Below, in pieces: positions 1 through 64,000 of a stretch of DNA of 64,000 bases. The stretch is taken from contig DAICZP010000117.1 in the NCBI GenBank assembly GCA_027311065.1, forward strand, positions 45,923 through 109,922, written 5' to 3'. Both the position numbers and the translations under genes were made by a program. Each line of letters opens with the position of its first letter. Position 1 is the stretch's first letter. The notes beneath the pieces are model-generated. The model saw nothing but the letters and a program-made list of their open reading frames with translations. It was not told the DNA's origin and made no database searches. This DNA comes from Thiomonas sp. (GTDB lineage: Bacteria; Pseudomonadota; Gammaproteobacteria; Burkholderiales; Burkholderiaceae_C).

Positions 1-1452
<1,452 letters not shown>

Positions 1453-2871
1453 TCACGGCAACGCGCCGAGGTTCGCCAGACGAAAGCGTTGCATCGCCTG
1501 CAGCAGCTCGGCAGCCTGCATCTTCATCCCCTCAGCCGTCGCAGCCAATTGCTCGGACGCAGCGGCATTGTGTTGTGCCGTCGCGTTGAGTTGTTCGACC
1601 ACACCGTTGATATGTTCGATGCCGCTGGCCTGTTCCTCGCTGGAAGCGTTGATTTCCTCGACAAGAGCCGAGGTTCGCGTGATGGCCGGAACCATCTCCT
1701 CCAGCAGTCCACTGGCATGCTGCGCTTGTGCAACCGAACCCACTGCAAGTTGGCTGATCTCCTTGGCCGCGACCTGCGCGCGCTCCGCAAGCTTGCGAAC
1801 CTCCGCGGCCACGACCGCGAAGCCCTTGCCATGTTCACCAGCACGTGCGGCCTCGATCGCCGCGTTGAGCGCCAGCATGTTGGTCTGGTACGCAATGTCG
1901 TCGACGATCGAAATGCGCTGCGCGATCGAATCCATGTCCCCCACAGTGCGCTTGACGGCCGCTCCACCATCCTGCGCTTTCACCGACGCCAGCTGCGCCA
2001 TCTCGGCCGTCAGGCGGGCATTCTCGGAACTCTGCCGGACCGAGGCCGCCGACCGTGTCAACGTGGCGGACGTCTGCTCCACCGAATTGGCCTGCTCAGA
2101 GGCACCCTTGGCAAGGCTCTGCGCGGTGCCGCTGACCTCCTCCGAAGCAACCGCCAAGCCGTGCGCCGCGGCGTGGACGGACCCCAAGGCGTCCTCCAGA
2201 CTGGCCCGCAGTGATTCGAGCGACACCAGCGCGCTGTCCTCGCGCGCGGTACCAACTGCGATCGCGACGGTCATATCGCCACGCGCCAGACGCAGCGCGT
2301 GAGCGCTGAGGTCGCTGGCTTCGCCACCGAGCAAGTCCACATCCCGCCGCAGCTGCGCCGCCATGTAAATCAGGATCGCCGCCTCGAACACAACGTAGAC
2401 CGCGTGCACGATCACCCGTACCAGGCCCGGCCCCTGCTCAAAGAGCGTAATGCCTGAATGCTGCGCCTGCAGCCAGTCGAACGAAAGGTGATGCACGGCA
2501 ATCAACACCGCACCAAACAGGATCGGCCTCCAATCGCGGTAATACAGCAGGAAAGCCAGCAGCACAAAAATTCCGAAATGACTTTCTGCCGCACCGCCAC
2601 TTTGCTGGATCATCAGTGCGCAATCAATCATGAAGGCTGCCGCGACGGCCATGCGTGTGACCAATCGGCCCGGCTGCAGCGCAATCAAGGCCAGCGGCAC
2701 CAGCATGGCAGGAACGCCGACCAGCAGCGCCTCGGTCCATGTCTGCGTCCACAATCCGAGACCGAACGATACGATCACCAGGAACACCAGCGTCGCCCCC
2801 ATGAGCCGGTCAGCACGCACGCTGGCCTTGTCCACAACATCGTGTGTCATCGTCATTGCTTGATCGGCCAT
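1453..2871 (-). CDS. Methyl-accepting chemotaxis protein, multi-TM N-terminal sensor
   Basis: MCP signalling hairpin [47 protein letters not shown]; several N-terminal TM segments. Confidence 0.95.
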
Positions 2872-2884
2872 CTCGGTCCCGTCC

Positions 2885-3121
2885 TTATCCGTGTCCGCAG
2901 AGAGGAGTTTGAAACAACAATTGGTAGTGCCAGAGAACGTAACTCGTATAGGCAATCCACAGGCCAACGACCGCCCACGACAGCACTGGCCTGCAACGCC
3001 ACAGCGCGACACGCGCGCGGCGGATACGCCCCGCGAAGCTGGTCATTCCAGCTGGCGCGAAGGCCAGCGATGCAAGACTGGCTCGCGTATTTTGAACACA
3101 TTCATGCATGCCGGCCTCCAT
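2885..3121 (-). CDS. Possible small single-TM membrane protein
   Basis: Open frame ending ...[35 protein letters not shown] with one TM-like stretch; fills an otherwise empty gap between two minus-strand genes. Confidence 0.35.
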
Positions 3122-3251
3122 TTGCTGCACCACCGCAATCGAATCAGCCGCAACGGCATCCCGCTGCACTGCCCATGGACGTAGCCTATTGTGCCCCTTT
3201 TGTCGATTATTGAACAAGGAAACACGATTACGACGTGCAGCCTGTGCAGCT

Positions 3252-4199
3252 TCAATGGCCACCAAGCTCTGGCTGTTTCCATTCACGCGCGTTTCGTGAC
3301 AACTGTGAAAAGTCCTTGATGACCTGCACACCTGCCGGGGCGCGCGCCAGCGCCGGCGAGCTGCCCCCAACCCAGATGTCCAGACGCTCGGGGAGCGCCG
3401 CGCGCAGATCGGAAAGGGATTCAAGAACCTGCCCAGGCGATGGCAATGCCGAAAAACTCAAGGCAAGAATGTCCGCGCCGTAGGCCTGCACGGCATCCAC
3501 GATATCAGGTAGCGGCACTTGCGCCCCGAGTTGGATGCAATAACAGCCTTCAAGGGTAAGAATCGCCTCGGCCATCAGCAGGCCCAGGGCGTGTGGCTCC
3601 TGCGGCACAGTCGCCAGCAGCACCCGGGCACGCGCGCGCGTCGACTGCGAGCGCGCCGCCGACGTCATCGCCGCGCGCAGAACGCGCTGCACGATTTCGG
3701 TGTAGGCGTGCTCTTCGTGAATCGCCAAATCCCCGCGCAACCATGCCGCGCCAACAGCGGCGTTCAACGGTGCCACGATGTCGACAACGAAACTTGCGAG
3801 GCCGACGCGTACCGCTTCGAGCGAAAGCGCATGGTGAAGCACGTCGGCCTGATGCCGCTTGAGCAGGTCGATGTACGGAGCGACCGCCGGCACCACGCAA
3901 TCGGCCGTTGCTCCCGTCGCCGGACGACCGAACGTCTGCTGAGCCAGCGCATCGAGCGAGTCCAACGACAGGTTCACGACCCTGGCCGGGCGCAGGCCCG
4001 CGTCGACAAGCCGCTTGATTCTCCGCAAATGCTCGACCTGCTCAAGCGGGTAGACACGATCCCCCGCGCCATCACGCCCCGGAAGCGGGAATCCGTAGCG
4101 ACGCTCCCAGACGCGCAACGTATCCTTGGCGATCCCCGTGTCGCGCTCCACCGCAGCGATACTCAAAGCACGCCCAATCTCTCCACCTGAATGTGTCAT
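3252..4199 (-). CDS. MerR-family regulator with cobalamin-binding domain (LitR/CarH-like)
   Basis: MerR HTH (ALSIAAVERDTGIAKDTLRVWERRYGFPLPGRD) plus B12-binding domain with W-x9-EH (WLRGDLAIHEEH) and ExHxxG (EPHALG) motifs. Confidence 0.93.
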   Translation of the reverse strand: MTHSGGEIGRALSIAAVERDTGIAKDTLRVWERRYGFPLPGRDGAGDRVYPLEQVEHLRRIKRLVDAGLRPARVVNLSLDSLDALAQQTFGRPATGATADCVVPAVAPYIDLLKRHQADVLHHALSLEAVRVGLASFVVDIVAPLNAAVGAAWLRGDLAIHEEHAYTEIVQRVLRAAMTSAARSQSTRARARVLLATVPQEPHALGLLMAEAILTLEGCYCIQLGAQVPLPDIVDAVQAYGADILALSFSALPSPGQVLESLSDLRAALPERLDIWVGGSSPALARAPAGVQVIKDFSQLSRNAREWKQPELGGH

Positions 4200-4208
4200 T
4201 GCAGCCGT

Positions 4209-4221
4209 TTGTTCTGGACAA
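4209..4221. promoter_or_regulatory. Candidate operator TTGTTC-T-GGACAA upstream of merR/litR-like gene
   Basis: Near-palindrome differing by one base from the perfect palindrome at 4377-4389; 10 bp upstream of the regulator start codon. Confidence 0.55.
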
Positions 4222-4376
4222 AACCCAAGGCCCTCGGCTGGCGAGACGGCGTCGAGCCCCCTCCCCATGTACCGCAAGGACCTCATCGTAAGGGTCACCG
4301 ACGCGGATTCGAAAAACCATGTTGCGATATAGGTCAAGTGGAGCGACGCCGTCAAACCCACCGCATGCGCGTTAAA

Positions 4377-4389
4377 TTGTCCAGGACAA
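4377..4389. promoter_or_regulatory. Candidate operator TTGTCC-A-GGACAA upstream of gpx-folE2 operon
   Basis: Perfect 6-bp inverted repeat around one central base, about 19 bp upstream of the gpx ATG. Confidence 0.55.
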
Positions 4390-4407
4390 ACTGCGTTGGA
4401 GACCCCG

Positions 4408-4965
4408 ATGAGAGCCACGACATTCGGATTGATTGCAACCGCGCTGGCGGTCAGCCTGCTGACGAGCGCGCAAGCCGGGACCTGCCCGGCGATTCTGAAC
4501 CATAGCGTTCGCTCGCTGCAGGACGGACGTCCTCAGAGCCTGTGCCAGTACGCGGGCCGCGTCGTGCTGGTGGTCAACACCGCAAGTTATTGCGGCTTCA
4601 GCCCCCAGGAACGCGGACTGCAGGCTTTGCTCGACAAATACGGGCCGCAGGGCTTCGCTGTGCTCGGATTCCCTTCGAACGATTTCCATCAGGAACTTGC
4701 CGATCCGACACAGATCGTGTCCTACTCACGTGCGAAATTCAACGCGACATTTCCACTGTTTGCCCCCTCGCACGTGACCGGTGCGCACGCCAATGCGCTG
4801 TTCGCGCAACTCATCAGCGCCACCGGAACCAGTCCGAAATGGAATTTCTATAAATACCTGATCGGCCGCGACGGTCGGGTGATTGGTGCTTATTCGAGCT
4901 TCACCACGCCCGAAGACGCCGATCTCAACACCGCCATCCGCCGCGCCCTCGCGCAGCGCCCGTGA
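4408..4965 (+). CDS. Glutathione peroxidase, predicted exported
   Basis: Signal peptide MRATTFGLIATALAVSLLTSAQA; VVLVVNTASYCGFSPQ, FPSNDF, WNFYKYLIGRDG motifs. Confidence 0.93.
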   Translation: MRATTFGLIATALAVSLLTSAQAGTCPAILNHSVRSLQDGRPQSLCQYAGRVVLVVNTASYCGFSPQERGLQALLDKYGPQGFAVLGFPSNDFHQELADPTQIVSYSRAKFNATFPLFAPSHVTGAHANALFAQLISATGTSPKWNFYKYLIGRDGRVIGAYSSFTTPEDADLNTAIRRALAQRP

Positions 4966-4993
4966 GCTCCCGCATCGCAAGCCAAGGATCGCC

Positions 4994-5812
4994 ATGAACG
5001 CCCCCGATGTATTTCTCGCCAACGAAGTGTCCGGCACGCTGCCGGACGTGCAATCCAGAGCCGACCGTCGCGAGATCGCCATTCAAAAGGTCGGCGTGCG
5101 AGATGTGCGCCATCCGGTGCGGCTGCGCGGATCCGATGGCCAGACGCAGCACAGCATCGGGACCTTCCAGATGACCGTGGCGCTGCCACCCGAGGTCAAA
5201 GGCACCCACATGTCGCGCTTCATCGAAGTCCTCGAAGCCAGCGACGAGGCGCTCGACGCCACCACGCTGGGGAAGCTGCTCGACACCATGCTGGCGCGGC
5301 TCGACGCGACCTCGGGCGCAATCACCGTCCAGGCCACGTATTTCCGACGCAAGGTCGCGCCGGTGTCAGGGGTTGCCAGTTTGCTCGACTATGGGGTCAC
5401 GCTGCACGCCGAGCGCGACCATGCGCAACGCGTGCTGCGGCAGACCGTCGATGTGCCAGTCACCAGCTTGTGCCCATGTTCGCGCGACATCTCCGACTAC
5501 GGCGCCCACAACCAGCGATCCATGATCACCATCGGCGCCGAGCTGCGCGGCGACCTGACCCTGGACGAGCAGATCGCCTTCGCGGAGCATGCTGCCTCCT
5601 GTCAGCTGTGGGGACTTCTCAAGCGCCCCGACGAGAAATACGTTACGGAGTACGCCTACGACCACCCGAAGTTCGTCGAGGACCTGGTGCGCGATGTTGC
5701 GGTGGCGCTGCGCGGTGAATCACGCGTCGCCGCGTACACGGTGGCGTCGGAAAACTTCGAATCGATCCACAACCACTCTGCCTGGGCCTGGCTCGAAGGG
5801 CGCAACCCCTGA
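4994..5812 (+). CDS. folE2: GTP cyclohydrolase FolE2
   Basis: Full-length match to FolE2 family pattern incl. VTSLCPCSRDISDYGAHNQRS and ENFESIHNHSAWA. Confidence 0.95.
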   Translation: MNAPDVFLANEVSGTLPDVQSRADRREIAIQKVGVRDVRHPVRLRGSDGQTQHSIGTFQMTVALPPEVKGTHMSRFIEVLEASDEALDATTLGKLLDTMLARLDATSGAITVQATYFRRKVAPVSGVASLLDYGVTLHAERDHAQRVLRQTVDVPVTSLCPCSRDISDYGAHNQRSMITIGAELRGDLTLDEQIAFAEHAASCQLWGLLKRPDEKYVTEYAYDHPKFVEDLVRDVAVALRGESRVAAYTVASENFESIHNHSAWAWLEGRNP

Positions 5813-5825
5813 GCACGCATCGTTC

Positions 5826-7190
5826 ATGCAATCACCCTTGACATCGCCAGGCCGGTCACCGCGAGTGGCCATCGTTGGCAGCGGCATCGCCGGCCTGGCC
5901 GCTGCCTGGTCGCTACGCGAGCATGCGCATGTGACGGTGTTCGAGGCAGGCCGTCATTTTGGAGGGCACGTCCATACCGTCGAAGCCACCCTGGACGGGC
6001 TGACCCACCCGGTGGACACGGGCTTCCTCGTGCTGAACCGCCGCACCTACCCGGGGCTGCTTGCGCTGTTCGCTGAACTCGGGATCGACACGGCAGAGTC
6101 CGACATGTCGTTTTCGGTGCAACGCCCCCGACCCGGCGGCGGCTGGCTGGAGTGGAACGGTGCCAATCTCGATACCGTGTTCGCCCAGCGCACGAACATG
6201 CTGCGGCCGGGCTTCTGGCGCATGCTTGCCGATATCCTGCGCTTCAATCGCGAAGCGACTGCACTGGCACATGCGCGACGCAGTCCGGAAGAGGATCCGC
6301 GGACGATCGGCCATTTCCTGCGCGATGGACGCTACAGCGCGGCTTTCATCCACGGCTATTTCCTGCCGATGGTCGCTTGCATCTGGTCGTGCCCAACGGC
6401 ACAAATGCTTGATTTTCCAGTGTCTACCATGGTGCGCTTCTGCGACAACCATGGTCTTCTGCAAGTCGAGGCGCGTCCGCAGTGGTTGACGGTCCCGGGA
6501 GGTGCACAGCGGTATGTCGAGCGCATCGTCTCCCGTTTGTCCGATGCGCGCTTGAACGCACCCGTCACCCGCGTCAAGCGCCACGATGTCGGCGTGGAGG
6601 TCTCGACAGCGCAGGGAACGGAATGGTTCGACCACGTGATCCTGGCCTGTCATAGCGATCAGGCCCTGGCGATGCTGGCGGATGCGGATGCGCACGAACG
6701 CGACGTGCTCGGTGCGATTCGCTACCAGCCTAATCGCGCCGTCCTCCACACCGATGCAACCCTGCTACCCCGCAAGCGCAAGGCCTGGGCGGCCTGGAAC
6801 TTTGAAAGTGCCGTCGCCACGGATGATCTCGATGCACATGCGGCAAAGCCTGCCGTATGCTTGCACTATCTCATCAACAAGCTGCAACCTGTTCCGTTCA
6901 CCCGGCCGGTCATCGTTTCCCTGAATCCACTCCGCCAACCTGATCCGGCCACGGTGCTGCAGGACATCGACTACGCGCACCCGGTGTTCGATACTGGCGC
7001 CGTGTCTGCCCAGCGACACCTGGCGGCCCTGCAAGGTCGCCACCGCACCTATTTCTGCGGCGCATGGTGTGGTTACGGATTCCACGAGGATGGGTTGCGC
7101 GCCGGACAAGACGCTGCACACGCCTTGCTCGCGCAGTACCAGCGGCGCCCGATCTCGCCACGCGCGCGCAGCGAGATCGCCACGCCATGA
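5826..7190 (+). CDS. FAD-dependent oxidoreductase (amine oxidase-like NAD(P)-binding)
   Basis: Rossmann motif VAIVGSGIAGLAAAWSL; HPVDTGFLVLNRRTYPGL; followed by overlapping DUF1365 and CFA genes. Confidence 0.92.
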   Translation: MQSPLTSPGRSPRVAIVGSGIAGLAAAWSLREHAHVTVFEAGRHFGGHVHTVEATLDGLTHPVDTGFLVLNRRTYPGLLALFAELGIDTAESDMSFSVQRPRPGGGWLEWNGANLDTVFAQRTNMLRPGFWRMLADILRFNREATALAHARRSPEEDPRTIGHFLRDGRYSAAFIHGYFLPMVACIWSCPTAQMLDFPVSTMVRFCDNHGLLQVEARPQWLTVPGGAQRYVERIVSRLSDARLNAPVTRVKRHDVGVEVSTAQGTEWFDHVILACHSDQALAMLADADAHERDVLGAIRYQPNRAVLHTDATLLPRKRKAWAAWNFESAVATDDLDAHAAKPAVCLHYLINKLQPVPFTRPVIVSLNPLRQPDPATVLQDIDYAHPVFDTGAVSAQRHLAALQGRHRTYFCGAWCGYGFHEDGLRAGQDAAHALLAQYQRRPISPRARSEIATP

Positions 7191-8005
7191 CGCGCCCACC
7201 GAGCCTGGAGGCAGCCTGCCCGCATCCGCTCATCGGCCTTGGCCTGGTTCGCCATACGCGCCTGCGGCCGGCGGCCAATGCGTTCAACTATCGGGTTTTT
7301 TTCCTGCTCCTGCCGATGCGCACGTTGGGACGTGATCCAACAGCACTGCAAATCCCGCGCAATCAACGCGGATTGCTGAGCTTTTTCGATACGGATCACG
7401 GTGAAGGCTCTGGCGACTGCCTGGCGTGGATCGAACGGCTCCTGGCGACGGAAGGCGTCGACGGCATCGATGGCGAAATCTGGCTGCAGACGTTCCCGCG
7501 CGTGCTCGGCTTCGTTTTCAACCCCGTGAGCTTCTGGTATTGCCACCGCGCGGATGGTGCGCTGGCCGCGGTGGTCGCCGAGGTCAACAATACTTTCGGC
7601 GAACGCCACTGCTACCTGCTTCTGCCCGATGCGCCGCGCCGCTCGCTGCGCTGGGGCGAGCAAATGCGCGCCACAAAAGTGTTCCATGTTTCCCCTTTCT
7701 GCAAGACCGAGGGGGGCTACCGTTTCCGCTTCCTGCGCACCGCGGCCTCGACCCCGACGCTTCCCCGGGCACGCATCGTGGCCCGCATCGATCATGACGA
7801 CAACGCCGGTCCGCTTCTGCTCACCAGCCTGTCCGGCGAGCTGGAGCCATTGACGAAGATCAGCGCCCGTCGCGCTTTCCTGAGCCATCCGATGCACAGC
7901 TTCGGGGTGGTCGTTCGCATTCATTGGCAGGCGCTCAAGCTCTGGGGCAAGCGCGTGCCCTTTGTCGCCAAGCCGACTCCACCCCATGAACATGTGACGC
8001 GATGA
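7187..8005 (+). CDS. DUF1365 family protein
   Basis: RHTRLRPAANAFNYRVFFLLLPMRTL...FNPVSFWYCHRADGALAAVVAEVNNTFGERHCYLL; canonical position between FAD oxidoreductase and CFA synthase. Confidence 0.93.
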   Translation: MTRPPSLEAACPHPLIGLGLVRHTRLRPAANAFNYRVFFLLLPMRTLGRDPTALQIPRNQRGLLSFFDTDHGEGSGDCLAWIERLLATEGVDGIDGEIWLQTFPRVLGFVFNPVSFWYCHRADGALAAVVAEVNNTFGERHCYLLLPDAPRRSLRWGEQMRATKVFHVSPFCKTEGGYRFRFLRTAASTPTLPRARIVARIDHDDNAGPLLLTSLSGELEPLTKISARRAFLSHPMHSFGVVVRIHWQALKLWGKRVPFVAKPTPPHEHVTR

Positions 8006-9309
8006 ACCCATCCAGCGACTCCACAGTCACCGAATCGAACCAACTTGCAACCGATTCCGGGATGTCGCGCATGCCTTGGGCTGCACGCACCGTCGTCACC
8101 ATGTTGCGCCGGATTGAGGTCGGTCGATTGGAGCTGCGCCTACCCGGCAACCGCTTGCTGCATGTCGGCAGCCACGCGCTTTCAGAACCGACTGCCAGCG
8201 CCACGGTGCATGACTGGAAGACGTTTTCTTTGCTGCTGCGCCGTGGAGACATCGGTCTGGCCGAGGCCTACTTCGGTGCGCTCTGGAGCACGCCCGACCT
8301 CAGCGCGCTGCTGCGCCTGTTGCTGGCGAATCGCGACGCGATCGAACGCGGGCTGCACGGCAGTTGGCTCGGTACCGTGCTCGAGCGGCTTCGCCACTGG
8401 GTTCTGCGGCGCAACACGCGCAGCGGCAGCCGTGACAACATTCACGCACACTACGACATCGGTAACGACTTTTACCGACTATGGCTCGACCCCGGCATGA
8501 CCTATTCTGCCGGTCTGTTCACGCAACCCGATCTGACCCTGGAACAAGCTCAGGCGGCCAAACTTGACCGCGTGCTGCAGCAATTGCGCGTCGGTGCCGG
8601 CGACGCGTTGCTCGAAATCGGCTGTGGATGGGGCAGCTTCGCCGAGGCCGCGGCACGTGTCGGGGTCGGGGTCCACGGCTTGACACTGTCCGACGAACAG
8701 TGGGCTCTGGGGCAACAGCGCTTGCGCGCCGCCGGGCTTGACAAGCTCGCGCAACTGCACCTGCTGGACTATCGCGACGCCGCACGTCTCGCTCCGGACG
8801 GAGGTTTTGATGCGATTGCATCGATTGAAATGTTCGAGGCCGTCGGCATGGCCTACTGGCCAGAATACTTCGCCACCGTTGCAACTTTGCTCAAACCCGG
8901 TGGCCATGCCTGCATCCAGACCATCACCATCGATGACGCGCTGTTTCCGCGCTACCGCCGCGGCACCGATTTCATTCAACGTTACATCTTCCCGGGAGGC
9001 ATGCTTCCGAGCAAGCAGATCTTTGTCGAGCACGCGCGCCGCGCGGGCCTCGACATTGTGGGCGTCCACGCCTTTGGTGCCGACTACGCTCGCACCCTCG
9101 CGCTGTGGCGTACCCGCTTTCTCGGAACGCTTGATCAGGTACGTGCGCTCGGATTTGACCGCCGCTTCGAACTCCTCTGGGAGTTCTACCTTGCCTACTG
9201 CGAGTCCGGCTTCGCCGCTGGCACCATTGACGTCGTGCAGTTCACCCTGCGCAAACCGGGGATGCGCCAGCATCGCGAGCCACCCTCTGCGCACACCGGT
9301 CGTTCGTGA
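8002..9309 (+). CDS. Cyclopropane-fatty-acyl-phospholipid synthase family methyltransferase
   Basis: HAHYDIGNDFYRLWLDPGMTYSAGLF; SAM motif LLEIGCGWGSFAEAAA; IFPGGMLPS. Confidence 0.95.
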   Translation: MNPSSDSTVTESNQLATDSGMSRMPWAARTVVTMLRRIEVGRLELRLPGNRLLHVGSHALSEPTASATVHDWKTFSLLLRRGDIGLAEAYFGALWSTPDLSALLRLLLANRDAIERGLHGSWLGTVLERLRHWVLRRNTRSGSRDNIHAHYDIGNDFYRLWLDPGMTYSAGLFTQPDLTLEQAQAAKLDRVLQQLRVGAGDALLEIGCGWGSFAEAAARVGVGVHGLTLSDEQWALGQQRLRAAGLDKLAQLHLLDYRDAARLAPDGGFDAIASIEMFEAVGMAYWPEYFATVATLLKPGGHACIQTITIDDALFPRYRRGTDFIQRYIFPGGMLPSKQIFVEHARRAGLDIVGVHAFGADYARTLALWRTRFLGTLDQVRALGFDRRFELLWEFYLAYCESGFAAGTIDVVQFTLRKPGMRQHREPPSAHTGRS

Positions 9310-9356
9310 ACGACTGGGTCATCGCCCACGTATTGCCATCATTGGAGACCTCGAAC

Positions 9357-9914
9357 ATGCATCGATTCACGACCTTCGCGCTGGGAGTTCCCGCCTTGGC
9401 CATGGCCGCGAGCCTGCTTGGGGGCTGCAGCGACGTGTCCCCCGCTGATTACCGCGGCCAAACGCCGGCTTTGGCGTTGGAAAACTACTTCAACGGCCCG
9501 CTCACCGCTGAAGGCATTGTCTTCAACCGAAGCGGCAAAGTCATCAAGCGCTTCCATGTCGACATGGTCGGAACATGGACCGGCGACGTCGGAACCTTGG
9601 ACGAGCACTTCACGTACAGCGACGGCACCAAGTCAGAGCGGGTCTGGCACCTGCGCCGCTTACCCGACCAGGCGGGCCAGCGACCTTACGAAGGCACCGC
9701 CGCGGATGTCTTGGGCACCGCGCGCGGCAGCGCCGACGGGAACGCCTTTCACTGGCGCTATTTGCTGGAACTTCCGGTTGGAAGTTCAACCTACACAATG
9801 CGCATGGATGATTGGATGTACCTGATGAACGCACATGTTCTGCTCAACAAAACTGTGATGAGTAAATTTGGTTTCAAAATTGCCAGCATTTTCATTGCCT
9901 TTCATAAGCCCTGA
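9357..9914 (+). CDS. DUF3833 family lipoprotein-like protein
   Basis: Signal/lipobox-like ...AASLLGGCS; YFNGPLTAEGIVFNRSGKVIKRFHVDM; DDWMYLMNAHVLLNKTVMSKFGFKIAS. Confidence 0.88.
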   Translation: MHRFTTFALGVPALAMAASLLGGCSDVSPADYRGQTPALALENYFNGPLTAEGIVFNRSGKVIKRFHVDMVGTWTGDVGTLDEHFTYSDGTKSERVWHLRRLPDQAGQRPYEGTAADVLGTARGSADGNAFHWRYLLELPVGSSTYTMRMDDWMYLMNAHVLLNKTVMSKFGFKIASIFIAFHKP

Positions 9915-9928
9915 GACGGTCTGCGGCG

Positions 9929-10690
9929 ATGGCACTCAATCCCCGCATCCTCGACTGGACCGCGCAACGGGTCTGGATCATTGGTGCGTCGAGCGGTATC
10001 GGCGCTGCGCTCGCGCAGGCGCTGATCGCACGGGGCGCGCGCGTCGCCATCTCGGCGCGCCGTCAAGCCGCGCTGGACGCGCTCGGCGCCGATTTGACAG
10101 TGCCGTTGGACGTGTGCGACGCCGATGCCCTGGCTGCCGGCGCCGCCCAGGTGCAAGCTGCCTTCGGCGGCATTGATCTCGCCGTGTATTGCGCCGGCAC
10201 CTACCGCGCAATGCGGGCGAATGCGTTCGATCTGACGTCGGCGCTCGAGCACGACGATGTGAACTATCGCGGTGCCTTGCACTGGTTGGCGGCAATACTC
10301 CCCGCCTTGCGTGGGCAAGGCGCCGGGCATCTGAGTCTGGTGTCCAGCGTCGCCGGATGGCGGGGGCTTCCGCAAGCCATGGCTTATGGCCCGACCAAGG
10401 CGGCACTGATCAACCTTGCAGAGACCCTGTTTCTCGATCTTCGCGATACGGGTATTGGCGTCAGTGTCATCAACCCCGGTTTCGTGGAAACGCCACTGAC
10501 AGCCGCGAATACGTTCACCATGCCGGCGCTCCTGCAACCTGCGCAGGCCGCAAGCGCGATCATCCGTGGCTGGGAGCACGGCGCGTTCGACATTCATTTT
10601 CCCCGGCGCTTCACCTTCTGGCTGCGTCTGCTGCGCTGCTTGCCCGATCGTTTGTACTTCAGCGCGACCCGCAGGATGACTGGGCTATGA
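9929..10690 (+). CDS. Short-chain dehydrogenase/reductase
   Basis: WIIGASSGIGAALAQAL, active-site YGPTKAAL, NPGFVETPLT. Confidence 0.93.
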   Translation: MALNPRILDWTAQRVWIIGASSGIGAALAQALIARGARVAISARRQAALDALGADLTVPLDVCDADALAAGAAQVQAAFGGIDLAVYCAGTYRAMRANAFDLTSALEHDDVNYRGALHWLAAILPALRGQGAGHLSLVSSVAGWRGLPQAMAYGPTKAALINLAETLFLDLRDTGIGVSVINPGFVETPLTAANTFTMPALLQPAQAASAIIRGWEHGAFDIHFPRRFTFWLRLLRCLPDRLYFSATRRMTGL

Positions 10691-11139
10691 GCACAGACCG
10701 GAACCGTTGCGCCTCGACCACGCCCATTGGCCGGGTGGTCGATTTCTTCGAAACACTGTCCCCATCCAGCCTGCACCGCATCGGCGATATCTATGCCGTT
10801 GACGCCCGATTCACCGATCCATTCAATGAGGTCCAGGGAACATCCGCCATCGCCCGCGTGTTCGAGCACATGTTCGCGACCACGGAGGCACCGCGCTTCG
10901 CCGTCATGGATACGCTCGGCGATGACGCCCAGGGTTTCGTGACCTGGACGTTCCACTTTCGCAGTGTGGGTTTCGGCGCCCGCGACTGGACCATCCGCGG
11001 TGCGAGCCACCTGGCATTCGACCAGCACGGCAGGATTCATGTCCACCGCGATTACTGGGATGCCGCCCAGGAGTTCTACGAACGCTGGCCCTTGCTCGGC
11101 GCGCTGTTACGCGCCATCAAGCGCCGCATTCGTGCTTGA
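10687..11139 (+). CDS. SnoaL-like / NTF2-fold protein
   Basis: DIYAVDARFTDPFNEVQGTSAIARVFEHMF; overlapping start with SDR stop. Confidence 0.85.
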   Translation: MSTDRNRCASTTPIGRVVDFFETLSPSSLHRIGDIYAVDARFTDPFNEVQGTSAIARVFEHMFATTEAPRFAVMDTLGDDAQGFVTWTFHFRSVGFGARDWTIRGASHLAFDQHGRIHVHRDYWDAAQEFYERWPLLGALLRAIKRRIRA

Positions 11140-11252
11140 GCATGCATCATGCAATCGACGCGAATGCACAAAATCGGCAGGATTCGACAGGCACCCCGAA
11201 TCCTTCGATGTTGCCTTACCCCTTCAACCTTGAAACGCAAAGGAGAATCACC

Positions 11253-11663
11253 ATGGAACGTCGCCGATTCGTACGCACCGCGCTGAGCGGGGCTGCTGCC
11301 GCTGCAACGGCTTTCGCAATTCCGGCGGGGGCGAATGCCGCCGAGGCGGACAACCTCACCAACATTGTTTTCACCGAGGAGGATCCGGGTCATTTTGCCA
11401 AGCTTGCCGGCTTGCATGTCCCCAAAGTCGAAGTCTCCGGCAACACACTCAACGTCACAACGCCGCATCCGATGAGCGAAGCGCACTACATCGTCAGCCA
11501 TACGGTGGTGCTTGAAGGGGGAAAGTTCCTCGACCGCAAAACCTTCAGCTGGAAAGACAAGCCGACGTCCACGCACCAGTTGCCGGACGGATTCAAAGGC
11601 AAGATCACCGTCACCAGCACCTGCAACCTTCATGATTGGTGGCTGAAGGATCTGACCGTCTGA
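11253..11663 (+). CDS. Tat-exported superoxide reductase-like (desulfoferrodoxin/neelaredoxin-type) protein
   Basis: Twin-Arg leader [16 protein letters not shown] Fe-ligand set AGLHVP...[16 protein letters not shown]...CNLHDWW. Confidence 0.85.
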
Positions 11664-11678
11664 TCATCGACCGTCGGA

Positions 11679-11713
11679 AATGACTTCGAGGCCACGCGGC
11701 CTTGGAGGTCATT
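11679..11713. terminator. Candidate bidirectional terminator-like hairpin between convergent genes
   Basis: Inverted repeat AATGACTTCGAGGCC-acgc-GGCCTTGGAGGTCATT at the end of two convergent ORFs; no clear U-tract. Confidence 0.45.
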
Positions 11714-12458
11714 GCCCCGGATCGTTGTCGGGGGTGGTCGGCAAATGCCGATCACCAGCCAGACGGCCGTCCACGAGATCGACGATGCGCCCGCAACGCT
11801 GCGCGAGTCGTGGATCATGCGTGACCACCAGCACGGCACATCCAAATGCCTGGTTGAAACGCCGCAGCAACGCGAACACGTCATCCGCGCTGCGCGTGTC
11901 GAGATTGCCGGTTGGCTCGTCGGCGAGGACCAGCGGCGGGCGCGTCAACAAGGCGCGCGCGATCGCCACACGCTGCTGCTGCCCTCCGGAAAGCTCCGAT
12001 GGGCGCTTGCCCGCATGCGCTTCGAGACCGACCGCCTGCAACAACTCCAGCGCCCGGCGTTCGAGTTCGCGGTTACGCGGCGCGCCCTGCACCAGCGCCG
12101 GCATCAGCACATTGTCGAGCACGCTGAAGGCCTGGATGAGATGATGGAACTGGAAAACAAAACCGATCGAACGGCCGCGCAACGCTGTGCGCGCAGCGTC
12201 ATCGAGTGCACGTGTCGGTTTGTCCAGTAGGTAGAGTTCGCCGGATGTCGGCGTATCGAGCAATCCGATGAGATTGAGCATGGTGGTCTTGCCCGAACCG
12301 CTGGGGCCGACCAACGCCGTGAACTCACCGCGCCGAAGCTCGAAGTCGATACCGTGGAGGACCTCGGTTTCCAGTGGTGTGCCCGCCTGATAGGACTTTC
12401 GAAGCTGCTGCAGGCGCAGCACGCTCCCGGCTGGTACGCGGATGTCTGGTTCAGACAT
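11709..12458 (-). CDS. ABC transporter ATP-binding protein (MacB/LolD-like)
   Basis: Walker [34 protein letters not shown]. Confidence 0.95.
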
Positions 12459-13653
12459 AACGGATCGCCACCACCGGATCAAGACGCGCGGCACGCAGTG
12501 CCGGCAAGACGGCTGCCGCGACGCCGACCACGGTCGCCAGCACCACGGCTTCGACGACGAGCCCCGCCGCCACGGGGACGTAGAAAAGCCCTGGACCCCA
12601 CACGTTGAAGGCATGCACGATGCCCGCTCCGACCGCGGCCCCCACCATGGAGCCTGCGCAACCCACCGCTGCGCCCTCGAGCAGGAAGACGCTCAACACC
12701 CGCACGCGGCTGGCACCCATGGCACGCAGAATGCCGATTTCCCGCGTACGCTGGACGACGCTGACAGCCAGCACACTGGCAATACCGAAGGCTGCCGAGA
12801 GTCCGACAAAAAACCGGATCAACGCGCTCGACAAGGACTGCGAACGCAGGGCATTGAGCAGTTGTGCGTTGGTTGACATCCAGCTCTCGGATTTCAGTCC
12901 GGTCAGCGCGGCGATACGCGTGGCGATGGACTCCGCATCGAAAATGTTCTGCGTCGTCAGATCAATCTCCGTGACCCCGCCCGGCAATCCAAGCAACGAC
13001 TGTGCCGGCTTGAGCCCCATGTAGACATATCGCTCGTCGAGGTCTCGCACCCCGAGGCTGAACACGCCGGCAACGTCGAATACCTGGGATCCGCCGGCGG
13101 CCCCCTGCACGCGCAGCTTGTCGCCGAGGCGCAGCCCCAGATCCTGCGCGAGGCGATCGCCCACCAGGATGCGTCTCGCTCCGACGTCCAGGCGGCCTTG
13201 CACGATATGGCGATCGAGCGGAATGACGCGCACATATTTCCGCGGGGCAATCCCCAGGACAGCAATGGCGCGCACAGCCGTACCACGCTGCGCGAACGCG
13301 GGGCCGCTGATGAGTGGCGATGCCGCCGCGATTCCCGGCAAACTCTGCAACACACCCAGCACGCCGGGCCAGTTATTGATCGCACGCAGACGCTGCGGGC
13401 GGGCATCCACGGCGCGCAGATCGACACTGTTGCGCGGCACCGGCGGCGCCATCGGGACGAGGTCAGGCGCCGACACCACAATGTGCGGCTGGGTCCCGAG
13501 GGTACGCTCCACAATGTTGCTTTGCAGCCCGTCCACCAAGGCGGTAATGAACACAATCACAGCCGCACCAACCGCGACGCCGCCGATGATCAACAGCGTC
13601 TGCGCTTTACCGTCCCGCAGAAAATGGAATGCGATCCGCCAGGACAGTCCCAT
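12451..13653 (-). CDS. ABC transporter permease (FtsX/MacB/LolC-E-like)
   Basis: N-terminal TM, large extracytoplasmic domain, C-terminal [33 protein letters not shown]. Confidence 0.93.
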
Positions 13654-13692
13654 GGTTGTTCGCCGCGCGGCCCCCGTCGTCGGGCGTGCAGG

Positions 13693-14889
13693 TCAACGCG
13701 CGCCGGACGACGCCACGCCCGGAGCCACCGGCAGCGCCTGAAGCTGCGCACGCACACGATCACCGTCACGTACCGAACGTGCGGTGATCACGACATCCCC
13801 AGACCCCAGACCCTGCACGACTTGCGTGGCCACCAGTCCGCGCAGACCCAGCGTCACCGCGCGCAATTTCGCCTTGCCGCCGCGCAGCACCAGCACCCCG
13901 GCGCGCGCGCCCTGCGGATCGCGCAGCGCGTCGTCCGGAACCACGAACGCGCGCTTCACTGCAGCCGTCAACACATCACAGGACGTGGTCATGTCCTGCC
14001 GCAGCCACGCCGGCGGGTCGTCGACGCGCAAGCGCAGCTCGATGGTGCCACTGGTGGTGTCGACCGCCGGCGCAATGAAGATCAGACGCGCGCCCAGCAC
14101 GCGATCGGGATACCCGTCCGTGATGCAACGCGCGGTTTGACCGAGCGCCAGCTCGTGCAGGTTCTGCTCGTCCACCGGCACCGAAACTTCCGTGTCTCCG
14201 GCGCGCGCCAACGTCAACAGGACCTGGCCGGGGACCACCGTGTCACCGACTTCGACATTGCGCGTAAGCACCTGCCCTGCCACCTCGGCACGCACCTCGG
14301 CGCGGTGCACCACTGCGTCCGCGGCAGCTTCAGCGGCTTGCAGCTGGCGCTGCACGGAGCTTCCCGGAGCGGCCGCATCCCACGCCGCAAGCGCCGCGCG
14401 CTGTTGTTGCGTGGCGGCCTGCTCGGCCTGCTCGGCCTGTTCCAGGGCTTGTTGCGACAACGCACCACTCGACACCTGCGCACGCGCTCGCCGAGCCTGC
14501 GCGCGCGCCAGCGTCAGCGCCGAGTCGGCGCTACGCAGCGCCGCGAGCGCTTGCGGCCGGGTTTGCTGCGTGAACTCCCGCAACGCCGCGCGTGCCTGCG
14601 CAAGCTGCGCCCGCGCCTGATCACTCCGCAGACGCAACAGCACCTGACCACGCACCACGCGCTGCCCGCGCCGAACCAAGCGTTGCACCACGGTGCCGGT
14701 GATCTCGCTGGCGACGTTCACGCGCGAAGGCGTGATCACGTGCCCGGTCGCTACGACTTCCTGCACCAGGGCGCGCGGCAGTACCCGATAGGCTCCGACC
14801 TTCGGGCCCTGCCAGCGCTGCACGCCCCACCAAGCGAGTAGCGCCAGCACAAACACAGTGAACACGGACCAGAGCAGGCGACGAGACAT
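13693..14889 (-). CDS. HlyD/MacA-like periplasmic adaptor (membrane fusion protein)
   Basis: Signal/TM anchor, long Ala/Gln/Arg coiled-coil, lipoyl-like RGQVLLRL / PGQVLLTLA segments. Confidence 0.9.
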   Translation of the reverse strand: MSRRLLWSVFTVFVLALLAWWGVQRWQGPKVGAYRVLPRALVQEVVATGHVITPSRVNVASEITGTVVQRLVRRGQRVVRGQVLLRLRSDQARAQLAQARAALREFTQQTRPQALAALRSADSALTLARAQARRARAQVSSGALSQQALEQAEQAEQAATQQQRAALAAWDAAAPGSSVQRQLQAAEAAADAVVHRAEVRAEVAGQVLTRNVEVGDTVVPGQVLLTLARAGDTEVSVPVDEQNLHELALGQTARCITDGYPDRVLGARLIFIAPAVDTTSGTIELRLRVDDPPAWLRQDMTTSCDVLTAAVKRAFVVPDDALRDPQGARAGVLVLRGGKAKLRAVTLGLRGLVATQVVQGLGSGDVVITARSVRDGDRVRAQLQALPVAPGVASSGAR

Positions 14890-15057
14890 GAAGGATTTCG
14901 TGGGATTCGACGCATTATGCTCGATACGATCGCGTCGCGACTGAATTCCTCAGCAGCGAAAACGACCCTGAACACGGCGGGCTGCAACGAGGCTCGGCCG
15001 ATTTTCAAGCCACGATTCTGGTCACCACCATGTGAATCCTCCACCGCCGAGTCGTGG

Positions 15058-16395
15058 CTATCCAGGATAGCCAGCCCGAACCACGTCACGCAATGCGCGC
15101 ATGCAATCCGCGTCAATGGCGGAGCCGACAAGCCTGTCCATCATCTGCAGGGTTTCCTCAGCAGGTACCGCCGAACGGTAGGGACGATCGGCGGAAATCG
15201 CGTCGAAAATATCGGCAACCGTGATGATCCGGGTTTCCAGCGCAATCGCCTCGGCCGTCAGGCCGCGCGGATAGCCTTGCCCGTCGAGACGCTCGTGATG
15301 TGCACCCGCAATCACCGCCAGTTCCGCAAAGGGCGTCAGGCGTGCAAGGATCTGCTCGGTATACACCGGGTGCATGCGCACGGAGGTCCATTCGGAGGCA
15401 TCGAGCTTGGCGGGCTTGTCAAGGATGCAATTGCTGACTCCGAGTTTGCCGAGGTCATGGAGCAAGGATCCGCGACGCATCCAGCGGCGCCGTGCGGCAT
15501 CGATTCCGAGATTCTCGGCAACGAGATCGCCATACAGCGCGACGCGCGTACTGTGCCCGGCCGTATAGGGACTCTTGGCATCGATGATGTTGCCGAATGC
15601 TTCCGCAATGGCATCGAGGTAGTCTTCATCGATAGGCACCTCATGTCCCTGGGGTTCCATGCTCCGCACCCGTGCCGCCAGGTCATCGGCACGCAGCCCT
15701 TCCCAGAAATCGGCGCCGGCCGCAACCGCGTCGAAGGCCGCCACAAGATCCGGATCAAGCCAGCTTCCGCTGCGCCTGTGGACTTCATCGCGCGCCGCCG
15801 CCTGTCCTCCCCCGACGTGGAAGACGTCCACCACCTGCGCCAGCAGGGCAACGCGCGCAAACAGCGGAATGGCATCCCCCTGCAATCGATCGGGTCGTCC
15901 GCTGCCGTCCCAATGTTCATCGAGGGCATGCACGCCTTCGGCCACCGCATTCGAAAAACGCAACTGACGCGCAATGTCGGCGCCGCGCTGGCAACGCGTG
16001 GCGATGAGCTCGTCGCGCATCGCCCCCCCTTTCTGAAAGACGTCGATCACGGCGCGAAAACGCTCGGCCATCCCGGATCGCAAGCCGGTGTGGCTCAGGA
16101 CAAAGCGCACGACTTCGGGAAGCGATCCACCAACGCGCTTGAAATCATGCTTGAAGCCGAGATCATCAGCCAGATAGAGTTGGCAGATCCGTGCCGCGTT
16201 GCTGCTGCAACCCAGATCTTTCAGGAGCAGGGTGTAATACAAGTCCCAGCGCTGGCGCCCGTGCAGGTTCAGGGCATCCGCGATGTGCATGCCGATGTAG
16301 GCGCAGCGCTGGCAATGTCCGGGAGGTTGCCCCTCGGTAAGGTCAAGGGCGTAGCTCAGTGCGCCAAGGACTTCAGCCAGCTTGAGACGATGCAT
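15058..16395 (-). CDS. HD-GYP domain c-di-GMP phosphodiesterase-type protein
   Basis: YTAGHSTRVALYGDLVAENLG...LLHDLGKLGVSN...HHERLDGQGYPRGL; degenerate N-terminal HD-like half. Confidence 0.92.
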   Translation of the reverse strand: MHRLKLAEVLGALSYALDLTEGQPPGHCQRCAYIGMHIADALNLHGRQRWDLYYTLLLKDLGCSSNAARICQLYLADDLGFKHDFKRVGGSLPEVVRFVLSHTGLRSGMAERFRAVIDVFQKGGAMRDELIATRCQRGADIARQLRFSNAVAEGVHALDEHWDGSGRPDRLQGDAIPLFARVALLAQVVDVFHVGGGQAAARDEVHRRSGSWLDPDLVAAFDAVAAGADFWEGLRADDLAARVRSMEPQGHEVPIDEDYLDAIAEAFGNIIDAKSPYTAGHSTRVALYGDLVAENLGIDAARRRWMRRGSLLHDLGKLGVSNCILDKPAKLDASEWTSVRMHPVYTEQILARLTPFAELAVIAGAHHERLDGQGYPRGLTAEAIALETRIITVADIFDAISADRPYRSAVPAEETLQMMDRLVGSAIDADCMRALRDVVRAGYPG

Positions 16396-16457
16396 CGAAT
16401 CCTCCAGGGATGCGGCGTTGACCCGGCGGCAGAATAACGCACCAGCAAGACATTCCT

Positions 16458-18698
16458 TCAGTGCCGGCTGTGACCCGCGGCCGCGCGCTGCGCCAGTCGT
16501 TGCTCGAACTCGACCACCGGCAACGGACGATCGAAATGGAAGCCCTGTGCCTCGTCGCAACCGAGCGCCTGCAAATGCAGCATGGTGGCGGCGTCCTCGA
16601 CCCCCTCGGCGACGACAACCAGGTTCAGCGCATGCGCCATGCTGATGACGGCGCTCACAATTGCCGCGGCGTCTGCGTCGTCGGTCAACTCACGCACGAA
16701 CGCCTGGTCAATCTTGAGACGATCGACTTCGAGGCGCCGCAGATACGCCAGACTGGAATAGCCAGTGCCAAAATCGTCGATCGACAGGCACGTACCCGTG
16801 CCTTTGAGATCCATGAATGCCGTGCGCATGGCGGCGTCGTCATCCATGAACACGGATTCCGTCAATTCGAGATCCAGCTGCGTGGGTGACAGTCCGTGCC
16901 GCTGCAGCGCCGCATCGACAAGGGCCGCAAAACCGCCACGGCGCATCTGCACGGCGGATACATTGACACTGACACGCAGGTCGCGATGTCCGAGCGCCGC
17001 CCATCGAGCCGCATCGGCGCAGGCCGTGTCGATCACCCAGGCGCCGATGTCAACGATCAAGCCGGTGCGCTCGGCAATACCGATGAACACGCCCGGCGCA
17101 ATCAGGCCGCGGTCGGGGTCACGCCAGCGCAGCAGTGCCTCGGCACCGACAAGCCGACCTGTCGTGAGGTCGATTTGCGGCTGGTAATGGAGTTCAAATT
17201 CCCGCTTGGCAAGGGCACGACGCAAGTCCTGGGCGATGCGGAAGTGCTCGCGTGCGGTGTCGTTCGCCTTCGTCCTGGCGTAGCGCACGATGTTCTTGCC
17301 AGCAGCCTTCGCCTGCTCCAGCGCGGACGTTGCCTGCGCCAGCAGTTGATCGAAATTCGCAGCGTCATCAGGGTATTGGGCAACCCCCTGAGACGCCGAA
17401 AGCGACAGCACCCGACCATCGATGAACAGCGGAATTCCCACCGATGCGGCCAGGCGTGCGCACAACGCCGCGAGCGCGCCCAGCTCAGCGGCTGGGGTCA
17501 TGACAAGGAATTCATCCGCATTCCAGCGACATGCGCTGTCGGCCGCGCCCAGCACCTCGCGTAATCGGCGCGCCGTCTCGTTGAGGACGCGATCGCCGGC
17601 GGCAAGCCCCAGCAGGGCGTTGACGCTGCGGAAGTCATCCATATTCAGGCACACCAGTGCGAACGCGACCCCGCTTTCGATGCGCCCCTCGCAACGCGTG
17701 CGAAACACGGTCCGGTTCGGGAGTCCACTCAGGGCATCGTGGGTCGAGAGGTGCTGAATGGCGCTTTCGGCGGCTTTCGCCGAGCTGAGGTCAGTGAATA
17801 CGCCAACGTAGTTCAGGATCCGACCGTCGGCTCCCGGGATGGCCTTGATGGACAACCACGCAGGGAAAACCTCGCCGTCCTTGCGCCGATTCCAGATCTC
17901 TCCACTCCATGCGCCCGCATCGGAAAGGTCTTGCCACATCGACGCGTAGAACGCCTCCGGATGCAGTCCGGAGGCAAAGAGTGCGGGCGTGCGCCCGATC
18001 AGTGCATCGCGCGTGTAGCCGAGGATCCGCTGCATGCTCGGGTTCACTTCGACGATCAATTGCTCTGCATCGGTGACCACCATCCCTTCCTCGGCCGCTT
18101 CAAACGCACGGCCGTAGAGTCGCAGGCTGTCCTGCCACTGCGCATGCGAGAGCACGATCCCGATCAGGGTCGCGCCGGTGTCGAGCAGCTTGCGGTGGAA
18201 CGCGGCTGGCGACCGATGCTCGAAACTTGACAACGCAAAAGTGCCGATGATGTTGTCGTCAGGACCGAGAACCGGCACCGACCAGCACGAGCATAGATTG
18301 AAGTCGTATGCGACTTCACGCAAATCGCTCCAGCGCGGATCCGCGAAGGTGTTACTGACGAACTGGGGCGCTCCACGGTAGATGACATTGCCGCACGATC
18401 CACCCCCGGGCCCCGGCACCAAGCCATTGAGGCGTCGCACGGCGGCGTCCGGAACGCTTGGCGACACGTAGACATACAGCTTGCCATCGACCCGATCCTG
18501 CAGCATCACCGTCGCCACGGCGTTCGGCAGCAGCATTTCGGCCAGATGACAAATGTCCACAACCATGCTGCGCGAATCGCCACGGCTCAGCACGGCCCGG
18601 AGAATCGACTGCTGGAAGTCGAGAATCGCCTCCTGCTCGTCCGCTGCGAGGATGGTCAAGTTCGATGCCGCATGGGTTTCGACCGCTTGCGCTTTCAC
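16458..18698 (-). CDS. GAF-PAS-GGDEF(degenerate)-EAL protein
   Basis: EAL motif VGAEALLRWRDPD and DDFGTGYSSLAYLRRL intact; GGDEF position reads CRWNADEFLVM. Confidence 0.94.
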   Translation of the reverse strand: MKAQAVETHAASNLTILAADEQEAILDFQQSILRAVLSRGDSRSMVVDICHLAEMLLPNAVATVMLQDRVDGKLYVYVSPSVPDAAVRRLNGLVPGPGGGSCGNVIYRGAPQFVSNTFADPRWSDLREVAYDFNLCSCWSVPVLGPDDNIIGTFALSSFEHRSPAAFHRKLLDTGATLIGIVLSHAQWQDSLRLYGRAFEAAEEGMVVTDAEQLIVEVNPSMQRILGYTRDALIGRTPALFASGLHPEAFYASMWQDLSDAGAWSGEIWNRRKDGEVFPAWLSIKAIPGADGRILNYVGVFTDLSSAKAAESAIQHLSTHDALSGLPNRTVFRTRCEGRIESGVAFALVCLNMDDFRSVNALLGLAAGDRVLNETARRLREVLGAADSACRWNADEFLVMTPAAELGALAALCARLAASVGIPLFIDGRVLSLSASQGVAQYPDDAANFDQLLAQATSALEQAKAAGKNIVRYARTKANDTAREHFRIAQDLRRALAKREFELHYQPQIDLTTGRLVGAEALLRWRDPDRGLIAPGVFIGIAERTGLIVDIGAWVIDTACADAARWAALGHRDLRVSVNVSAVQMRRGGFAALVDAALQRHGLSPTQLDLELTESVFMDDDAAMRTAFMDLKGTGTCLSIDDFGTGYSSLAYLRRLEVDRLKIDQAFVRELTDDADAAAIVSAVISMAHALNLVVVAEGVEDAATMLHLQALGCDEAQGFHFDRPLPVVEFEQRLAQRAAAGHSRH

Positions 18699-18806
18699 GA
18701 TGCTCCCGACCCCACAATGCCACGCACAATCAATGAAGGGCGGCGTATGGATGAATGAAGTTTACATCCTGTGCGCTGCCATCACGACATCGGCGGTCTG
18801 CGGGCG

Positions 18807-20414
18807 TCAGGCAGCCGCCCCGGCGAAACACCACCACGCCTCGCGGTCATGCTTGCGCAGCTTGGCCCGGTACATGGCGGCGTCGGCGCGGCGCAGCAGC
18901 TCACCCACGGTGGTGGCATCATGCGGATACAAGGCCAGACCGAGGGTCATCCCCACCGTCGCCTGCGCACCGGCGCCGAGTTCAAACGGTGTCTCGATGG
19001 TGGCGTGCAAGCGCGACAGGCCCGCTTCGATGGTGGCTGCGTCGTCATCGGGGCCGAGATCATCGAGCACACAGACGAATTCGTCACCCCCGAGGCGCGC
19101 CACGAAATCGCCGCCACGGATACCGCCGCGCAGGCGAAGCGCGAAGTCGCGCAGCAAGGCGTCACCCGCCTCATGTCCGTATCGATCGTTGATGTTCTTG
19201 AAGTCATCCAGATCGAGCAGTCCGATGGCGAGGCCGGCGCCATGGCGGCGCGCCCGCTCGATCGCGCGTGGCACATACTCCTCGATGGCCAGTCTGTTGG
19301 GGAGGCCGGTCAGCGCATCGGTCCGCGCCAGCGTCGATTCGGCGCGCTGCAGCGACTGGATGCGTGCCTTCAGATCAAGCTCATCGAGCCCATGACCCAG
19401 CAACGCGGCGATGCGCGCACACGCTTCGACGGTTTGCTCGTCGAAAGTCCCGCGCCGGGGCGAGCCAAGGGTCAAGACGCCCCAGATGTTTCCACCGCGC
19501 TTGATGGGAACGGCCAGCGCACTCAGCCAGCGGTTCTGCGCCAGGCCCTCGTGCCAATGCGCGAGCAGCGGGTCGGCCAGGGTATCGTTGCTGTACAGCA
19601 GTTGCTCACCGGTCCATGCGCGCACCGTCATCGACGATTCGTACTCCCGGGTCAGGCGCGGCCGCGCGGCATGCACCTGAGCCACACCTTCGCCGAAAAG
19701 CGCAAGCACGTCGAACATGGGGCGGTCGGCGCCGGGTCGCCCGATCCATGCTGCATGAAACAGCGTTTCCTGGACGATCTTGCTGCACAGGCTGTCAAGC
19801 ATTTCCTGCTCGCTGCGGCTTTGGATCAGTACGTCGCCCGAGTGCAGCAAGGCGCGGTGCAGCTTTTGCAGGTTCGCCAACTGCTGGCGTTGACGCAGCA
19901 GATCGAAGCTACGCTGCACCAGCGTTTCGGTCAGCTGGTTGACAGCTTCAGCCATCCGCAGCTGGGAGAGATCGCCAGCAGGAGTGGGGTCGCCGGAGGC
20001 GAGCGCCTGAATGTGATGTCCCAGCTGCGCGTCGACGCCCGCGACATGGTGCAAAAGCCATTGCCCAAGAAAGGTTATAACGTCCAGCATCACGTCGACG
20101 GGCTGCTCCCCCGCCACCGCGCGGGCTTCGCCGAGGAACGCCTCGAAACGCGCATGCGCGCGCAAATGCATGTCTCGATGCGCGGGGTCGATCGGGAGAC
20201 GCCGCATGAGCGCGGCCTCATCGCGGAAGTGTTCACGCGCGTAAACGATCAGTTCCGCCATCAATGCGTCGGCATCGGCCTGCACCATGCCGTGCGCGTG
20301 GCCGCGCACGGCAGCGTTGAACGCTTCGAACAGGCGCTGGTGCTGCGCATCGACGAGGCTATCGCCGATCGCGATCGACGGGCCCCACTGCAGATCGGGT
20401 AGTTCTTGCACCAT
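18807..20414 (-). CDS. Bacteriohemerythrin-GAF-GGDEF diguanylate cyclase
   Basis: Hemerythrin-like HQRLFE...HFRDEAALMRR...H...; GAF; FVARLGGDEFVCV. Confidence 0.93.
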   Translation of the reverse strand: MVQELPDLQWGPSIAIGDSLVDAQHQRLFEAFNAAVRGHAHGMVQADADALMAELIVYAREHFRDEAALMRRLPIDPAHRDMHLRAHARFEAFLGEARAVAGEQPVDVMLDVITFLGQWLLHHVAGVDAQLGHHIQALASGDPTPAGDLSQLRMAEAVNQLTETLVQRSFDLLRQRQQLANLQKLHRALLHSGDVLIQSRSEQEMLDSLCSKIVQETLFHAAWIGRPGADRPMFDVLALFGEGVAQVHAARPRLTREYESSMTVRAWTGEQLLYSNDTLADPLLAHWHEGLAQNRWLSALAVPIKRGGNIWGVLTLGSPRRGTFDEQTVEACARIAALLGHGLDELDLKARIQSLQRAESTLARTDALTGLPNRLAIEEYVPRAIERARRHGAGLAIGLLDLDDFKNINDRYGHEAGDALLRDFALRLRGGIRGGDFVARLGGDEFVCVLDDLGPDDDAATIEAGLSRLHATIETPFELGAGAQATVGMTLGLALYPHDATTVGELLRRADAAMYRAKLRKHDREAWWCFAGAAA

Positions 20415-20535
20415 GGTCAAAGGCTCTTGAACACTCCTCCGGCGAAGGACGACGTCAACTCTTGCTGCAATATAAACGTTTCTGCTGCCGCCGAGATGTA
20501 TCCGTACGCGACAGAATGTGCGTACGGCAGCGCCG

Positions 20536-21450
20536 TCAGAGACCGCTCGGTACCCGATGCGATTGCAAGTCGGCACGCATGCGCGCATCTTCGGCGAGCA
20601 AGGACGCACGCTGCGTCGCCTGCATGGGCGCCGCGTCCACGTCCTGGTCCACTTGCGTCAGGTCGGCCAGGGCTGCGTCCCATTGCCCGAGGTGCGAATG
20701 CGCGGCGATGGCAATGCGGGCAAACGCGCGGCGCTTGGGCAGTGTGTCCATTGCCGTGAACTGGCTGACGTAACGATCCGTGAAACGCGCGACAACAGCG
20801 TCCTGGCCATGGGCCAGCAGGCCTTGCAGGACGCGATGCAGGCTGACCGCGTCGGCGCGCGGTTGCAGCAGCGCGGCAAGACGCTGCGTTGCCGCTGCCG
20901 CGTTGCCATGGGCGTATTGCTGCAACGCCTCAAGCGCCTCCATGCGTTCCCGCGCCACGGGGTCAAGCCTTCCCGCCAGCGGCGCACATTGCGCACGCGC
21001 CTGCCGGGTCACGTCCTCGGATGGCGCGGACGCGAAAAAGGCGGTATCCAGAGCCACGTGGCAGGCCGCGCGCTGACGCGCCCCCCGGGTGACGGAGCGC
21101 AACGGAACCTGGACCACCAGGAGCAGCAGCAACGCGCCAGCGACGGTGAACTGGCGCCCCTGACGCCAGAGCCCGATCAGTAGAAGCGCAAGGGACAACG
21201 CCGCCGTGACAAGTCCGAGCCCCGGCAATCCGGCGTGCAAGGCCAGATTGAAATTCAGCGGGTAGCCGAGTAGGGCTCCCGCGGCCATGACCAGTCCCGT
21301 CCAGGGGGCGACGAAGGCCTGCGCGGACGCGTGGATGGAGGGCGCCAGGACCGTGACAGCGACCAGGTTGCACAGATAGAGCGTCATGCCGGCAAGCATT
21401 CCGCCCACCACGGCGCGCGCGACCGCGCGTCCGACCGTTGCCTGCTTCAT
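20536..21450 (-). CDS. Hypothetical membrane protein
   Basis: At least three N-terminal TM segments (LAGMTLYLCNLVAVTVL; LVTAALSLALLLIGL; VAGALLLLLVVQVPL) and a soluble helical C-terminus. Confidence 0.75.
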   Translation of the reverse strand: MKQATVGRAVARAVVGGMLAGMTLYLCNLVAVTVLAPSIHASAQAFVAPWTGLVMAAGALLGYPLNFNLALHAGLPGLGLVTAALSLALLLIGLWRQGRQFTVAGALLLLLVVQVPLRSVTRGARQRAACHVALDTAFFASAPSEDVTRQARAQCAPLAGRLDPVARERMEALEALQQYAHGNAAAATQRLAALLQPRADAVSLHRVLQGLLAHGQDAVVARFTDRYVSQFTAMDTLPKRRAFARIAIAAHSHLGQWDAALADLTQVDQDVDAAPMQATQRASLLAEDARMRADLQSHRVPSGL

Positions 21451-21484
21451 CCGGTTTTGATCCTGTGTGTTGTGTGCATGCAGA

Positions 21485-22612
21485 TCAATCCAGCACGGGC
21501 AGCGCCGGTTCGTCGGTTTCGAGGCCCGCGACACTTCCACATCCGGGCGTTTCCATCACATCCACCCGTCTGAGTTGGGGCAAGACTTGCGCCGTCGTGC
21601 GCAAAATCCAGGTAGCCAGCGATCCGGTGTCGGCCCCGGTCAAGCCATCGATCTCCGGCAAGGAACGATGATCCAACGCCTTGAACACGGGATCGAACAA
21701 GGTCCTGACGTCCCCGTAGTCGACAATCCAGCCCTGCACGGCGTCGAGCGGCGCCCGCAACTGGAGTCGCAGATCATAGGTATGGCCATGCAACCGGGAC
21801 TCCGGGGCCGTTGGCGGCGCATGCGCGAGCCGTACCGCACTGTCGAAGCTGAAGTCTTTCCAGATTCGCCACGCATGTCCATCGAAGTTCGCCCCGGCGG
21901 ACGCGGTTTCGAACACAGTGACCGAGGCGCATGCGGGCAGCGTGGCGTGCAAGCGCCGCCACAACCAGGCGGCGAGCATCTCGCTGGTCGGATTGTCGAG
22001 GCCTTCGAGGTCGTTGAGGCAACAGAAATCAAGCACACCTCGCAACGGCTCCCATGCCGCGTCGATGACGGCGAACTCGGTACCTGCGTGGACCCAGGCG
22101 TGGACCACCACTTCGAAACCATGGCCGTGCATCCGTCCGCACTTGTGGCCCGGCGGCACGCGTGGCAGCCAGTGCGCCGCCTGAAATGCGTAGCGCCGCC
22201 AGATCTGTGCACGGCCGTCGGCGTCGATGTCCACCCCTTGCGTCGAGGTGCTGCGCAGCGCGACGCGCACGCGACCGGCGACCCCGAGGCGGGTGCCGAT
22301 CCAGCGTGCCAGCGACAGGTCATCGGGGTTGTCGATCCATTGATTCAGGTACGAGTAGTCCAGCGGCGCGACGGCGTCACGCAAACGCTGACCGAGCATG
22401 ACCACCTCGCCGCCCGGAAACGTGGCCTCGGCATCCGCGGCGAACACAGAGACCTTGAAACCATGTCCGTGCAAACCGCGCCCGCGCGGTGCCTGCGGCG
22501 ACGGATCGAAGTGCCGCGCCGCTTCAAATCCGGCCGCTGCCGTGGTCCAGACATCCGCCCGCCTCGCGCCGTCACCGCCTCCAATGTTGCTGTTCCCCGC
22601 GCCCGCCATCAT
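21485..22612 (-). CDS. Triple-domain 6-pyruvoyl-tetrahydropterin synthase / QueD-like fusion
   Basis: Three consecutive PTPS-like repeats each with HGH core: RGLHGHGFKV, CGRMHGHGFEV, SRLHGHTYDL; NPTSEMLAAWLW and LDHRSL signatures. Confidence 0.9.
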   Translation of the reverse strand: MMAGAGNSNIGGGDGARRADVWTTAAAGFEAARHFDPSPQAPRGRGLHGHGFKVSVFAADAEATFPGGEVVMLGQRLRDAVAPLDYSYLNQWIDNPDDLSLARWIGTRLGVAGRVRVALRSTSTQGVDIDADGRAQIWRRYAFQAAHWLPRVPPGHKCGRMHGHGFEVVVHAWVHAGTEFAVIDAAWEPLRGVLDFCCLNDLEGLDNPTSEMLAAWLWRRLHATLPACASVTVFETASAGANFDGHAWRIWKDFSFDSAVRLAHAPPTAPESRLHGHTYDLRLQLRAPLDAVQGWIVDYGDVRTLFDPVFKALDHRSLPEIDGLTGADTGSLATWILRTTAQVLPQLRRVDVMETPGCGSVAGLETDEPALPVLD

Positions 22613-22800
22613 GGTTCCGTTGCTTGTTCATGCGTGCGAATTATCGCTTGACACCGAGCCTTCACCGCGAAGGTCACCCGGTTCGGCGTCGAACTTGCGC
22701 CCCCGGTTACCGGCGAGCTGTGGATACTTGACTGGATTTGCGGCTACATCTGGTTGTTTCATCGTTACCTTTGGTGTCATCCCGAGTCTCCGTCAGTTCC

Positions 22801-22820
22801 GTACCATTCAAAATAGGTAC
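22801..22820. promoter_or_regulatory. Weak candidate inverted repeat upstream of nsrR-like gene
   Basis: GTACC-attcaaaata-GGTAC, 5-bp perfect arms, about 53 bp upstream of the start codon. Confidence 0.35.
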
Positions 22821-22872
22821 AATGGATTCCACTATGCGCAGTTAATCAGTCGTATCAAGACTTGTCCAACGG

Positions 22873-23307
22873 ATGAAGCTCACGTCGTTCTCGGATTTCG
22901 GTCTGCGCGCGCTGCTGGTGCTGGGTAGCAGCAGCAGCGCGAGTTGGTCCAGCGCCGAGCTCGCGGCAAAGCTCGAGGTGTCAAGGGATCATCTGGTCAA
23001 GGTGCTGCAGCGTCTGGCTGCCGGCGGCTACGTCGCCACCACGCGCGGCGCCGGCGGCGGCGTGGCACTGGCGTGCGCCCCCGACGAAATCCGCCTCGGC
23101 GAGGTGCTGGCGTGGCTGGAGCAAGGACAGGTGATCACCGAGTGCTTTCGGGCCGATCAGGGGCATTGCGTGCTCACGCCGCACTGCGCGCTGCGCTCGC
23201 GCCTGGAACGGGCGCGGCGGGCGTTCTATGCCGAACTCGACAGCAGCTCCCTCGCCGACTGCCTCACAACGCAGTTGCACGCCTTCGTCGACACGACCCC
23301 CGTCTGA
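22873..23307 (+). CDS. nsrR: Rrf2-family Fe-S transcriptional regulator, NsrR-like
   Basis: MKLTSFSDFGLRALLVLG; three-Cys cluster ECFRADQGHCVLTPHCALRS. Confidence 0.9.
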   Translation: MKLTSFSDFGLRALLVLGSSSSASWSSAELAAKLEVSRDHLVKVLQRLAAGGYVATTRGAGGGVALACAPDEIRLGEVLAWLEQGQVITECFRADQGHCVLTPHCALRSRLERARRAFYAELDSSSLADCLTTQLHAFVDTTPV

Positions 23308-23444
23308 GAGCGTGCGCTGCTTCGTGATGCGCGCGGGCCGGCGCAATCGCTGAACAGCCCTTGCTGCTTGGGGCAAAATGGCGTTCCATCAGCTGCCCCA
23401 TGAGGTGGTCTGCGTCGATCGGAGCGCGTCGCAGCGCACGGCCG

Positions 23445-23996
23445 TCAATCAGATCCTGGCAGGGCAACGCCGCGGCGCTCGCGCATGGCACGCCCGATGG
23501 CGTCAAGCGCGACGTCACCCAGCAGGTGCGCAGCCATCGGCAGCAGTTCCGTTTGCTCGACCGCCATGTGCGCCGCATACGCCGCGCTGAATTCGCGCGC
23601 CGCCGCCGGATCCAGTACGCCCGCGTTGCCGCCCTCGACCGCCTGCAGCGCGGCATCCACCTTGGCCCACATGGCCTCGAGGTGGCGGTGCTCGGCACGC
23701 AAGCGCTCGGTCAGCTGGCGAATGCACACCGCATCCGATCCCGCCATCGACTCGAGCAGCGCGGGGAACAGGTCCTGCTCCTCGTCGGCGTGATGGTGCA
23801 CAGCGGCGGTACCGAAATACCGGCGGATCGCTGCAGCGACTTCACGTGCATCAGCATCGGCGCCGACGCGGCCGAGATGCTCAGCCAACCGGATCAGCGT
23901 GGCGCATTGCGATTCGATGCGCCCGTGACAGGCGGCAAGCATTTCCAGTGGCACCTCAAAACCGGTTGCCATCGCTGGCGTATGGCTGATCTGCAT
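23445..23996 (-). CDS. Hemerythrin domain-containing protein
   Basis: CHGRIESQC; HHHADEEQDLFPALLES; LRAEHRHLEAMW; AAHMAVEQTELLPMA. Confidence 0.92.
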   Translation of the reverse strand: MQISHTPAMATGFEVPLEMLAACHGRIESQCATLIRLAEHLGRVGADADAREVAAAIRRYFGTAAVHHHADEEQDLFPALLESMAGSDAVCIRQLTERLRAEHRHLEAMWAKVDAALQAVEGGNAGVLDPAAAREFSAAYAAHMAVEQTELLPMAAHLLGDVALDAIGRAMRERRGVALPGSD

Positions 23997-24063
23997 GCGA
24001 CCTCCTCGTGCTCCCCCGCAACACGATCTGGTCGCGCGGAGGCAAACAGAGATTAGACGCGCA

Positions 24064-24086
24064 AAGTGGTATTGTCAATGCAACTT
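24064..24086. promoter_or_regulatory. Candidate NsrR operator upstream of the hemerythrin gene
   Basis: 23-bp imperfect palindrome AAGTGGTATTGTCAATGCAACTT resembling the AAnATGYATTTnAAATRCATnTT-type NsrR site, 68 bp upstream of the hemerythrin start. Confidence 0.65.
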
Positions 24087-24232
24087 CGACGGTTCGCGTC
24101 AACGGAATATGCCGGCGAACGTCTACCCTTATGCACACATCATCGTTGGCGCCTCGGCGCGAACTGCCTACGATAGGGGCAAGGGCATCGGCCCCTCACA
24201 CTACACTTCTCACTCTCTAGACAGCATCTATC

Positions 24233-24556
24233 ATGACTTTCGTCGTCACCGAAAACTGCATACGCTGCAAATATACTGATTGTGTCGATGTCTGCCCCGT
24301 CGACTGTTTTCATGAAGGGCCGAACTTCCTCACCATCGACCCCGACGAATGCATCGATTGCGCGGTCTGCGTGCCTGAATGTCCTGCGGAGGCGATTTTC
24401 GCCGAGGAGGACGTCCCGGGCGATCAGCAGGCATTCATTGCCATCAACGCTGAACTGGCGCGCACGTGGCCCGTGCTCAGCAAGCGCAAGGCTGCGTTGC
24501 CCGATGCCGAGGATTGGAAAGGCCGCGCCGACAAGCTGCGGCTGCTCGAACGCTGA
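24233..24556 (+). CDS. fdxA: 7Fe ferredoxin FdxA
   Basis: [51 protein letters not shown]. Confidence 0.97.
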
Positions 24557-24585
24557 CGCTTCACATTCTTCCAGGAGAGGATTCC

Positions 24586-25329
24586 ATGCCGCAAGACCAC
24601 AATTCGCAGGGCCCGTCGGGCGCCAACGGCCAACCGGGCAAGGGCGCATGGGCGGCCGCAGGGGCGATCGGTGCTCTGGCCGTGGCTGCGCTGGCCATCG
24701 CTGGCTGGCGCGTTCTCGCACCTGCCGCGGCACCGGGGACCCCGGTGCAGCCAGCCATGCCGGCCGCGTTGTCGGCATCCATGGCAGCGTCCCGTCCCAA
24801 CGGGCAATCGGCGCTTGCCGTGACGAGCCCATCGGCCGCGCCGCAAGCGCCATCCGCCGGTTCGCTGCCGCGTCCGCGCGTCGAACCCGAGCGCGAACCC
24901 GAGTCCCGGCGTGAAACCCGGCGCCCGGAGACGCGCGAACGGGTGCGCGAAACACGGCCCGCTGCCATCGCCGCCATACCGGCCGCACCCCCCGCCTGCC
25001 CCGACTGTGCCACCGTCGAATCGGTCACGGCCGTACAGCATGAAGGCCAGGCCAACGGCGTTGGTGCCGTAGTTGGAGGCGTGCTCGGCGGCATCCTCGG
25101 TAACCAGGTTGGCGGCGGCAACGGTCGCACCGCAATGACCGTCATCGGCGCACTCGGTGGCGGCGTTGCCGGCAACGAAGCGCAGAAGCGCATTGGCGCC
25201 ACCACGGTCTACCGGGTGGAACTTCGCATGGACGACGGGGTCCGCCGCACCATGACCGTGAACACGCCTCCGCCAACCGGTATCCGCGTGCGCGTAGGGC
25301 AGGATGGATCGCTGACGCCACTGCAATAA
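24586..25329 (+). CDS. Glycine-zipper 2TM domain (SlyB/OmpA-like) protein
   Basis: GVGAVVGGVLGGILGNQVGGGNGRTAMTVIGALGGGVAGNEAQK; N-terminal TM. Confidence 0.88.
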   Translation: MPQDHNSQGPSGANGQPGKGAWAAAGAIGALAVAALAIAGWRVLAPAAAPGTPVQPAMPAALSASMAASRPNGQSALAVTSPSAAPQAPSAGSLPRPRVEPEREPESRRETRRPETRERVRETRPAAIAAIPAAPPACPDCATVESVTAVQHEGQANGVGAVVGGVLGGILGNQVGGGNGRTAMTVIGALGGGVAGNEAQKRIGATTVYRVELRMDDGVRRTMTVNTPPPTGIRVRVGQDGSLTPLQ

Positions 25330-25350
25330 GTGGCGACGGGGGGCGCGCGG

Positions 25351-26691
25351 TCAGCCCTCATCTGCGCCCAGGCCCTCGCGCGAAATCGCGAGGCGTCGCA
25401 TCTTGTCGTAGAGGGTCTTGCGCGGCATTCCCAGCGCAGCGGCGGCGACACTGATCCGACCGCCTGCGCGCCGCAGCGCCTGCAGGATCAACTGGCGCTC
25501 GAACGCGCCGACCTGCTGCTCGAACGACAGCGGCGACTGCGACAGCGCTTGCGACTCCTGCGGTGACAACATGCCGAGGACGAAGCGCTCCGCGACATTG
25601 CGTAATTCACGCACATTTCCGGGCCAGTCCCGGGTCATGAGGTCCAACGCGAACGCCCCCGGCACGACGGGCGGCGCTTGTCCGGCCGCGCGCGCGGCGT
25701 CAAACACAAACGTCTGAAACAACAGGGGGATATCCTCCACCCGTTCGCGCAGGGGAGGAATGTCGATGCCGACGACGGCCAGCCGGTAGTAGAGATCTTC
25801 ACGAAACCGGCCCTGCGATGCGAGACGGCGCAAATCGACCTTGGTGCCGGCGACCACGCGGCACTGCATCGGACGCGACTGGTTCGAGCCCAGGCGTTCG
25901 AAGGTACGCTCCTGCAAGACCCGCAGCAGCTTCGCCTGCAACCCCATCGGCATGGTCTCGATTTCATCCAGGAACAACGTGCCTCCGGCGGCGAACTCGA
26001 TCTTGCCGATGCGTCGACTGGCCGCTCCTGTGAACGCGCCAGCCTCGTGCCCGAAAATCTCGCTGTCGAACAAGGTCTCCGGCAAACCCGCGCAATTCAA
26101 TGCGACGAACGCATGGCGGTCACGTGCGCCAAACGCATGCAGGCTTCGCGCCGCCGCTTCCTTGCCAGTGCCGGTTTCGCCATGGATCAGCACACTGGCA
26201 TCCGCGTCTGCCAGCGAAAGGAGTTTGTGACGCAGCTCACGGATGGCCGGTGAGCGCCCGACAATGCGGGCCTCGATGCGTTGCGGCACGTCGCCCAGGG
26301 CGCGCGCGTCGAGGTATGCGCAACGCGTCAGCAGCGACTGGCGGGCGAGTTGCGCGAGTCGTTCGGAGGAAAAAGGCTTTTCCAGGAAATCCGCGGCACC
26401 CGCGCGCATGGACTCGACCGCCGTCTGCACATCACCGTGACCGGTGATGACGATCACCGGCAGGGCGGCGTCGATGCGCTTCACCGCCTCCAGCAGCGCA
26501 ACTCCATGCATCCCTGGCAGTCGGACATCCGTCACGACCACGGCGCGCATGCCGCGCTGCAGATGTTGCAGCGCCTGTTCCGCACTTTCCAGCGCGATCA
26601 CCTCCAGCCCTGCAATCTGCAAGGCTTGCGCGATGCCCAGTCTGACTTCCGGATCGTCTTCCACGACGATCGCCATGTGTTGCTCATCCAT
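25351..26691 (-). CDS. Sigma-54-dependent response regulator, DctD/NtrC family
   Basis: Receiver VVEDDPEVRLG...TDVRLPGMHG; GETGTGKEAAARSLH; AFTGAASRRIGKIEFA; C-terminal Fis HTH. Confidence 0.95.
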   Translation of the reverse strand: MDEQHMAIVVEDDPEVRLGIAQALQIAGLEVIALESAEQALQHLQRGMRAVVVTDVRLPGMHGVALLEAVKRIDAALPVIVITGHGDVQTAVESMRAGAADFLEKPFSSERLAQLARQSLLTRCAYLDARALGDVPQRIEARIVGRSPAIRELRHKLLSLADADASVLIHGETGTGKEAAARSLHAFGARDRHAFVALNCAGLPETLFDSEIFGHEAGAFTGAASRRIGKIEFAAGGTLFLDEIETMPMGLQAKLLRVLQERTFERLGSNQSRPMQCRVVAGTKVDLRRLASQGRFREDLYYRLAVVGIDIPPLRERVEDIPLLFQTFVFDAARAAGQAPPVVPGAFALDLMTRDWPGNVRELRNVAERFVLGMLSPQESQALSQSPLSFEQQVGAFERQLILQALRRAGGRISVAAAALGMPRKTLYDKMRRLAISREGLGADEG

Positions 26692-28534
26692 CGGACTTTC
26701 CCGGCGCTTGCACGCGTAATCGTACGGTGAATTCGGCACCGCCTTCCGGCGCGTTGCGCGCCTCCAGCGACGCGTCAAAGCCGCGCAGAATCCTTCGCGC
26801 GATGCTCAGACCCAACCCCAGACCCAAGCCCTGCCCCTTGGTGGTGAAAAACGGCTCGAACAGATGGGACTGCACCGCATCGGCGATGCCAGGGCCGTTG
26901 TCGCGGACACGCAGCGTGGCGCTTGCGCCGCCTGGCGCGTCGGGATCGAGGTCGAGGCCAACCTCGATGCGTTTGTCCGCCGAGCCTTTCAGGGCATCGG
27001 CCGCATTGGCCAGCAAGTTCAGCAGCACCTGCTGCAGCCGAACCTCGTCGCACATCAACAGCGGCTCGTCGTCGGGGAGCCGCACCAGCAACGCGATGCG
27101 CTCCTTTGCGAGCCGCTGATCGATGATCGAGCGCGCGCCCGCCAACGCATCGGAGGCGCGGCAGGGCTCCCAACTGGGTGGGGTCTTGCGTGCGAATGAC
27201 TTCAGGTCCACGGTGATACGTGCCATGCGCCCGACCAGCCGCCCGATCGCCTCGAGGTTCTGCCGCACGACATCGGTGCGTCCCTGCTCGAGAAACACGA
27301 TGGCGTTGTCGGACAAGGTGTGCAGCGCCGTGAGTGGCTGGTTGAGTTCGTGGGCGATACCGGTGGCCATTTCGCCGAGCGCGACCATTTTGCTGGCCTG
27401 TGCAAGTTCGTCGAGGGTGCGCGTGAGCGCCTGCTCGACGCGCTCGCGTTCGTCGACTTCCCGCCGCAGCTCGGCGTTGGCCTGGCTGAGTGCTTCGTGG
27501 CGCGCACGCGCTGCCAGCCGCTCCGCCTGCGTGCGTCGACGCTGCAGCAGGAACAGACCGAGCGCCTCCAGCAAACCAGCCAGCGCCGCGGCGGCGAGCG
27601 CACTTCGACGCGCTGCCTGCCGCGCGGGGCGCATGTCCGAAAGGGACAAAATCTGCCAGTCGGTTCCGGGCACGCCACGGCGTGTGAGCATGTACGTGAC
27701 GCGATGAAACAAACGCAGGGGATCGGCGCCAACACTGGGTGGCTCGACCAGAGCGAGTCCCGCGGCCCGACCCGCAGCGCGCAGCCCGATGGCTTGCAGG
27801 GCCCCGGCGTCGGCATACTGGCGCGTTTGCTGCAAGCGCCTGCGCGTCGCTTCGGACAGCGGCGCAATCGACTTGAAGCGCCACTGTGGCATCGATCCGA
27901 GAAACACAATGCCGTTGCGATCGACCACCAGGACCGGATCGTGCGCCCCTTGCCACGGCAGCGCAACCTTGTCGAGGTCGACCTTGGTGGCAACCACTCC
28001 GGCGATCCCGCCAGGGCCGCGCACCGGCCATGAAAAATACAGGCCGGGAACGTGACTCGTGGTCCCGATACCGTAAAAACGCCCGGCCAGCCCCGCCATC
28101 GCCTCCCGAAAATAAGGGCGGAATGCGAAGTTCATGCCGACGAAGCTGACCTGCTCGTTCCAGTTGCTCGCCGCCAACGTCCGCCCATGAGGGTTCATCA
28201 CGTAGATCGCTGCGGCGTCCGCCTCGCGATTCGCCGATTGCAAAAAGCGATCGGCCGTGGCCAGCGCAGCGGCGTTACCGGGGTGCAGGGCGGCGTCACG
28301 TACCGGTGGGCTCAACGCGATCAGTGCCGGCAGGTAGCCATACCGTTTGAGCTCGCTGACCAGCGCGGCGCTGTGGCTGGTCAACTTGCGCGCGGCCTCG
28401 TCACGCAGCGCCAACGCCTCCACCCGCAAGCTCAGGGTGTAGGCGATTGCACCGGCAACGGCAACGCCAATCGCGCAGGCCACGCCGCTGATGCCCATGC
28501 GGGCGGACGCCCCCCGGAACACAACGAGGCCCAC
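26684..28534 (-). CDS. DctB-like sensor histidine kinase
   Basis: PDC-like sensor FAFRPYFREAMAGLAGRFYGIGTTSHVPGLYFSWPV; H-box ALGEMATGIAHELNQPLTAL; N/G boxes. Confidence 0.94.
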   Translation of the reverse strand: MGLVVFRGASARMGISGVACAIGVAVAGAIAYTLSLRVEALALRDEAARKLTSHSAALVSELKRYGYLPALIALSPPVRDAALHPGNAAALATADRFLQSANREADAAAIYVMNPHGRTLAASNWNEQVSFVGMNFAFRPYFREAMAGLAGRFYGIGTTSHVPGLYFSWPVRGPGGIAGVVATKVDLDKVALPWQGAHDPVLVVDRNGIVFLGSMPQWRFKSIAPLSEATRRRLQQTRQYADAGALQAIGLRAAGRAAGLALVEPPSVGADPLRLFHRVTYMLTRRGVPGTDWQILSLSDMRPARQAARRSALAAAALAGLLEALGLFLLQRRRTQAERLAARARHEALSQANAELRREVDERERVEQALTRTLDELAQASKMVALGEMATGIAHELNQPLTALHTLSDNAIVFLEQGRTDVVRQNLEAIGRLVGRMARITVDLKSFARKTPPSWEPCRASDALAGARSIIDQRLAKERIALLVRLPDDEPLLMCDEVRLQQVLLNLLANAADALKGSADKRIEVGLDLDPDAPGGASATLRVRDNGPGIADAVQSHLFEPFFTTKGQGLGLGLGLSIARRILRGFDASLEARNAPEGGAEFTVRLRVQAPGKSDG

Positions 28535-28549
28535 GGCGACGACCCGACC

Positions 28550-29275
28550 TCAGACGCCGAGGTAGGCCCGCTGCACCTCGGGATCGTCCAGCAAAGACTG
28601 CGCCGGGCCGGCGAGCGCGATTCGCCCGGTTTCGAGCACGTAACCGCGATCGGCGTGCTCCAGCGCGAGGTGGATGTCCTGCTCAACCAGCAGGACGGTG
28701 ACACCGCTGCGACGGACCTGCACCAGGATGTCCATGAGTTGCTCGACCACGACCGGCGCCAGACCCAGGCTCATTTCATCGACAAGCAGCAATTTCGGCA
28801 GCGCCATCAAGGCGCGCGCCATGGCGCACATTTGCTGCTCACCTCCCGACATGCTGCCGGCGATTTGCCGGCGACGCTCCGACATGCGCGGGAACATCGC
28901 GTACATCCGCTCGAGGTCGGCCCGAATGCCGGCGCGGTCGCTCCGGCGATTTGCACCCATCAGCAGGTTGTCTTCAACGCTCATGCGGTCGAACAACTGG
29001 CGCCCCTCCGGAAGCTGGACCAGACCGGCCTTGAAGGCATCATCAGCCTGGGCGTGGGTGATGTCGACACCATCGAACACGATGCGCCCCCGCACCGTGA
29101 TCAGGCGTGACAGGCTGCGCAGCAAGGTCGTCTTGCCCGCGCCGTTGCTCCCCACCAGGGCGACAAGCTCGCCGTGCCGAACCTCGAGGTTCACATCCTG
29201 CAACACCGGGGCTTCGCCATAGCCGGCGACGAGCCCCTCAACCAGCAGCAGAGGATCGCGTGGCTGTGTCATCAC
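28550..29275 (-). CDS. Branched-chain-type ABC transporter ATP-binding protein (LivF-like)
   Basis: LVALVGSNGAGKTTLLRSLSRL; MSGGEQQMCAMARALM; LLVDEMSLGLAP. Confidence 0.94.
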   Translation of the reverse strand: MMTQPRDPLLLVEGLVAGYGEAPVLQDVNLEVRHGELVALVGSNGAGKTTLLRSLSRLITVRGRIVFDGVDITHAQADDAFKAGLVQLPEGRQLFDRMSVEDNLLMGANRRSDRAGIRADLERMYAMFPRMSERRRQIAGSMSGGEQQMCAMARALMALPKLLLVDEMSLGLAPVVVEQLMDILVQVRRSGVTVLLVEQDIHLALEHADRGYVLETGRIALAGPAQSLLDDPEVQRAYLGV

Positions 29276-30030
29276 GATTTCCTTTTCCCTAGATACGCCT
29301 CGATCACCGCCGGAGACGCAAGCACATCTTGGGGCGAGCCCTCGGCAATGCGCTCGCCGTGGTGCAGCACCAATACGCGGTCACAGAGGCTGCGAATCGC
29401 CTTCATGACGTGCTCGATGACCAGGATGCTCAAGCCTTCATCGCGCAGCGAGCGAATGACGTCAATCACCTCGTCGATTTCCACCAGATTCAGCCCTGCC
29501 ATGACTTCGTCCAGCAGCAGGACCGCAGGATTCATCGCCAGCGCCTTGGCCAGCTCGAGGCGCTTGCGGTCGGGACCGCCGAGGTCGTCGGCACGCTGGT
29601 CCACGCGGTGACCGAGGCCCAGGCGCTGCAGGCAGGCGCGCGCGCGCTCACGCGCCGCGGGCAGCTTGCGCAGGCCGCTGCCGCCAAACAACGCCCCGAC
29701 CGCCACGTTGTCGAGCACCGAGAGTCCGGGGAACGGACGCATGATCTGGAACGTGCGGCCGATCCCCATATGGGCGCGGCGAAACGCCGGCGCACGCACC
29801 ACCGAAACGTTGCGGTAGAGAATGTCGCCCGTGGTGGGCTGCAGGGTTCCCGAAATCATGCTGATCAGCGTGGTCTTTCCGGCACCGTTCGGGCCGATCA
29901 AACCAAGAACCTCGCCACGGCCAAGATGAAAATTCACATCATTCACCGCCGTCAGCCCGGCGAAACGTTTGGTCAGACCGCGGACCTCGAGAACATTCTC
30001 GCGCGTTGTGGAAACTGCGTTCTCGTTCAC
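29272..30030 (-). CDS. Branched-chain-type ABC transporter ATP-binding protein (LivG-like)
   Basis: VLGLIGPNGAGKTTLISMISGTLQPTTGDI; IGRTFQIMRPFPGLSVLDNV. Confidence 0.95.
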   Translation of the reverse strand: MNENAVSTTRENVLEVRGLTKRFAGLTAVNDVNFHLGRGEVLGLIGPNGAGKTTLISMISGTLQPTTGDILYRNVSVVRAPAFRRAHMGIGRTFQIMRPFPGLSVLDNVAVGALFGGSGLRKLPAARERARACLQRLGLGHRVDQRADDLGGPDRKRLELAKALAMNPAVLLLDEVMAGLNLVEIDEVIDVIRSLRDEGLSILVIEHVMKAIRSLCDRVLVLHHGERIAEGSPQDVLASPAVIEAYLGKRKS

Positions 30031-30974
30031 AGCCGGTTCCTCCGGATGTTGTCGCCGAAATAGCCAAGCCCAAGCTTGGGCAACCGGCGCTGCAGGTCGG
30101 CAAGACCGCGCGGCATCAGCACCACGGCGAGCACGATCACGACGCCAAAGAACATGGCCGCGACGGTGGTGATCTTTGCTGCCAGCACCTCGGAGACCGC
30201 CGACAGCAAAAAGGCGCCGATGACTGGCCCCAGCACGGTCCCTGGCCCGCCAAACACGGCCATGATGATCATTTTCACGTTCAGCCCGATATCGAATGCG
30301 CCATTCGGATCGAGAAAGGTGATCCAGTAGGCGTGGATCCCGCCCGCGAGTGCCGCGAACAAGCCTGCAAGCATGAATGCCTGCACTTTGTACAAGGTCG
30401 TATGCACGCCCATCACCGCGGCCGCTTCCTCGTTCTCACGAATCGCAATCAGCCCGAAGCCGAAGCGGCTGCGCGAAATCCACCATACCGTCGCGGTCGC
30501 GGCCAGCAGCAACGCCAGCGACAGCTCGAAAAACATGACGTTGTTGTTGATCAGCGGCAGCACCAGGCCAATATTCGCACCAGCCAACGGCAGATTGGAG
30601 AAAATGGCGCTCATCACTTGCGCCAAGCCCAGGGTGGCAATGGCGAAGTAGTGCCCCTTGAGGCGCAGCACCGGCAGTCCCAGCGCCAGCGCCGCCACCA
30701 CGGCGAATGCCGCGCCGATGCCCATGCCAGCGGCAAACGGCAGGTGCCACTGCACCATCGCGATGGCCACACCATAGGCGCCCAGACCATAGAACGTGGA
30801 TTGCCCGAACGAGGCGTATCCGGTGTAGCCGCCGAGGATGTTCCAGCTTTGCGCGAGGACGGCCAGCAACAAGGCGTTGATGCCGAACTGGATGAGGACG
30901 TCGCCGCCCCACCAGGGCAGTGCCGCGAGGCCGGCGAGCACCGCCAGGCCAATCGCCACTTGAATGAATTTCAT
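30027..30974 (-). CDS. Branched-chain-type ABC permease (LivM-like)
   Basis: NILGGYTGYASFGQSTFYGLGAYGVAIAMV; LKGHYFAIATLGLAQV. Confidence 0.94.
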   Translation of the reverse strand: MKFIQVAIGLAVLAGLAALPWWGGDVLIQFGINALLLAVLAQSWNILGGYTGYASFGQSTFYGLGAYGVAIAMVQWHLPFAAGMGIGAAFAVVAALALGLPVLRLKGHYFAIATLGLAQVMSAIFSNLPLAGANIGLVLPLINNNVMFFELSLALLLAATATVWWISRSRFGFGLIAIRENEEAAAVMGVHTTLYKVQAFMLAGLFAALAGGIHAYWITFLDPNGAFDIGLNVKMIIMAVFGGPGTVLGPVIGAFLLSAVSEVLAAKITTVAAMFFGVVIVLAVVLMPRGLADLQRRLPKLGLGYFGDNIRRNRL

Positions 30975-30983
30975 GCGCCCTCC

Positions 30984-31847
30984 TCAGGCGGTACGGCCAA
31001 GCAGGCCGGTTGGGCGGGTGACAAGCACCAGAACCAGGATGCCAAAGCTGACCACATCCACAAAGGTCGGCCCCAGCCAAAGCGACGCGAAGGCTTCGAC
31101 CAATCCCAGCAGCAACCCGCCGACGATGACGCCCAGCGGCGAATCCAGCCCGCCGATAATGGCGATGGCAAAACACTTCGCGGTCAGGGATCCTCCGATG
31201 TACGGATTGAGCTGCGACACCATGCCGTAAAGGCCTCCCGCCACCCCGGCGAGGGCGGCGCCGATGGCGAATGTCAGCGCGTACAGATGGCGCGGCTCGA
31301 CGCCATACAGCCGCGCCGCAACCAGATTCTGCGCGGTCGCGCGGATCCGGCGTCCGGCGCGCGTGTGGAGGAGAAATGCCCACATCCCCAGCGTCAGCGT
31401 CAGCGCAAGGACGAAGACGATCAGGTTCATCACCGGCAGCGTGACCTGCCCGAAACTGACCGAGCGTCCCGCGTACGACGGGTTGATGGCACGGAAATCA
31501 GCGGAAAACATGATTTGCGCGAGGTAGGTCAACACCACCTCGAGTCCGAAGGTGATCAAGAGCGTGTTGAACATCGGCCCCCGGATCACCAGATTCAGGA
31601 TGAAGCGCTGGATGATGTAGCCGAGCACAAACAAGGCCAGAGCGGCGACCGGCAGCGCCAGGAAGGGATCCAGCCCGTAGCGGTTGAACATCACCCAGAC
31701 CACGTAGCCACCCAGCATGATGAGGGCACCGTGCGCAAGATTGACAATATTCAGCACGCCCCAGACCAGTGACAGGCCGAGCGCCATCAGCGCATACAGC
31801 CCGCCCTGCAGGATGCCATTGAGCAGGACTTGCAGGAGAAGTTGCAT
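30984..31847 (-). CDS. Branched-chain-type ABC permease (LivH-like)
   Basis: LLNGILQGGLYALMALGLSLVWGVLNIVNLAHGALIMLGGYVVWVMF. Confidence 0.94.
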   Translation of the reverse strand: MQLLLQVLLNGILQGGLYALMALGLSLVWGVLNIVNLAHGALIMLGGYVVWVMFNRYGLDPFLALPVAALALFVLGYIIQRFILNLVIRGPMFNTLLITFGLEVVLTYLAQIMFSADFRAINPSYAGRSVSFGQVTLPVMNLIVFVLALTLTLGMWAFLLHTRAGRRIRATAQNLVAARLYGVEPRHLYALTFAIGAALAGVAGGLYGMVSQLNPYIGGSLTAKCFAIAIIGGLDSPLGVIVGGLLLGLVEAFASLWLGPTFVDVVSFGILVLVLVTRPTGLLGRTA

Positions 31848-31924
31848 CGGATTTTTCCGCGAATGTGAAGACTCACTCCCGACCATGAGGTCGGGAGTGT
31901 CGATGCAGCGAACGCCGGATACGA

Positions 31925-33124
31925 TCAGCGCTTGTTCCAGGCCGGCATCGGATACACGGCGTGACCAATCATCTTCGTGCCATAGATCGGAACGATCTGA
32001 CCACCCTGGATCTGGATCACGTTCTGCGGCAGGTTGATCTGGCCCGCGGCGGCGAAGCGAATCGGCCCGTACACGCTTTCGAAGTTGACCTTCGCCAGGG
32101 CATCACGCACTTTTTTCGGATCCAGCGAACCAGCCGCCTGAATCGCGTGGACATAGGCCTCGACATCGGCTATGGCACTCGCGGCGTGATAGTCCGGGTC
32201 ATAGCCGAAACGCGACTTGTAGGCCTGGGCAAACTGCGCGGAGTCTCCGAACCACTGGTCCTTCAGTTTCTGCGCCGGCAGCCACGGGGTCATGCCGAAA
32301 GCGGCTTCGGCGTCCTTGCCAAGTGCGTGGCGGAAATCCGCACTCGGCACGCCCACCGTGAACGAGTACATCATCGGTGAGTAGTTCAGGCTTTTGCTTT
32401 GACGAATGAAATTCAGGACTTCGGTTTCGTGGCCGGCGACCAGAACGGCCTGGGCGCCATTGGCCTTGAGCTGGGCAATGACCGAACCAAAATCCGAGCT
32501 GTTGGAGGCGTACTTCTGCTGCTGCACCAGATCGAAGCCCTCTGCTTTGATCTTCGGGGCGGTACCGGTGGCGACGGATGAGTCGAAGGCATCATCCGCG
32601 TACAGCAGCGCGACCTTGGCCGGCTTCGGGCTGAGCTCCTTCATCATGGACAGGGTCGAGCTGAAATAGTCACTCGCCTTCGGCAGGGTTCCGAAGATGT
32701 AATGGAAGCCACGGCCGTAGATCTGGTCGGATGCGCCGCCGCCTTGCACCATTGGCACCTGGTACTTCTCGGCAACGGCTGAATCGGCGATCACGAAGCT
32801 GCTGTCGAACGGCCCGAGCAGGAAGTTGACCTTGTCCTGGCTGAGCAGTTGCACATACTGGCGAACGGAAAGGTTGATGTCTGACTGGTTGTCAACCATT
32901 TTCAGCACCAGCTTTTCCTTCTTGCCGCCAACCATGATGCCGCCCGCGGCATTGATTTTGTCCACTGCGAATTGGTAAGCATCACGGTAGTAGCGGCCAG
33001 TATTGGCGACAGGGCCGGTTTCCTGCACCGAGGCGCCGAGCGTGATGTCGGCGCGAGCGGTTGCGGAAAAACCCGCCAACGCCACCGCGGCAGCGAGCAA
33101 GTTCAAGGCGTATTTTTTGTTCAT
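31925..33124 (-). CDS. Branched-chain-type ABC substrate-binding protein (LivK-like)
   Basis: Signal peptide [54 protein letters not shown]. Confidence 0.93.
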
Positions 33125-33160
33125 GGATTGTCTCCAGGTTGTGAGTAGGCGTGCGGAACC

Positions 33161-33176
33161 AGCAATCCCCATGCCA
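33161..33176 (-). promoter_or_regulatory. Candidate sigma-54 (-24/-12) promoter of liv-like operon
   Basis: Minus-strand TGGCATG-GGGA-TTGCT, exact GG-N10-GC spacing, about 37 bp upstream of the substrate-binding protein start. Confidence 0.75.
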
Positions 33177-33421
33177 GGCGTGGCGTCACCCCGCCACGGC
33201 CGGTTTTGAGAGGGAAAGCACCAGGCTCCACGTCGCCTTGATCGGCGGTTTTCCGCCACTCGAGGTGCCAGAGCGGCGGAATCATGCACATTCGTCGTCA
33301 AGGCGACAGGCGGGCGGGCGCAGCGTGCAAGTTCCCGCGCCAGCGTAACTCCGCATGTTGACGATGGGAAGCGCCGATCGAACTAAACTCAGGGTCAATA
33401 CCTGACGTTCGATCCGACAAC

Positions 33422-33628
33422 ATGGACCCGGCCCCCACCGCCACACTGCCTCGCGATTTGCCGCAATCACCTTGCATCGGCCTGTGCTCGGCCGGATTCG
33501 ACGCGGTGTGCCGCGGCTGCGGTCGTACAACAGCCGAAATCGCGGACTGGCTGTTCATGGACGACCATCAGCGGCATCACGTCTGGCGACGCGTCATCGC
33601 TGCCGGCTGGCGCCCCCGGCAGCGCTGA
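33422..33628 (+). CDS. DUF1289 family protein
   Basis: SPCIGLCSAGFDAVCRGCGRTTAEIADWLFMD. Confidence 0.9.
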   Translation: MDPAPTATLPRDLPQSPCIGLCSAGFDAVCRGCGRTTAEIADWLFMDDHQRHHVWRRVIAAGWRPRQR

Positions 33629-33649
33629 CGGGAAACCGACACCGACGCC

Positions 33650-34411
33650 CTACCGTCGCAGCAGAAATCGCGCGAAGGCCGCCGAAGTCCACAACCGCGC
33701 CAGCCCGGTCAGATGCCACCAGAGGTAGCGCAGCTGACGATGGCTCGCTTGCTGCTTGTCGTGCACGACGCGCGCTTGCGCCACCCGATGAATCCTCCAT
33801 CCGGCAAGCTGCAGACGCAAGCCGAAGTCGACATCCTCGCAATACAAACGGTAGCGGGCGTCGAAACCTCCCACGTCCCGGAACGCCTTCGCACGCACCA
33901 GCACAAACGCCCCGACCAGCCATTGAGGCTGTTGTGGCGGCGCCCAGCCGGGTAGACGTCTGCGCAACAACTCCAGCGGCGTGACAAGGGCACGCGCCGG
34001 CGCCGGCGCGCGCGTGCCAGGGTCCAGCAGCACGGGGGCGACTGCGCCAAGCCCGGAATCGGTCGCGGCGGCGTCGAGCAGCGGTGGGAACGGGTTACCG
34101 CAGCTGAATTCCAGATCAGGGTTGAGTACCGCGAACCAGTGGGTGGTGCAGTGGGAAAACGCGAGATTATGGTTCGCAGCGAACCCAAGAGGCCGCGTGT
34201 TGTGCAGTTGGACGACGTCAAATCGCGCGCCGGGCGGGACCGCCACATCGGCGGCAGGCAGGTTGTGCACCACGACCACGCGCACGACACCGGGATGATC
34301 CAGCACCGCCAGCTGACGCAGCAATTCCGTCACGAGGACGCCGTGACCGTGAGATGCCACCGAGACGGTGATGGTCGCCACCCGCCCGGCTTCACCGTTG
34401 ACCGGCGCCAC
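33650..34411 (-). CDS. Family 2-like glycosyltransferase
   Basis: NTRPLGFAANHNLAF...WFAVLNPDLEF...GAFVLVRAKAFRDVGGFDARYRLYCEDVDFGLRLQLAGWRI. Confidence 0.92.
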   Translation of the reverse strand: MAPVNGEAGRVATITVSVASHGHGVLVTELLRQLAVLDHPGVVRVVVVHNLPAADVAVPPGARFDVVQLHNTRPLGFAANHNLAFSHCTTHWFAVLNPDLEFSCGNPFPPLLDAAATDSGLGAVAPVLLDPGTRAPAPARALVTPLELLRRRLPGWAPPQQPQWLVGAFVLVRAKAFRDVGGFDARYRLYCEDVDFGLRLQLAGWRIHRVAQARVVHDKQQASHRQLRYLWWHLTGLARLWTSAAFARFLLRR

Positions 34412-35149
34412 TCAACGACCCGCCAGCATGTCCCGGTCGCGCTCCTGGACATAGCGGGCCACCGTCTGCTGCAGCATCGGCGAAACCTGCGCGAATTCCA
34501 CCCCGATGGGAAGCAGCAACGTGCCGTCGGACATGCGAACCGGCTCCTCGATGTGCTGGACCCGCGCCTGGGAGGTCAAGGCCGTCCCCTTGAGCGCGAA
34601 ACGCACCTCGGCCAGATGCTCGCCATCCCGCAGCGGGAACCCCCCAAGGACGGGGCTGGCAACCATGCGCATACCGCCGGTGCTGAGATCGTGGCAGCGC
34701 CCCTCGATGCTGACGCCGCCCAGACGCACCAGTGTGACGGTGCCGACGTCGCCGGCCGCGACCGGAACCCGGTAGTGCTGACGGCGCTGAAGGAAATACA
34801 CATGGTCGGGAAAACGTGCGCGCAGTGCCTCGCCACCCCGCCACGTGGCCGCCTCGACGCCCTCGATCTGGAATCCGACGTAAACCCCACCGTAGCGTGT
34901 CAGTCCCATGAGCGGCTGCATCGCCGCGATCCGCTCCGCCGTCGATGCCGGAACGGGCACGTCCAGCATGATCCAGTTGTCGGCTTCTTCCACCGCCAGC
35001 AAAATGCTGGCGAAATCGATCGCCTCACCGTCGGGCAGCATGGTGACGCGCTCGTGTTGCTCACAGATTTCACGAAGGACGCTGGCCGCGCGCCTGCGCG
35101 TGGTGAGTCGATGCTCTGCGGTAAAGAGCTTGTCTGCGATGTCTTTCAT
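34412..35149 (-). CDS. PilZ-domain flagellar brake protein, YcgR-like
   Basis: YcgR N domain then LQRRQHYRVPV...GRCHDLSTGGMRM. Confidence 0.92.
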   Translation of the reverse strand: MKDIADKLFTAEHRLTTRRRAASVLREICEQHERVTMLPDGEAIDFASILLAVEEADNWIMLDVPVPASTAERIAAMQPLMGLTRYGGVYVGFQIEGVEAATWRGGEALRARFPDHVYFLQRRQHYRVPVAAGDVGTVTLVRLGGVSIEGRCHDLSTGGMRMVASPVLGGFPLRDGEHLAEVRFALKGTALTSQARVQHIEEPVRMSDGTLLLPIGVEFAQVSPMLQQTVARYVQERDRDMLAGR

Positions 35150-35202
35150 CGAAAGCCGTCCGTGAAAAGGCGCATGGAGTGGAAGCGGATCATGCCCCAA
35201 TC

Positions 35203-38200
35203 TTAATCAGGAGCGCGTGGCGGCTCGCGACGCACCCGCTCCACCAGCCATGTGAGCAACGGCCCGCCCGCCGAGTCGGGCGCTCGCGCACCAGCAGCGG
35301 CGGCCTCATGGACCTGCGCATGCCAGCGCGCGACGTCGCCGTCATGCAGACCCTGCGCCTCGAGGAACAGGGTCAGCGGGCAGGCCTCGATGACGTTGAG
35401 GTCGTGCCCGTCGTCGCGCGCGTGCAGGTATCTCCAGTGAAACGCCAAGGCACCGAGCCAGGTCTTCAATTGCGCAGCCTCGAGGTCGAGCTTGAACCCG
35501 GCATACCACGATGCCACGCTCTCCAGCGGCATCGGCCGCGCCAGCGCGTAGCCCTGGCCGTAGCGCGCGCCCAGTACGGCCGCCGCCTCGATCATTCCGC
35601 CGTCCTCGAGTCCCTCGACGATCACCGCGCGATCGAAGTCGTGACCGATCTGGATCAAGGTGGCGATCAGGCTGAGCGTCTCGACAGGGGTGGAACGGAT
35701 TTGCCGCAGCAGGTCCTGATCGATTTTCACGGTATTGAACGGCAGCGCGGACAACCGGCGCAGACTGCTGTAGCCAGAGCCGAGATCGTCCATTGCCAGC
35801 CGCACGCCCAAACCCATCAACCGGGCGATGGCAGCCTCCTGCGCGGGCGCGTCGACCACCTGCGTCTCCAGCAGTTCCAATGACAGGCGCGACGGTCCGA
35901 CACCATGACGCACCAATGCTTGTTCGACCCAATCCGTGCAGTCAGGGTCAAGAAGCGTGGCCGGTGGCAGGTTGAGCGACACACCGACGCACAGACCCTG
36001 CGAATCCAGGATGACCAGTGCGCGAAGCGCCTGGTCCAGGCCGATGCGAAACACACTGTCCATTTCCTGGTCGCCAAGCAGGGGCAGAAAGGCACCAGGG
36101 CTCACCACCTTGCCATCATCGAGACGCAGGCGCGCCAACGCTTCGAGTTTGTCGAGCCTGCCGGTGCGCAGGTCGACGACTGGCTGCAAATACATGGTCA
36201 ACCCGCCCGAAAACAGCCGCTGGCGGTAGGTCTGCGCCAGTGCATGCGGCAGCACGGTGGCGCTCCGGGGTGTGGTGCATCGCCGCCACAACTCCTCCCA
36301 TCGCCGCCTCACGCCCTGGGCAAACTGCTGGGCCCAGATCGACTCGAACTGATGCGGATACGCGCCATGAAAGGTCAGCACCGCCACCGCGTGCCCTTCC
36401 TGGTTGAGAATCGGCACCGCCAGCGCCGAACGCAGGCCCAGCGGCGCAACCCGCGCATGCCACGATTCGTAACGCTCGTCACTGACGTACGCGGAACTGG
36501 TCTGCGGCTGCAGGGTGCGCCACGCGGACGCGCTCACGGTGTGTCCCCGCGCAGACGCCGGATCGATGAGCGGCTGTGCTCCCGGCTCTTGCAACAGGGC
36601 CATCACCTCCTGGGCGCAAGGTCCCCCACCATGGACGACGACAAGAGCGCCGCCCGGGTCGAGACGCAGGAGCAATGCGGTACGCACCCCGGGAAGCAGC
36701 CCGAGTGCCGCCATCTCGGTCGTCGCCACGTCGGCCCAGAGTGCCCCGTGCGCCGGCATCGGCCGGTTGAGCACGGCGTGATAGGTCCGAAGGGTGGCGT
36801 CACGCGCGAGGAGTTGGGCCTCGATATCGTCCTGCATTCTGCGGTCGGCCTTGACCAGGAGGCGATAGCGGCTGCGCGCGGTCAGTGTTGCGCGGTTGAG
36901 ATGCGCGGTCAGCAACTCGCGAAACATGGCAACCGAGCGCACGAAGTGTGCAGACTCCAGACCCACGAGCGCGTGCACCTCGCCGAGGTGGCGCGCACGC
37001 GCCCTCACCGCCTCGCGCGTGGTGTCAGGTGCAAACAGAAACGCGAACTGGGAGACCTGGCTCGCCAGCAGGGACTTGAACTCGTCGTCACGCAGGCTTG
37101 CAACGATACGGTCGATGCCCGCATCGCGACACAGTGACGCAGCGAACTCGGCAACAAACAGTGCCGCGGCTTCCTGGAACAAGCCCTGCCACTGGGCGAA
37201 CAAGGCGCGCGCCGCGACGCCGTAGGCATCGAAGGCCGACTCGGCCTCCGGAAGCTCGATACCGGATCCCGCCAGCCGCCACCAATAAGAGCGCGTCTGC
37301 TTTTGCGCCTTGGCCTGATACATCGCGGCATCGGCCTGCCGCAGCAACGCGTCGACAGTCTCACCATCAGCCGGGTACAAGGCCAGACCCATGCTCATCC
37401 CGACCTCGACCATATGCCCCGGGCCGACCTCGACGGGCGACTCCACCGCCCCGTGCAGGCGGGCCAGGGCCACGCTCAAATGCTGCATCGCAGTGGACGC
37501 ATCGAGGCCGTCGAACACGACCACGAATTCATCCCCTCCCGAACGCGCCAGAAAATCCGACGCCGACAAACGTGCCAGCAAACGCCGCGACTGCTCCTGC
37601 AGAAGAACATCGCCTGCCTCGTGTCCCCAGACATCATTGACCGGCTTGAAGTCGTCCAGATCCAGCGATCCGATGGCAATGACACCGCCCTCTCGCTGGG
37701 CGCGTGCCAGCGTGCGTCCGAGGTGCTCCTCAAACGCAAAATGATTGGGCAGGCCGGTCAGCGCATCGCGGCGCGCCCGCTGTGCCTCCTCCTGCTGGAG
37801 TTCACGCAAATGCTGGCGCGCATCCAGCAGGTCCAGCCCTCGCGTGAGATCCTGCGCCAGCTCGCCCAGCAAAGCCTGCAATTGCCCATCAAACACGCCC
37901 CCGGCAGCATGCAGGACGATCAACACGGCCCAGATCACACCGCCGCGCTGCACCGGGAGCGCTGCCGAGGATTGCATGCCCCATTGACGCGCGCGCTCCG
38001 CCCAGGGCTCGAGCAACGGTGACCCGGCATAGCACGCATTGAAAATCGGATGCCCATCGCGCCAGACGCACCCGGCCGGACCCTGTCCCTCGGGAACGCC
38101 AGGGTCGGTACGGATATCGATGCCATCGAGATAGCCTGTGACCCCAGCCGCAGCCGGCCAGACAAAACGCCCCGTCGCATCCGGGCGCCCAATGAATGCA

Positions 38201-39210
38201 AGACGCAGCCCTGCGCGCTCCACCAGGATGTCGCACAGCCGCTGCAGCAATTGCGTCTCATCCTGGGCCGATACGCCTTCGTGCCCGAACGCGGCACGGG
38301 CCGCGTTGAAACCGACCAGGCGACGCTGCTGCGCGAGACTTGCGTCGCGCTGTCTGAGAAGACGCGCCATCCCGGCGCCCGCAAGCCCGAGCAGCGCAAG
38401 CATGCCGAATTCCAGCGCCCAGCGCCGAAGCGCCAGGCGCCAGAAATCATTGGGCATGCTCGCCTCCGGCCACGTTGCCGTGATCGCGAGGGGATAACCC
38501 GGCACCGGCACCTCGACGCGCGCCACCGCGACGGTTGACGCGGGCCCACCTGGCACCACCGAGCGCGCCCTCGACGGTACTGGCACGTGGTGCAGGTCGC
38601 GCAGGCTGAGCCTCACCGCCGGCATGGCCGTCCCGGTGCCCCGCATCAGGCGGGCGACGGGCTCGGGCGTGCCGACGAAAAACAGCGTCTTGCCACTCGC
38701 ATCACGCACCCGCAGCCGCAAGGCAATCACCTCGGCCCCGATGCCGGAGGCAAACCACACCGGCCCCAGAAACGCGTCCGGGTTCGAGGGCAAGGATGCA
38801 AAATCCGCAGGCGAGACGATGGTACGGTGAGACTGCGGGTCGGTCGACCACACGACCCGCGTGCCGTCCGCGCTCTGGATGTTGAACGCGAACAGGCCAT
38901 GGCGCCCGGCAACGAAGCCCCGCAACAGTGCTGCGACCCGGGCATCGGGCACGCCCGGGCTGGCGTCCGGTCGGTCGACGGCTGCAGCGGCAAATTCCAG
39001 GGCGCTGAACATGGTGTCCAGGCGTGCTGCCACTTCGTTCGCCTGTCCGGCGGCAGCGCGCTGCACGTCCTCGCGAACGCCGGCGCGCGCCCGACTCCAG
39101 GTCGTGCCTTCAGTCCACGCGACCCATGCCAACGTCAGCACCAAGGGCACCGCAAGAAGAAAGCGCTGCCGCGCGGCGGAACTGGGAGGGACGGGAGGTG
39201 AGTTGCGCAT
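35203..39210 (-). CDS. 1335-aa sensor: TM/extracytoplasmic domain-GAF-GGDEF-globin-like-GAF-EAL
   Basis: FLARSGGDEFVVVF; globin-sensor-like ARARHLGEVHALVGLESAHFVRSVAMFRELLTAHL; LDKLEALARLRL and MDDLGSGYSSLRRL EAL motifs. Confidence 0.92.
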   Translation of the reverse strand: MRNSPPVPPSSAARQRFLLAVPLVLTLAWVAWTEGTTWSRARAGVREDVQRAAAGQANEVAARLDTMFSALEFAAAAVDRPDASPGVPDARVAALLRGFVAGRHGLFAFNIQSADGTRVVWSTDPQSHRTIVSPADFASLPSNPDAFLGPVWFASGIGAEVIALRLRVRDASGKTLFFVGTPEPVARLMRGTGTAMPAVRLSLRDLHHVPVPSRARSVVPGGPASTVAVARVEVPVPGYPLAITATWPEASMPNDFWRLALRRWALEFGMLALLGLAGAGMARLLRQRDASLAQQRRLVGFNAARAAFGHEGVSAQDETQLLQRLCDILVERAGLRLAFIGRPDATGRFVWPAAAGVTGYLDGIDIRTDPGVPEGQGPAGCVWRDGHPIFNACYAGSPLLEPWAERARQWGMQSSAALPVQRGGVIWAVLIVLHAAGGVFDGQLQALLGELAQDLTRGLDLLDARQHLRELQQEEAQRARRDALTGLPNHFAFEEHLGRTLARAQREGGVIAIGSLDLDDFKPVNDVWGHEAGDVLLQEQSRRLLARLSASDFLARSGGDEFVVVFDGLDASTAMQHLSVALARLHGAVESPVEVGPGHMVEVGMSMGLALYPADGETVDALLRQADAAMYQAKAQKQTRSYWWRLAGSGIELPEAESAFDAYGVAARALFAQWQGLFQEAAALFVAEFAASLCRDAGIDRIVASLRDDEFKSLLASQVSQFAFLFAPDTTREAVRARARHLGEVHALVGLESAHFVRSVAMFRELLTAHLNRATLTARSRYRLLVKADRRMQDDIEAQLLARDATLRTYHAVLNRPMPAHGALWADVATTEMAALGLLPGVRTALLLRLDPGGALVVVHGGGPCAQEVMALLQEPGAQPLIDPASARGHTVSASAWRTLQPQTSSAYVSDERYESWHARVAPLGLRSALAVPILNQEGHAVAVLTFHGAYPHQFESIWAQQFAQGVRRRWEELWRRCTTPRSATVLPHALAQTYRQRLFSGGLTMYLQPVVDLRTGRLDKLEALARLRLDDGKVVSPGAFLPLLGDQEMDSVFRIGLDQALRALVILDSQGLCVGVSLNLPPATLLDPDCTDWVEQALVRHGVGPSRLSLELLETQVVDAPAQEAAIARLMGLGVRLAMDDLGSGYSSLRRLSALPFNTVKIDQDLLRQIRSTPVETLSLIATLIQIGHDFDRAVIVEGLEDGGMIEAAAVLGARYGQGYALARPMPLESVASWYAGFKLDLEAAQLKTWLGALAFHWRYLHARDDGHDLNVIEACPLTLFLEAQGLHDGDVARWHAQVHEAAAAGARAPDSAGGPLLTWLVERVRREPPRAPD

Positions 39211-39345
39211 CTAACCGGTATTGCACCCTTCGAAGGGCGCCGGGTCAAGCGCGTTTTGTGATCTTTTCGCCGCACCGGCGCGGGGATCGCGTCAGGGTGG
39301 GGGAACCCTGTTCACATGGGCGACTTCGTTCCCCCGGGCACCTTC

Positions 39346-39729
39346 TCAGACACGCCCCGCCTGCGCGAGGAGCTGCCATTCGGCATCGTCGTAGAGCCGG
39401 GATCGCGTCAGGAAACGAAGGCCCATGGGGCCTTCGATCGAGAACATGCCACCCCGCCCCGGGACGACATCGATGATCAGCTGTGTGTGCTTCCAGTACT
39501 CGAACTGCGATTCGCTGATGTAGAACGGCATGCCTCCGATGTGCCCGAGCAGGTGGTCGGCGTCGCCGAGCATGAATTCACCAGCCTCGTAGCACATCGG
39601 GGCGCTGCCGTCGCAGCAGCCGCCCGACTGATAGAACATCAACGCGCCATAGGCCCCTTTGAGGCGCTCGATCAGATCGAGCGCCGCCGGGGTGGCGACG
39701 ACTTGCTCCACGGGAACGGGCGTCGTCAT
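39346..39729 (-). CDS. DUF779 family protein
   Basis: LMFYQSGGCCDGSAPMCYEAGEFMLGDADHLLGHIGGMPFYISESQFEYWKHTQLIIDVVPGRGGMFSIEGP; adjacent to aldehyde dehydrogenase. Confidence 0.93.
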   Translation of the reverse strand: MTTPVPVEQVVATPAALDLIERLKGAYGALMFYQSGGCCDGSAPMCYEAGEFMLGDADHLLGHIGGMPFYISESQFEYWKHTQLIIDVVPGRGGMFSIEGPMGLRFLTRSRLYDDAEWQLLAQAGRV

Positions 39730-39735
39730 GGCAGG

Positions 39736-41250
39736 TCAGAAGAAACCAAGCTTGTTTTCGCTATAGCTGACCAACAGGTTCTTCGTCTGCTGGTAGTGGT
39801 CAAGCATCATCTTGTGGGTTTCGCGACCGATGCCGGACTGTTTGTAGCCACCAAACGCCGCATGCGCCGGATAGGCGTGGTAGCAATTGGTCCAGACGCG
39901 ACCGGCCTGAATGCCACGACCCATGCGGAACGCCGTGTTCATGTCGCGGGTCCACACCCCTGAGCCGAGGCCGTACAGGGTGTCATTGGCGATATCCAGC
40001 GCTTCTGCCTCGTCCTTGAAGGTCGTGACCGAGACCACCGGTCCAAAGATTTCCTCCTGGAAAATACGCATCTTGTTGTGACCCAGGAACACCGTCGGCT
40101 GGACGTAGTACCCGCCCTTGAGGTCGCCATCGAACTCGGCCCGGGCGCCACCAGCGAGGACTTTCGCGCCTTCCTGGCGACCGATATCCATATAGGACAT
40201 GATCTTCTCGAGCTGCTCATTGCTGGCCTGGGCGCCGAGCATGGTCTGCGGATCGAGTGGGTTGCCCTGCTTGATCGCAGCCACGCGCTTGAGCACGCGC
40301 TCCATGAACTTGTCGTAGATCGATTCCTGGATCAGCGCGCGCGACGGGCAGGTACAGACTTCGCCCTGGTTCAGCGCGAACATGACGAAACCTTCGACCG
40401 CCTTGTCGAGGAAGCCATCGTCGCGTGCCATGACGTCTTCGAAGAAGACGTTCGGGGATTTGCCGCCAAGTTCCAGAGTCACGGGAATGATGTTCTGGCT
40501 GGCGTATTGCATGATCAGGCGCCCGGTCGTCGTTTCCCCCGTGAAGGCGATCTTCGCGATGCGCTTGCTGGTGGCGAGGGGCTTGCCGGCTTCGAGGCCG
40601 AAACCGTTGACCACGTTGAGTACGCCGGGGGGCAGCAGGTCCTGGATGAGTTCCATCAGCACCAGGATGCTCACCGGGGTCTGCTCGGCCGGCTTCAGCA
40701 CGATGCAGTTGCCAGCGGCCAGGGCCGGCGCAACCTTCCACGTCGCCATCAGGATCGGGAAGTTCCAGGGAATGATCTGACCGACGACGCCCAGGGGTTC
40801 GTGGAAGTGATATGCGTAGGTCTCGTGATCAATCTCGGCAACCGTGCCTTCCTGGGCGCGGATGCAGCCCGCGAAGTAGCGGAAGTGATCGATGGCGAGC
40901 GGAATGTCGGCGGCCATCGTCTCGCGGATCGGCTTGCCGTTGTCCCAGGTCTCGGCCGCGGCGATCATGGCGAGATTTGCTTCCATGCGGTCCGCGATGC
41001 GATTGAGAATCCCTGCGCGCTCCGCCGGCGACGTACGGCCCCATGCCCCCTTGGCGGCGTGCGCGGCGTCCAGCGCGAGTTCAATATCGTCGGCGTTGGA
41101 GCGCGGAACCTCGCAGAAGACCTGCCCGGTGACGGGGGTCACGTTCTCGAAATACTGCCCACTCGCCGGCTCCACCCACTTGCCGCCAATGAAATTTGCA
41201 TAACGCTTTTTAAAAGCCACAGGGGTGCCAAATTTTCCCGGTTCAAGCAT
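39736..41250 (-). CDS. NAD-dependent aldehyde dehydrogenase (AldB/ExaC-type)
   Basis: [46 protein letters not shown]-terminus. Confidence 0.95.
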
Positions 41251-41329
41251 GTCCACTTGCGTCTCCTGTTTTCGAGGTATGAGATTGCACAATCAAGATT
41301 GAGCTGCCTGGGCAGTCCCCAACCATGTA

Positions 41330-41344
41330 TCAGGAACCGTGCCA
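41330..41344 (-). promoter_or_regulatory. Weak candidate sigma-54 promoter for the aldehyde dehydrogenase
   Basis: Minus-strand TGGCACG-GTTC-CTGA: perfect -24, but -12 reads GA rather than GC. Confidence 0.4.
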
Positions 41345-41346
41345 GC

Positions 41347-41368
41347 CAATGCATGGGTTGATGCATTG
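41347..41368. promoter_or_regulatory. Perfect inverted repeat in aldehyde dehydrogenase promoter region
   Basis: CAATGCAT-gggttg-ATGCATTG. Confidence 0.5.
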
Positions 41369-41450
41369 ATTTTTTATGTTATTTTTCAACGCCCTGAAGC
41401 GACACTAGGGGTTTCACCCGAGACCCTGCACCCCACTGGGCGAGGCCGGG

Positions 41451-41471
41451 TGCGACAAAAAAATTGTCGCA
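41451..41471. promoter_or_regulatory. Candidate enhancer (UAS) for the AcoR-like regulator, site A
   Basis: Perfect inverted repeat TGCGACAA-AAAAA-TTGTCGCA between the divergent genes. Confidence 0.55.
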
Positions 41472-41503
41472 TTGCGCGACAGTCGACATCTGCCGCGCAT
41501 GGT

Positions 41504-41521
41504 GCGACACTGCGCTGTCTC
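41504..41521. promoter_or_regulatory. Candidate enhancer (UAS), site B
   Basis: GCGACA-ctgcgc-TGTCTC, one mismatch from the site A half-sites. Confidence 0.45.
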
Positions 41522-41578
41522 GATCCGAGACCATCGATTGGCTGCAGGATTTCCACCGCGAAGCCAACGGGAGACATC

Positions 41579-43591
41579 ATGGCTTCTTTGAAACAACCGG
41601 AACTCGGCAGCTCCCCGGAGCAGCTCCAGCGTGCGCGCGCGCTTTTCTTCGATCAGGGGGCCGATCCGAGCACGCTCGTACCCGAGCCGATTGCGCGCAG
41701 CTGGCGCCGGTGCCTTTCGGTACCGATGCGCAGTACGGTGTCGGCGGAGCCATTGGAGCATCACGCCTTGTTTTCGCGCCGCGATGCCCAGGGCCGTCTG
41801 CGCCACCACGCATTGCCCGAACTGGAGGCATTGGCGGAGGCCCTGGTGCCATCCAAGGTCATTGTCCTGCTCGCCGACCCCGAAGGCATGATTCTCGATG
41901 CTGCCGGATCGGATGCCTTCATGACCAAAGCGCAGCGCGTTGCGCTGATGCCCGGTGTCGACTGGTCGGAAGGACAACGCGGAACCAACGCCATCGGCAC
42001 CGCACTGACGGACGGCGTGCCGGTCAGCGTCGTCGGGCCGCAGCATTACATGGAACAAAACGCCGCCTTGGGGTGCACCGCAACACCCCTGCTGGCACCG
42101 GACGGCACGGTGATGGGGGTGCTCGACGTGTCGGGCGATCCGCGCTGCATCCAGGCACAGACCGTCGGGCTGGTGCGCATGGCCGGCCAGATGATTGAAC
42201 ATCGTCTCGCGCTCGACTTGCACATTGCCGGGACCGAAGTGCTGCGCTTCGCGAACGACCCTGCGTTGATCGGCTCCCATCGCGAAGCCCTGCTCTGGAT
42301 CCGCAACGGCATTCTGGTGGGGGCCAACCGCGCGGCGATGCGCATTCTCGGCATGAATCTCGAGCAGCTGCGCGACCGCTACGTCGACGATCTGTTCTGC
42401 GCACTCCCGGCACGACAGCTTGAACACGCGTCACTCGCGTTGCAGCCACACCTGATCCAGCCCGGCCGATTCGCGACATGGACCGCGACCTGGGTTGAGA
42501 CGCCTACGCACGTCAAACATCGGATCGCGTCAGTCGCGCCCGTGGACGACGTCCCGGCCAAGCACACCGAAGCTGCGACAACAGCAGACGTCGTCGGGCC
42601 TGACGCGCCCCGCGTACGGCGCGGACCAGACGGCATCGCCATCGTCGGCGACGCCGAGCGCGAGCGCCAGCTTACGCGCGCGGTGCGGATCATCGATGCG
42701 AATATCCCCGTGCTCATTACCGGTGAATCGGGCGTGGGCAAGGAAGTCTTTGCACGTCAACTCCATCGCGCCAGCACGCGGCGCGATGGTCCGTTCGTCG
42801 CCATCAATTGCGCGGCCGTACCCGAGGGGCTGATCGAGACCGAGCTGTTCGGCTACGAGGAAGGCGCCTTCACCGGCGCCAGGCGTCGCGGCCAGGCTGG
42901 ACTGGTCCGTGAAGCGCAAGGCGGCATTCTTTTCCTCGACGAAATCGGTGACATGCCGCTGATGCTGCAGGCGCGCCTGCTGCGTGTGCTGCAGGACCAC
43001 GAAGTCAAGCCGCTAGGGGGCGGCCGAGCCCAGTCGGTGGACTTTGCGCTGGTATGTGCCACACATCGGTGCCTCCCGGACATGGCCGCCAGCGGCGCCT
43101 TCCGCGCCGATCTCTACTACCGGCTTCAGCATTTCACCGTCAAGCTTCCCGCGCTTCGCGAGCTGGATGACCGGCGTGCACGCATCGATGAGCTCCTGCG
43201 TGCCATGCTGCTGCAGCAGGGTCTGGGGCTGAGTCCGTCCGCGCGTCAGGTCATGCTTTCCTACCCCTGGCCTGGAAACTGGCGTCAGCTTGCGGCGGTC
43301 TGCCAGACGCTTGTCGCCCTCGTCGAACCGCAGGGTTGCATCGAGCTCAGCGACCTTCCCGAGGACATTCGCCGTAGCTGGCGTCCACAAGATGCAGCGC
43401 CGCGGCCCCAGCACGCCCGTGACACCGCACCCGATCTGCGCAGCATGACCGACGCCGCGATTGAAGCAGCGCTGCGCGCGTGCGACGGGAATGTCAGCCA
43501 TGCGGCGCGGCTGCTGGGCGTGCACCGGAGCACCCTTTATCGCCACCAAATCCCGCTGGACAAACGCCGCGACGACGCCAGCCGCGGTTGA
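41579..43591 (+). CDS. Sigma-54-dependent Fis-family activator, AcoR-like
   Basis: GAF region; GESGVGKEVFARQLH; GYEEGAFTGARRRGQAGLV; C-terminal Fis HTH NVSHAARLLGVHRSTLYRH. Confidence 0.95.
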   Translation: MASLKQPELGSSPEQLQRARALFFDQGADPSTLVPEPIARSWRRCLSVPMRSTVSAEPLEHHALFSRRDAQGRLRHHALPELEALAEALVPSKVIVLLADPEGMILDAAGSDAFMTKAQRVALMPGVDWSEGQRGTNAIGTALTDGVPVSVVGPQHYMEQNAALGCTATPLLAPDGTVMGVLDVSGDPRCIQAQTVGLVRMAGQMIEHRLALDLHIAGTEVLRFANDPALIGSHREALLWIRNGILVGANRAAMRILGMNLEQLRDRYVDDLFCALPARQLEHASLALQPHLIQPGRFATWTATWVETPTHVKHRIASVAPVDDVPAKHTEAATTADVVGPDAPRVRRGPDGIAIVGDAERERQLTRAVRIIDANIPVLITGESGVGKEVFARQLHRASTRRDGPFVAINCAAVPEGLIETELFGYEEGAFTGARRRGQAGLVREAQGGILFLDEIGDMPLMLQARLLRVLQDHEVKPLGGGRAQSVDFALVCATHRCLPDMAASGAFRADLYYRLQHFTVKLPALRELDDRRARIDELLRAMLLQQGLGLSPSARQVMLSYPWPGNWRQLAAVCQTLVALVEPQGCIELSDLPEDIRRSWRPQDAAPRPQHARDTAPDLRSMTDAAIEAALRACDGNVSHAARLLGVHRSTLYRHQIPLDKRRDDASRG

Positions 43592-43615
43592 TGGCGGCCG
43601 GCTTTGACATCGCTG

Positions 43616-45784
43616 TTACCGACGTTTCCAGATACTGACTTCCGAGATGGTGTGCTGATGCTTGCGCCGGGTCTCGCGTATGACGAACGGCACGTCGCGC
43701 GGCGTGCCGACGAGGTCGAAATGCGGTGACAGCATCGCCTTCAGTCCGTCGAGGGTGGTGACGTTCTCGCCGTCGCGCTTGAAACCGCCGATCCACTCCT
43801 CGCGCTTCGTATGGTCCTCGAGCCATGTGTAGGGTGAAGCCAGCAGCAGCAGCCCACCCGGGTTCAAGCGGGCGTGAACGTCCCGCAGGAAAAGCGCCGG
43901 ACTGTAGAGTCGGTCGATCAGATTGGCGGCGAGAATGAGGTCGTAGCCGCTGAGCGCGCTTTTGAGATTGCACGCGTCGCCCTGCAGGAACGCAACGCGT
44001 GATGCGGTGTGCGCGAGGCCGAATTGCTCCAATGTTCGCTCGTGGTACGACACCAGATCGCCCTCGTCCACCACCGCATAGCGCACCCGCCCCTGCTCGG
44101 CCATCTGCGTGCCGACACCGACGAAGCGCGCGGAAAAATCCACACCCGTGACGTGTTCGAACCGACGCGCCAATTCGAACGTCGCACGTCCGGTTGCGCA
44201 CCCGAGATCAAGGGCGCGACGCGCCGGTGCGTCACCCAGGGCTTCGAGCGCGAGGCGCGCCAGCGCTGCCGGGAAGTTCGGCACACCAAAACACGGGTCA
44301 CCATAGTGGAACTCGCAATAATCGGCCACCAGGCGATCGGTCTCGTAATGCGAATCGGGTGGCTGCACCGCGGGGGCCCCCACGACGTAACGGAATCCGG
44401 CATGCTGGAAAAAATGGCGGCGGAACGCGTAGCGCGACCATGGCAGCGCCTCGTTGCCACACGAAATCCACGACCCGCCCTTGATGACGGCATGGAGCCC
44501 GTCAAACGTCGGCGTCGTGAAATCATCGTAGATCGGGTGAACCTTGAATCCAGGGAAAGGATAGGTTGGCGTGTCGGTCCACTGCCAGACATTGCCCACC
44601 ACGTCGTACAGCGGTCCGTGCGCGAAACGATTCACCGGACACGACGACGCCCAGTGTTGAAGCTCCAGGTTGGCCTGCAGCGGAGGCGACTGCGGCAGGT
44701 CGGGCACTCCGGCGTACACACGCATGGCCTGCCACTCGTCCTCGGTGGGGAGGCGGACCGGCTGTCCCGTCTCGCGCGCCATCCAGGCGCAAAACGCCCA
44801 CGCCTCGTGGAAGTTCGTCTCCACCGGCCAGTCCCAGCGCATCGGCACCTCCTCGGCGAGCAGGCGCAGGCGCCACCCGCCGTCTTCCGGCACCCAGAAC
44901 GTCGGGTGGCGCACCCGCGCGAAACGCTTCCAGGCACGGCCCTCGTCGCTCCACAGTGCATCGTCGTCGTAGCCGCCGGCATCGACGAACGCGAGGAACT
45001 CGGCGTTGCTGACCAGGCAGCGCGCAGCCTTGAACGCGGTTACCTCGGCTCGGTGGTCGCCGAACTCGTTGTCCCAGCCATACACCAGTGGATCAGCACG
45101 CTCCCGACCCAGGCGCAGTGCGCATGCGGGAATGTCGACCAGACCGTTTGCAGGTGCCGCGCCGCTGTGCTCACATGGGCGCCACGCCGCGTTCGGACGC
45201 ACGTAGCGCAGCTGATGCTGGCGGATCAGTACCGATGAGGTCTCCAGGTGAATGCGCTCGTGCTCGATCCCCATCAGGATGACCCACCAAGGACTGTCCC
45301 AGCCCACGGCAACCGGCTCCGGAAGTCGCTCGATCACCCCGTCCACCAACGCGCGCACCCGCTCGCGGTAGGTGCGCACCTCGGCGACCGTCGGCCAGGC
45401 GTAATGGGCCTCGTCGAGGTCGTCCCAGCTCATTTCGTCGACACCGACGGCGCACAGCGACTCCAGCCGCGGATCCAGGCGCGCATCGACCATGCCGGCG
45501 AGAACCAACTTGTTGACAAAAAACGTCGCCGTATGCCCGAAATAAAAAATCAAGGGATGACGCAAGCTGATCGGTTTGACGAAATAGGCTTCTTCGTCGG
45601 CCAATACGTCGAATAATCGTGTGTAGAGCGCGAACGTCGCGTGAAAGGACGCACGAATCGCGCGACGGAGCAAAACCGGATCCTGGTTCGTCAACAGCGT
45701 GGAGCCGAGATCGCCAATGTGACCGGGGTGGCGCGAATGCTCTGGAGGGGCTTGCCTATCTTCAAGAATCTGCATCTGTTCCAT
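43616..45784 (-). CDS. ovoA: OvoA: 5-histidylcysteine sulfoxide synthase with C-terminal methyltransferase
   Basis: DinB-like HPLIFYFGHTATFFVNKL, GIEHERIHLETSSVLIRQ, FGE-sulfatase-like fold, then Rossmann methyltransferase RRALDLGCATGRATFELA. Confidence 0.92.
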   Translation of the reverse strand: MEQMQILEDRQAPPEHSRHPGHIGDLGSTLLTNQDPVLLRRAIRASFHATFALYTRLFDVLADEEAYFVKPISLRHPLIFYFGHTATFFVNKLVLAGMVDARLDPRLESLCAVGVDEMSWDDLDEAHYAWPTVAEVRTYRERVRALVDGVIERLPEPVAVGWDSPWWVILMGIEHERIHLETSSVLIRQHQLRYVRPNAAWRPCEHSGAAPANGLVDIPACALRLGRERADPLVYGWDNEFGDHRAEVTAFKAARCLVSNAEFLAFVDAGGYDDDALWSDEGRAWKRFARVRHPTFWVPEDGGWRLRLLAEEVPMRWDWPVETNFHEAWAFCAWMARETGQPVRLPTEDEWQAMRVYAGVPDLPQSPPLQANLELQHWASSCPVNRFAHGPLYDVVGNVWQWTDTPTYPFPGFKVHPIYDDFTTPTFDGLHAVIKGGSWISCGNEALPWSRYAFRRHFFQHAGFRYVVGAPAVQPPDSHYETDRLVADYCEFHYGDPCFGVPNFPAALARLALEALGDAPARRALDLGCATGRATFELARRFEHVTGVDFSARFVGVGTQMAEQGRVRYAVVDEGDLVSYHERTLEQFGLAHTASRVAFLQGDACNLKSALSGYDLILAANLIDRLYSPALFLRDVHARLNPGGLLLLASPYTWLEDHTKREEWIGGFKRDGENVTTLDGLKAMLSPHFDLVGTPRDVPFVIRETRRKHQHTISEVSIWKRR

Positions 45785-45894
45785 TGTTGTTTTCTCGCAC
45801 AAGCATTGGTGAACGGTCTAAAGCTCTGGATCATTATCGATTTTCGGGCGAGAGTCTGCAGTCAGCGAATGCTTTTTTTCATGCCCACAGTGCC

Positions 45895-46758
45895 ATGACG
45901 ACCTTTGCCACGCCAGCCGAGACATCCTCGAGCTGGCCCTCACACCTCGATCTGCACGCGATGCGCCGGGGCGCACGCACCACGACACTCGCGCGCCACC
46001 ATGGCGCCTTGCGCGTGCTTGCCCCTTTGTACCCTGAAGACGATGCCATTTGCCACCATGTCCTCGTGCACCCCCCCGGTGGCCTGGTGGCCGGCGACAC
46101 CATCGACATCAGCCTGCGCATCGACGAAGGCGCGCATGCGCTCGTGACCACCCCGGGGGCGACGCGCTTTTATCGCAGCGAGGGGGCAACGGCTGCGCAG
46201 TCCGTCAAGGCCGTGCTTGGCGACGGTGCGCGTCTGGAGTGGTTACCGCTGGAAGCCATCGCTTTCGCCGGTTGCATCGCCAGCAATCGCGCGGAGTTTT
46301 TTCTGGCACCGAACGCCGAAGTGATGGGCTGGGACCTGCTCGCGCTGGGGCTGCCCGCGGCCGGCCGCGCATTTGACGCGGGAAGCATCATGCAACACCT
46401 TGAAATTCCCGGGGTCTGGCTGGAGCACGGATACGTGGGTGGCACCGATGCCACATTGCTCGACGCCCCAGGCGGCCTCGCGGGCCATCGCGCGCTCGGC
46501 ACGATGTGGTTTGCCGCAGGCAGGGCGCTGGAATCCGCACGCGCCCAAGCAATGCTCGACGCCGCCCGCGAAACCCTCGGCGGCGAGCCCGGTACCGCGC
46601 AGATCGGCGTCACGCTGGCGCACCCGCAGGTCATGGTCGTACGCGCGCTCGATGCGCGCATCGAACCGATCCAGGATGCCTTCCGCCGGGTCTGGCACGC
46701 ATGGCGCCCCCTGGCTTGGGGGCTGAAGCCATGCGAACCGCGCGTTTGGCGCACCTGA
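45895..46758 (+). CDS. ureD: Urease accessory protein UreD
   Basis: HHVLVHPPGGLVAGDTIDISLRIDEGAHALVTTPGATRFYRS; GWDLLALGLPAAGRAFDAG. Confidence 0.95.
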   Translation: MTTFATPAETSSSWPSHLDLHAMRRGARTTTLARHHGALRVLAPLYPEDDAICHHVLVHPPGGLVAGDTIDISLRIDEGAHALVTTPGATRFYRSEGATAAQSVKAVLGDGARLEWLPLEAIAFAGCIASNRAEFFLAPNAEVMGWDLLALGLPAAGRAFDAGSIMQHLEIPGVWLEHGYVGGTDATLLDAPGGLAGHRALGTMWFAAGRALESARAQAMLDAARETLGGEPGTAQIGVTLAHPQVMVVRALDARIEPIQDAFRRVWHAWRPLAWGLKPCEPRVWRT

Positions 46759-46777
46759 ACCCCGTCCAGAGCCCTGG

Positions 46778-47470
46778 TCAGACAGCGATCAGGTCACGCA
46801 CACCATGGGCGTCCATCTCTTCGCCGCGTCCGGCACTGATGACCTCGCCGCGCGCCATGACGGTATAGCGGTCGGCCAGGGCGCGAGCAAAGTCGTAGTA
46901 CTGCTCGACCAGGAGTATGGCCATGTCGCCGCGGGCGGCCAGGGTGCGGATCACGCGTTCGATGTCCTTGATGATCGACGGTTGGATACCCTCGGTCGGC
47001 TCGTCAAGCACCAGCAATCTCGGTTTCATCGCCAAAGCGCGGGCAATCGCCAGCTGCTGCTGCTGGCCGCCCGAGAGATCGCCGCCGCGACGGTGCATCA
47101 TTTGCGACAGCACCGGGAACAAGCTGAACAACTCAGGGGGAATCGGTGCCCGGGCCGGCCCGGCGGCCATTCCCATGCGGAGATTCTCCTCAACCGTCAG
47201 GCGCGCGAAGATCTCACGCCCCTGCGGGACATAGCCGATGCCAAGACGCGCGCGCTCCTCCGGGCGCAGCCGATCGATGCGCTGGCCGCCAAGACGGATT
47301 TCCCCCTCACGGATCGGAACCAACCCCATCAGCGCCCTGAGGAGTGTGGTCTTACCGACGCCATTGCGACCCAACAAGGTATGAACCTCCCCCGCCGCAA
47401 CGCGCAAGCCGACGCCGCGAAGAATGTGGCTGCCGCCATAGTATTGGTGAATGGTGTCGATCTCGAGCAT
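46778..47470 (-). CDS. urtE: Urea ABC transporter ATP-binding protein UrtE
   Basis: MLEIDTIHQYYGGSHILRGVGL...DEPTEGIQPSIIKDIERVI. Confidence 0.95.
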   Translation of the reverse strand: MLEIDTIHQYYGGSHILRGVGLRVAAGEVHTLLGRNGVGKTTLLRALMGLVPIREGEIRLGGQRIDRLRPEERARLGIGYVPQGREIFARLTVEENLRMGMAAGPARAPIPPELFSLFPVLSQMMHRRGGDLSGGQQQQLAIARALAMKPRLLVLDEPTEGIQPSIIKDIERVIRTLAARGDMAILLVEQYYDFARALADRYTVMARGEVISAGRGEEMDAHGVRDLIAV

Positions 47471-47475
47471 CGCTG

Positions 47476-48303
47476 TCAGCGTCCCAGGTAAACCTCGATC
47501 ACGCGCGGATCCGCCTGCACCTGCTGAAGGCTTCCCTCGGCCAGCACGCATCCCTCGTGCAACACCGTCACCCGGTCAGCGATGCGCCGCACGAACTCCA
47601 TGTCATGCTCGACGACCACGAGCGTGTGCCGCCCCGCCAGCGACTTGAACAACTCGGCTGTCCGCTCGGTTTCCGCGTCTGTCATGCCTGCCACTGGTTC
47701 ATCGAGCAGCAACAGCGTGGGCTCGAGCATCAACAACATGCCGATCTCGAGCCATTGCTTCTGGCCATGCGAAAGATCGCCGGCGCGACGCGTCAGATGT
47801 TGCTGCAACTCGACCATCTCCAGGACTTCCTCCAGACGCGCACGCTGCGATGCATCCAGCCGGAACCGCAGGCTGCGACGCGCGCGCTTGTCGACCTTGA
47901 GCGCAAGTTCAAGGTTATCCTGCACGCTGAATTCCTCGAACACCGTCGGCTTCTGGAATTTTCTCCCGATCCCTGCTGCCACCACCTGATGCTCACGCAG
48001 CCGCAGCAGGTCGATGGTCTGTCCGAACCACGCGCTTCCACTGTCCGGGCGGGTCTTGCCGGTGATGACATCCATCATCGTGGTCTTGCCGGCACCGTTG
48101 GGGCCGATGATGCAGCGCAACTCGCCAATATCCACCGAGAGGGTGAGCTTGTTGAGCGCGCGAAAGCCATCGAAGCTGACACTGATGTCGTCGAGATACA
48201 AGGCGACGCCATGACTTCCGTCCAGGCCCTTGCCCCGCATATGGCCCCAGCCGGCTTCACCGCCATCGACGAAGACGACGTTGCGCCAATCGATGTCAGA
48301 CAT
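47476..48303 (-). CDS. urtD: Urea ABC transporter ATP-binding protein UrtD
   Basis: LYLDDISVSFDGFRALNKLTLSVDIGELRCIIGPNGAGKTTMMDVITGKTRPDSGSAWFGQTIDL. Confidence 0.95.
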   Translation of the reverse strand: MSDIDWRNVVFVDGGEAGWGHMRGKGLDGSHGVALYLDDISVSFDGFRALNKLTLSVDIGELRCIIGPNGAGKTTMMDVITGKTRPDSGSAWFGQTIDLLRLREHQVVAAGIGRKFQKPTVFEEFSVQDNLELALKVDKRARRSLRFRLDASQRARLEEVLEMVELQQHLTRRAGDLSHGQKQWLEIGMLLMLEPTLLLLDEPVAGMTDAETERTAELFKSLAGRHTLVVVEHDMEFVRRIADRVTVLHEGCVLAEGSLQQVQADPRVIEVYLGR

Positions 48304-49402
48304 CACGCTTCCTCCACGCGCCAAGCAAACCCACGACCCCGCGCGGCGCCCATAATGTGACCGCAATGAACAGGGCACCCAGCAGGTACAGCCACGCCTG
48401 CGGAAGCGCAACCGTGAGCCAGCTTTTCGCACCATTCACCAGGACGGCGCCGATGATGGGCCCGATCAGGGTGCCACGCCCACCGATGGCGGTCCAGATG
48501 GCAATTTCGATCGAATTCGCAGTCGACATTTCGCTCGGGTTGATGATGCCGACCTGCGGCGCATACAGCGCACCCGCGAGCCCGCACATCATGGCCGAGA
48601 CCGTCCATGCCCCCAACTTGAACCACAAGGGGTTATATCCGCAGAACATCACCCGGCTTTCTGCATCGCGGATTGCACCCAGCACGCGCCCGAAACGACT
48701 TTGCACCAGCCAGCGGGCGAACAGGAAGCACGCAGCAAGTGCCACCGCGCTGGCGACGAACAACGACACCGTCATGGCGTTGGTTCCGACGGGAAAGCCC
48801 AACAGCCACTTGTAGCCGGTCAACCCGTTATTGCCCCCGAACCCGGTTTCGTTGCGAAAGAACAAAAGCATGGCTGCGTAAGTCATCGCCTGCGTGATGA
48901 TGGAGAAATACACCCCCTTGATGCGAGACCGGAACGCGAAAAACCCGAACACGAAAGCAAGCAGGCCCGGTACGGCGAGCGCCAGAAACAGGGCATAGGC
49001 GAAATGCCCGGTTCCTGCCCAGTACCAGGGAAAACGGGTCCACTGCATGTACTGCATGAAATCAGGCAAGGTGCCACCCGCCGCGGTCGCGGCGCGATCG
49101 AGGTACATGCCCATGGCGTAACCGCCAAGCGCAAAGAACAGTCCGTGCCCGAGCGAGAGGATGCCCGCATAGCCCCAGACCAGATCCATGGCCAGGGCAA
49201 CGATCGCGTAACAGAGAATCTTGCCGGTCAAGCCGATCCAGTAGGCCGACACGTGCAGACCGCTCGCACGCGGCACCACCAGTGCCGCAAGCGGCACCAG
49301 CACGCACGCCACCAGCAGACACACCGCCAACGTCCACCAGCCCCAGCGTGGAAGCAATGGTGGCGGGGCCTGCAATTGCACGTTCGGTGAAGCTTTCATC
49401 AT
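48296..49402 (-). CDS. urtC: Urea ABC transporter permease UrtC
   Basis: ALAMDLVWGYAGILSLGHGLFFALGGYAMGMYL; NNGLTGYKWLLGFPV; EIAIWTAIGGRGTLIGPIIGA. Confidence 0.95.
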   Translation of the reverse strand: MMKASPNVQLQAPPPLLPRWGWWTLAVCLLVACVLVPLAALVVPRASGLHVSAYWIGLTGKILCYAIVALAMDLVWGYAGILSLGHGLFFALGGYAMGMYLDRAATAAGGTLPDFMQYMQWTRFPWYWAGTGHFAYALFLALAVPGLLAFVFGFFAFRSRIKGVYFSIITQAMTYAAMLLFFRNETGFGGNNGLTGYKWLLGFPVGTNAMTVSLFVASAVALAACFLFARWLVQSRFGRVLGAIRDAESRVMFCGYNPLWFKLGAWTVSAMMCGLAGALYAPQVGIINPSEMSTANSIEIAIWTAIGGRGTLIGPIIGAVLVNGAKSWLTVALPQAWLYLLGALFIAVTLWAPRGVVGLLGAWRKRDV

Positions 49403-50988
49403 CCCTCCGCGTTGCGCCCCTTGAGGGCAAACAGGCCTTGCGGGCGCTTCTGGATGAACAGCACGATCGCCACCAGCACCGCGATTTTCGCGAGCACAGC
49501 ACCGGCCACGCCTTCAAGCAGGGTATTCACGACACCCAGCCCCAGGGCCGCCAGGGTCGTTCCGGCAAGTTGGCCGACACCCCCAAGCACGACGACCATG
49601 AAGCAATCGACGATATACCCTCCACCCATGTCGGGGGCGACATTGCCAACCTGGCTGAGCGCGCAGCCGGCAAGTCCAGCAATACCGGTTCCAAGGCCGA
49701 ACGCCAACATGTCGACCCGCGGCGTGCGCACGCCCACGCAGGCCGCCATCGTCCGATTCTGGGTGACGGCGCGGACGAACAGCCCCAGACGCGTGCGTGC
49801 CAGCAATAACCACATCGCCACCAGCACGACGAGCGTGAATCCAATGATCACAATACGGTTGTACGGGAGCGTGACATTGCTCATCAGTTGCAACCCACCC
49901 GACATCCACGGCGGGTTGTCCACTTGGACGTTCTGCGGCCCGAATACGCTGCGCACGGCCTGGATCAGAACCAGACTGATACCCCAAGTCGCTAGCAGCG
50001 TTTCGAGCGGACGCCCGTACAGACGTCTGATCACCAGGCGCTCGACCACCATTCCCACGCTGGCCGAGACCAGAAACGCCACTGGTAGCGCGACGGGCAG
50101 CGCCCACGCCACCGCATTGGGGGCGTGACGCTGGAACAAGCCCTGCACGACGTACGTGGCATAGGCGCCGAGCATGATGAATTCGCCCTGCGCCATATTG
50201 ATCACGCCCATCAAGCCGTACGTCACTGCCAGTCCGAGCGCCGCCAACAACAAGATACTGCCGAGGCTGATCCCGGAGAACACCGTGGCAGCGCGCGCGC
50301 CCCATGCTGCGCGGGTGTCGATCTCCGAGATGCTTTTTGCGATCCGGGCACGCACGGCAGGGTCGGTCTCCGCGGCCAGCCGCTGCGCAAGCAGCGCGCG
50401 CAGGCCAGGGTCGGCCGTCGTGCCGAGCTCGCGCGCCGCCGCGATGCGTTGCGCAGGATCCTGCGCCATCAGCGCTCCCACCGCATGGAGCCGCAGCAGG
50501 CGCGCGCGAATGTCAGGATCATGCTCGGTGCGCAAGGCCCGCGCCAGCAACGCGGGGGGGACGGCACCCGGGTTTTGCTCCAACCGCTGCACGGCGCGCA
50601 ATCTCGCTCCGCGATCGGCGGCAAACAGATCCAGCGCCGCCCGTGCGGCCTGCAAGGCGCGCCGCATGTAATTGTTGCTCACGACCCCCTGCGCTGCGCC
50701 ACCGGGGGTGACCGGGGCGCCCGACGCCGCATCCACCCACCCATTGCCGTGCTGCACCTCCACGCGATCGCCGTCCACCTGCACCGCATCACCGAGCAAG
50801 GCACCCAGGAACGGTGCCAGTCGGCCACCCGGATCGGGCTGTTGCATCGCTTGCTGCACGGCGGCGATGCGCGCATCGCTGGAGCCGCTGACCATCGCCA
50901 GCGCCTCGGCCTGGGTGAGCGCATGCGCCGACGGCGCCAGCGCCACCGACGCCGCCAACCCCAAAGCGATCAGGACGGCGCGCATCAT
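49399..50988 (-). CDS. urtB: Urea ABC transporter permease UrtB with N-terminal extracytoplasmic extension
   Basis: Signal peptide MMRAVLIALGLAASVALAPSAHA; GVINMAQGEFIMLGAYATYVVQ; ADPGLRALLAQRL repeats typical of UrtB N-terminal region. Confidence 0.95.
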   Translation of the reverse strand: MMRAVLIALGLAASVALAPSAHALTQAEALAMVSGSSDARIAAVQQAMQQPDPGGRLAPFLGALLGDAVQVDGDRVEVQHGNGWVDAASGAPVTPGGAAQGVVSNNYMRRALQAARAALDLFAADRGARLRAVQRLEQNPGAVPPALLARALRTEHDPDIRARLLRLHAVGALMAQDPAQRIAAARELGTTADPGLRALLAQRLAAETDPAVRARIAKSISEIDTRAAWGARAATVFSGISLGSILLLAALGLAVTYGLMGVINMAQGEFIMLGAYATYVVQGLFQRHAPNAVAWALPVALPVAFLVSASVGMVVERLVIRRLYGRPLETLLATWGISLVLIQAVRSVFGPQNVQVDNPPWMSGGLQLMSNVTLPYNRIVIIGFTLVVLVAMWLLLARTRLGLFVRAVTQNRTMAACVGVRTPRVDMLAFGLGTGIAGLAGCALSQVGNVAPDMGGGYIVDCFMVVVLGGVGQLAGTTLAALGLGVVNTLLEGVAGAVLAKIAVLVAIVLFIQKRPQGLFALKGRNAEG

Positions 50989-50990
50989 GG

Positions 50991-52232
50991 TCAGGCGTTC
51001 TTGGGCTTGGGGATGTAGCGGCTCCACGATTCGCCCGGCACAAGTCCGGCCGACTTCCACACCACGTCGAACTGACCGTCCCCGCGCAACTGACCAATGT
51101 AGACCGGCTTGCTCAAATACTGATTTTCGAGCATTTCCACCACATGCCCGCTTGGGGCCGAGAACTTTTGCCCGATCAGGGCCTTGCGCACGGCGTCGAC
51201 CTTGACCGACTTGGCTTTCTCGACCGCTTGCTTCCACATGTGTATGCCGATGTAAGACGCTTCCATCGGGTCGTCGGTGACTGGATAGTCCTTCAAACCC
51301 TTGGCCTTCACATAGTCCTTCCACGACTTGATGAATGTCGCGTTTTGCGGGCTCTTGAGCGATTCGAAGTAGTTCCAGGCCGTGAGCTGGCCGATCAGGG
51401 GCTTGGCGTCCATGCCCGCGATTTCCTGTTCGGCGACCGAAAAGCCAATCACCGGGATATCGGTGGCCTTGATCCCCTGATTACCAAGCTCCTTGTAGAA
51501 CGGGACGTTGGAGTCGCCATTGACGGTGGAGATCACACAGGTCGGCCCGCCAGTGGCGAACTTCTTGATGTCAGCGACGATGTTCTGGTAGTTGCTGAAA
51601 CCAAACGGGGTGTAAACCTCGGCGATATCCGAATCCTTCACACCCTTCGAGTGGAGGAAGCCGCGCAGGATGGCATTGGTGGTACGTGGATAGACATAGT
51701 CGGTGCCAAGCAGGAAAAAGCGCTTCGCACCGCCGCCGTCCTTGCTCATCAGGTACTCGGTCGCCGGAATCGCTTGTTGGTTCGGCGCCGCGCCGGTGTA
51801 CACCACATGCGGGTTCTGTTCCTGCCCTTCGAACTGCACCGGGTAGAACAACAGGCCACCGAGTTCGTCGAGCACCGGAAGCACCGACTTGCGCGACACC
51901 GAAGTCCAGCAACCAAAAATGGCTGCGACTTTTTCCTGCGAAATCAGCTGTCGCGCCTTTTCGGCGAACAGCGGCCAGTTCGAAGCCGGATCCACCACGA
52001 CCGGTTCGATCATGTGTCCGTCGACGCCGCCGGCGGCGTTGATCTGGGCGATGGTCATCAGATCCACGTCCTTCAGCGCGGTCTCGGAAATGGCCATCGT
52101 GCCCGACAGCGAATGCAGGATACCGACCTTGATCGGTGCCTTCTTGGCGGCGATCGCCGGGAAGGGAAGTGAGCTGGCGGCCGCGGCGGCGACGCCGGAG
52201 CCGAGCGTTTTCAATGCTTGACGACGATCCAT
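50991..52232 (-). CDS. urtA: Urea ABC transporter substrate-binding protein UrtA
   Basis: [65 protein letters not shown]. Confidence 0.96.
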
Positions 52233-52292
52233 TCCTAAAATCCTCCAAGATTGGTCAATGACGAGGCGTCGAGGTGCTGCACTCCTGGCGTC

Positions 52293-52308
52293 TGCAATTC
52301 GCGTGCCA
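52293..52308 (-). promoter_or_regulatory. Candidate sigma-54 promoter for urtABCDE
   Basis: Minus-strand TGGCACG-CGAA-TTGCA: full match to the -24/-12 consensus, about 60 bp upstream of urtA ATG. Confidence 0.82.
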
Positions 52309-52339
52309 TGTGCTGCACCGCGACAACACCATCACGCAC

Positions 52340-52374
52340 GCACCGGACATGGACGTGATGAACCATGTCGGTGC
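52340..52374. promoter_or_regulatory. Long inverted repeat between divergent urt and ure promoters; candidate activator site
   Basis: GCACCGGACATGG-acgtgatgaa-CCATGTCGGTGC; arms with GCACC/GGTGC ends as in NtrC half-sites, but spacing is non-canonical. Confidence 0.45.
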
Positions 52375-52424
52375 ATGGGCATGGCCGCGTGCCGCACTGC
52401 GGTGCGCGTCCATGCCCGATTCGC

Positions 52425-52440
52425 GGGCATGGTTCTTGCG
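52425..52440 (+). promoter_or_regulatory. Candidate sigma-54 promoter for ureABCEFG
   Basis: GGGCATG-GTTC-TTGCG with exact GG-N10-GC spacing, about 49 bp upstream of ureA ATG. Confidence 0.65.
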
Positions 52441-52488
52441 AAAATGGACGCGTCACAGCACCGTTGCATGACCGCACAGGACCGCACC

Positions 52489-52791
52489 ATGGATCTTTCG
52501 CCCCGCGATATCGACAAGTTGCTCATCTTCACCGCCGGCCTGCTCGCAGAGCGGCGTCGCGCGCGCGGTCTCAAACTCAATATTCCCGAGGCTATTGCCT
52601 ATATCAGCGCCGCGGTGCTCGAGGGCGCACGCGACGGGCGCAGCGTGGCGGAGTTGATGCATTTCGGGCAGACCCTGCTGACGCGCGATGACGTCATGGA
52701 GGGCGTCGCCGAACTGGTTCCTGACATCCAGGTCGAGGCAACCTTTCCGGACGGCACCAAATTGGTCACTGTCCACCATCCCATCCCATGA
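52489..52791 (+). CDS. ureA: Urease subunit gamma
   Basis: [57 protein letters not shown]. Confidence 0.97.
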
Positions 52792-53111
52792 CGCAGGAGC
52801 TGCCAATGACCCCCGGAGAAATTCTTGTCGCACCCGACGATCTGGTCCTCAACCCGGGGCGCCCGGTGCGTACCCTGCTGGTCGAGAATGCCGGGGATCG
52901 CCCGATTCAAGTCGGCTCGCACTACCACTTCGCGGAGACCAACGCCGCCCTGCGCTTCGATCGGGCCGCTGCCCGCGGTATGCGCCTGAACATTGCCTCC
53001 GGCACGGCCGTGCGCTTCGAGCCAGGCCAGCAACGCACCGTCGAGCTCGTCGCCTACGCGGGCGCGCGCCGGGTGGTCGGATTCCAGGGTCAGATCATGG
53101 GAGCGCTGTAA
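52788..53111 (+). CDS. ureB: Urease subunit beta
   Basis: [45 protein letters not shown]; may start at 52806. Confidence 0.96.
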
Positions 53112-54853
53112 TGGCAACGCTGTCGCGCCGCGCGTACGCGGACATGTTCGGCCCCACGGTAGGCGACCGTGTTCGATTGGCCGACACCGATCTGCTCATC
53201 GAGGTCGAGGATGACTACACCTTGCGTGCCGGCGGTTACGGCGAGGAGGTCAAGTTCGGGGGCGGAAAAACCATCCGTGACGGCATGGGCCAGAGTCAGC
53301 ACACCCGTGCCGAGGGCGCCATGGATCTCGTCATCACGAATGCGCTCATTGTCGATCACTGGGGCATCGTCAAGGCCGACATCGGCATTCGCGGGCAACG
53401 CATCGCGGCCATTGGCAAAGCGGGAAATCCCGACATCCAGCCGGGTGTCGACATCATCATTGGACCCGGCACCGAAATTCTCGCGGGCGAAGGCATGATC
53501 GTGACGGCCGGCGGCATCGATACCCATATTCACTGGATCTGCCCGCAGCAGATCGACGAGGCGCTCGCCAGCGGCATCACGACCATGCTTGGTGGCGGAA
53601 CCGGCCCCGCCACCGGAACCAACGCCACGACGTGCACCCCCGGGCCGGAGAACCTCGCACGCATGCTTCAGGCAGCCGATGCCTTCCCGATGAATCTCGG
53701 CTTTTTCGGCAAGGGCAACGCCAGTCGGCCCGAAGCACTGCGCGAACAGGTCGACGCTGGCGCGATCGGCTTGAAGCTGCACGAGGATTGGGGCACGACC
53801 CCCGCCGCCATCGATTGCTGCCTCGACGTCGCCGATGACACCGACATCCAGGTCGCCATCCATACCGACACCCTCAACGAGTCAGGGTTCGTCGAGGACA
53901 CCATCGCGGCGTTCAAGGGGCGCACCATCCACACCTTCCACACCGAAGGCGCGGGTGGTGGCCACGCCCCCGACATCCTGCGCGTGCTGGGCGAATCGAA
54001 TGTCCTTCCGTCGTCCACCAACCCGACACGCCCCTACACGGTCAACACCATCGACGAGCATCTGGACATGCTGATGGTTTGCCATCACCTCGACGCCAAC
54101 ATTGCCGAGGATCTCGCGTTCGCGGAAAGTCGCATCCGGCGTGAAACCATCGCCGCGGAAGACATCCTGCATGACCTCGGGGCGATCAGCATCATGTCGA
54201 GCGACAGCCAGGCCATGGGGCGCGTCGGCGAGGTGATTCTGCGTACCTGGCAAACCGCACACAAAATGAAGCAGCAGCGGGGATGGCTTGCGCCGCCTGA
54301 CGGGTTGCCCGCCTCTGCCGGCGACACACGCAACGACAACTTTCGCGCGCGCCGCTACGTTGCCAAATACACCATCAACCCCGCGCTGACGCACGGCATC
54401 GCCCATGAGGTCGGGTCGATCGAGGTCGGCAAATGGGCCGACCTCGTGTTGTGGCGTCCGGCGTTTTTCGGTGTGCGTCCGAGCATGGTCCTCAAAGGGG
54501 GCTTCATTGCGTCCGCCCTCATGGGTGATGCCAACGCATCGATTCCCACGCCGCAACCGGTCCACACCCGTCCGATGTTCGGCGCGTTCGGCGGTGCGCG
54601 CATCGCCACGTCGCTGACGTTCGTCTCGCGCGACGCGCTGGCGGCTGGCATCGGTGACGCACTTGGATTGGCGAAAAAGCTCGCAGCGGTGCAGGGATGC
54701 CGGACCATTCGCAAGGCCGATCTGGTGCACAACGGCTTGACACCACGTATGGAAGTCGACCCCCAGACCTATGCGGTTCGGGCCGACGGGCAACTGCTGC
54801 GCTGCGCGCCCGCGGCCGTGTTGCCGATGGCGCAACGCTACTTCCTGTTTTGA
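53111..54853 (+). CDS. ureC: Urease subunit alpha
   Basis: [43 protein letters not shown]; ends MAQRYFLF. Confidence 0.98.
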
Positions 54854-54855
54854 TC

Positions 54856-55350
54856 ATGGACACCCTGCAGGTGAACAAACTGCTCCCCGGTGGGCAGGGT
54901 CTGGCCCCCGCGCTGCTGGCGCGCGCCGCCGCGCTGGTGCTCGACTGGCACGCGCGCAACCGCAGCCGCTTCGCCGCCACCGACAGTGAGGGCAGAGCGC
55001 TTGCCGTCGTTCTGCCGCGCGGGCGCGCGCTGCGTGGTGGCGACGCCCTCGTGGCGGGCGACGGCAGCGTGATTCGTATCGATGCGGCCGCGCAGCCTGT
55101 GCTCCAGGTCCGCGCAGCTGGCATGTTCGCGTTGATGCGTGCCGCCTATCACCTCGGCAACCGTCACGTGGCACTCGAGTTGCAGCCGGCACTGCTGCAA
55201 CTCGAGCCCGATCCGGTCCTCGAAACGATGCTGCGCGCCATGGGCCTCGACGTGCGCAGCGCCGACGCGCCGTTCGAGCCCGAGGCGGGCGCGTATGCCG
55301 TGCACGAAGCGGACCCGTCTCACGCTCACCCGCACTCCCATGGACACTGA
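54856..55350 (+). CDS. ureE: Urease accessory protein UreE
   Basis: AYHLGNRHVALELQPALLQLEPDPVLETMLRAMGLDV; His-rich tail. Confidence 0.95.
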   Translation: MDTLQVNKLLPGGQGLAPALLARAAALVLDWHARNRSRFAATDSEGRALAVVLPRGRALRGGDALVAGDGSVIRIDAAAQPVLQVRAAGMFALMRAAYHLGNRHVALELQPALLQLEPDPVLETMLRAMGLDVRSADAPFEPEAGAYAVHEADPSHAHPHSHGH

Positions 55351-56026
55351 GCGGACGCTGCGGATGATGTGGCTGGCCTCGACCACGCTCCCGGTTGGCG
55401 GATTCAGCTACTCCGAAGGACTGGAAGCTGCCGTGGACGCAGGCCTGGTGCGAGACGAGGCACAGGCGCTTGACTGGTTGCGCGGTCAGTTGACGCTGAC
55501 GCTGGCGCGCAGCGACCTTCCGGTGGTGCTGCGCGCCCATCGGGCATGGTGGGCCAGGGACCTGGAATCACTCCGTGCCGTCCAGGGCTGGATTCTGGCC
55601 ACGCGAGAAAGCAGTGAGCTGCGCCAGCAAACGCTGCAGATGGGTCGGTCGCTCGTTGCCTGGTTGCGCGGCCTGCAACCCGATCACCCCGCGCTACCGC
55701 TGTGTGTCGAATTGCGGCCTGCACCCTGCTGGACCTGCGCATTCGCGCTTGCCGCGCTGGCGTTTGACCTCGACGCCGCGCAGGCGGCGCAGACATTGGC
55801 GTTCTCGTGGCTGGATAGCCAGGTGCAGTCCGCTTTGCGCTGCGTGCCGCTGGGCCAGGGCGCGGGTCAACGCCTGCTCGCCGCGCTCACACCACTGCTG
55901 CCCGCGGCCATTGCGCATGCCACCTCGATCCGTGATCACATGGAGCGCTGGCAAAGTTACTCCCCGATGCTGGCTATTCTGAGCAGCCGCCACGAAACCC
56001 AGTACTCCAGACTCTTCCGATCATGA
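55340..56026 (+). CDS. ureF: Urease accessory protein UreF
   Basis: [30 protein letters not shown]-terminal [14 protein letters not shown]. Confidence 0.95.
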
Positions 56027-56700
56027 CGACCATTCCCTCGAATTCCCCCGCGCTGCACGCGATTCCGGGGCGCACCAAATCCATGCCGCCGCTGCGCGTG
56101 GGCATCGGCGGCCCTGTGGGAAGTGGGAAGACCACGTTGTTGGAGATGCTGTGCAAGGCCATGCGCCACCGCTGGGACCTGGTGGTGGTGACCAACGATA
56201 TCTACACCCGAGAGGATCAGCGTCTGCTCACTGTCGCGGGGGCACTTGAGCCTTCGCGGATCATGGGCGTGGAAACAGGCGGCTGTCCTCACACCGCCAT
56301 CCGCGAGGATGCGTCGATCAATCTGGAGGCCGTCGAGCGGATGCTGGAGGCTTTCCCCGAGGCTGATATTGTGTTCATCGAGTCGGGCGGCGACAACCTC
56401 GCAGCCACATTCAGCCCCGAGCTCTCCGACCTCACCATTTACGTCATCGACGTGGCCGGGGGCGAAAAGATTCCCCGCAAGGGTGGGCCTGGCATCACGC
56501 GCAGCGACTTGCTGGTGATCAACAAGACCGACCTCGCGCCTTATGTTGGTGCCGATCTCGGCGTGATGCGCGCCGATGCGCAGCGCATGCGCGGCCCCCG
56601 CCCGTTTACGACCACCAATCTGAAGACGCTCGAAGGGCTCGATGTCGTCATTGACTTCATCGAGCGCCAGGGTTTGCTGGTGACGGCCCTCCAGCCCTGA
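56023..56700 (+). CDS. ureG: Urease accessory GTPase UreG
   Basis: [77 protein letters not shown]. Confidence 0.98.
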
Positions 56701-56735
56701 TACGCAAGCTGGCGTGAGGCTGCCGGGCCGCCTGC

Positions 56736-57479
56736 TCACTGCTGGGAATCGGGATACCAGTGCGGTGGTGGCAGTTCGGCGAATATGCGGCGCACCCCGG
56801 CGCCCCATCGATCAGAGAGGTCACGCCAATAGGTGTCGTGCTCGTCGATGTGAAAGCGCTGGTCGGCGCACAGACGGTCCGTCGGGAGCAGCAGCATGTC
56901 GATCGGAAGCCCGACACTCACGTTGCTGCGGATGGTCGAGTCGAAACTCACCAGTACGCACTTCGTGGCGTCGAGCAAACTGAGCTCTGGCCGGATCACG
57001 CGGTCCAGAATGGGCTTGCCGTACTTGACCTCACCGGTTTGCAGAAACGGCGTTTCCGCGGTCGCCTCGATCGCGTTGCCGGCCGAATAGACCAGGAACA
57101 AGCGCGGCTGCTCGCCGCGGATCTGCCCTCCCAGAAGGAAGCTGGCACTGGCATCGACGCCACTTTCGGCCAGATAAGGTTCGTCGCGGCGGCGCACCGC
57201 GCGCATCGCTTCGCCCAGCAGCAAAGCGACATCGGACATACTTGGCGCCGTTTGCCAATTGTCGATGTCACCCCGACGCAGGGCGCGATGCAGATGTTCG
57301 ACGGCACCCTGGGTGATGCTGAGATTTCCGGCAGAGAGCATGGCGATGACACGCTCTCCGGGTTGTGCGAGAACATGCAGCTTGCGAAAGCGGCCGATGT
57401 TGTCCACACCCGCGTTGGTACGGCTGTCGGCGGCGAAGACGAGTCCCGCGTTGAGCTTGACGGCGCAGCAATAAGTCAT
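56736..57479 (-). CDS. Proteasome-type peptidase, Anbu (BPH)-like
   Basis: MTYCCAVKLNAGLVFAADSRTNAGVDNIGRFRKLHV: N-terminal Thr after Met, Asp at mature position 17, Lys in RFRKL. Confidence 0.9.
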   Translation of the reverse strand: MTYCCAVKLNAGLVFAADSRTNAGVDNIGRFRKLHVLAQPGERVIAMLSAGNLSITQGAVEHLHRALRRGDIDNWQTAPSMSDVALLLGEAMRAVRRRDEPYLAESGVDASASFLLGGQIRGEQPRLFLVYSAGNAIEATAETPFLQTGEVKYGKPILDRVIRPELSLLDATKCVLVSFDSTIRSNVSVGLPIDMLLLPTDRLCADQRFHIDEHDTYWRDLSDRWGAGVRRIFAELPPPHWYPDSQQ

Positions 57480-57578
57480 GATGGAAGCTGAAAAGGACAC
57501 AAGGTTAGCGCAAGCGCCCTGCCCGCCTCCCGGCGGCACGACGTTCAGGCCGGCGCACGAAATAACCCTACAAACAAC

Positions 57579-57600
57579 ATTAGTTCTAATGCGAACTAAT
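57579..57600. promoter_or_regulatory. Candidate MarR operator
   Basis: Perfect 8-bp inverted repeat ATTAGTTC-taatgc-GAACTAAT about 33 bp upstream of the probable GTG start of the MarR gene. Confidence 0.6.
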
Positions 57601-57632
57601 AATTGTGCATCCTTCAACCTTGTCTGGCTCCC

Positions 57633-58091
57633 GTGCCACCTCGTCCTTCATTCTTTCCACTCGTTCGCGAGCTCGTCCGCACCTACCAGGCGTTCGAGCA
57701 TTACTCGGGTTCGCACGTCCAGACCCTCGGCTTGACGCCTGCGCAATTTGACGTCGTTGCCACCCTGGGCAACACCGACGGCATGAACCCCAAGCAGCTC
57801 GGGGAGAAAACACTGATCACCAAAGGAACACTGACTGGCGTGGTCGACCGGCTGCGCGACAAGGGCCTGGTGCAGCGCTTGCCGGACCCACGCGATGGAC
57901 GGGCGCAAATCGTCCGTCTCACCCTCGATGGACAAGCCTTGTTCGAACAGGTATTTCCTGCCCATGGCGCCCACATCGCCCGGGTGTTCGATCAAATTCC
58001 CGCGGAGCAGCAGGAGCGGACCCGTGCATTGCTCGCGGCGCTGCGCGCAGCCTTTACGTCCGCCTCACACTGCGAGACAGACACACCATGA
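57633..58091 (+). CDS. MarR-family transcriptional regulator
   Basis: LGLTPAQFDVVATLGNTDGMNPKQLGEKTLITKGTLTGVVDRLRDKGLVQRLPDPRDGRAQIVRLT; probable GTG start (upstream TTG at 57603 possible). Confidence 0.9.
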   Translation: MPPRPSFFPLVRELVRTYQAFEHYSGSHVQTLGLTPAQFDVVATLGNTDGMNPKQLGEKTLITKGTLTGVVDRLRDKGLVQRLPDPRDGRAQIVRLTLDGQALFEQVFPAHGAHIARVFDQIPAEQQERTRALLAALRAAFTSASHCETDTP

Positions 58092-58633
58092 ACCGCACTC
58101 CACGCTACACCACCACCGCCATCGCGTTGCACTGGGTGATCGCCATTCTGATCTTCAGCCTTGTTCCGCTCGGCTTGTACATGACAGGCCTGCCGCTTTC
58201 GGTACTCAAGATCCGACTGTTCGCCTGGCACAAGTGGCTGGGTCTGACCGTGCTGGCACTGGCGCTGGTGCGCCTGGCATGGCGCGCCGGGCACGCACCG
58301 CCCCCCCTTCCAGGGACCATTCCCGCATGGCAACGTGCCATCGCCACCGGCCTGCACCACCTCCTCTACCTGCTCATGTTCATCATTCCGCTCACCGGCT
58401 GGGCGACGAGCTCCGCCGCCGGTGTTCAGGTGGTGTGGTGGGGCGTGCTGCCGCTGCCGAATCTGCTGGCGAAAAACGAAGCCCTCGCCCACATCCTGGG
58501 GAATGTGCATTCCCTGCTCAATGACGGGCTCATCGCCCTGGTGGCGCTGCACGTCGCCGCCGCGCTCAAGCACCACGTCATCGACCGTGACGGTGTGCTG
58601 GCGCGCATGCTTCCCTTCCTTCATCAGGAGTGA
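58088..58633 (+). CDS. Cytochrome b561-family protein
   Basis: YTTTAIALHWVIAILIFSLVPLGLYM; KWLGLTVLALALVRLAWR; ALHVAAALKHHVIDRDGVLARMLP. Confidence 0.94.
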   Translation: MNRTPRYTTTAIALHWVIAILIFSLVPLGLYMTGLPLSVLKIRLFAWHKWLGLTVLALALVRLAWRAGHAPPPLPGTIPAWQRAIATGLHHLLYLLMFIIPLTGWATSSAAGVQVVWWGVLPLPNLLAKNEALAHILGNVHSLLNDGLIALVALHVAAALKHHVIDRDGVLARMLPFLHQE

Positions 58634-58638
58634 TTCTC

Positions 58639-59202
58639 ATGACCCCCGCGTTTCGCTTCGCTTTCATCGCCGCCTCGCTGCTGTCGTTTGCTGGCGCCGT
58701 ATCGGCTGCGCCCGCCTACACCACCACCCACGGCGACGTGACCTTCTCGGCCACCCAGATGGGTGTCGTGATGAAAGGCCATTTCGCCAGGGCGCAGGTG
58801 CAAGGCAGTTTCAATCCTGCCGATCTGGCGCACAGCCACATCAGCGTTGCCGTCGACACCGCCAGCATCGACGCTGGCGGCAAGGATACCGACGATCTGC
58901 TCAAGGGCACCGAATGGCTCGACGCGACGCACTTCACCCAGGCCGTGTTCGCCTCCGATGCGTTCCAGGCCGCGGGACCGGGTCATTACCGGGTCAGCGG
59001 ACGCTTCACGCTCAAGGGCCATACACACCCGATGACGGTGGTCGCGTCCACGCGTCGCGACGCCCTCGGCATGCACCTCGACGCGGATTTCAGCCTCGAT
59101 CGCACCACCTGGGGCCTCGGAACCGGAAGTTGGGCCGATCCCAGCGTGGTCGCCGCCACACTGCCCGTGCACGTCGATCTTCTGCTCGCCCCCGCGCGTT
59201 GA
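58639..59202 (+). CDS. YceI-family protein (copy 1)
   Basis: Signal peptide; THGDVTFSATQMGVVMKGHFARAQVQGSFNPADLAHSHISVAVDTASIDAG; RFTLKGHTHPM. Confidence 0.92.
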   Translation: MTPAFRFAFIAASLLSFAGAVSAAPAYTTTHGDVTFSATQMGVVMKGHFARAQVQGSFNPADLAHSHISVAVDTASIDAGGKDTDDLLKGTEWLDATHFTQAVFASDAFQAAGPGHYRVSGRFTLKGHTHPMTVVASTRRDALGMHLDADFSLDRTTWGLGTGSWADPSVVAATLPVHVDLLLAPAR

Positions 59203-59267
59203 CAGATCGCCGGGGACTTCCCCGACACGTGTCTCATCATCCTCGCAACCTTTACACAGGACCCATC

Positions 59268-59921
59268 GTGAAACGCAACACTCCAATCGTTTCCACCGCC
59301 GCCACCTTGCTCGCTGTGGCCTTGCTCGCCGCCCCCACGTACGCAGCCGATGCTGCCGCGACGCCGTCTTACGCCGTGATGCACGACGATGCCACCGGCA
59401 CTTATGTCGTGGACCCTGACCACTCAAGCTTGAGCTGGGTCATCGGCCACGCCGGCATCGTCCCGGTCGCGGGCGTGTTCAGGAAGGTCACCGGAACATT
59501 CACCTTTGATCCGGTCAATGCGGCTGCCGACAAGGCGGATATCAGCGTCGCGGCCGATTCCATCGACAGTTTTATGGCGCAACGCAACGAACACCTCAAA
59601 GACGCCAGCTTCTTCGACGCCGCCAAATATCCGGATATCCATTTCGTCAGCACCCGCTACGTGCCAGAGGGCAAGGACGCCGGCAAACTCTACGGCAATA
59701 TCACCCTGCGCGGCGTGACCAAACCGGCGGTGTTCAACGTGACGCTGGAAGGCGCTGGCAAGGTCGGTTACCTACCCAAGCCCTGGGGCGGCTTCCTGGG
59801 CGGCTTCGTTGCCACCACCACCGTCAACCGGATGGATTTCGGCATCACCGCCTTCGCCGCTGGCCTGAGCCACACCGTCGACATCACCGTACGCATCGAA
59901 GGCGTGCGCCAGGGTTCCTGA
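59268..59921 (+). CDS. YceI-family protein (copy 2), probable GTG start
   Basis: Signal peptide; YVVDPDHSSLSWVIGHAGIVPVAGVFRKVTGTFTFDPVNAAADKADISVAADSIDS; ITLRGVTKPAVFNVTL. Confidence 0.93.
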   Translation: MKRNTPIVSTAATLLAVALLAAPTYAADAAATPSYAVMHDDATGTYVVDPDHSSLSWVIGHAGIVPVAGVFRKVTGTFTFDPVNAAADKADISVAADSIDSFMAQRNEHLKDASFFDAAKYPDIHFVSTRYVPEGKDAGKLYGNITLRGVTKPAVFNVTLEGAGKVGYLPKPWGGFLGGFVATTTVNRMDFGITAFAAGLSHTVDITVRIEGVRQGS

Positions 59922-59965
59922 GCGAAACGGCGCAAGGTCGGGGCATCACCTCGACCATCCCGGAC

Positions 59966-60724
59966 TCACAGCGCCGCTGCCGGTTCGCCGCGGATGCGCC
60001 GGCGGGCGCGCTCGAGGCGCGTCGCCTCGCGGGCACTCTCACCCATCGTGCTGCGCACGAACAGGATATGACGGTGCGCCGCCGACGCAGCGCGCGCTGG
60101 CGCGCGCGCCACCACCTCTTGCCAGATCGCGCGGTGCTGGGCACGCAGGCTGGACCATTGATCCGCCTTTTCGTGCAAGTATTCAAGGTTGCGCGCGACA
60201 TGCCCGTGCACCAGGCGGTGCAAGCTGGCGCTCAAATGTGCAATCAGCACATTGTGCGAGGCTTCGGCAATGGCCTGGTGAAACGCGACATCTGAAGCGA
60301 TACAAGCGTTCAGGTCATCGCAAGCGTACGCGTGCTCGAGGGTTTCGAACGCCGCATTGATTTGCGCAAGATCGACATCGTTGGCGCGCTCCGCGGCCAG
60401 ACGTGCCGCTTCGCCTTCCAGCATGTGGCGAAACTCCAGCAAGTCATGCTGAAGATCGGGGTTGTCGGACAACATCTCGCGCCACGGATCGACAAAGCTC
60501 GCCTGCAGCCGATCGGTCACAACGGTGCCACCGCCCTGACGCTTGCGCACAAGACCTTTCGCTTCCAGCTTCTGCAGCGCTTCGCGCAAGGATGGCCGTG
60601 ACACCCCCAGGGTTCCGGCGAGGTCACGCTCGGACGGCAGGCGCTCTCCCGCACGCAACGAACCTTCCAGGATGCGGCTTTCCAGGTCAGCGGCTACCGT
60701 ATCGGACAGACGTACGACATCCAT
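59966..60724 (-). CDS. GntR/FadR-family regulator, LldR/PdhR-like
   Basis: LSDTVAADLESRILEGSLRAGERLPSERDLAGTLGVSRPSLREALQKLEAKGLVRKRQGGGTVV; FCD domain; divergent from lactate genes. Confidence 0.93.
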   Translation of the reverse strand: MDVVRLSDTVAADLESRILEGSLRAGERLPSERDLAGTLGVSRPSLREALQKLEAKGLVRKRQGGGTVVTDRLQASFVDPWREMLSDNPDLQHDLLEFRHMLEGEAARLAAERANDVDLAQINAAFETLEHAYACDDLNACIASDVAFHQAIAEASHNVLIAHLSASLHRLVHGHVARNLEYLHEKADQWSSLRAQHRAIWQEVVARAPARAASAAHRHILFVRSTMGESAREATRLERARRRIRGEPAAAL

Positions 60725-60733
60725 CTTTGGCTC

Positions 60734-60748
60734 CAGTGGTCAGACCAC
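60734..60748. promoter_or_regulatory. Candidate LldR operator O1
   Basis: Perfect 15-bp palindrome AGTGGTC-A-GACCACT (TGGTnnnACCA core), 10 bp upstream of the regulator start. Confidence 0.75.
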
Positions 60749-60845
60749 TTTGATTTTGCCACGAGATCAAACAAGAATCCAGAAGGGATCTGATGTGATT
60801 CGGCCCTATTGACGACAAGTATTCCTTGGTTTCTAATCGCTGAAT

Positions 60846-60858
60846 GTGGTCTTACCAC
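60846..60858. promoter_or_regulatory. Candidate LldR operator O2
   Basis: GTGGT-CTT-ACCAC, same TGGTnnnACCA core, in the promoter region of the permease gene. Confidence 0.7.
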
Positions 60859-60997
60859 TTATCCATATGGCAAACCACATGTTTGTTCTTTGCCGCTAGA
60901 AATCGTTAAAACCCCGCTGCGACGCGCCCGACCCAAACAGCGCGCGACGGCGGCCCCCTCTTGGGTGTCCCCGCGACGCCCATTGAAAGGAGACTCA

Positions 60998-62641
60998 ATG
61001 AATCCCGCACCCGCCCTTCCTTCGGGCATCATCTGGGCACAGCCACTCACGCCAGTGGCGCATTCGCTGCTCATGTCCTTCCTGATCGCTGCGCTTCCCA
61101 TCGCCGTCGCGCTGCTCATGCTTGGTGTCCTCCGGCGCCCGGCCTGGCAGGCCGCACTGGCCGGTCTGTTCGTCGGCCTCGCGGTTGCCATGGGCGTGTG
61201 GGGCATGCCCGGAACACTGGCATTCAACGCCATCGCTGCGGGCATGGCGCTGGCCCTCCTTCCGGTGATGTGGATCGTATTCAACGCTCTGCTGCTCTAC
61301 AACGTCGCCGTCAAGTCCGGACGTTTCGAGCAATTCCGGCAGTGGATGCTCGACCATCTTCCCGATGACCGACGCCTGGTCCTGCTGGTCGTCGCTTTTT
61401 CCTTCGGCTGCCTGCTCGAGGGCATCGCCGGCTTCGGCACCCCGGTGGCCATCACCAGCGCCCTGCTCGTCGGTCTGGGCTTCCCGGCGCTGGAGGCCCT
61501 GACGTACACGCTGATCTTCAACACCGCGCCGGTGGCCTTCGGCGCCCTTGGCGTGCCCATCACCGTGCTCGGCGCCGTCACCAGCATGCCGGCCGCCACC
61601 CTGGGCGCCATGGTCGGTCGCCAGCTGCCGCTGTTTGCCTTTTTGCTCCCGTTCTACGTCGTCGGCATGTATGGCGGCTGGAAGTCGATTCGCTGCCTGT
61701 GGCCCGCGCTGCTGGTGTCGGGTGGGTCGTTCGCGCTGACCCAGTTCGTGACCTCCAACTTCATCGGCTACCAGCTCACCGACGTACTCGCCTCCCTGGT
61801 CTCCCTGATTGTCACCGTGACATTTCTCAAGAACTGGAAGCACACCCCCGATCCTGCCTACGCTCTGCGTCGGACCGCCGCTGCGGACACTGGCCGCGCG
61901 CGGGTGGGCTATGGCGGCTGGATGCCTTGGTTGCTGGTGTCGGCCATCGTGATCGTCTGGATCAACTTCAAGATTTTCACCGTCGGCGAAGTCAAGATCC
62001 ATTGGCCGGGCCTTGACAACGTGATCTACATCTCGCTGTTCCACAAAGCGTACCCCGCGCTCTGGGACTTCCAGCCCATGGGCACTGGCACGGCCATCCT
62101 GCTTGCCGCCATCATCACTGCAGCGTGGACCGGCGTCGGCATGCGCGGGCTGCTGTCGAGTGCGGCACGCACCTGGAGTCAAGCCTGGATCGCCATCGTC
62201 ACCGTGATGATGATCGTCGGCCTCGCCTTCCTGCTGAATTACTCAGGCATGAGCTACACGCTGGGCATTGGCGTGGCCTCTGCCGGTGCCCTGTTCCCAC
62301 TCGTGTCGGCCTTCCTGGGCTGGGTTGCGGTCTTCCTTTCGGGTAGCGACACTTCCGGCAACGCCCTGTTTGGCAACCTGCAGGTCGTCGCGGCGAAGCA
62401 ACTCAATCTCAACCCGGTGCTGATGGCTGCGACCAACTCCTCCGGCGGCGTGATGGGCAAAATGATCTCACCGCAAAACATCGCCACCGGAGTCACCACG
62501 ACCGAACTCAAAGGCCAGGAAGGCGTTGTGTTCGCACGCACGTTCTGGCATAGCGTTGCGCTGACGGTGCTCCTGGGACTGCTGGTGCTGGCACAGCAGC
62601 ACTGGCTGGCGTGGATGATTCCAGCGTTGCCCGTGAAATAA
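60998..62641 (+). CDS. lctP: L-lactate permease (LctP/LldP family)
   Basis: WAQPLTPVAHSLLMSFLIAALPIAVALLMLGVLRRPAWQAALAGL; GIAGFGTPVAITSALLVGLGFPAL; SGSDTSGNALFGNLQ; SSGGVMGKMISPQNIA. Confidence 0.96.
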   Translation: MNPAPALPSGIIWAQPLTPVAHSLLMSFLIAALPIAVALLMLGVLRRPAWQAALAGLFVGLAVAMGVWGMPGTLAFNAIAAGMALALLPVMWIVFNALLLYNVAVKSGRFEQFRQWMLDHLPDDRRLVLLVVAFSFGCLLEGIAGFGTPVAITSALLVGLGFPALEALTYTLIFNTAPVAFGALGVPITVLGAVTSMPAATLGAMVGRQLPLFAFLLPFYVVGMYGGWKSIRCLWPALLVSGGSFALTQFVTSNFIGYQLTDVLASLVSLIVTVTFLKNWKHTPDPAYALRRTAAADTGRARVGYGGWMPWLLVSAIVIVWINFKIFTVGEVKIHWPGLDNVIYISLFHKAYPALWDFQPMGTGTAILLAAIITAAWTGVGMRGLLSSAARTWSQAWIAIVTVMMIVGLAFLLNYSGMSYTLGIGVASAGALFPLVSAFLGWVAVFLSGSDTSGNALFGNLQVVAAKQLNLNPVLMAATNSSGGVMGKMISPQNIATGVTTTELKGQEGVVFARTFWHSVALTVLLGLLVLAQQHWLAWMIPALPVK

Positions 62642-62674
62642 ATCGGAAACCCCTCATCCTGGGAGAAATCATCC

Positions 62675-63817
62675 ATGAGCGTCGTCACCTGCGTCGAGGA
62701 CCTTCGCCTGTTGGCGAAGAAGCGCGTACCCCGCATGTTCTATGACTATGCTGACTCTGGGGCGTGGACGGAAGGCACATACCGCGCCAACGAACACGAC
62801 TTCACATCGATCAAATTGCGCCAGCGCGTCGCAGTGAACATCGCGCAGCGATCTTTGCGTTCGGAGATGCTTGGCGCACCTGTTTCCATGCCGGTGGCGC
62901 TTGCGCCAACCGGTCTGACAGGCATGCAGCATCCCGACGGCGAGATCCTCGCCGCCAGGGCTGCGGAGCGCTTCGGCGTGCCGTTCACGTTGTCGACCAT
63001 GAGCATCTGTTCGATCGAGGACGTTGCGGCAAACACCAAGGCGCCATTCTGGTTCCAGTTGTACGTGATGCGCGACCGCACGTTCATCGAAGATCTGATC
63101 GAACGTGCCAAATCCGCACGATGCTCGGCACTGATGCTGACCCTGGACCTGCAGATCCTGGGCCAGCGTCACAAGGATCTGAAGAACGGCCTGTCGGCGC
63201 CCCCGAAGCCGACCCTGGCGAATCTGCTCAACATCGCCACGAAGCCGCGTTGGGCTTTCGGCATGCTTGGTACGAAGCGACGTCAGTTCGGGAACATCGT
63301 CGGCCACGTCAAGGGCGTGCAGGACATGAGCTCGTTGTCGTCATGGACCAGCCAGCAGTTCGATCCCAGCCTCAGCTGGGACGACGTGGCATGGATCAAG
63401 CGCCGATGGGGTGGCAAGCTGATTCTCAAGGGAATCATGGATCCGGAGGATGCTCGTCTGGCCGTGAACAGCGGCGCTGACGCGCTGGTGGTCTCCAACC
63501 ACGGCGGACGCCAGCTCGACGGCGCGCCGAGCTCGATCGCGGCGCTGCCTGCCATCGTCGATGCCGTTGGCGGCGCCATGGAGGTCTGGCTCGATGGCGG
63601 CATCCGCTCTGGGCAGGACGTGTTCAAGGCGCTGGCCCTCGGTGCCCGCGGCACATTGATCGGTCGTGCCTTCCTCTACGGACTGGGCGCCGCCGGTGAA
63701 GCCGGCGTCAGCAAATGTCTGGATCTGATCCGCAACGAGCTCGACATCACCATGGCCTTCTGCGGCCTCAATGACGTACGCCGCGCCGATCGCAGCGTCC
63801 TCGTCAACCAGGACTGA
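62675..63817 (+). CDS. lldD: FMN-dependent L-lactate dehydrogenase
   Basis: MFYDYADSGAWTEGTYRANEHDF; LAPTGLTGMQHPDGEILAARAAERFGVPFTLSTMSICSIEDVA; SNHGGRQLDGAPSSI; DGGIRSGQDVFKALALGARGTLIGRAF. Confidence 0.96.
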   Translation: MSVVTCVEDLRLLAKKRVPRMFYDYADSGAWTEGTYRANEHDFTSIKLRQRVAVNIAQRSLRSEMLGAPVSMPVALAPTGLTGMQHPDGEILAARAAERFGVPFTLSTMSICSIEDVAANTKAPFWFQLYVMRDRTFIEDLIERAKSARCSALMLTLDLQILGQRHKDLKNGLSAPPKPTLANLLNIATKPRWAFGMLGTKRRQFGNIVGHVKGVQDMSSLSSWTSQQFDPSLSWDDVAWIKRRWGGKLILKGIMDPEDARLAVNSGADALVVSNHGGRQLDGAPSSIAALPAIVDAVGGAMEVWLDGGIRSGQDVFKALALGARGTLIGRAFLYGLGAAGEAGVSKCLDLIRNELDITMAFCGLNDVRRADRSVLVNQD

Positions 63818-63916
63818 GCTGGCGCCACCCTCCCCGGAGCGTTCCGGTTCAAGCCAGCCTCGCCCCCGGGTAGACCGCGCCGCAGTCGTGCCGACAGCGC
63901 GTGCCAGGCCCGGGCT

Positions 63917-64000
63917 TCAGTCGAACACCGGGGTTTCCACGCCCAGAACCTTGTGCAGCTTGGGGCTGGTGGTGGTGTACTGGAGGTGGACCTTCTTTTC
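63917..64000 (-). CDS. C-terminus of an unidentified protein cut by the window edge
   Basis: Reverse translation EKKVHLQYTTTSPKLHKVLGVETPVFD-stop; too short to assign. Confidence 0.5.
   Translation of the reverse strand, partial: EKKVHLQYTTTSPKLHKVLGVETPVFD

What the first reader, a model, noticed from the sequence alone, without database searches (positions are those of the whole stretch)
21485..22612. Three tandem PTPS/QueD domains in one polypeptide, with catalytic residues apparently partitioned between domains
Seen: three consecutive PTPS-like repeats in 375 aa. By my count, only repeat 2 keeps the full zinc set (AAH147, H162-G-H164) and the Cys of the Cxx(x)HGH region (C158, KCGRMHGH). 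Repeats 1 and 3 lack that Cys (RGRGLHGH, PESRLHGH), and repeat 3 lacks the first His (FDSAVRL). Conversely, the Asp-His pair (LDH in typical PTPS/QueD) is present only in repeat 3 (ALDHRSL, D314-H315); repeat 1 has LDYSYL and repeat 2 has LDFCCL. Known: PTPS/QueD are oligomers built from trimers, with active sites at subunit interfaces and a Cys/Asp/His catalytic set. Inference: the fusion may be a pseudo-trimer with one composite active site (zinc and Cys from domain 2, Asp-His from domain 3) and a scaffold-only domain 1. It may therefore have changed stoichiometry or chemistry.
Basis: partly seen in the sequence, partly recalled or inferred. Interest (0 to 1): 0.78.

Follow-up and report, generated by a model that had tools for sequence, protein, structure and literature searches.

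The report
Three-in-one queuosine enzyme, one active site
The gene makes an enzyme for a tRNA modification (queuosine) in which three copies of a domain that normally assembles as separate chains are fused into one protein, and only one shared active site, built from pieces of two of the copies, has been kept; the arrangement is widespread in proteobacteria.

Summary
Window 21485-22612 (minus strand) encodes 375 aa with three PF01242 (PTPS/QueD) domains. Domain 2 alone keeps the three zinc histidines, the CxxxHGH cysteine and the invariant ET glutamate. Domain 3 alone keeps Asp-His.

This is an old, fixed pattern and not local decay. In 106 fusion proteins, H147/C158/H162/H164/E235 of domain 2 and D314-H315 of domain 3 are invariant. 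Domain 2's own Asp-His is intact in 32 and domain 1's in 26. The first zinc His is never present in domains 1 or 3. The pattern held in about 21 members fetched afterwards.

The protein is most likely QueD. In relatives, queE lies immediately downstream in 82 of 103 loci and queC immediately upstream in 39 of 105. The own genome has QueC, QueE, QueF and Tgt, and no other PTPS was found. A family-alignment AlphaFold model (pLDDT 90.6, pTM 0.89) gives three well-packed T-folds.

So it is a single-chain QueD pseudo-trimer with one composite site per chain. Changed chemistry is not supported. Whether domain 3 donates Asp-His within the chain or to a partner chain is unresolved: no coordinates were available. 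Bimodular QueF is the closest precedent.

The parts
21485..22612 (-). Triple-PTPS fusion gene, predicted single-chain QueD (6-carboxytetrahydropterin synthase), 375 aa
   Evidence: operon context of relatives
22214..22555 (-). Domain 1 (residues 20-133): T-fold without first zinc His (R33), Cys, or anchor Glu; HGH kept
   Evidence: NCBIfam QueD 18.1 bits on its own
21872..22213 (-). Domain 2 (residues 134-247): complete zinc set, Cys and Glu; own Asp-His lost (D195-F196)
   Evidence: NCBIfam QueD 52.7 bits on its own
21524..21871 (-). Domain 3 (residues 248-363): carries the Asp-His; first zinc His (V260) and Cys lost
   Evidence: NCBIfam QueD 56.6 bits on its own
22121..22150 (-). GHKCGRMHGH: catalytic C158 and zinc ligands H162, H164 (PTPS-I/QueD motif CxxxHGH)
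   Evidence: invariant in 106/106; motif definition in PMC5041015
22172..22174 (-). H147, first zinc ligand of domain 2
   Evidence: 106/106
21908..21910 (-). E235, expected pterin-anchoring Glu of domain 2
   Evidence: 106/106; role by homology
21668..21673 (-). D314-H315, the only Asp-His pair of the protein, in domain 3
   Evidence: 106/106
22025..22030 (-). D195-F196, decayed Asp-His position of domain 2
   Evidence: Asp-His intact in only 32 of 106 relatives

Best explanation
The gene is the queD of this organism. It makes a single-chain QueD in which the usual homotrimer of T-fold subunits has become one polypeptide of three tandem domains (pseudo-trimer). After fusion the three equivalent active sites were free to diverge and only one was kept. 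Domain 2 holds the zinc (H147, H162, H164), the catalytic C158 and the substrate-anchoring E235. Domain 3 supplies the D314-H315 pair. Together they convert 7,8-dihydroneopterin triphosphate to 6-carboxytetrahydropterin for queuosine synthesis by QueE, QueC, QueF and Tgt. Two chains probably pair head to head in place of the QueD hexamer, giving two sites per particle instead of six. Shown here: the sequence features, their invariance, the operon context and the confident three-T-fold model. Inferred: that the two half-sites meet, the pairing of chains, the site count and the chemistry. Not decided: whether D314-H315 serves the zinc site of its own chain or of the partner chain.
For: Three PF01242 domains. 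In 106 fusion proteins, down to about 41% identity to the window protein, domain 2 H147/C158/H162/H164/E235 and domain 3 D314/H315 are 106/106; Asp-His is intact in domain 1 in 26 and in domain 2 in 32; the first zinc His is 0/106 in domains 1 and 3. About 21 of these were fetched after the pattern was formulated and all fit. queE lies directly downstream on the same strand in 82 of 103 loci, queC directly upstream in 39 of 105, both in 36. The own genome has QueC, QueE above its curated cut-off, QueF and Tgt, and its only PTPS matches are the fusion. All 27 fusion-bearing genomes among the 61 examined carry QueC, one of them in broken pieces beside the fusion; only one also has a separate PTPS with the Cys motif. 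AlphaFold with 72 family members: pLDDT 90.6, pTM 0.89, three T-folds in order. Best solved match is E. coli QueD, TM 0.9 over one domain. PTPS has an 'intersubunit catalytic triad' (title of Burgisser 1995, quoted in PMC7546909 and PMC10767420).
Against: No coordinates were available, so the C158 to D314/H315 distance was not measured. The model is a monomer. Foldseek matched single domains; it did not show ring closure. No single domain reaches the curated QueD score (best 56.6 against 89.25 bits); only the sum, 117.6, does. In the window itself the gene is not beside other que genes. The own genome is 92% complete, so a missed standalone queD cannot be excluded.
Confidence: 0.86

Rival explanations
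1. The composite site is formed between two chains: domain 2 of one pseudo-trimer with domain 3 of the head-to-head partner, so the monomer is inactive and the dimer has two sites. This is a variant of the best explanation and differs from the reader's within-chain picture.
For: PTPS sites are built from three monomers in a head-to-head pair of trimers (PMC7546909). From memory, the original rat structure assigns Cys42 and Glu133 to one subunit and His89 to a subunit called B, which may be the other trimer; that paper was not available here. A two-fold axis through domain 1 would place domain 2 opposite domain 3 of the partner.
Against: Nothing here separates within-chain from between-chain; domains 2 and 3 are also neighbours in the ring.
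Confidence: 0.45
2. Domain 2 is an ordinary self-sufficient QueD site, and the conserved Asp-His of domain 3 is structural or serves something else.
For: Domain 2 keeps zinc set, Cys and Glu; 32 of 106 relatives keep Asp-His in domain 2.
Against: Domain 2's own Asp-His is lost in 74 of 106, the window included, while domain 3's is never lost. In PTPS the triad is intersubunit.
Confidence: 0.06
3. The fusion does a different reaction (folate-type PTPS-III, biopterin-type PTPS-II, or new chemistry).
For: Catalytic residues are redistributed; several congeners carry a separate Cys-less PTPS, which in the genomes checked lies beside queE.
Against: CxxxHGH is the QueD signature; ExxHGH (PTPS-III) and CxxxxxHGH (PTPS-II) are absent. 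queE/queC operon context. The own genome has no other PTPS match but has QueC, QueE, QueF and Tgt.
Confidence: 0.05
4. The fusion is a decaying gene whose apparent partition is accidental loss in one lineage.
For: Some congeners have a stop-interrupted second copy or fragments of the fusion (G003, G011, G012, G015).
Against: The same partition is invariant in 106 sequences; each domain forms its own group in a tree, so the order is old.
Confidence: 0.02

Closest known systems
QueD / PTPS-I (6-carboxytetrahydropterin synthase; E. coli QueD 4ntk, P. aeruginosa 2oba)
   Same: Fold of each domain, CxxxHGH motif, zinc His set, Asp-His, Glu, queC/queE neighbourhood
   Different: QueD is one domain per chain with a complete residue set in every chain; here three domains are fused and the set is split between domains 2 and 3
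Bimodular QueF (V. cholerae, E. coli)
   Same: Tandem T-folds in one chain with the catalytic elements separated into different domains that form one interdomain site; homodimer with two sites (PMC5372742)
   Different: Two domains, nitrile reductase, no zinc site described; QueF motif in one half and Cys/Glu in the other
Uricase and GTP cyclohydrolase IB
   Same: More than one T-fold per chain; weak Foldseek matches across most of the model
   Different: Two T-folds, unrelated chemistry, no QueD residue set
Mammalian PTPS (PTPS-II)
   Same: Zinc plus intersubunit Cys-Asp-His triad, head-to-head trimers
   Different: Single domain, CxxxxxHGH motif, biopterin pathway

Membership tests
QueD / PTPS-I | CxxxHGH motif | tested here: met
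   C158-GRM-H162GH164 in domain 2; Cys and both His 106/106 in relatives; motif from PMC5041015
QueD / PTPS-I | Three zinc histidines in one domain | tested here: met
   Domain 2 only: H147, H162, H164, 106/106
QueD / PTPS-I | Asp-His in the same domain as zinc and Cys | tested here: not met
   In the window only domain 3 has Asp-His (D314-H315); domain 2 has D195-F196
QueD / PTPS-I | Curated NCBIfam QueD score (TIGR03367, 89.25 bits) | tested here: met
   Whole protein 117.6 bits, but by summing; single domains 18.1, 52.7 and 56.6
QueD / PTPS-I | Genomic link to queuosine genes | tested here: met
   Relatives: queE adjacent 82/103, queC adjacent 39/105; not adjacent in the window itself
QueD / PTPS-I | Homohexamer with six active sites | not testable with these tools
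   Oligomeric state not measurable; the residue count predicts one site per chain
QueD / PTPS-I | Makes 6-carboxytetrahydropterin | not testable with these tools
   Needs assay
PTPS-III (folate) | ExxHGH motif | tested here: not met
   Domain 2 G159-RM-HGH, domain 1 R45-GL-HGH, domain 3 S272-RL-HGH
PTPS-II (biopterin) | CxxxxxHGH motif | tested here: not met
   In domain 2 the Cys has three residues between it and HGH, and there is no Cys in the loop of the window's domains 1 and 3
Bimodular QueF | QueF family profile | tested here: not met
   No QueF match on the fusion; the own genome has a separate QueF

The most novel reading that the evidence does not exclude
The fusion is an obligate dimer of pseudo-trimers whose two active sites form between chains, and domain 1 is not only scaffold but has kept a second pocket (HGH, D98, S121 conserved, usually Gln in place of the anchor Glu) that binds a pterin or 7-deazaguanine and regulates the enzyme.
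Probability: 0.12. Interest if true: 0.65.

Novelty: new variant of a known kind. Interest (0 to 1): 0.52.

Why it matters
It is a natural case of a homotrimeric enzyme becoming one chain and then shedding two of three equivalent sites, with the surviving site split between two repeats. It makes the intersubunit Asp-His role in QueD/PTPS directly testable: in the fusion each half-site can be mutated separately in one gene, which a homohexamer does not allow. It also warns that one-domain score cut-offs can miss or misjudge this QueD, and it parallels bimodular QueF, a later step of the same pathway.

Tried and rejected
AlphaFold on the single sequence gave a useless model (pLDDT 37.9); the family alignment repaired this. 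A plasmid search gave no record covering 80% of the fusion. A first neighbourhood clustering was blurred by shadow reading frames and missed queE; a direct search with the own genome's QueE found it. TIGR04349 was the wrong QueE model (51 bits); TIGR04508 is the right one. Two key papers looked up (on COG0720 and on E. coli QueD) were not held. Paper searches found no description of a triple fusion, but the library lacks most subscription journals, and the architecture may be listed in domain databases. A folate or biopterin role was rejected on motif and context. Decay was rejected on invariance.

Full report
What is there. The minus strand of 21485-22612 holds one open gene of 375 codons with three PF01242 domains. 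Domain 1 also lacks the first zinc His, and domain 2 alone keeps the invariant ET glutamate.

Is the partition more than chance? Eighty-four full-length fusions were read from loci. About 21 more came from a class-wide sample in which roughly 22 of 370 genomes (about 6%) carry a long match across the fusion. Over 106 sequences, domain 2 H147, C158, H162, H164 and E235 and domain 3 D314 and H315 never change. Asp-His is intact in 26 first domains and 32 second domains. The first zinc His is absent from all first and third domains. The later, more distant set, down to about 41% identity, was read after the pattern had been stated and fits without exception. In a tree each domain forms its own group with good support, so the three-domain order is old.

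What it does. In relatives the fusion sits in a queuosine operon: queE directly downstream in 82 of 103 loci with room for it, queC directly upstream in 39 of 105, both in 36; in three loci QueF also follows. The own genome has QueC, QueE above its curated cut-off, QueF and Tgt, and no PTPS match other than the fusion. Of the 61 genomes examined, all 27 with the fusion carry QueC (in one, broken into pieces just upstream of the fusion), and only one has a second PTPS with the Cys motif (counted by hand from the tables). Domain 2's CxxxHGH is the signature of PTPS-I/QueD, not of the folate or biopterin types (PMC5041015). I conclude that the fusion is QueD.

How it works. QueD and PTPS are head-to-head pairs of trimers with zinc sites between subunits (for PTPS: PMC7546909), and the Cys-Asp-His triad of PTPS was described as intersubunit (title of Burgisser 1995, quoted there and in PMC10767420). 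A fusion of three copies can therefore keep a single working site made of the zinc/Cys/Glu half of one domain and the Asp-His half of another. The conservation identifies these halves as domains 2 and 3. The family-alignment AlphaFold model is confident throughout the three T-folds (pLDDT 90.6, pTM 0.89), which suggests a fixed mutual packing, and single domains match E. coli QueD at TM 0.9.

What stays open. Sequence cannot tell whether domain 3 serves domain 2 of the same chain or of the partner chain. My recollection of the rat structure (His89 from a subunit named B, near the trimer-trimer interface) makes the second possible; it is a lead only. Domain 1 is probably not inert: H48, G49, H50, D98 and S121 are conserved in at least 103 of 106, and a Gln usually replaces the anchor Glu, though the window has R120.

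Compared with what is known. QueD is the family by motif, context and summed score, but two features of known QueDs differ: a complete residue set in one domain (tested, not met) and a six-site homohexamer (not testable here). The nearest precedent for the mechanism is bimodular QueF, where the catalytic elements are separated in two tandem T-folds and join to form an interdomain site (PMC5372742). I found no paper on a triple QueD. I class it as a new variant of a known kind.

Noticed in passing
L014, L016, L017, L018, L023, L025 (genomes G030, G021, G001, G014, G011, G031): A short standalone PTPS lacks both the CxxxHGH Cys (SLRVHGH) and the anchor Glu (WREA), yet in G001, G011, G021, G030 and G031 it lies about 10-40 bases downstream of QueE on the same strand. 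In G021, G030 and G031 it is the only PTPS although QueC and QueE are present: a QueD without the catalytic Cys, or a missing enzyme.
   Followed up: partly
G008, G032, G033, G055, G058: Near-complete genomes with QueC but no PTPS match; G008 also has QueE, the others have no match to the TIGR04508 QueE model. How they make the QueC substrate is unclear.
   Followed up: partly
G003 contig 1:4676-5689; G011 contig 4:642045-642290: A second fusion copy interrupted by TAA, with a queC fragment just upstream, and a stretch that resembles only domain 3 of the fusion: partial or decaying copies in the same genus.
   Followed up: no
window 20536-21450, minus strand: An apparent membrane protein of about 300 aa starts 34 bases after the fusion stop with AGGA before its ATG, so it is probably co-transcribed; no family above cut-off.
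   Followed up: no
window 22873-23307 (+) and 23445-23996 (-): An Rrf2-type regulator diverges from the fusion, next to a possible iron-sulfur-repair-like protein (RIC model, below cut-off); a promoter-like site for the fusion lies at 22858-22831.
   Followed up: no
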